Source: a virus | Length of the DNA: 23,907 nt | Virus record (IMG/VR): IMGVR_UViG_3300047483_000344 | Location: 1 to 23,907 of that record | Reading direction: 5' to 3' (one strand) | Shown here: positions 1-23,907 of the stretch, in pieces | Layout: each line of letters starts with the position of its first letter | How positions within the stretch are numbered: the first letter of the stretch is position 1 | The notes under the pieces: model-generated | Told to the model about the DNA's origin: nothing | The model's database searches: none | The model's input: only the letters and a program-made list of their open reading frames with translations | Program-made: the position numbers and the translations under genes

Positions 1-61
1 ACTTACATCCTCTTACCGGTTCCGCCGGTGCGGTGAACTCAATATCGAGCGCATGAATAGA

Positions 62-89
62 ACTATAACATGATTTTATAAATTGTCAA
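62..89 (-). promoter_or_regulatory. Sigma70-type promoter firing leftward out of the window
   Basis: On the minus strand a perfect TTGACA -35 box (84-89) is followed after 16 bases by TATAGT (62-67), a five-of-six -10 box preceded by TG in the extended -10 position. Transcription would start near 55 and leave the window. It lies at the very end of the RusA gene, so it serves the next leftward gene or RNA, not RusA. I infer a promoter for a late regulator or the late operon. Positions 1-55 hold only a short transcribed leader with a small ACCGG/CCGGT hairpin; no gene is identifiable there. Confidence 0.55.
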
Positions 90-469
90 GTATTTTGCAA
101 AATATTTTCATCTTTTTTTTCTTCAATCGTGATGTGCACCTCACCCCCCTTAATCGGCCACCCCCTTTTCAAAACCAAATCCCACTTGCTATCATCCACC
201 TGTATCGCATCAGCCAGCCCATCCAGTCCCGCCTTCATCCTGCTTAGGCAATTGTCCAAATCGTATTTACGGGCGCTAGGCGGCCTGAACACGATTGTGA
301 TAGTCAACCCTTGGGGCATAGTCATTGCATGCTTCCCAAGCTGTTTTAACGCCAAATAGCCGCACTCTTGCCGGTATGCCCGCTTAAGATTGGCAAGTTT
401 CATAAAATGCACCCGTGAATTCGGGCTCAGGCCACTAACTGGCCAAGGTAAAACAATTTCATGTCTCAT
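86..469 (-). CDS. rusA: RusA-type Holliday junction resolvase
   Basis: 127-residue endodeoxyribonuclease that resolves Holliday junctions made during phage recombination and replication. The signature RKYDLDN followed by GLDGL and VDD is visible; acidic residues fall at D70, D72 and D92/D93, matching the catalytic aspartates of E. coli RusA. Start 469 is chosen over the longer frame (514) because GGAGG sits six bases upstream of this ATG and the extra 15 residues would lie inside ninB. It overlaps the end of ninB by 11 bases, indicating translational coupling. It is the last gene of the leftward early operon. Family assignment is secure; the gene symbol is by homology of sequence pattern only. 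Confidence 0.93.
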   Translation of the reverse strand: MRHEIVLPWPVSGLSPNSRVHFMKLANLKRAYRQECGYLALKQLGKHAMTMPQGLTITIVFRPPSARKYDLDNCLSRMKAGLDGLADAIQVDDSKWDLVLKRGWPIKGGEVHITIEEKKDENILQNT

Positions 470-875
470 ATTGCGCCTCCGGTGCTGTAAATTTAACGCC
501 TCTCTCTGATCCAAACGCTTGGATCAGCTCACACAGTTCCGTCATTTCCGGCTTCGTCATCTTGCTGGTGCTTTTGCCCAAAACCACAAATCCGCCATCG
601 AGCGCGGGCACTACTCTTTGACGTGTAAGCGATGCAGAAAAAACATTCTTCCAATCCTCGGGGCTCAGCTTTTGACCGTGCCAATCTACCTGCCTGGCAA
701 CATCATTGAGCATCGCCCACATCAGCCGGTTTTGCGCTTGAGTGCGCGTATCGCCTTTGATTTCAATCTGGTATTGATGCCCTGCCATCAGTCCGGCTTT
801 GAGCATTACCCACAATTCTTGGAAAACGCCATGCGCTTGCTGTGCGTTAATCAATGCCCCTTTAAATTCCACCAT
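459..875 (-). CDS. ninB: NinB/Orf-like recombination mediator
   Basis: 138-residue protein matching the NinB (lambda Orf) family, a single-strand DNA and SSB-interacting accessory factor that loads recombinase in phage recombination. The family core LSPEDWKNVFSASL, then ALDGGFVVLGKSTSKM and the ending FGSERGV, are all visible in the usual order, and the length is typical. The start has a GGGGGA ribosome-binding sequence. It overlaps the upstream small zinc-finger gene by 14 bases and the downstream RusA gene by 11, so the nin-like genes are translated as a tightly coupled unit. Confidence 0.92.
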   Translation of the reverse strand: MVEFKGALINAQQAHGVFQELWVMLKAGLMAGHQYQIEIKGDTRTQAQNRLMWAMLNDVARQVDWHGQKLSPEDWKNVFSASLTRQRVVPALDGGFVVLGKSTSKMTKPEMTELCELIQAFGSERGVKFTAPEAQYET

Positions 876-1086
876 TTTGTATTTCCCCCAATCTTTTTAA
901 AACTTCTGCCCTAGTGAATTTTGATGCTCGTTGCAAGTAGTGAAGCAATTTATTAGCCTCGATCTTGCTGGGTCTGGCTGTGAGTACCAAGCGGGCGCAA
1001 CAATCAAGGCAAGCCATGTTGTAAATCCCTCCTGTTGCGCATTCCTCGCATTCAGCTTTTTCCTCTTTGGAAACAGTTGCGCTCAT
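862..1086 (-). CDS. Small putative zinc-binding phage protein
   Basis: 74-residue protein of unknown function. The N-terminal half holds two cysteine pairs, CEEC and CLDC, about eleven residues apart, a spacing that would bind one zinc ion as a small zinc ribbon. The C-terminal half is basic and probably helical. It lies between the P-like helicase loader (4-base overlap) and ninB (14-base overlap), the slot where lambdoid phages carry small nin-region proteins. A role in DNA or protein binding during replication/recombination is an inference from context. Confidence 0.75.
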   Translation of the reverse strand: MSATVSKEEKAECEECATGGIYNMACLDCCARLVLTARPSKIEANKLLHYLQRASKFTRAEVLKRLGEIQNGGI

Positions 1087-1529
1087 GCTTTCACGGTCTC
1101 TAATGCTGCCCGTGCTAGCCGTAAATTGTATGAATAGATTTTCTCACCTGCTTCATGCCTTGCCACAATCCGCCTTGCCCAATCTTTCGGGTCTCGACCG
1201 TTAGGCTTGGCGACTGTATTTATCTCGCTCATGACCTTGGCCACTAGCTCTGGGTTTGCCTCTGGTGCCTCTAACACGGGCATTTCTTTCGCTGGGGCTC
1301 GGCGTGCTAATTCTTTAAACATTGCGGCTGTCGGTGGCTTTGCCGGATCCATGTACTCAAGCGCGTATTTGATTGCATCAGGGCTGTCATTAAAATCCCC
1401 CAACTCGTGCGCCCAATCCGCTTTTACCAATTCAATATCAACACCTTCCCACCGATTGAGAAACGCTTTACCGTATCGAACCGTCAGCTTTGTGAAAATT
1501 GCATCTACCCATTTCCGCTGTAATGTCAT
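1083..1529 (-). CDS. Replication protein P-like helicase loader
   Basis: 148-residue protein located directly after the O-like initiator (ATGA overlap at 1526-1529). It resembles the lambda P-type family: an N-terminal W-rich region with WAHELGDF, then a central KPPTAAMFKEL stretch corresponding to the conserved PP-x-x-x-x-F motif of these loaders, and a charged C-terminal region (DPKDWARRI). Lambda P recruits the host replicative helicase DnaB to the O-bound origin; the same role is inferred here from gene order and motif. It is shorter than lambda P (about 230 residues), so the exact mechanism may differ. Confidence 0.7.
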   Translation of the reverse strand: MTLQRKWVDAIFTKLTVRYGKAFLNRWEGVDIELVKADWAHELGDFNDSPDAIKYALEYMDPAKPPTAAMFKELARRAPAKEMPVLEAPEANPELVAKVMSEINTVAKPNGRDPKDWARRIVARHEAGEKIYSYNLRLARAALETVKA

Positions 1530-2356
1530 TTCGTTACCTTTCCAAAAATTAGCTCATAACCTGCGTCGTAAATCTCGGTTTCATCCTCTCTTGCGGCTGC
1601 TAGTGGGGCAAAGTCTTTGACTCGCTCAATCGCTTTCCGCCGGTCTCTTTCCCTAAAGCTCTCTATCACTGCGCCCGATTGACCGGCTTTATTTTCTAGC
1701 CATTCCGCTTTGAATCCAACCCAGTTACGCAAACAACACTCTTTTAGTGCGTCCTCTATTGAATATCCAGCCTTTTGCGCTTGGCTGACGATCAGCTCCC
1801 AAGCTGTCTCGGTAACTGTTGGTGCGCCTTTTTTCTTCCTAACGGTAATCCAATCATTCCAAACTCTTTCGGAAACAAAATCAGGGCGCGTGATAATCAC
1901 GCTTTCCTTTTCCTTTCCCTTCCTATTCCCTTCCTTTCCTTTCCCTTCCCCTTGCTCTTGCACAAGAGGCGTGCCTGACGCGTGCCCCACGCGTGCCCCA
2001 CGCGTGCAAGGTGTTGATTCTTCAAGGCTTGGTATGGTTGATTCTGTTTCCCTGTTGTTAACTACTTGATGTCGGCTCCATGACGGTATACACCCAAATT
2101 CTTCGCCATCAAATTCATATTTGACAATAAAACCATTCAAAACCAACGCATCAAGCACGTGTGAAAAATCAATGTTGTCGTATGGGAGCACGTCCAGTTT
2201 TAGCGATCTGGGCTTCCACTTAAATCGTCCTTCTCTGTCGCACGCAGTAAAAAGCCCCACAAAAGCAAGGCGCAAAGGCAATTTTGTCTTTTGCTCGGCC
2301 TCAAATAAAGCCTCATGCCGAAAAAGCTCCGGCTTAACGGTTCTAATTCTTGCCAT
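1526..2356 (-). CDS. O-like phage replication initiator with winged-helix N-terminus
   Basis: 276-residue protein. The start MARIRTVKPELFRHE and the following 90 residues match the widespread phage replication protein group with an N-terminal winged helix-turn-helix. Residues 116-152 are a low-complexity Gly/Lys/Glu linker encoded by the iteron/purine tract described separately. The C-terminal part (about 155-276) resembles the partner-binding domain of O/DnaD-like replisome organisers, with W-rich motifs (VWNDWITVRKKK, NWVGFKAEWL). It would bind the origin and hand over to the P-like protein, which overlaps its stop by four bases. The start is supported by GGAG seven bases upstream of the ATG. 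Confidence 0.8.
   Translation of the reverse strand: MARIRTVKPELFRHEALFEAEQKTKLPLRLAFVGLFTACDREGRFKWKPRSLKLDVLPYDNIDFSHVLDALVLNGFIVKYEFDGEEFGCIPSWSRHQVVNNRETESTIPSLEESTPCTRGARVGHASGTPLVQEQGEGKGKEGNRKGKEKESVIITRPDFVSERVWNDWITVRKKKGAPTVTETAWELIVSQAQKAGYSIEDALKECCLRNWVGFKAEWLENKAGQSGAVIESFRERDRRKAIERVKDFAPLAAAREDETEIYDAGYELIFGKVTK
1902..2010 (-). other. Candidate phage replication origin inside the O-like gene
   Basis: Four tandem 11-bp repeats lie at 1967-2010. In the gene's direction they read GCACGCGTGGG-like units with a palindromic ACGCGT core; the inner copies are exact or nearly so and the outermost (1967-1977) is degenerate. Immediately downstream, 1902-1953 is a 52-base tract that is all purine on the coding strand except one base. 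Iterons followed by a strand-asymmetric tract within the initiator gene's linker region is the layout of lambda ori. The arrangement is seen directly; origin function is inferred. Confidence 0.55.
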
Positions 2357-2413
2357 AAGTCTTCTCCAGCATCAATGCATCCAAATCTTGTTTTGTTATG
2401 GTTGATAAAATGT

Positions 2414-2422
2414 CTGATAAAC
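2414..2422 (-). promoter_or_regulatory. Possible antisense target of the leader RNA
   Basis: The minus-strand RNA reads GUUUAUCAG here. It can pair over nine contiguous positions (one G-U) with CUGAUAAGC at 2528-2536 in the structured leader RNA just upstream. It lies between the leader terminator and the O-like gene start, where a C4-type antisense RNA would act. Nine bases is suggestive only. Confidence 0.25.
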
Positions 2423-2467
2423 ATTCATAGTCAAAGCTAGGCTCATGACTTCCTAACTAGCCGGCTC

Positions 2468-2516
2468 AAAAAAAAAACCCACACAAGCCAAGAGGACGAG
2501 TCCTGACAAGTATGGG
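2468..2516 (-). terminator. Rho-independent terminator upstream of the O-like gene
   Basis: Minus-strand stem CCCAUAC/GUGUGGG (2510-2516 with 2478-2484, one G-U) encloses a smaller AGGA-CUCG-UCCU hairpin and is followed at once by ten U residues. It would stop leftward transcription before the O-like gene, so replication gene expression must depend on read-through, antitermination or a refolding of the leader RNA. Confidence 0.65.
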
Positions 2517-2575
2517 TAGGCCTTGCGGCTTATCAGTAAATGCGTCTCGTCCACGCAACTCATAAACCGCCCGAA
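2468..2575 (-). ncRNA. Structured leader RNA with terminator/anti-terminator conformers (C4-like candidate)
   Basis: One fold is a three-way junction: closing GAGU (2558-2561) with ACUC (2498-2501); hairpin UGCGU/ACGCA (2553-2557 with 2541-2545) with loop GGACGAG; and an 8-bp stem CUGAUAAG (2529-2536) with CUUGUCAG (2503-2510). The competing fold is an intrinsic terminator: CCCAUAC (2510-2516) with GUGUGGG (2478-2484) around an AGGA/UCCU hairpin, then ten U (2468-2477). The loop GGACGAG is also complementary to CUCGUCC (2494-2500). It lies between the HTH gene and O. Size, terminator and phage-immunity position recall C4 antisense RNA; that identification is unproven. A 36-codon frame (2563 to about 2453) also crosses it. 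Confidence 0.5.
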
Positions 2576-2585
2576 TTTTGATTAT

Positions 2586-2628
2586 AAAGGCAATGAAAAC
2601 TTGTAAGCAGGGCTTACACGTTGCCTTT
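2586..2628 (-). terminator. Nested hairpin directly after the HTH gene (tR1-like position)
   Basis: An exact 7-bp inverted repeat TGTAAGC/GCTTACA (2602-2608 with 2612-2618) sits inside an outer AAAGGCAA/TTGCCTTT repeat (2586-2593 with 2621-2628), starting five bases beyond the HTH gene stop. In the leftward direction the inner hairpin is followed by AGTTTT. The U-run is poor, so it may be a weak or factor-dependent terminator or an mRNA end-protecting hairpin. Confidence 0.4.
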
Positions 2629-2632
2629 TCGC

Positions 2633-2953
2633 TTATTTGTTGGCTAAATCTGCCAATATTTTCTTTTGCTCCTCAATTAAGTCGTGAATGTTTTTCACCT
2701 CTTTGGTGGTTTTTTTTGCTGGTGCTGGTGCTGGTGCGCTCTTTATTTTGCTTTCTGCTTTCTGCACTGCCTTAAAAGCATCACCAAAGTGATATGTCAA
2801 CGCCAAACGCCACTTGTGGGGTACTCCATTTTTCACCCACATCTGGCATAGTGCGCCGCTGTTTGCCCCGATCCGCAAAGCCAGCTTACGGTATCCACCG
2901 CTTAGCCGTCTCGCAAAATCGAGTAATTTCATATCTTGTTCATGTTGGTTCAT
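2633..2953 (-). CDS. Cro/YdaS-like helix-turn-helix regulator
   Basis: 106-residue DNA-binding protein. Residues about 10-55 form a Cro/YdaS-type HTH (GGYRKLALRIG, then SGALCQMWVKNGVP), followed by an Ala/Pro/Lys linker and a charged C-terminal helix likely to dimerise. It is the first gene of the leftward operon containing O and P, the position of lambda cro. No Shine-Dalgarno is seen before the first ATG (2953), and the predicted -10 box ends six bases upstream, so the message may be leaderless; an alternative start is M8 at 2932. It probably binds the near-palindromes in the adjacent intergenic region. Whether it acts as Cro or as the main repressor cannot be decided. Confidence 0.75.
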   Translation of the reverse strand: MNQHEQDMKLLDFARRLSGGYRKLALRIGANSGALCQMWVKNGVPHKWRLALTYHFGDAFKAVQKAESKIKSAPAPAPAKKTTKEVKNIHDLIEEQKKILADLANK

Positions 2954-2959
2954 GCTTGT

Positions 2960-3024
2960 AGTGTAACACGATTTTTATTTATTTATAAAATATTTGTTGA
3001 CATTATTTTGTTTTGTGTTAAACT
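2960..3024. promoter_or_regulatory. Divergent early promoters with paired operators
   Basis: Rightward: TTGACA (2997-3002), 16-base spacer, TAAACT (3019-3024). Leftward: TTTATA (2984-2989), 18-base spacer, TACACT (2960-2965). Two similar 9-bp near-palindromes, GTGTAACAC (2961-2969) and GTGTTAAAC (3015-3023), each overlap one of the two -10 boxes. This symmetry suggests one repressor, likely the adjacent HTH protein, controls both early operons. The region between is very AT-rich. The rightward -35 is perfect; the other boxes are weaker matches. Confidence 0.55.
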
Positions 3025-3057
3025 TCTAGCATGGTTAAACAAAAGGAGAAAACAACC

Positions 3058-3645
3058 ATGCAAAAAATTGCCGCCGCTTTGGTAAAGGCTCAAAAGGCGT
3101 TCGGCCCCGCGCTGAAAAACTCAGTCAACCCACATTTGCGGGCAAAATATGCAGCCCTCGATGCCTGTATTGAAGCTGTCATTGATGGCTTAAACGACAA
3201 CGGAATCATGCTCATGCAGCAAACGCACCTGTGTGACGATGGTGTAATTGTTGAAACAACATTCATTCATGAGTCTGGTGAGATGCTATCAGCAGGCAAA
3301 CTGCACGTGCCTGCAACCAAAAAAGATGCCCAAGGCTACGGCAGTGCCTTGACCTATGCAAAGAGATATAGCCTTCAATCAGCCTGCGGCATTGCGTCTG
3401 CCGACGACGACGGACAAGCAGCATCAAAACCTAAAACCACACCAACAACACAATCAAACGCCGAATACTCAGCTTATGAAGCCAAACACCTAAACGAACT
3501 CCAAGCAGCCGCGATGAACGGCTCTAAATCCCTTGCAGAAGCCTTTGGAGCACTTCCCAAATCAGACCTTAAAGCCGCACTGTGGAAAACTCACGGTGCA
3601 AGCCTAAAAGACGCTGGTGTAAAAGCCGATAAGGTGCAAGCATGA
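3058..3645 (+). CDS. ERF family single-strand annealing protein
   Basis: 195-residue recombinase of the ERF superfamily, which anneals complementary single strands during phage recombination and genome circularisation. The family pattern is plain: NPHLRAKYAALDACIEAV near the N-terminus, then TTFIHESGEML, then GYGSALTYAKRYSLQSACGI followed by the DDDG motif. The C-terminal third (after about residue 115) is a Thr/Ser/Lys-rich linker and small helical tail, as is usual. Start 3058 is preferred over the in-frame ATG at 3031 because GGAG lies nine bases upstream of 3058, and 3031 falls at the predicted transcription start. It is the first gene of the rightward operon and overlaps the exonuclease gene by four bases. 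Confidence 0.93.
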   Translation: MQKIAAALVKAQKAFGPALKNSVNPHLRAKYAALDACIEAVIDGLNDNGIMLMQQTHLCDDGVIVETTFIHESGEMLSAGKLHVPATKKDAQGYGSALTYAKRYSLQSACGIASADDDGQAASKPKTTPTTQSNAEYSAYEAKHLNELQAAAMNGSKSLAEAFGALPKSDLKAALWKTHGASLKDAGVKADKVQA

Positions 3646-4265
3646 TTGTGCAAGGAACACCTGAATGGCACGCTCAAAGGCTCGGGAAAGTCACCGGATC
3701 AAGGGTTGCCGATGTCATGGCAAAAACCAAATCGGGTTACTCAACCAGTCGGGCTAATTACCTGGCTGAGCTGGTGGCCGAAAGGCTCACGGGGCAACCT
3801 ACCGAGTCTTTCTCAAGTCCCGCCATGAAACATGGTACAGAAACCGAACCGTTGGCAAGGATGGCCTATGAAGCGGAAACTGGCAACCTAGTCACCGAAG
3901 TGGCCATGATCCAACATCCAACAATTGAGATGTCTGGCGCCTCACCCGACGGGCTCGTTGATGGTGAGGATGGATTGGTTGAAATTAAATCGCCAACCAC
4001 GTCCACACACATAAATACGCTAATCAGCGGTAAAGTACCCAGCCGATACATTTCTCAGATGCAGTGGCAAATGGCCTGTACTGGTCGTAAATGGTGCGAT
4101 TTTGTGAGTTTTGATCCGCGCATGCCCACCAATATGCAGCTATTTATAAAACGTGTACAACGTGATGACAGCCTTATACAAGAGTACGAAACCGAGATTA
4201 TTCAATTCTTAAAAGAAGTGGATGAAACAGTAAATAAACTCATTGAAATAAGGGGAAAACCATGA
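3642..4265 (+). CDS. YqaJ/lambda-exonuclease-like recombination nuclease
   Basis: 207-residue 5'-3' double-strand exonuclease of the YqaJ viral recombinase family, the usual partner of an annealing protein: it resects ends so that the ERF protein, encoded just upstream with an ATGA overlap, can anneal the strands. Visible motifs are GTPEWHAQRLGKVTGS at the N-terminus, a GTETE helix near residue 65, SPDG (catalytic D103), LVEIKSP (E114 and K116), and QMQWQMACTGRKWCDFVSFD. These match the PD-(D/E)XK catalytic set of lambda Exo. Length is normal and no key residue is missing. Confidence 0.95.
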   Translation: MIVQGTPEWHAQRLGKVTGSRVADVMAKTKSGYSTSRANYLAELVAERLTGQPTESFSSPAMKHGTETEPLARMAYEAETGNLVTEVAMIQHPTIEMSGASPDGLVDGEDGLVEIKSPTTSTHINTLISGKVPSRYISQMQWQMACTGRKWCDFVSFDPRMPTNMQLFIKRVQRDDSLIQEYETEIIQFLKEVDETVNKLIEIRGKP

Positions 4266-4594
4266 GTTATCAATATGAATTAGATTGGGAACTTGAAGAT
4301 CAAGACGGGAATCAAGTCCAGTGCACAATTGGTATTAAACATTTTGTTCACGTGCAAGGGTCAGGTGATTTTCACGAATCAAACTCCGATGACTACTATG
4401 GATATACAGAACTCGAATTTGATGTTTTAAATATCTACGATGAACCATCAGCTGAATTAATGGCCTTAGTTACCAAAGATCAACGCTACAAAATAGAACA
4501 CAAAATGATTGAAATAATCAAAGAACAAAATGAAAGGAATGAACTTCCTGTAAACACATTTACCCGCCCACGTGGCGGGTTTAGGAGCATCTAA
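4262..4594 (+). CDS. Hypothetical acidic phage protein
   Basis: 110-residue protein I do not recognise. It is acidic in the N-terminal two thirds (many Asp/Glu, with a DYYGYTELEFDV stretch suggesting beta structure) and ends in a charged helix and a short Arg/Gly-rich tail. It starts with an ATGA overlap on the exonuclease gene and has a GGGG ribosome-binding sequence, so it is co-translated with the recombination pair; an accessory role there is an inference. A 7-bp hairpin ACCCGCC/GGCGGGT (4562-4580) in its last codons lies just before the ribosome-binding site of the next gene. Confidence 0.7.
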   Translation: MSYQYELDWELEDQDGNQVQCTIGIKHFVHVQGSGDFHESNSDDYYGYTELEFDVLNIYDEPSAELMALVTKDQRYKIEHKMIEIIKEQNERNELPVNTFTRPRGGFRSI

Positions 4595-4785
4595 TGACAA
4601 ACAGAGAATTTAATATATGGTTGGGTGTGGGCTTTGTGCTCGTTTGCTTGCTGGCCGCCGCTTTCCCATCTACCGATGATGAGCAAGTCGAGATTGAGCA
4701 TTATTGCGCCATGGTTAAGATGTACAAGAAAACCAATGGCGAATATGGCTGGCCTGCATACGATGGTGAGAAAAAATGCAAGTAA
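4594..4785 (+). CDS. Small membrane-anchored or exported protein
   Basis: 63-residue protein of unknown function. Residues about 9-24 are a hydrophobic segment (LGVGFVLVCLLAAAF) after a short N-terminus, followed by a charged soluble part with two cysteines. This could be a single transmembrane anchor or a signal peptide; LVC gives only a weak lipobox. It starts one base into the stop of the preceding gene (TAATG) with AGGAG upstream, and overlaps the next gene by ten bases. Similar small envelope proteins in early phage operons often affect superinfection or host physiology, but no function can be assigned here. Confidence 0.65.
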   Translation: MTNREFNIWLGVGFVLVCLLAAAFPSTDDEQVEIEHYCAMVKMYKKTNGEYGWPAYDGEKKCK

Positions 4786-5267
4786 TCCAAGCGCCAATTA
4801 TCCAATATCTAATTCAAAAGAATCCTCAGCTTTTTGTACGTGATGGGCATTGCTTGCTATGGCAAGGCTCATGCTTTGATAATCGTCCGCAATACTGGGA
4901 TTCTGATTTAAAACGCAATTTCAGGTTGCATAAGCTGGTATGGCAACAAATTCACGGGTTTGTTCCCGCTGGGCATTTTGCTCACTCAAAATGCGGCGAT
5001 CCTCGATGCCTGTCCGTTGCTCACTTGCATTTAATCACCACCCGAGAAAGAAATATCCAAGCGCACCAAAACCGCCGGACACCGTGGAAACTGAAAATAT
5101 CAAAAACTCGGGCTGTATTACCTGCCGATGTTGTTCGCTCGATTATGCACGATGACCGATCCACATCTGAAATAGCCCTCGAAAAAGGCACAAATCGGGA
5201 CACTGTGCGGAAAATAAAAAATGGCACTGCCTACCGACACATCACTAACTTCTTTGTAAATTTATAA
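4776..5267 (+). CDS. HNH endonuclease-like protein with C-terminal HTH
   Basis: 163-residue protein. Residues about 22-95 follow the phage HNH pattern: RDGHCLLWQG, then RLHKLVWQQIHG, then HSKCGDPRCLSVAHLHLI, where H-x-x-C and C-x-x-x-x-H supply the catalytic and metal-binding residues. Residues about 115-155 form a resolvase-like helix-turn-helix (LPADVVRSIM, then TSEIALEKGTNRDTVRKIKNG) that would give DNA specificity. The combination is typical of free-standing homing endonucleases. It is inserted between small early genes and followed by a short intergenic region with its own possible promoter. Enzyme activity is likely from intact residues but not shown. Confidence 0.75.
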   Translation: MQVIQAPIIQYLIQKNPQLFVRDGHCLLWQGSCFDNRPQYWDSDLKRNFRLHKLVWQQIHGFVPAGHFAHSKCGDPRCLSVAHLHLITTRERNIQAHQNRRTPWKLKISKTRAVLPADVVRSIMHDDRSTSEIALEKGTNRDTVRKIKNGTAYRHITNFFVNL

Positions 5268-5320
5268 AAGAATGGTGTAATAAACCCATGCGCCTAATCG
5301 TTGGCGCACCGTTGCAGCGG
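5254..5320 (+). promoter_or_regulatory. Possible promoter and two abutting hairpins before the small-gene cluster
   Basis: A weak promoter is possible: TTGTAA (5254-5259), 18 bases, TAATAA (5278-5283). Close to the expected start, two hairpins abut: TGCGCC/GGCGCA (5289-5294 with 5303-5308) and CCGU/GCGG (5309-5312 with 5317-5320). No U-run follows, so this is not a terminator. Two adjacent hairpins at the 5' end of an early transcript resemble HK022-type put antitermination RNA in form only. Confidence 0.3.
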
Positions 5321-5340
5321 TACTGTTAAAGGATGTATTT

Positions 5341-5580
5341 ATGTACATGATAACTTGTGATGGTTTAGCCAAAATTAAGGCTGATTTATCAAAATACGCT
5401 CCAAGCGTCCAGATCCATTTTGAAAATCTGGCGGCTTGGATGCTTGACCTAGAATCCCGCTTCAATGCGGGTCTCTCACCAGTGGCCGAGATACCGGCCT
5501 TCTTAACTGCATCAGGCCGCGTGGAATACGTGCGCCTAGATGCTTCACAATTTGAGGAAATTGAAAATGTTACCCTATGA
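5341..5580 (+). CDS. Hypothetical small phage protein
   Basis: 79-residue protein I do not recognise, mixed charge, with a helical N-terminal half (LAKIKADLSKYAPSVQIHFENLAAWMLDLE) and no membrane segment or metal motif. The ATG at 5341 has GGA seven bases upstream; an alternative ATG lies two codons later. It is the first gene after the HNH endonuclease-like gene and overlaps the next gene by 14 bases, suggesting a coupled trio of small accessory genes. Confidence 0.6.
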   Translation: MYMITCDGLAKIKADLSKYAPSVQIHFENLAAWMLDLESRFNAGLSPVAEIPAFLTASGRVEYVRLDASQFEEIENVTL

Positions 5581-5806
5581 CAAAATATGGATTATCGCCG
5601 CTCGTGGCACAAAGCCGCAATGGGTAAAACTCGCCAACGCTCAAGGCATGAAGTTGGGTGATTGGATAATCCAGCAAGTTAACCAAAGCCTAGCGGTAAA
5701 TGAGCTGCTAGCCAAGCATGAAACTACCAACAACCCTGCCGATGATGCGGCTCTTGTTGATGATATTTATGACGTTTTCTTCAGAAATATTGAGGTAATG
5801 AAATGA
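5567..5806 (+). CDS. Hypothetical small phage protein, possible DNA-binding fold
   Basis: 79-residue protein. Start 5567 (M of MLPYDKIW) is chosen rather than the in-frame ATG at 5540 because GAGG lies nine bases upstream and the shorter form reduces the overlap with the preceding gene to 14 bases. The central stretch PQWVKLANAQGMKLGDWIIQQVN has the helix-turn-helix or ribbon-helix-helix look of small regulatory or antitoxin-like proteins, but no family is recognised. Its stop overlaps the next start (ATGA). Confidence 0.6.
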   Translation: MLPYDKIWIIAARGTKPQWVKLANAQGMKLGDWIIQQVNQSLAVNELLAKHETTNNPADDAALVDDIYDVFFRNIEVMK

Positions 5807-5961
5807 AACGCCGTCCAAAAATCAAATACGGAATACTTGACGACTTCGGAGAGGTCGTCCGGTGGGTGTGGGAAAAACCCACCAATCGAAAGTATGTGAT
5901 CAAACGCTTGCCGAGTGATTATGAGCTGGCAATGGTAGGTGCTGAAGATGCGCCGCTTTAG
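5803..5961 (+). CDS. Very small basic phage protein
   Basis: 52-residue protein beginning MKRRPKIKYGILDDFGEVV, with a Trp-rich centre (RWVWEKP) and a basic middle. Coupling supports that it is real: its ATG overlaps the previous stop (ATGA), and the next gene starts eight bases after its stop with GGAG over the junction. No function is recognised; the compact beta-like pattern with alternating charged and hydrophobic residues would fit a nucleic-acid- or protein-binding accessory factor, which is speculation. Confidence 0.65.
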   Translation: MKRRPKIKYGILDDFGEVVRWVWEKPTNRKYVIKRLPSDYELAMVGAEDAPL

Positions 5962-5969
5962 GAGAAATA

Positions 5970-6626
5970 ATGACACCAATTGAAGTATTAAATAAAAGTG
6001 ATGTAATTACGTTTAGCTGTGGTAACAGTAGATGTCTTAACCCAAAACACATGTTAGTGACTGCCGCCAATCCCTATAAAACCTTATCTCAAATTGGCTC
6101 CTATGAGCACTCTATTCCGCACCGTCTTAAGGGCATATTAAAGGAAATTTTCCAAAAATGGCCTGAGCATATTAACAGAGATGGACAGTGTTATATCTGG
6201 GCAAAATCGTTTCACGAAAGTGTGCCGGTTTTTTATAAAGATGGAAAAACTATATATTTAAGGTCAACCATTTATAAAGATTATCACGGAAATTTTGATA
6301 AGAAAAGATTTTCTGTAAAAATGACATGCAATGAACCTGCCTGTCTAAATCCTGCTCACATGGAATTACAACCAAATCACCAGCCATTATTATATTTTGC
6401 AGAATCTTGGCAGGCCAATAGCATTCATGTTTGCCTAAAGCGCACATTAAATAACCAGTATCGTAAATTAACATTTGATAATGTTGCTTACATTAGAAGC
6501 AGCGAAAAAACCAACAAAGAATTATCAAAAATGTTTGATGTACATGCTCAATCAATTCGTATGATTAAAGCCTATCGAAGATTCAAGGTAATTCCAACCT
6601 CCTTTGGCTTAATGAAAGTAGGTTAA
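5970..6626 (+). CDS. Degenerate HNH-family protein with duplicated zinc half-motif and HTH
   Basis: 218-residue relative of the HNH/HTH protein at 4776-5267. Residues about 58-135 align with its HNH region (RDGQCYIWAK, later TCNEPACLNPAHMEL), and 167-205 with its HTH (LTFDNVAYIRSS, NKELSKMFDVHAQSIRM). The catalytic His expected before the first Cys is replaced (VKMTC), suggesting loss of cleavage with DNA binding kept. The first 35 residues hold a second, isolated half-motif FSCGNSRCLNPKHMLV, also without the His, as if a truncated copy was fused in front. The start is well supported by GGAG five bases upstream. The DNA is visibly more AT-rich than its neighbours, consistent with later acquisition. 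Confidence 0.6.
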   Translation: MTPIEVLNKSDVITFSCGNSRCLNPKHMLVTAANPYKTLSQIGSYEHSIPHRLKGILKEIFQKWPEHINRDGQCYIWAKSFHESVPVFYKDGKTIYLRSTIYKDYHGNFDKKRFSVKMTCNEPACLNPAHMELQPNHQPLLYFAESWQANSIHVCLKRTLNNQYRKLTFDNVAYIRSSEKTNKELSKMFDVHAQSIRMIKAYRRFKVIPTSFGLMKVG

Positions 6627-6628
6627 CC

Positions 6629-6982
6629 ATGGAATCAACAGAATACTCATTGCCTGAAATAGTCTACAGTCTCAATGCAATGGCCACGAACTTAGGCACG
6701 CACAAAAACGCATCTGTTCTTAAACACGCCGCCATCTTGCTCACAATGCAATCTGAGCGCATTAAAGAACTTGAAGAGGATTTCACAAACGAAAACGACG
6801 AGCGCATCAAAATGGAAAACGCCATATTTAAATGCCGTCAAGCATTGGCCACAATCTCCGATGAATTAGATTATTCTCGCCCTGTACGTCAACCCGCCGC
6901 CGTTGATCTGGCTCCATTTAAAAACGTCATGGCCTATCATGGAGTTGCGCCATACGCCAAGAAAAAACGCTCTACATCCTAG
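6629..6982 (+). CDS. Hypothetical coiled-coil phage protein
   Basis: 117-residue soluble protein with a predicted helical coiled coil in the middle (about residues 40-75, rich in Glu/Arg/Lys with leucine spacing) and a basic C-terminal tail ending KKKRSTS. It follows the degenerate HNH-like gene by two bases and is the last gene of the rightward operon, overlapping the convergent late gene by 11 bases. No family is recognised. No terminator hairpin is visible at the convergence, so opposing transcripts may overlap. Confidence 0.65.
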   Translation: MESTEYSLPEIVYSLNAMATNLGTHKNASVLKHAAILLTMQSERIKELEEDFTNENDERIKMENAIFKCRQALATISDELDYSRPVRQPAAVDLAPFKNVMAYHGVAPYAKKKRSTS

Positions 6983-7394
6983 CGCAAATTCTTTGAACTT
7001 CATTTAATGCAAGCCACTGCTCACGTCGGGTGGTGGAGTCCTGCATATCATCAACCGCGTTTAAAGCGTCTCCAATCGCTTTTAACTCTTCATCACTGGA
7101 AACATACTTGCCAATATCTTTGCTCCGATTATGCAATGAAATAACGGCTTTTAATCCATCGTTCATCATCAGCCCTGCTTGCTCTTGATCAAAATGGTTT
7201 TTAATCAATACCGCACCCCAATCAAGCCGGATAATAATTGAACTGATATCATCCTCTGTTGCGTTGCCTGTCCGCAAAGCCTCCAGCGCAGTGTGTGGCA
7301 TAAGCTTCAATTGCAAAGCGTGCTCTGGAGTATAAGCAAAACCAAGAGTTGGAACAATTGGTTTCGGCTTGTATTTGTGGTTACGCTTTCTCAT
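6972..7394 (-). CDS. Conserved phage protein of unknown function
   Basis: 140-residue protein with a very basic start (MRKRNHKYKPKP) followed by a helical body. The pattern ALEALRTGNATEDDISSIIIRLDWGAVL and a later ALNAVDDMQ region resembles a family of hypothetical proteins found in many proteobacterial prophages, usually near the end of a phage operon. It is the last leftward late gene, six bases after the 3TM holin-like gene. No catalytic motif, signal peptide or membrane segment is visible. Function unknown. Confidence 0.7.
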   Translation of the reverse strand: MRKRNHKYKPKPIVPTLGFAYTPEHALQLKLMPHTALEALRTGNATEDDISSIIIRLDWGAVLIKNHFDQEQAGLMMNDGLKAVISLHNRSKDIGKYVSSDEELKAIGDALNAVDDMQDSTTRREQWLALNEVQRICARM

Positions 7395-7400
7395 GGGTTA

Positions 7401-7796
7401 TCATTTCTTTAAAGCGTTTGCAATTGTTGGGGCAATCTTTTCTACAGACCTGCCTGTGACATAAGCCCCTAGCGAAAATTCAACAATTGACCACAATTTT
7501 AAATATTCACTTTCGCTTAAATCTGGCGCGGCATACCCAAACCACCTTGCCACAATCAAGCCAGTAAAAGTCAGCATTGTAATAGGCCGCCATGACTGCG
7601 CCAACCAGTTTCCACTTTGAGCCTCAATTTTGTTTATCTCAACCTGTCCAAGTGCCAGCTTAACACTTGCCTCTAACTGTGCAAGCTCTCCATTTTGCGC
7701 CATCTCCAACGCTTTCAGCTTCGCTTCTTCCTTGGTTTTCTCGTCAGGTAAAATTCTCTCTAATATCGGCAAAACCATGCCCAACAATTGAATCAT
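7401..7796 (-). CDS. 3TM-holin-like membrane protein (copy 2)
   Basis: 131-residue protein of the gene-transfer-agent/3TM holin type. An amphipathic, charged N-terminal half (PDEKTKEEAKLKALEMAQ) precedes a conserved NWLAQSWRPITM motif, a hydrophobic segment (about residues 73-90) and a second hydrophobic region (about 100-118), then a short basic end. Such proteins form or regulate inner-membrane holes at lysis. It lies just downstream of the M15 endopeptidase, while a longer protein of the same pattern lies just upstream, so the two probably share a duplicated ancestry or act as holin/antiholin; that pairing is inferred. Confidence 0.75.
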   Translation of the reverse strand: MIQLLGMVLPILERILPDEKTKEEAKLKALEMAQNGELAQLEASVKLALGQVEINKIEAQSGNWLAQSWRPITMLTFTGLIVARWFGYAAPDLSESEYLKLWSIVEFSLGAYVTGRSVEKIAPTIANALKK

Positions 7797-7845
7797 GCCA
7801 CCACCCCTGCAAAATATTTTGCTTTACCGTTTTGAAACTTAGCCG

Positions 7846-8247
7846 TCAAAATCGTTCCTGTAGGTTTGCTTCCAGCTCCTCAGTCAACGACCTACGCCAT
7901 TCGGGTTTATCCACGCCCCTACTAAAGTGCGGTACATCTACAAACTTGATACCATTACCACCCCAACTGTTTAACGGGTGTAGCGATTCCCAATATAAAC
8001 CAAAAGGCTCTAACTCTTTCTTATCAAGTACAGATTTACCCCCTTTGAAGAAGTTGAAATCAATTGCCAATCTGGATAAGTGCAGGGAATTCATGGTTTT
8101 ACTTCTACCCGTTTTAACATAAATTTCTTGCTGTTCTGGAGAACGGTATAGCTCCCCGCCAGTAACAGTGTACCCACGGCTAGATACGTATTGGATTAGT
8201 TTTGAAACATCCAGTAAAAATGCGGCTTGGTGGTCAATAAGTTTCAT
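7846..8247 (-). CDS. M15-family peptidoglycan endopeptidase (endolysin)
   Basis: 133-residue zinc peptidase of the VanY/L-Ala-D-Glu endopeptidase type that cuts peptide cross-links in peptidoglycan at lysis. The family pattern is visible: a GELYRSPEQQEIY helix, HLSRLAIDFNFF with zinc ligands H56 and D63, the S-L-H-x6-D spacing, and PHFS with the third ligand H107 after a SWGGN loop. There is no signal peptide, so export depends on a holin, consistent with overlapping by four bases the 3TM holin-like gene upstream and being followed by another. The length is normal for the single-domain phage form. Confidence 0.9.
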   Translation of the reverse strand: MKLIDHQAAFLLDVSKLIQYVSSRGYTVTGGELYRSPEQQEIYVKTGRSKTMNSLHLSRLAIDFNFFKGGKSVLDKKELEPFGLYWESLHPLNSWGGNGIKFVDVPHFSRGVDKPEWRRSLTEELEANLQERF

Positions 8248-8747
8248 TTACGCCCCTTTATCTCGGCTAATTTTTCCCAAGTTCTACCGCCAAAATACGC
8301 CCCCATTGCTAACATACCCCACTGCCCAAGCAGTTCTACGTACCCTGCGTTAGCATTGTACCCAAACGCGGATAGTAGCGCAAACAGAAAATATCCTGCA
8401 AACAGTGCAATTAGGCTCATTGGGCGTATGTTTTTAGAAAGCCATGAATCCGCGCCCATGTCAGCTTTCCAACGATCCGACACATTATCCGCATCGTTCT
8501 TTGCTATACCCCCAAGAACTTCTAACTCGGATATGTCTAGCTTTTTTTCTTCTAAACGTAACCTCATCAATTCCTGCTCGTGCTCAAGCTCAAATTGCTT
8601 TAGCTTGATAGCGTCCTCGGTGCTAAGAGGCTTGTCGAGTTTAACGCCTGTTTTCTCTTCCACCCAGTCTTTGCCCTTGGCCATTACTGCATTAGCCAAA
8701 AGTCCTAAACCTTGTGAAAGTAGTGGGGCAATAAGTGCGGGTATCAT
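8244..8747 (-). CDS. 3TM-holin-like membrane protein (copy 1)
   Basis: 167-residue membrane protein. A hydrophobic N-terminus (IPALIAPLLSQGLGLLANAV) leads into a long charged coiled-coil region (about 45-90), then the SWLSKNIRPMSL motif, two hydrophobic segments (about 113-131 and 139-155) and a charged end. The WL-x-x-x-x-RP motif and two following membrane spans match the 3TM holin group and align with the protein at 7401-7796. It overlaps the M15 endopeptidase start (ATGA) and has AGGA upstream of its own ATG, indicating a lysis function. Confidence 0.75.
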   Translation of the reverse strand: MIPALIAPLLSQGLGLLANAVMAKGKDWVEEKTGVKLDKPLSTEDAIKLKQFELEHEQELMRLRLEEKKLDISELEVLGGIAKNDADNVSDRWKADMGADSWLSKNIRPMSLIALFAGYFLFALLSAFGYNANAGYVELLGQWGMLAMGAYFGGRTWEKLAEIKGRK

Positions 8748-8777
8748 AGGTTTCCTAGAGTTTTTTAATGAATATTT

Positions 8778-9167
8778 CTACGGCTGCCCATATCCACCTC
8801 CAAGGCTACACCAAGGTAATCGCTTGCCGCCGTCGTAGGGTCTAGCAAGCCCCCGTTTTATCAACTTGTCAGCCACCGAATCACCATCAACAAAAACCTG
8901 AGCAGAAACTCTACCTGAATACTTGTCATCGTCTACGTTACGTAGAGTGATTGCTTTTCCAGAGTTTAGAATTTCAGACAAAGCATCCTTAGCTTTTCCT
9001 GCAAGAAATTTCTCGTGCTCGCACTTACCTCGCAGCTCAGGAGTATCAATGCCATTTAACCGAACCAATGTCGATACCGTCAAACCATGCCAAACGGGAA
9101 CTTGCGCCGCAAAAGTGTCACCATCCACAACCCTCAACACGACGGCTAAAAAAACCTGCTCTATCAT
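8778..9167 (-). CDS. Staphylococcal-nuclease-like thermonuclease
   Basis: 129-residue calcium-dependent nuclease of the SNase fold. The motifs VVDGDTF (D15, D17), VRLNGIDTPE (R36, D41, E44) and YSGRVSAQVFVDG (R86) supply the residues equivalent to Arg35, Asp40, Glu43 and Arg87 of the staphylococcal enzyme; the end has the typical GLARPYDGGKR and a WC. No signal peptide is obvious, although the N-terminus is hydrophobic. It lies within the lysis region, so it may degrade host DNA or reduce lysate viscosity; that role is inferred. An AGGGG ribosome-binding site precedes the start. Confidence 0.9.
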   Translation of the reverse strand: MIEQVFLAVVLRVVDGDTFAAQVPVWHGLTVSTLVRLNGIDTPELRGKCEHEKFLAGKAKDALSEILNSGKAITLRNVDDDKYSGRVSAQVFVDGDSVADKLIKRGLARPYDGGKRLPWCSLGGGYGQP

Positions 9168-9183
9168 GTACGCCCCTTATGAA

Positions 9184-9438
9184 TTAACGCTGCATCAAAC
9201 GTGGCAAACGCTCATCAATTCTATCCAGCTTTTCAAACATCTTATCAAAAACGGCTAAAGCCTCATCGCGCGTAATATATTTACCCGTCACTAATAACTC
9301 AACCTGCGCCAGTTTATTATCCGTCTCTTTGGCTTTGTCTTTTAAATCCCTCAGCTCACTGAAAAGCCATTTCATGAAGAACCCTCCAATTGCCCCAAAA
9401 CCAGCAATAGCTAGGTTAAAAATCGACTGCTCAACCAT
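9184..9438 (-). CDS. Small N-terminally anchored lysis-region protein
   Basis: 84-residue protein with one hydrophobic N-terminal segment (about residues 5-25, FNLAIAGFGAIGGFFMKWLF) followed by a charged helical coiled coil with TGKYITRDEALAVFDKM and ending IDERLPRLMQR. This pattern is common in small proteins of phage lysis cassettes that accompany holins. The ribosome-binding region is unusual: ten consecutive G residues on the coding strand (9444-9453) end five bases before the ATG, so translation may be sensitive to tract length. Confidence 0.7.
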   Translation of the reverse strand: MVEQSIFNLAIAGFGAIGGFFMKWLFSELRDLKDKAKETDNKLAQVELLVTGKYITRDEALAVFDKMFEKLDRIDERLPRLMQR

Positions 9439-9443
9439 TTAAA

Positions 9444-9453
9444 CCCCCCCCCC
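9444..9453 (-). repeat. G10 homopolymer at the ribosome-binding site
   Basis: Ten G in a row on the minus strand, five bases before the ATG of the 84-residue lysis-region gene. It doubles as the Shine-Dalgarno sequence. Such tracts slip readily in replication. A TATTG/CAATA mini-hairpin (9455-9469) lies just upstream. Confidence 0.8.
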
Positions 9454-9482
9454 GTATTGCAAGACAATATCCACAAACCCTA

Positions 9483-9734
9483 TCAAACAAATAATTTATA
9501 AAGAGCAAAAATTGCACTAATCAACGCAACAATGCCAATTCCACGATTTACCCACATATCAAGGTCTTTTCGTACATCAGATGTTTTATTTTCCAATGAT
9601 ATGAATTTTCCCTCTAATCTATGAATTTCGTTTGATTGCTGTGCTTGTCGCTCTTCGAGTACCACCAAGCGCATGACGGCTTCTGTTAGCTTGTCTAATT
9701 TAGCCTCTAAGCGTTGAATATCAGATTCCATCAT
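9483..9734 (-). CDS. XhlA-like coiled-coil tail-anchored membrane protein
   Basis: 83-residue protein: residues 1-60 form a coiled coil (LEAKLDKLTEAVMRLVVLEER, then EIHRLEGKFISLENK) and residues about 64-82 a single C-terminal membrane span (GIGIVALISAIFALYKLFV). This matches haemolysin XhlA-type proteins that work with holins in phage and prophage lysis cassettes. It overlaps the small holin gene upstream by four bases (ATGA). A second ATG follows directly, so the start may be one codon later. Confidence 0.75.
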   Translation of the reverse strand: MMESDIQRLEAKLDKLTEAVMRLVVLEERQAQQSNEIHRLEGKFISLENKTSDVRKDLDMWVNRGIGIVALISAIFALYKLFV

Positions 9735-9898
9735 CTTGCCTTTTTGTCATAGATTGACCATGCAACACCCACCAATGTCAGTATCGCTCCTGAAGCTGCG
9801 TCAATTGTGGCTCCGTCAATTGCATATCTTGCGGCAATTGCTCCGCCCAAAAGCGTTAAAAAGTGCCTTGCCAAGGCATACGTGATTTCTTTATTCAT
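9731..9898 (-). CDS. Small putative holin, Pam3-gp28-like
   Basis: 55-residue protein too short for many gene callers. After MNKEITYALARHFLTLLGG it has an amphipathic middle and a second hydrophobic segment (SGAILTLVGVAWSIYDKKAR) ending in a basic tail. The R-H-x-L-T-x-x-G-G start and the WSxxDK end match the small Pam3-gp28-type phage holin pattern. GGAG lies eight bases upstream of the ATG, and both ends overlap neighbours by four bases (ATGA), so it is a real coupled gene. Holin function is inferred from family pattern and position. Confidence 0.75.
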   Translation of the reverse strand: MNKEITYALARHFLTLLGGAIAARYAIDGATIDAASGAILTLVGVAWSIYDKKAR

Positions 9899-9975
9899 TT
9901 CTTTATCTCCAAAACGGGGATTTCAGGTATCCACCAAAACCAAATTTTAAAACACAGTGCGGGTAAAAGCCACAT
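9895..9975 (-). CDS. Tiny Trp-rich membrane peptide
   Basis: 26-codon frame encoding a peptide that starts MWLLPALC and contains an aromatic run (IWFWW) before IPEIPVLEIKK. Both ends are ATGA overlaps: with the stop of the DUF7936-like gene and with the start of the 55-residue holin, whose ribosome-binding site lies in its last codons. Coupling at both ends is the main evidence that it is translated. Four tryptophans and a hydrophobic first half suggest insertion into the inner membrane. It may be a small lysis peptide, or merely a coupling leader for the holin. Confidence 0.5.
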   Translation of the reverse strand: MWLLPALCFKIWFWWIPEIPVLEIKK

Positions 9976-10295
9976 CATGCTTGGCTCCAAGGTGTTGGTA
10001 AATATAAATATTCAGGGTGTTTTTGCCATTCAATAACTGCCGCCAAGCCTTCTTCAACTATTGTCTTATCAATATGTGGGCTGATCCATGACCATATATC
10101 AGCCTCTGTCAATTCTTCATAAGGCTTGAATTTTGCTTGGGGGTCTAGCTCAATAGGGACATAACCCGATGTTGCGGATTGAAACTCACCGTCACTAGCT
10201 TCACAAATCCAAGTAACTTTGAGAACAACATTTTCCAAGCCGTTGATATTTGTACCGACCATCAGCGGGTCTATGCACCATTTGTATTCAATCAT
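9975..10295 (-). CDS. DUF7936-like protein next to the tail fibre
   Basis: 106-residue protein. The pattern of an N-terminal VTWICEASDGEFQSATSGYV stretch, then KPYEELTEADIWSWI, and an ending KHPEYLYLPTPW matches a family of small phage proteins (DUF7936 type) usually encoded beside tail fibre genes. Its start overlaps the fibre stop (ATGA), suggesting it is made with the fibre and may bind or chaperone it; that role is inferred. No membrane segment is seen. Family assignment is from memory of the pattern. Confidence 0.6.
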   Translation of the reverse strand: MIEYKWCIDPLMVGTNINGLENVVLKVTWICEASDGEFQSATSGYVPIELDPQAKFKPYEELTEADIWSWISPHIDKTIVEEGLAAVIEWQKHPEYLYLPTPWSQA

Positions 10296-11743
10296 TTTGC
10301 CTCCAGTGCTGCAATGCGGTCGGATAAGGTTTTGATTATGGCTTGCTGTTCTTGAATGGCTTTAATGATTGGCGCAATGAACTCTAGGTAGCCCAACGTC
10401 AAAACATCTTCACCACCGTTAGCTGTATGGTCTTGGTATCCACCAAAATCAACACCTTGCGCATCTATTAACGTTTTTACCTCTTGAGCAATAACGCCGT
10501 GGTGATAACGTATGCGGGTTTTGCTACCGTCTTTGACAATGTTTTCAGGCTTACAAGCCACAATCCAATCATCTAAGGCTTGCTTGTGTGCTGCCTTTTC
10601 TTCGTCAGTTGCGTCTTGGGCTGGTTCCGCTGGTCTTTCTGGCCTGTAATCTTCTCGGTAATCCCATTTATAGTCAACTGGGCGCAGTCCCATAATAAAT
10701 TGCAAGCCAAGCTGAGTGTCTCGAACATCTGCTTTGTCACGTGCATCTGACCGATTGGCAACACTGCCGTAAACGTAAGTCGTGGTTTCACTATTCCCTA
10801 GCTGCACTTGATTGCTTCCAGATACTTGAGCGCCATTCCCAAGCCCGCTGCAATTTGAATATGTGGAATTGGAGGAAAGCGCTTGAAACCCAACTCCGGT
10901 GTTTTCGTTACTGGTGGTGTTGTTGAAAAGCGCTTGAAACCCAACTCCGGTGTTGTTGTTGCCCGTGGTGTTTCTGAAAAGCGCATCACGCCCACTTGCG
11001 GTGTTGTTGTTGCCCGTGGTGTTGAAGTAAAGCGCAATAGCCCCATTAGCGGTGTTGTGGTTGCCCGTGGTGTTGAAGTAAAGCGCATTACGCCCACTTG
11101 CTGTGTTTGTGTCCAAACCGCCACCACCTTTACCAACCGTTAGGCCGTCAATAAGCGCTCCACCCTCAACGTGCAGTTTTGCTGTTGGCGAACCCGTCGC
11201 AACCCCCACGTTACCCGCCGAATCAACAACAATCCTTTGCGTTCCACCTGTAGCTATCCCCACCGTATCCGCTGCGGGGAAATAAACGCCGGTGTTGGCG
11301 TCGCCTGTTGTGGTTAGGCTTGGAGTGGAGACTGTGCCTGGTGGTACACCTAACTGTGACCCGTTATATGTCAAATCCGAAGTGGCTTTTAAATACTTGT
11401 TTGAATCCAAGTAAGCTACCGCATTAGCCGTCCCCGATGATATGGCCGTCCCGCTTGCCTGTTGAGCAAAAGCCTCAGCAGCACTTGCGCTAATTGCCGC
11501 AGCCGTCTGGCTTGCCGTTGCGCTTGATGCGCTTGCCGTTGCACTCGATGCCGATGTGCCAGCACTTGCAGCGCTTGCAGCCGCATTGGTTGCCGCCGTG
11601 TTATTCTCTCCAGCTTGTGCATTTGCAGCCGTTACAAAGCCGCTTAAAGCTCCTAAAAGCGCATCAGCCTTGTTGCTGAATTGCTCAGGGGTATCATTCG
11701 CCCTGCTCGGTGCGGGTGGTAGGGTTGGTATTGTCGTTGCCAT
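10292..11743 (-). CDS. Tail fibre with C-terminal S74 self-cleaving chaperone
   Basis: 483-residue fibre. Residues about 1-100 are an Ala/Ser/Thr-rich helical stalk (AASAASAGTSASSATASASS region), the centre is beta-rich, about 219-305 is five 17-residue repeats of the form AL-x-x-N-T-T-G-x-x-N-T-x-x-G, and from S332 the peptidase S74 intramolecular chaperone begins (SDARDKADVRD). That domain trimerises the fibre and then cuts itself off at the conserved Ser (Lys dyad), leaving about 331 residues in the virion. The last helix (IKAIQEQQAIIKTLSDRIAALEAK) is the typical trimeric coil. The start overlaps the upstream stop (TAATG). Confidence 0.9.
   Translation of the reverse strand: MATTIPTLPPAPSRANDTPEQFSNKADALLGALSGFVTAANAQAGENNTAATNAAASAASAGTSASSATASASSATASQTAAAISASAAEAFAQQASGTAISSGTANAVAYLDSNKYLKATSDLTYNGSQLGVPPGTVSTPSLTTTGDANTGVYFPAADTVGIATGGTQRIVVDSAGNVGVATGSPTAKLHVEGGALIDGLTVGKGGGGLDTNTASGRNALYFNTTGNHNTANGAIALYFNTTGNNNTASGRDALFRNTTGNNNTGVGFQALFNNTTSNENTGVGFQALSSNSTYSNCSGLGNGAQVSGSNQVQLGNSETTTYVYGSVANRSDARDKADVRDTQLGLQFIMGLRPVDYKWDYREDYRPERPAEPAQDATDEEKAAHKQALDDWIVACKPENIVKDGSKTRIRYHHGVIAQEVKTLIDAQGVDFGGYQDHTANGGEDVLTLGYLEFIAPIIKAIQEQQAIIKTLSDRIAALEAK
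10832..11086 (-). repeat. Five 51-bp tandem repeats in the tail fibre gene
   Basis: Each unit begins with GCGCTT on the coding strand at 11086, 11035, 10984, 10933 and 10882, exactly 51 bp apart, and encodes a 17-residue beta-helix-like turn. Adjacent copies are nearly identical in DNA, so the array can expand or shrink by recombination and alter fibre length. Confidence 0.9.
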
Positions 11744-12654
11744 TATGTCAGTCCTTCAATGATTAAATTACACACGCTCACATCTGGGTAACTTAGGGTT
11801 ATTCCAAAGTCTTTGTAAAACCCAAAAATCGTTGTGGCGCTGTATTTGTCCGTGGCGATATAAACCGCAGGGGTTGCACGTAAACTGGCGAGTTTGTTCT
11901 TGAGCGAGTCAGTCTCTGATTTTCTAATCCAAATATCAAATTCAGCTTTGTTTGTGTAAGCACGCTCAATAAGATTTGTTTCGCCAAAAGCGTTTGTCTC
12001 TTTGCGCGAATAGTCAACAATCCCAACCCTTGCGCCGAGTGTCACATATAACCCATACGTGGCAGCCCGTCCTATCACACACGATCCGATTGCAGCATTC
12101 CCACCAACTGTCGTCACGTCGATGTACACGTCAGCAGTCCCAAAAGCAGGTAAATCCGTAAATAATGCTTGATCCTTGCGATCAACCACATCAAAGAAAT
12201 AGGAATACCAATTGTTTTGCCCTATTGTCCCGTTTAAGGATTTTGTTTGATTGTAAGCAGTACCTTCCACTGGGTCTATCAAGCGTACCTGAACAGTTTG
12301 ACCATAAAGCCCAAACAATGCAACTGAATTGATAACCTCGCTTGGCCTTACTCTTACGCTAATGGTTGATGCGCTTGTGGTGGTTGAACTGGATGATGTG
12401 TCAAACATCCTCCACCTGTTTGTCTTGGTGACATAAACAAAATGTGTTGGGTTTAAATCAGGGCTAACCGTCCCGCTGTAGTTTGCAACACACTGATAAA
12501 TACTGTGATTGGGTAAATACATGACCCGATCACCAACATGATATGCAGTGCCCGAAACCCATGCATCATAATCGTTTTCAGCTACCGAATGACTGATTAA
12601 CTTTGCATCAGTCATGGTGATAGGTGGGATAATAATTAGGTTGTCTGTCGTCAT
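11743..12654 (-). CDS. Tail protein with carbohydrate-binding-like module, downstream of the tape measure
   Basis: 303-residue structural protein. Residues about 30-75 (DAWVSGTAYHVGDRVMY, then YQCVANYSG) look like a small chitin/carbohydrate-binding module of the W-x6-Y-x-x-GD type found in tail tips. NRWRMFD and a beta-rich middle follow, and the C-terminal third (TNLIERAYTNKAEFDIWIRKSETDSLKNKL) is a mixed domain seen in conserved phage tail proteins. It starts with an ATGA overlap on the tape-measure gene and precedes the fibre, so it is probably the tail-tip or distal tail protein that holds the fibre. Exact role uncertain. Confidence 0.65.
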   Translation of the reverse strand: MTTDNLIIIPPITMTDAKLISHSVAENDYDAWVSGTAYHVGDRVMYLPNHSIYQCVANYSGTVSPDLNPTHFVYVTKTNRWRMFDTSSSSTTTSASTISVRVRPSEVINSVALFGLYGQTVQVRLIDPVEGTAYNQTKSLNGTIGQNNWYSYFFDVVDRKDQALFTDLPAFGTADVYIDVTTVGGNAAIGSCVIGRAATYGLYVTLGARVGIVDYSRKETNAFGETNLIERAYTNKAEFDIWIRKSETDSLKNKLASLRATPAVYIATDKYSATTIFGFYKDFGITLSYPDVSVCNLIIEGLT

Positions 12655-15600
12655 ACTTCAACCCTCGTGCTTGGTTGCCCGTCAGCATCCCACCGCTCTA
12701 AAACTTTGGCTACGCGATTCATCATCGCAGCTAATTGCGCTTGAGATATTCTCAAATCCTCTCTTAACATTGTAACCTCATCAGCGGTTTGCCGTGAAGC
12801 ATCTAATAACGGATTTCTCACAATAGCAGTTGTTTCTAGGCTTGCCGCTGTGGTTGCCTGCAATAGCCTGAAGTCTAACCCGCTTGATAGATAACTCGCT
12901 CCTGCATCAATTAATGATGAAGCCAGTGACCCTAGCTTTTGCGCCGCCTCGATGTCACCTGCCCTTGCCTTAGCCGTGGCAATAGTGAACTCGGTTTGCG
13001 CCATTGCCATACTTGCAGCCGTGTCTTTCACCATGTCACGCCTAATCTGCTTGGCCTGCTCCATAAGGGATTCAGTGACCCCTTTCCATTGCTCGGCTAC
13101 CTGCTTAGCTGCGTCTGCGGCTTCTTTGGCCTTGTTTTCTGCCTCGGTGTATATGCTGTTAAATGCGTCCTGATTCTTCAGTAACACCTCAAACACTTTA
13201 CGGCCATTGCTTGTGAGTAGGTCTTGCGAAGCCACCAACGCCTTGAAGTCTTCACGGGTTTTAGGTAATGCAATTCCAAGCTCTGAAACCGTTGCCGTCA
13301 GGCTCGCGGTTGTCATGGCGATCTTCTCTTCTTGCGTTTTGAAGTTTTCGATGTAAGTGCTAAACGATTGGTTTAATGCGTCGCTTCCACCAAATGCACC
13401 GGCTAAAGCATTGATAGAATCTTCAACCAATTGCTGTGCGCTTTTAACCAGCCTATTAACAGTTATGTTACCTATCTTCTTGGCTAGAGTCCCAAACCAA
13501 CCGCCACCGCTAAAAACAGATAATAATGTCATTTGATATTGATCAACCGCTTTTGTCAACGATGTATTGATATTCAGAATGTTCTTTTGAACCGATGCAA
13601 CATCAATTACGGCAAAAGTCTTAGCAAAGTCTGAAGCCAGCTTGGTTAAAGTTGCAAACTTTTGTATCGCCTCTTGGTTGCCGCTTCCAATCAATGCCTG
13701 ATTCGCTTCTACCAGTTTTCTGTATTCTTCCCGCGTCTGGGGTAGGCGATCTATTCCAACGTTTCTCAATTCTTGGGTTAAATACCGTGTGTTTGCAGCT
13801 AGCTTTTCTTGTGCCGTAAAGAAATTATCAAAGTAATTTCCAATCGTTGATTGAAAGGAAGATATGCCGCCAAACGCATCAGCCACTTGACTAGCAATAT
13901 CAGCACCTCCTATGCCCTGCAATTGTTTGATGCCAACAAGGTTAAACGCATTATTCACCGCTAACAGTGAAGAACTCAAACGCTGCAATGCCTCGGCAGC
14001 CGTCTCGCCAAACCGAATAAATTGTTCACCACCCAACGCCACCTTAGCCATTGCCTCTGCGATCTCATTAAACTTTTTATCAATCGCTTCTTTTGTTTGC
14101 GCTTCCGATAACCCCATCGTGGATATGCGGATGGATGTTGTGTAGTCTTTCACCTGTTGGACATTTTGACCCAATGCACTGGCCATCTGTGCCGTACCGT
14201 CACGGATACCAATAAACGCTTGGCTTAATGCCGATCTTGTATCCTCTGCTATGGCGCTGTAACTTGTTTTACTTGACCTAAACCAACCGCCCCTTTCATA
14301 GGTAAATTGTTGCCCTTGAAAACCCATGTCACCGCCAAAGGTTCCCTCAATACCAACGTTAGCCAGCTTTCTACCAAAAGCACGGTTAACCAAACCGCCG
14401 ATTCCGCCGCCAATGATAGAACCAATAGGCCCCCCAAGTGCGCCTATAACCTGCCCTGCTATAACTGCTGTGTTACCTGTCCCACCGCTGATTGAATAAC
14501 CGCCTGATATTGCTTTACCAATTTGATTGCCGATAAGTGCCGATGCCATCCAAGGGGCGAGCGTTCCAGCTCCTTGCGCCAATCCAGACGATACAGACCC
14601 ATTGGCCATCATTGAACCAGCTCCTTGCAGTGATGCCATTGTCCCGCCGCTCATCGCCATTGTTGCGCCAGCTTTGAGAGTGCCAGCTAACCCCATTAAA
14701 GTAGCAGCCATCCCAGGCATGCCCAGCGACGAACCTATGCTGTTCAATGTGCCTGCCAAACCTCCAGCTCCTGAACCTGCCGCTCCAGCCTGTCCAGCCA
14801 TTGCAGTACCAGACCCACCAATGCCAATCATGCCTAAAACCTGCCTTGCAATTGGCTCCATAACAGTCTTAACAATCGGTTGCAACACCAGCGTCTTGAA
14901 ATAATCCTTCAACATCTTGCCCGCTGATTTCCCGCCGCTCATAATTGCATCGCTCAAAGATTGCGAAACGTTATCAAATAGCTTCTCATATTCACGCTCG
15001 GTTTCTTTCCTTACGTTCTCGGCTTCTTCTTTCAGGGTGCGGTCACGCTTAGCTTTGGCCAAGTCTCTCAACGCATCAGCTTGCTCACGATATACCTTTG
15101 ATAGCTCATTGTTCGGTTCAATCAAATCTAAATCAGCCGCTTTTTTCTCTTTGGATATGGCCTCGTCTTCTATTTGCTTAGCTATCACATCAGCCAAGGC
15201 TTGACCTTTCAATCCAATCACATCTGTTAAGCGCTTTTCTTGCTCAATCTTTTCTTTGATAGCGTTTAAGTCTTTGTTTTCACGCTCTAGGGCTTCGGCC
15301 TGATCTTTCAAAGCTCGCTGGTTGAACTCTTCCCGCTTCTTCAATGCCTCTTCTTGCTTTTTGAGTTGATCATCTAACACCCTAGCCCGATTAGCTTCAA
15401 TAGCTTGTAAGGCTTGTTGAACCTGTGCTTCAGCCGCTGTAACCTTTTGGCTTTTTGCTGCGATCTCTTTGTTACGATCCTGTATCTTTGTGCCCTGTAT
15501 CTCAATGGATTGAGCAACCGATAATTCAGCTTGTGCTAGTTTTAAACGGCCTTGCAATTCAGCTTCAATGCGCTTTTTCTCATTCTTTGCGAATTGCTCT

Positions 15601-16958
15601 TTTGTCAATTCACCCTCGATGAGTAATGCACGCTCTTGATTTGCTGCACGCTCCCGCAAGGTTTGCTCACGCGCTAGCCTGCTGCTTAAAGCCCTCAGCC
15701 CTTGATCTTGTATTTGCCCTTTGCGTTCTGCGCTTTCGTTGTATAGCCTTATCTCTTCATCTGCTAATCTTTTGGCTTCAGTAGCTTGCCTAATATTTGC
15801 ATCGTTCTGTTGTGTCAATAGTTCGCTTAGTCTTTCTCTGTCGGCTATTAGTCCAGATTGATAAAAATTTAAGGTCTTTTGATCACCAGGAAGTAATTTG
15901 TTTTCATTTGCTTTTTTTCGGGCATTTAATTCATCCACCCTTTTTTGTGAACGTGCAATAGTTTGCTGTAATGTGTCAATCTCACGCTGTGCAATAACTG
16001 GGTTTGTATCACCAGCCCCCAAAAGTTTGAGATTATTCCAAGCGCTTGAGATAGATTGACCCAAAGACTTAAACCCATTTATCGAAAAGTCCAAAAACCG
16101 ACCAATGTAACCCTGTGCTTCAGGCATACGTTGGCCTAAACTTTCCACCAAATTATTAGTGACAATTCTCAAGGCTTCAGTGGTTTCACCCTGATCTATC
16201 AGCCCTCGAACTGTTTTCATTATTTCAGGGCTTAAGAATCGATATTTCTCATTTAATTGACTAATACCAATTACACCCTTATCAAAAGCATCAGCAAGCG
16301 CCTTTGATTCTTCAATTGGTAGATTTCCACTTAATTCGGCTATCTTGGTTCCTGCGCTTGCCAACAATAATACTTTCTCATTGACTGATCCAAACCTCTT
16401 AGCCAGCTCTCCTACCGTATCAATGGCCTTACCAATTGATATATTATTTTCTTCAGCAAACGAACGTGATGCAGCTTGAATTGATCCATAACTCAAAGCT
16501 CCTGATTGACCCGATAAAGCTATCTCTCGCGCAAAGTTTCTAGCTTCCAATGCGCCTTTAATTAGTCCAGTGGTAATGGTTGCAGTTGCAGCGATAACCA
16601 AATTCATCGGGGTTAACAACCGCGTGAAATAACCTGCGATACTCTTGACCGCCTCGCCACCCGTCATGCCCATCATGGCAAACTGATCTCGTATCTGCCC
16701 GCCTTGCTGTAAAAATACCGTAAAGGGATTTTGCCCAGATGCCAGACTGGTAAATATATCTGTCACCTGTGGCGTTAGCATACGAGTCATCATGGCTTGT
16801 TGCCGCATTTCAGCAGTGAGTTGGCTTAGCTTCTTGTTGTTGTTGTCAGCCGCCGCACCCATCGCATTCAGGCCGGATGTAATTGTGTTGGTATTGGCAA
16901 CCGCTTCCTCTGCGCCTGATACTTGAAACTTTGCTTCCAGATTAGCAACGATTGCCAT
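12651..16958 (-). CDS. Tail length tape-measure protein
   Basis: 1435-residue tape measure, the largest gene here. The N-terminal ~300 residues match the lambda-type prophage tape-measure domain (NPFTVFLQQGGQIRDQFAMMGM, then RLLTPMNLVIAATATITTGL). Residues about 310-670 are long charged coiled coils, about 690-850 are Gly/Ala/Met-rich hydrophobic stretches likely to insert in the host membrane for DNA passage, and the remainder is helical with a repeated pattern of IENFKTQEEK-like and IGNYFDNFFTAQEK-like blocks. It follows the G/GT chaperones that coat it during assembly. GAGGG lies nine bases before the ATG. Confidence 0.95.
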   Translation of the reverse strand: MAIVANLEAKFQVSGAEEAVANTNTITSGLNAMGAAADNNNKKLSQLTAEMRQQAMMTRMLTPQVTDIFTSLASGQNPFTVFLQQGGQIRDQFAMMGMTGGEAVKSIAGYFTRLLTPMNLVIAATATITTGLIKGALEARNFAREIALSGQSGALSYGSIQAASRSFAEENNISIGKAIDTVGELAKRFGSVNEKVLLLASAGTKIAELSGNLPIEESKALADAFDKGVIGISQLNEKYRFLSPEIMKTVRGLIDQGETTEALRIVTNNLVESLGQRMPEAQGYIGRFLDFSINGFKSLGQSISSAWNNLKLLGAGDTNPVIAQREIDTLQQTIARSQKRVDELNARKKANENKLLPGDQKTLNFYQSGLIADRERLSELLTQQNDANIRQATEAKRLADEEIRLYNESAERKGQIQDQGLRALSSRLAREQTLRERAANQERALLIEGELTKEQFAKNEKKRIEAELQGRLKLAQAELSVAQSIEIQGTKIQDRNKEIAAKSQKVTAAEAQVQQALQAIEANRARVLDDQLKKQEEALKKREEFNQRALKDQAEALERENKDLNAIKEKIEQEKRLTDVIGLKGQALADVIAKQIEDEAISKEKKAADLDLIEPNNELSKVYREQADALRDLAKAKRDRTLKEEAENVRKETEREYEKLFDNVSQSLSDAIMSGGKSAGKMLKDYFKTLVLQPIVKTVMEPIARQVLGMIGIGGSGTAMAGQAGAAGSGAGGLAGTLNSIGSSLGMPGMAATLMGLAGTLKAGATMAMSGGTMASLQGAGSMMANGSVSSGLAQGAGTLAPWMASALIGNQIGKAISGGYSISGGTGNTAVIAGQVIGALGGPIGSIIGGGIGGLVNRAFGRKLANVGIEGTFGGDMGFQGQQFTYERGGWFRSSKTSYSAIAEDTRSALSQAFIGIRDGTAQMASALGQNVQQVKDYTTSIRISTMGLSEAQTKEAIDKKFNEIAEAMAKVALGGEQFIRFGETAAEALQRLSSSLLAVNNAFNLVGIKQLQGIGGADIASQVADAFGGISSFQSTIGNYFDNFFTAQEKLAANTRYLTQELRNVGIDRLPQTREEYRKLVEANQALIGSGNQEAIQKFATLTKLASDFAKTFAVIDVASVQKNILNINTSLTKAVDQYQMTLLSVFSGGGWFGTLAKKIGNITVNRLVKSAQQLVEDSINALAGAFGGSDALNQSFSTYIENFKTQEEKIAMTTASLTATVSELGIALPKTREDFKALVASQDLLTSNGRKVFEVLLKNQDAFNSIYTEAENKAKEAADAAKQVAEQWKGVTESLMEQAKQIRRDMVKDTAASMAMAQTEFTIATAKARAGDIEAAQKLGSLASSLIDAGASYLSSGLDFRLLQATTAASLETTAIVRNPLLDASRQTADEVTMLREDLRISQAQLAAMMNRVAKVLERWDADGQPSTRVEV

Positions 16959-16959
16959 T

Positions 16960-17319
16960 TTATTTACCCTCTTCAGCTTGCGCCCGTTGTTCCGCCCATA
17001 CCTCTAGTGTAGCCATTTCAGCCGCTTGGATGCAATCGAATAAAACCTTATCCTTGCGCCTTCCAATCATTCCCATGTACGAGATTACTGCCGAATAATC
17101 CAAGCCTGTCGGCCCCGCCATTCCAACCCGCCATTGAGTTTGCAAGTCTTGCCAAGCCAACCAGTTTTCTTTGTTGTCCGGCCATAAATATTCAATCTGC
17201 TCTTTCTGTTGAACACCTTGACCAGCCAATCCAATGTTAGCCAGTATCTCCCCCCAAGCATTGTTTTCAGGTAATGGCGGGGGTGAGGCTGCATTGGATT
17301 GAGCAACGGCTCGCGCCAA
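16960..17319 (-). CDS. Tail assembly chaperone T part (DUF1799), made by -1 frameshift
   Basis: 119-codon frame with no ATG at its 5' end; the first possible start is TTG at 17319. It matches the DUF1799 pattern (EYLWPDNKENWLAWQDLQTQWRVGMAGPTGLDYSAV) found as the T part of lambda-like G/GT tail chaperones. The preceding gene ends with the slippery sequence A_AAA_AAC directly before its TAG; a -1 slip reads straight into this frame, giving a fusion of about 233 residues from 17660 to 16960. The fusion binds the tape measure and recruits tube protein. Independent initiation at TTG seems unlikely to be its main mode of expression. Confidence 0.85.
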   Translation of the reverse strand: MARAVAQSNAASPPPLPENNAWGEILANIGLAGQGVQQKEQIEYLWPDNKENWLAWQDLQTQWRVGMAGPTGLDYSAVISYMGMIGRRKDKVLFDCIQAAEMATLEVWAEQRAQAEEGK

Positions 17320-17334
17320 GGTTGCTAGTTTTTT
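17302..17334 (-). promoter_or_regulatory. Programmed -1 ribosomal frameshift site (G/GT)
   Basis: Heptamer A_AAA_AAC (17328-17334) lies in the correct zero frame (GCA AAA AAC TAG), with the TAG directly after it. One base downstream begins a stem AGCAAC/GTTGCT (17321-17326 with 17302-17307) containing an inner GGC-GCGA-GCC hairpin (17308-17317), a candidate stimulator, though the spacer is shorter than usual. Confidence 0.85.
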
Positions 17335-17660
17335 GCTTTTGCACCTACCTCAGACAAATAGGTGGTAAGAATAATCTGCCCAAGGTTATGGATGTTTCCG
17401 CATAACATCTCAAAGGATTCTTTTGACCATGCAATCTGTTGGCCTGTTCCGTCCAAAACGTCGCTCCAATCATGCGTTAAATCAGCTAAGAATTGCACAA
17501 CTGTTTTCTCGCTGTTCTCCAATTCTTCCTTGATCTTCTCTGCCGAGAGTCTTTTCATTGTCATCGTAAAGTCAAACGGGCTATCTCCCCCGTTTTCATT
17601 CACATACGAACCTTTGATTTTCAGCTTTACCTTATCTGATAAAACAATTTTAATCGCCAT
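17325..17660 (-). CDS. Tail assembly chaperone G part
   Basis: 111-residue upstream partner of the frameshift pair. It is a small, mostly helical acidic/basic protein (LSAEKIKEELENSEKTVVQFLADLTHDW) ending in GAKAKN at the slippery site. It sits between tail tube and tape measure, where lambda carries G. In the model from lambda, free G and a minority G-T fusion coat the tape measure and bring in tube subunits; their ratio is set by the frameshift. The ribosome-binding site is AGG/AAAGGG upstream of ATG 17660. Sequence similarity to G itself is weak, so the call rests on position and frameshift. Confidence 0.8.
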   Translation of the reverse strand: MAIKIVLSDKVKLKIKGSYVNENGGDSPFDFTMTMKRLSAEKIKEELENSEKTVVQFLADLTHDWSDVLDGTGQQIAWSKESFEMLCGNIHNLGQIILTTYLSEVGAKAKN

Positions 17661-17685
17661 TTGCCTAGCCCTTTGTTTACGCCCT

Positions 17686-17751
17686 AAAAATGGTGCAATT
17701 GGTTAATCAGGGGCGTAGGTCTGATTAGCGGTCGCCCGCCCCAACTGCACC
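17686..17751 (-). terminator. Three-way-junction terminator after the tail tube gene
   Basis: On the minus strand an 11-bp outer stem (17741-17751 with 17692-17702, one G-U) encloses two perfect hairpins: GCGG-GCGA-CCGC (17728-17739) and TAATCAG/CTGATTA (17721-17727 with 17704-17710, ten-base loop). It is followed by A then five U (17686-17691). The wobble pair favours the leftward RNA over the opposite strand. It would reduce read-through from the highly expressed tail tube gene into the chaperone and tape-measure genes. Confidence 0.7.
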
Positions 17752-17759
17752 AAAAAACA

Positions 17760-18407
17760 TCAAGCGTAGCTGATCACGCGGCCTAATGCCGTCATCGCTG
17801 CACTCACCTGATTTACCTGATTTCGGTTCAACTGGGGTGCTTCAGATACGCTCAAATAACCATAAGAATAGATGGACGCTCCACCAGTCAAAACGGTCTT
17901 AATCGCGCATTTTGATTGGGTACGGCTCAAACCTAACATGGTTTGATAAGTAGCATTAGCAGGATCATGCCCCATCGTCAAACTGGTAGACGTAGGATTA
18001 AAACCCGTCGGGATGTTGATGTCATTGCGTTTAGCCAAGGGGGAAACAGTGGTAAAACGTGCATCGCCGCCCGTGGTGCTCACCGTCAGAATCTGAGGAA
18101 CGGTAGTCCAGCCAGTTACCTTGTACAAGGAACCGCCACCGCTACCAGCAGGATAAAAACCTGTGTTGGTTGCGTCCAAACCTTGCAGGCTTAAAGTGGT
18201 TGCAGTCAACACGGTAACACGGAAAATGTTATCCGTTGCATCTTCCCACCCTGAAGTGAATAACACCTCATCACCAGTGGTTAAACCATGCGCGGCCGAG
18301 GTCGTCAACACGGTAGGGTTGGCATTGGTTGCAGCGGATACAGTGATAGCCGCTCCCAATGTATTGCTGAATTGCACTTGTGCGCCTTCAGGAAAATAAT
18401 AAGCCAT
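17760..18407 (-). CDS. Major tail tube protein
   Basis: 215-residue tail tube subunit that polymerises into the non-contractile tail. The N-terminal half is Ser/Thr/Ala/Gly-rich and includes an Ig-like or beta-sandwich insertion (about residues 20-95, HGLTTGDEVLFTSGWE). The second half has the tube-protein pattern STSLTMGHDPANATYQTMLGLSRTQSKCAIK and ends in a conserved LGRVISYA. It lies between the tail terminator and the chaperones, as in lambda-like phages. AAGGAG precedes the ATG, consistent with high expression, and a strong structured terminator follows. Confidence 0.85.
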   Translation of the reverse strand: MAYYFPEGAQVQFSNTLGAAITVSAATNANPTVLTTSAAHGLTTGDEVLFTSGWEDATDNIFRVTVLTATTLSLQGLDATNTGFYPAGSGGGSLYKVTGWTTVPQILTVSTTGGDARFTTVSPLAKRNDINIPTGFNPTSTSLTMGHDPANATYQTMLGLSRTQSKCAIKTVLTGGASIYSYGYLSVSEAPQLNRNQVNQVSAAMTALGRVISYA

Positions 18408-18416
18408 GATTGCTCC

Positions 18417-18848
18417 TTATATGGGTACGCCATTTGCGCCCCGTTGCAAACAATTAAAGAGAATTGTGGCGACAACTGTTTGATCTCCATCCGCTTCAAA
18501 TTCATAAGTAATTTGAGCCGGTGTCATCCCAACAATTGCACCGCCTAGCGTTTGATCTGCCATCAATCGTGTCACCGTATCTGTCAATAATCCGTCAACT
18601 GCCGCATCGGGCGCAGTACCAGCTCCAACTCTTGCGTAACACTCAACTGCAACCGTAGTACGCCATTGGATGCCGTGCCCACTTTGCAATAAAGTTTCTT
18701 CCACAACAGATGATTCAGGTCTTACAACAATTTGCTCTGTCGTTGTAATGGATAACGGCCTTGTTCTAACCCGTGAAACACCAGCAATAGCAGGGGCTTC
18801 CTCAAGTTTACTAATCATGGCTGTTACTAAAGTATTAATAATGCTCAT
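18417..18848 (-). CDS. Tail terminator / minor tail protein (U-like)
   Basis: 143-residue protein. A helical start (INTLVTAMISKLEEAP), then beta strands (VSRVRTRPLSI, IVVRPESSVVEE) and a central TTVAVECYAR pattern, a helix with DAAVDGLLTDTVTRLMAD, and a final VATILFNCLQRG strand match the small tail-completion/terminator proteins (lambda U, DUF3168-like) that cap the tail tube. Its position, between the head-tail joining protein (4-base overlap) and the tail tube, supports this. Assignment rests on pattern and order. Confidence 0.7.
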   Translation of the reverse strand: MSIINTLVTAMISKLEEAPAIAGVSRVRTRPLSITTTEQIVVRPESSVVEETLLQSGHGIQWRTTVAVECYARVGAGTAPDAAVDGLLTDTVTRLMADQTLGGAIVGMTPAQITYEFEADGDQTVVATILFNCLQRGANGVPI

Positions 18849-19147
18849 AAATACTCCAATAACAATCGGCTAACCCCAGAACCATCAGGTCTATGATTAG
18901 CCACCATGTACCCTATCCCGTCAATCGTGATTGTTTGACCCACCGGATCACCAACCACCAATGACGTTTTAAGCGTGAACATAGGCTGAGTGTTCTCCAT
19001 TCCAACATCACCAATCATTGCTGCACTGTATGCGTCGTCAAAGATGCCAGAAACAGTCACACCGTTCAAAGTGGCCTCACGATTCGCAAGGTGCTTAAAA
19101 ACCGAGTCATTGATTCGGCTCTCAATTGCTGCAAAAGGTGAAGCCAT
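18845..19147 (-). CDS. Head-tail joining protein (FII-like)
   Basis: 100-residue small beta-rich protein. It begins with a helix (FAAIESRINDSVFKHLAN), then ATLNGVTVSGIFDDAY, and ends GQTITIDGIGYMVANHRPDGSGVSRLLLEYL, the pattern of the FII/Phage_attach group that forms the interface between the head completion proteins and tail. It lies between the decoration protein and the tail terminator. It overlaps the next gene by four bases, and its length is near the family norm. Confidence 0.8.
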   Translation of the reverse strand: MASPFAAIESRINDSVFKHLANREATLNGVTVSGIFDDAYSAAMIGDVGMENTQPMFTLKTSLVVGDPVGQTITIDGIGYMVANHRPDGSGVSRLLLEYL

Positions 19148-19152
19148 TTTGA

Positions 19153-19485
19153 TTAAACAGAAACGCCGTTTAAACGAACAGTAGCGGTAGTTTCACCGTT
19201 GGCCTTAGCCGCAGTGAAAACACCAATCAAGCTGTTTGATGTGGATGTAATCGTTACGCGCTTGTTGGTGTTGTCCCAGTACGCTTTTGTGCCTACTGAA
19301 GCAACATCAGTGTTTAAGGCGGTAAGAGTTACAACACCAATTAATATGGCCTCAACAGTAGCGCCGTTAGCTGCGGCATTGGTTGCCACACCAAAGATGG
19401 AGCCAACCAACAAGCCTGCGCCACTTGCTACCGCATAAGGTGCGGTAAGCGTAACTACTTCACCTTCTTGTACCCAGTTTTTCAT
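19153..19485 (-). CDS. Capsid decoration/cement protein (DUF2190)
   Basis: 110-residue protein with the DUF2190 pattern: MKNWVQEGEVVTLTAP, then SGAGLLVGSIFGVA, GVVTLTALNTD, a conserved KAYWDNTNKRVTIT, and the ending IGVFTAAKANG followed by VRLNGV. DUF2190 proteins bind the outer capsid surface as cement or decoration. It comes right after the capsid gene in the operon and has AAGGA upstream of its ATG. Confidence 0.88.
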   Translation of the reverse strand: MKNWVQEGEVVTLTAPYAVASGAGLLVGSIFGVATNAAANGATVEAILIGVVTLTALNTDVASVGTKAYWDNTNKRVTITSTSNSLIGVFTAAKANGETTATVRLNGVSV

Positions 19486-19503
19486 TTTCAGATTCCTTTC
19501 AGA

Positions 19504-21444
19504 TTAAACGCCATTGGATTTGTACAAACCACGGTAATCAATAGCCTTGGTTGCAAAATCTAAACGACATTTGTAGGAAACGCCATCAGTTTCAAAGCCG
19601 ATTTCGCTCTCTACAACCGGACCTTCTGCGCCATCAAGATAGCAGTACTCAATGGTGTCAACTTGACCAGTCGCAGCGGCAAGATACCAAGCGGTTAAGC
19701 TACCAGCATCAAGTAAAGGCTCGACGATCACTTCTAACGAAGCACGTCCACCAGCACGGAATTCACTGATATTTCCTTGCGTCGCAGGTACGTATTGCGA
19801 ACTTGTCAACTGATAAGCGGTCTGCTCAAGCGTTGCAGGCACAATCAAATAAGCAGGGGTAATGTTCAGCGATTCCTTCTGTAAACCATTCTGTAAGCGC
19901 ATGGCGGTACGGCCAGCGGATAGCGAAGAGAATTGCAGCGAAGAACCTGCACCAGTGCCCAAGTTTTTATGCGTACCAGCTTCAAACAATGCCAAGCCGT
20001 CAGCTAAGTTACCGTTTGCAGTCAATTGACCGTAAACAAGCTCGTTTTCTTTCCGTCGTGAAGCAAAACCGAAAGCAGTAATCAAACGATCAAAGCCACG
20101 CAAGTCATCATTAATAATGGCTTGACGGGTAATTGAAACGATACGGCCATAAGTTGCAACTTGATAGGTTTCAGCACCATCAGACATTGCGCCTAAAGTG
20201 AATTCGCCATGCTCGTTTACCAGCTTCAGGTCTGGCGCTCCACTAAGGTTAACCACCGACATTGCTTTGAAGTCAGGAGCGTTAGGAGCGCGACGTGCCC
20301 AAGCGGTATAAGTCGAGGCACTTTGATCATAAGCATTGCGCAGACGCTTTTCAGCGACGTTGGCAAACAAGCTAGAAAAATCACTTGTGCCATGCATTCC
20401 TGGTGCACGGAAATGAAGAATCTCGCCAGCGAGACGTACTTTGTCCATACCGCGAGTTTTCACACCAGCATCTTCAAGCATATCACGGCCTAATTCCATC
20501 AAGGAATAACCACGATACTGCTTGCCGTTGTCATCAAGTTTTTCACTTGGATTCAAACGATGAACAATAGCTTGTTCAATGCCTGCACGCTTCACGTCGG
20601 TTTCATCTTGAACGGTCTGGATGGCCATCACGTTCTTGTGTCCACCGCTTGCAGCGTCAGCACGGGCTAGCTCGTTTAGAACCACCTCACGGGCTTGCTC
20701 AATGCTCTTTTGTTCACGGATCAAAGCTGGGGCTAGTTTAGCCAAGCCATGACGCGCGCACAATTCACTAATATCAGCAGCGCGTTGGATGTGGTCGACT
20801 TTTACATCTTCCACGCCTTCGGCTGCCCCGTTGCTTTCTTTATCCATCTTGGTTTCCTCCTGTTTGGATTTACGATAAACAAACTCACATTCCACAAGGT
20901 TTTCGCCTTCAGGCTGAGTCCTCACCTGCGCCCCTGCATCAGCGGGAATTGGTACAAAGCTGATTTCAGCAGGCTCCCAATCCACCGCACGATATAGATC
21001 AACTTGGCCGCCGTCTATCCTGTCTTTGGCTTTTGTAACCTCAAACTTACGAACGTTATAACCAACTGATATGTTCTTGATAACACCGCTTTTGACATCT
21101 GAAACAATGCCAGCAACCTCATTGCGTTGACTGAATTTCAGCTTTGCCATGCCTTGATTGTTGTCAATCCAAGCTCGCTCAACAATCCCGATTTGATCTT
21201 CTAAGCTGTTGGCCTTGTGACTGTTTAAGACTGGAGCGCCAGCGTTTAATCTGTCCATTCGGATTGCATCATTTGATACCACTAGCTCCTCATCATAATA
21301 AGAGTCGTTGTACCAATCAAACCGCCGCACCTGTGCGCCAGTAGTCCAAACCACCTCAACACTAGCATCCTGCTCATTGAACGTAGTAGGCTCAACCGTT
21401 GCTTGCCTAACCTGCATTCCGTGTGATCTTAATGATTTGTTCAT
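19504..21444 (-). CDS. Prohead protease-major capsid protein fusion
   Basis: 646-residue fusion. Residues about 25-175 are an HK97-type (U35/S78-like) prohead protease with catalytic candidates H76 (LNSHKAN) and S126 (KNISVGY), ending EPAEISFVPIPAD. Residues about 200-330 are charged and helical, fitting a scaffold/delta domain. From about 345 the major capsid protein with HK97 fold follows (FSSLFANVAEKRLRNAY, VSITRQAIINDDL, PAYLIVPATLEQTA). Start 21444 is chosen because GGGGGA lies just upstream; the frame extends to 21540 without a ribosome-binding site and would overlap the previous gene. An internal strong ribosome-binding site at residue 200 suggests a second product of 447 residues. Confidence 0.9.
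   Translation of the reverse strand: MNKSLRSHGMQVRQATVEPTTFNEQDASVEVVWTTGAQVRRFDWYNDSYYDEELVVSNDAIRMDRLNAGAPVLNSHKANSLEDQIGIVERAWIDNNQGMAKLKFSQRNEVAGIVSDVKSGVIKNISVGYNVRKFEVTKAKDRIDGGQVDLYRAVDWEPAEISFVPIPADAGAQVRTQPEGENLVECEFVYRKSKQEETKMDKESNGAAEGVEDVKVDHIQRAADISELCARHGLAKLAPALIREQKSIEQAREVVLNELARADAASGGHKNVMAIQTVQDETDVKRAGIEQAIVHRLNPSEKLDDNGKQYRGYSLMELGRDMLEDAGVKTRGMDKVRLAGEILHFRAPGMHGTSDFSSLFANVAEKRLRNAYDQSASTYTAWARRAPNAPDFKAMSVVNLSGAPDLKLVNEHGEFTLGAMSDGAETYQVATYGRIVSITRQAIINDDLRGFDRLITAFGFASRRKENELVYGQLTANGNLADGLALFEAGTHKNLGTGAGSSLQFSSLSAGRTAMRLQNGLQKESLNITPAYLIVPATLEQTAYQLTSSQYVPATQGNISEFRAGGRASLEVIVEPLLDAGSLTAWYLAAATGQVDTIEYCYLDGAEGPVVESEIGFETDGVSYKCRLDFATKAIDYRGLYKSNGV
20845..20861 (-). 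promoter_or_regulatory. Internal Shine-Dalgarno and start codon inside the protease-capsid gene
   Basis: On the coding strand AGGAGG (20856-20861) is followed by eight bases and an in-frame ATG (20845-20847, M200 of the fusion). This is the best Shine-Dalgarno match noticed in the structural genes and falls exactly at the protease/scaffold boundary. Initiation here would make a 447-residue scaffold-capsid protein without the protease. Confidence 0.7.
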
Positions 21445-21456
21445 AATTCCCCCATT

Positions 21457-21507
21457 ATGATAAATTTTTACATAATTTTTGTCGCATTTTCTAAGATTTT
21501 GCGACAA
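21457..21507 (-). promoter_or_regulatory. Perfect hairpin and possible promoter before the capsid gene
   Basis: An exact 8-bp inverted repeat TTGTCGCA/TGCGACAA (21479-21486 with 21500-21507, 13-base loop) lies in the only sizeable gap of the late operon. In the leftward direction GCGACA inside it, 17 bases and TATCAT (21457-21462) could form a weak promoter for the capsid gene. No U-run follows leftward; on the opposite strand TTTT follows. Its role is uncertain. Confidence 0.3.
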
Positions 21508-21526
21508 TTTTAGGCATAAATATGAT

Positions 21527-21799
21527 TTATAACGCGCCAACTATGAATAATTCTTCTTCATCTTCATCATAAGCTATGGATTTTGTTTTTATTTCTATGA
21601 TTTTTTTCTTATGCTTTATCTTGTTGCCATTTTGAAAACGAACAATTTGTTCTATTTCTTCTATGATTTTCTGCCGTAAAGCGATGAAGTGTTCCGCTTG
21701 AAAATACGATAGTTGAAAATGCCTGAGTCCATTTTCTACATAACCAAGTAGGGCTCTGAAATATTCAGTTTGAAAATGCTCTTGGGCTAAATGCTCCAT
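21527..21799 (-). CDS. Small AT-rich hypothetical protein before the capsid gene
   Basis: 90-residue protein I do not recognise. The N-terminal half repeats an F-Q-x-x-x-F pattern (EHFQTEYF, RHFQLSYFQAEHF), and the rest is Lys/Ile-rich then acidic (AYDEDEEELFIVGAL). It starts one base after the previous stop. Composition is more AT-rich than neighbouring structural genes. Small proteins with FQ-x-x-HF repeats occur beside head or fibre-type genes in other phages, so it may be a minor virion protein, but no function is assigned. Confidence 0.6.
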   Translation of the reverse strand: MEHLAQEHFQTEYFRALLGYVENGLRHFQLSYFQAEHFIALRQKIIEEIEQIVRFQNGNKIKHKKKIIEIKTKSIAYDEDEEELFIVGAL

Positions 21800-21800
21800 G

Positions 21801-22448
21801 TCACGTTAAATCTTTGATGATGTTGGTTCGGTTGCCAGAAGACGTCACTGTTGATGTAATCCGATCTTTACTGTCTGCTAAATCCCTAAACACGTTTGTG
21901 TCTGTACCCGCTCCCGATACTTTCCCGCCTAGAACAGAATTTGATAATCTTAATGATTCAACTACTGTAACAGTCCCTTCCACCACCTCAGATAATACTG
22001 CCGCCGAAACTGTACTTGCAGATGGTGCGGGGGTATAAGTGGATGATGCTAAACGGCTTGATATGTTTGCATCCAATGTGTTTAATCGTGCATCGTTTGT
22101 AAGCAGCGGATTGGTCGGAATAGAATTGACACTGGTCTGACTTGCTTTGCCAGCTAAAGTCACCTCACGCGCTAAATCGTTGGCAATTATTTCTTTTGCT
22201 CCATCCCATTGAATTTGACCAGATCCGACCAGATTGGCTCCATCATAAATTGTGACCGTGTATTGCCCCGCTGGGGTCGCTAAGTTTGTTGGTACGCTGC
22301 CCCAATAAACTCCTGCACTTGTACTATCACTTAATGATATTCCAGTGATTGCACCTGCTCCAGCGCCTGCTGATCCACTTTGATACAATTTTGCTGTAAG
22401 GGTAAGTAACCCTGTAGACAAATATGGGAATTGGATTTCATTAGCCAT
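21801..22448 (-). CDS. Virion appendage-like protein
   Basis: 215-residue protein. Residues 1-85 form a beta-sandwich-like domain (FPYLSTGLLTLTAKLY, AGVYWGSVPTN, AGQYTVTIYDGANLVGSG). The middle is low-complexity Ala/Ser/Thr, and the C-terminal part VVESLRLSNSVLGGKVSGAG followed by NVFRDLADSKDRITSTVTSSGNRT matches a conserved module of phage structural proteins located near capsid genes. GAGGA lies seven bases upstream of its ATG. It is likely a head or neck fibre component, with the fibre-like gene just upstream as partner; that role is an inference. Confidence 0.6.
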   Translation of the reverse strand: MANEIQFPYLSTGLLTLTAKLYQSGSAGAGAGAITGISLSDSTSAGVYWGSVPTNLATPAGQYTVTIYDGANLVGSGQIQWDGAKEIIANDLAREVTLAGKASQTSVNSIPTNPLLTNDARLNTLDANISSRLASSTYTPAPSASTVSAAVLSEVVEGTVTVVESLRLSNSVLGGKVSGAGTDTNVFRDLADSKDRITSTVTSSGNRTNIIKDLT

Positions 22449-22450
22449 GA

Positions 22451-23907
22451 TTAAATCCTCACAGTTTTAAACGTATTAGCGGCAGTTTTTTGTGTTCTAA
22501 AAGATGCCGAAGTATTAGCAGCAATAGTGGTATTTCCAATGTAAGTATTACCAGTATTACCAGCCATAGTTATTGTAAAACCAGTTGCTATATTGACAAT
22601 AGACCAAGTAAAACTTGCGAAAGTTTCTAAACTTGACATAACACCTGCATCTGTATTTGTGCCAGTTGGTAAAGTAAATGTAATATTAGCAGTTGGTGTG
22701 CTTTCAATTACAATTGTTAAAATTTGTGCAATTGTTAATGTTGCGGTTGTGTTTAATGCAGTAAATTGGGCATTACCTTCATATAAATTTGCTATTATTT
22801 GCATTCCATAATTTGTAATTCTAGCAACACTTGTAGTTGATGTAAAAAAACGATGCTGAGAAGTTACAGTTGGTACAGAATACCATAAAGTCGAAGAAGA
22901 AACACCTAAAGCATAATCGACGGAACTAGCAGAAATATATGGAAATAAAACAATTTTTGTGCCAACCGAACGAGTAGTAAAAGCTGGGTTAGCGACTCCA
23001 TTGCTATTAAAATCTATTCTATTACTTGTTGCACCATTTAAATAAATCTGACCTAAACCAGTGCCAGTATTGTTAGCTCGTGTGATAGTTAACTGTCCGC
23101 TTAGGTTTACATTAGTAGCCGCAAAACCACCGTTGGCATCTCGCGCAACAATTGCATTAGCAGTATTTGCACTCTCAGCAGTTGTAGCTGAATTATCCAC
23201 CTTGCCAGCTGTGGTAATTATATTTAGCTTGGTGTCGGCAATAGAACCAGCTAACATCGTATTTGTGACTGTTCCACTATCGCCACTTGTGATAATCGTA
23301 CCGTCCACATCGGGTGCAGTTAAAGTCCGTGTTGTTCCTGTTGTAATCCCTGACACCTGAAACTGTAGCTTCTTGTCGTTATCTTGGATAGTAAAAACGT
23401 TGTCGTCAAAGGTGGTTGATAAACTTATATTTGTAACACTAGTAAGCCTGCCTTTTGCATCAACTGTGAACTGCGGAACTTGCGTAACACTGCCGTAAAT
23501 ACCAGCAGTCACCCCGCTGTTAGCAAGTGTTGTTGTGATTGAAGTTGATCCAGACCCCGTAACATCCCCAGATAGCGTAATTACCTGATTTCCTGTTAAG
23601 TAGTTTGGACTCCAGTTAACCCATGCTGTTCCGTTATTTTGCAGTAATTGCCCGTTTGCTGGCGAAGTTAAGGTTACGTCACTTAACTGTGTCAGTGAGT
23701 AATCACCTTCTGTTGCAACCACTGCACCCGTCCTGCCAAATACAGATGTAACTGCATCAGTATTCAAATCCGACCAACTGGCTGTTAATGTGGTTCCATC
23801 CTGCTTGTTAAGCGTCAGGGTTTTAGTTGTTGTGCCAGTTACCGCCGCCGATATCAGGCTTCGATTGTATGCAGTATTCCAGTTGGCTGAGTTGTCTGTT
23901 AAATAAC
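22451..23907 (-). CDS. Fibre-like virion protein (5' end beyond the window)
   Basis: The frame is open from the right edge to the stop at 22451, giving 484 visible residues; the TTG at 23767 is inside the coding region, not a start. The visible part is Thr/Ser/Asn/Gly-rich and beta-rich: TTTKTLTLNKQDG, then SVFGRTGAVVATEGDYSLTQLSDV, then LSGDVTGSGSTSITTTLANSGV and QFTVDAKGRLTSV, all common in phage tail or head fibres. The C-terminal ~200 residues are a distinct tip domain encoded by clearly more AT-rich DNA. No S74 chaperone is present. It lies upstream of the capsid gene, an unusual place for a tail fibre, so a head fibre is possible. Confidence 0.75.
   Translation of the reverse strand, partial: YLTDNSANWNTAYNRSLISAAVTGTTTKTLTLNKQDGTTLTASWSDLNTDAVTSVFGRTGAVVATEGDYSLTQLSDVTLTSPANGQLLQNNGTAWVNWSPNYLTGNQVITLSGDVTGSGSTSITTTLANSGVTAGIYGSVTQVPQFTVDAKGRLTSVTNISLSTTFDDNVFTIQDNDKKLQFQVSGITTGTTRTLTAPDVDGTIITSGDSGTVTNTMLAGSIADTKLNIITTAGKVDNSATTAESANTANAIVARDANGGFAATNVNLSGQLTITRANNTGTGLGQIYLNGATSNRIDFNSNGVANPAFTTRSVGTKIVLFPYISASSVDYALGVSSSTLWYSVPTVTSQHRFFTSTTSVARITNYGMQIIANLYEGNAQFTALNTTATLTIAQILTIVIESTPTANITFTLPTGTNTDAGVMSSLETFASFTWSIVNIATGFTITMAGNTGNTYIGNTTIAANTSASFRTQKTAANTFKTVRI

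Follow-up and report, generated by a model that had tools for sequence, protein, structure and literature searches.

A putative kissing-loop terminator leader upstream of a phage replication initiation gene

Fold of the leader RNA

What RNA is made between the regulatory gene and the replication gene of this virus, and what might it control? The source is a 23.9-kb IMG/VR virus record, represented by one contig and analysed over its full 23,907 nucleotides (hereafter the window). Its minus strand carries, in order, an HTH gene (2953-2633), the leader interval and an O-like replication initiation gene (2356-1526; PHROG 16167, E 2e-44), with NinB and RusA-like genes further on. The Cro/CII-like assignment of the HTH gene comes from a weak match to phrog_409 (E 0.005); the gene resembles the HTH gene of locus L082, with which it has the stretch NGV-HKWR...FG..F in common, and its protein, used as a search query, reached no relatives of the locus. 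Upstream of the leader, TATAAT (2581-2586, minus strand) probably represents the -10 box of the RNA, and the -35 position of this promoter is covered by a 17-bp dyad, TGTAAGC-CCT-GCTTACA (2602-2618), with perfect 7-bp arms, which is possibly an operator of the HTH protein.

The RNA (2468-2576, minus strand) is predicted to form two hairpins of similar length, H1 (2525-2570) and H2 (2477-2517), the second of which, followed by a U10 tract (2468-2477), is an intrinsic terminator. The minimum free energy of the minus strand over 2580-2460 is -46.8 kcal/mol (z -4.27; equalled by 0 of 200 shuffles), whereas the plus strand of the same interval folds poorly (z -1.08), and the RNA is therefore taken to run leftward. 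The energy of the window RNA was matched by none of 3000 dinucleotide shuffles. In the MFE fold the 7-mers GGACGAG (2552-2546) and CUCGUCC (2500-2494), which are exactly complementary, are precisely the two hairpin loops; loop-loop complementarity of 4 nt arose in 48 of 3000 dinucleotide shuffles, of 5 nt in one, and of 6-7 nt in none. Besides this pair of loops, the sequence-only reading had listed an 8-bp stem containing one G-U pair between 2529-2536 (CUGAUAAG) and 2503-2510 (CUUGUCAG), and a 7-bp terminator pairing between 2510-2516 and 2478-2484 ahead of U10 at 2477-2468, and all of these can be read on the minus strand. Judged by predicted folds and shuffles, the hairpins, the terminator and the loop complementarity are real.

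Neither GGACGAG nor CUCGUCC has a second occurrence anywhere in the window, and no internal antisense target is therefore seen. The window RNA matched no Rfam family at gathering or permissive thresholds, and blastn of the leader interval against phage records returned nothing useful.

Relatives and covariation of the loop pairs

Six loci came from a first pattern scan of IMG/VR (GGACGAG and CTCGTCC separated by 35-60 bases and followed by a T-run), and a looser GGACGAG/CTCGTCC scan gave many more. When a covariance model built from the window sequence alone was run on the six loci, it accepted three (L227, 53 bits, E 1e-12; L226, 48 bits; L229, 20 bits, E 0.001). In these three most stem bases are replaced and pairing is retained, and L226 and L227 also have the three-base bulge. 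Altogether the pattern scans yielded about 25 relatives, in which the stems are rebuilt and the loop pairs covary, so that the covariation by which the sequence-only reading proposed to judge the structure is present across homologues. The H1 closing pairs 1-5 are standard pairs in all 19 curated members, with 3-5 pair types at each. In the common architecture, which the window has as well, a hairpin with a 7-nt loop comes first; the terminator hairpin behind it carries the exact complement in its own 7-nt loop, and the distance from loop to loop is 46-67 nt.

Frequencies were counted for seeded loop pairs only, with the family loops GGACGAG and GGUCAAG as search seeds. With GGACGAG/CTCGTCC and a T-run, both loops were closed by stems in 17 of 96 site pairs, compared with a mean of 0.03 and a maximum of 1 in 32 shifted registers; an overlapping count that dropped the T-run and used a slightly different rule gave 13 of 97 against 0-1 in controls. 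The scan seeded with GGTCAAG/CTTGACC, also with a T-run required, found both loops closed in 10 of 116 pairs, versus 0 in all shifted registers.

The loop pair itself also varies with complementarity kept, as do the stems with pairing kept: GGACGAG/CUCGUCC, GGUCAAG/CUUGACC and GUCGCUU/AAGCGAC all occur in the family. The latter two are found at the same place in L208 and L183, respectively, both of which had been fetched for an unrelated reason. Apart from this, hairpin 1 of L208 closely resembles the window RNA (CGGUUUA...UUGCGUGG.C.AGACGCA...AAGCCG), and two loop positions have therefore changed together with their partners. Loop-loop complementarity is the conserved heart of this leader family. 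When 1.77 Mb of loci that had been collected without regard to their loops were scanned, only the window and L183 were convincing, and 6-nt loops were little above controls. Complementary loops of 6-8 nt before a T-run, sought de novo, numbered 4 against 0-2 in controls and 10 for identical loops, barely above background, and such a scan therefore cannot by itself enlarge the family.

The members also have a common genetic context. TAnnTTTG, the Bacteroidota-type -7 box, is present no more than 45 nt from the first loop in 15 of 26 members (background 1.8%). Sigma-70-like boxes (TATAAT or TATAGT) occur in the window, L208, L254 and L290, the TATAGT of L208 at the position matching the TATAAT of the window. 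In most members a gene on the same strand starts shortly past the terminator, and the window likewise has a promoter box just upstream and a gene start shortly downstream, its O start being 112 nt past the U-tract, a longer distance than in most of the family. Among the members tested, most have downstream either a replication initiator or helicase loader (L310, L183, L363, L382, L387, L426) or an HNH endonuclease (L208, L242, L412, L291, L283); other downstream genes encode a TSCPD protein in L226, a PAPS reductase in L361 and, by inspection, a methyltransferase-like protein in L229. The original view that the HTH gene and O are separated by a structured leader containing an intrinsic terminator stands, and relatives of this leader do precede replication initiators. 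These RNAs were not found in named phages, no Rfam family matched the loci tested, and searches by sequence or architecture in an incompletely covered literature, one of them confined to the int-alpA-like hairpin, gave no description of the family.

The adjoining int-alpA-like leader

Immediately past U10 the window carries the 5' half of a second leader (2436-2463, minus strand; covariance model R1, 25.9 bits, E 3.6e-8), consisting of the P1 5' strand CGGC, UA, and the P2 hairpin GUUAGG-AAGUCAUGAG-CCUAGC. This segment exactly matches GGCTAGNNAGGAAGTCATGAGCC of 30 other contigs. The GAAAA junction, P3 and the P1 3' strand are missing from it and are replaced by the tail of an HNH gene (2340-2438, minus strand), a remnant of the last ~31 codons recognised by tblastn with the L082 protein (2432-2340; 64.5% over 31 amino acids, E 9e-9). 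The same HNH gene follows a complete leader in L082, L088, L133, L161, L189, L208 and L212. In L082 the order is HTH gene, complete leader, HNH gene and O; in L208 it is kissing-loop RNA, HNH homing endonuclease, complete leader, HNH gene and O. Since the window retains half a leader and an HNH tail where these orders are intact, its arrangement between the kissing-loop RNA and O, seen in one contig, is best read as a deletion scar, although it could also stem from an assembly fault. Because the int-alpA-like leader and the HNH gene have been cut down to this scar, O is now downstream in the window, and its position there may be a by-product of the deletion.

Two further observations concern the placing of these elements. 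At 2605-2646 on the minus strand, directly past the HTH stop codon, the sequence GCGAAAAGGC...GCCCUGC weakly resembles the 3' half of the int-alpA-like leader (covariance model, 11.3 bits, E 0.035); it may be what remains of a further copy, or the resemblance may be due to chance. In L183 (minus strand, ~1080-1230) a AAGUCAUGAG hairpin lies directly past TATAAT and directly before the kissing-loop RNA GUCGCUU/AAGCGAC, an order opposite to that in the window; the kissing-loop RNA there precedes an O-like replication gene.

The three-way-junction leader with the AAGUCAUGAG loop is complete in 75 of 101 distinct hairpin occurrences (score at least 24; 0.4% in shuffled controls). In a sequence-based alignment its cells are 100% paired and its covariation score is 0.449, against 0.102 when shuffled. 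At first it had no Rfam match and was considered a wholly new family, a view abandoned when RF02996 (int-alpA) was found in IME207, pIS4-A and KpV2811 at 42.6 bits. Relative to the RF02996 cut-off of 35.8 bits, L040 scores above (47.5) and L103 (33.5), L031 (31.5) and L105 (27.8) below; the model gave no score with L153, L219, L220, L135, L162 and L224, which have other backgrounds. No score was obtained for the Gram-positive-type members tested. Since RF02996 matches some members and L103 falls just below the cut-off, the leader is treated as a divergent extension of int-alpA and not as a new family. On this sequence evidence int-alpA has a large, largely unrecognised divergent subclass with the P2 loop AAGUCAUGAG, which is seen in the window at 2436-2463, in L031 and in L082-L224, and stands before homing endonuclease, DUF1376-like and O genes.

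The P3 loop of this leader is complementary to two separate downstream stretches, the best helix averaging 6.46 against 2.49 in shuffles and the second-best 4.77 against 0.86; in the loci read, the distal partner shares bases with the ribosome-binding site of the gene that follows. These pairings suggest a leader that acts on translation and contains a decoy, in contrast to the sRNA class under which Rfam lists int-alpA. The RNA is present and unannotated in the records read of IME207, pIS4-A, pYD38-A and KpV2811 and relatives, before an HNH or terminase gene, and the P3 loop CUCAUCA of this group matches UGAUG and the SD-containing UGAUGAGG. A AGGAAGUCAUGAGCCU hairpin also lies within another, longer conserved-looking RNA in L123 (4588), L140 (~2041-2056) and L142 (4180), which have in common ...GUGCC.GAACAACCUG...AAAACAGGUAA...; this RNA had no Rfam match in L123 and L140.

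Possible functions and known systems

The reading that we consider moderately probable is that the leader is a promoter-proximal attenuator belonging to an undescribed phage RNA family, in which the terminator loop would kiss the loop of the preceding H1. Transcription would start at ~2575 and H1 would fold first; its loop would pair with the terminator loop as the latter emerges, and the loop-loop contact would set the balance between termination at 2468, releasing an RNA of ~107 nt, and read-through into the next gene. Contact between the two loops in the cell, and an effect of it on termination, which may be to help or to hinder, are inferred. If this is true, attenuation before replication and homing-endonuclease genes would be achieved by a compact element that needs no protein. 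For phage annotation, two leader types would become searchable, the kissing-loop terminator and the widened int-alpA group, and a single compensatory-mutation experiment could test how phage replication initiators are controlled.

In a further, rather speculative version, the terminated leader would pair in trans with nascent copies of itself. The result would be a self-antisense control of copy number before a replication initiator, a device shared by phages of several bacterial groups and reused before homing endonucleases. The number of phage genomes would then be reported back to the termination decision. On about the same tentative footing is the proposal that this is an independent small RNA, made from a promoter of its own and ended by its own terminator, in which the loops protect the RNA, let it dimerise or let it act in trans, and that O is transcribed otherwise. 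The compact unit of -10 box, ~107 nt and strong terminator is consistent with such an RNA, as is an antiterminated state that is very unfavourable, but most members lie shortly before a same-strand gene start, and the window offers no trans target of the loop.

It is somewhat less likely that the RNA is a decaying leftover of a homing-endonuclease cassette, whose only present role would be to end transcription between the HTH gene and O. The adjoining leader is indeed halved and fused to an HNH gene tail, and in L208 an HNH endonuclease gene is headed by the same RNA; against decay, the neighbours are broken but both hairpins and U10 are preserved, and the loops are still exact complements.

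The attenuator-like part of the original interpretation is retained, whereas its two more specific proposals are not. A bistable switch, in which the stem 2529-2536/2503-2510 acts as antiterminator against the terminator, is very improbable. The 8-bp stem has a p of 0.013 in the window, and a 6-bp counterpart in L208 reaches 0.06. However, the supposedly exclusive fold has -26.4 kcal/mol compared with -45.6, H1 is already closed, holding the needed strand, before the partner strand of the alternative stem is made, and p is below 0.05 in 1 of 26 members, the window itself. The gap of ~19 kcal/mol between the folds and the lack of conservation of the alternative stem in other members leave the switch unsupported. 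Still more doubtful is a C4-type antisense RNA: mutually complementary loops in a phage regulatory region recall one, but the Rfam C4 model is unmatched even at E 5 and the window has no complementary target elsewhere. A 36-codon gene (2453-2563, MSCVDETHLL...), whose open frame spans the RNA, can practically be set aside, since tblastn found no relatives in phages and the relatives of the RNA retain its structure while nearly all stem bases change.

Several known systems resemble parts of this design. In lambda, the tR1/OOP region, which lies between a gene of the Cro/CII type and O, has a terminator and a small RNA. OOP runs against O, whereas the window RNA runs with O and its opposite strand folds poorly. 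C4 antisense RNA (RF01695) is likewise a phage RNA near a regulatory region, and its model is without a match in the window RNA. Int-alpA (RF02996) occurs in the same phage leaders, and the window keeps a divergent 5' half of it directly past the terminator, but int-alpA is a three-way junction, unlike a hairpin with a kissing-loop terminator, and its covariance model did not match the leader RNA at 2468-2576.

The pT181 attenuator, in the repC leader, controls the replication initiator of its plasmid and, like the window RNA, precedes such a gene. It consists of a 5' untranslated region RNA with an intrinsic terminator and kissing hairpins (PMC4878617), and is the nearest working analogue. 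The loop partner in pT181 is supplied by a separate antisense RNA, whereas in the window one RNA carries both loops, the second of them on the terminator; moreover, the pT181 antiterminator competes with the terminator, while a conserved antiterminator was not found among the 26 members of the window family. The fhsA motif, a riboswitch candidate whose terminator stem-loop could pair with the preceding hairpin, is similar in this pairing of the terminator loop, as compared by description only (PMC11109978). It precedes bacterial formate-tetrahydrofolate ligase genes, unlike the window family. The same design recurs in about two dozen other phages with changed but still matching sequences, and therefore looks like an undescribed family; as far as the tools used here show, the kissing-loop terminator leader would be a new RNA family of a known general kind.
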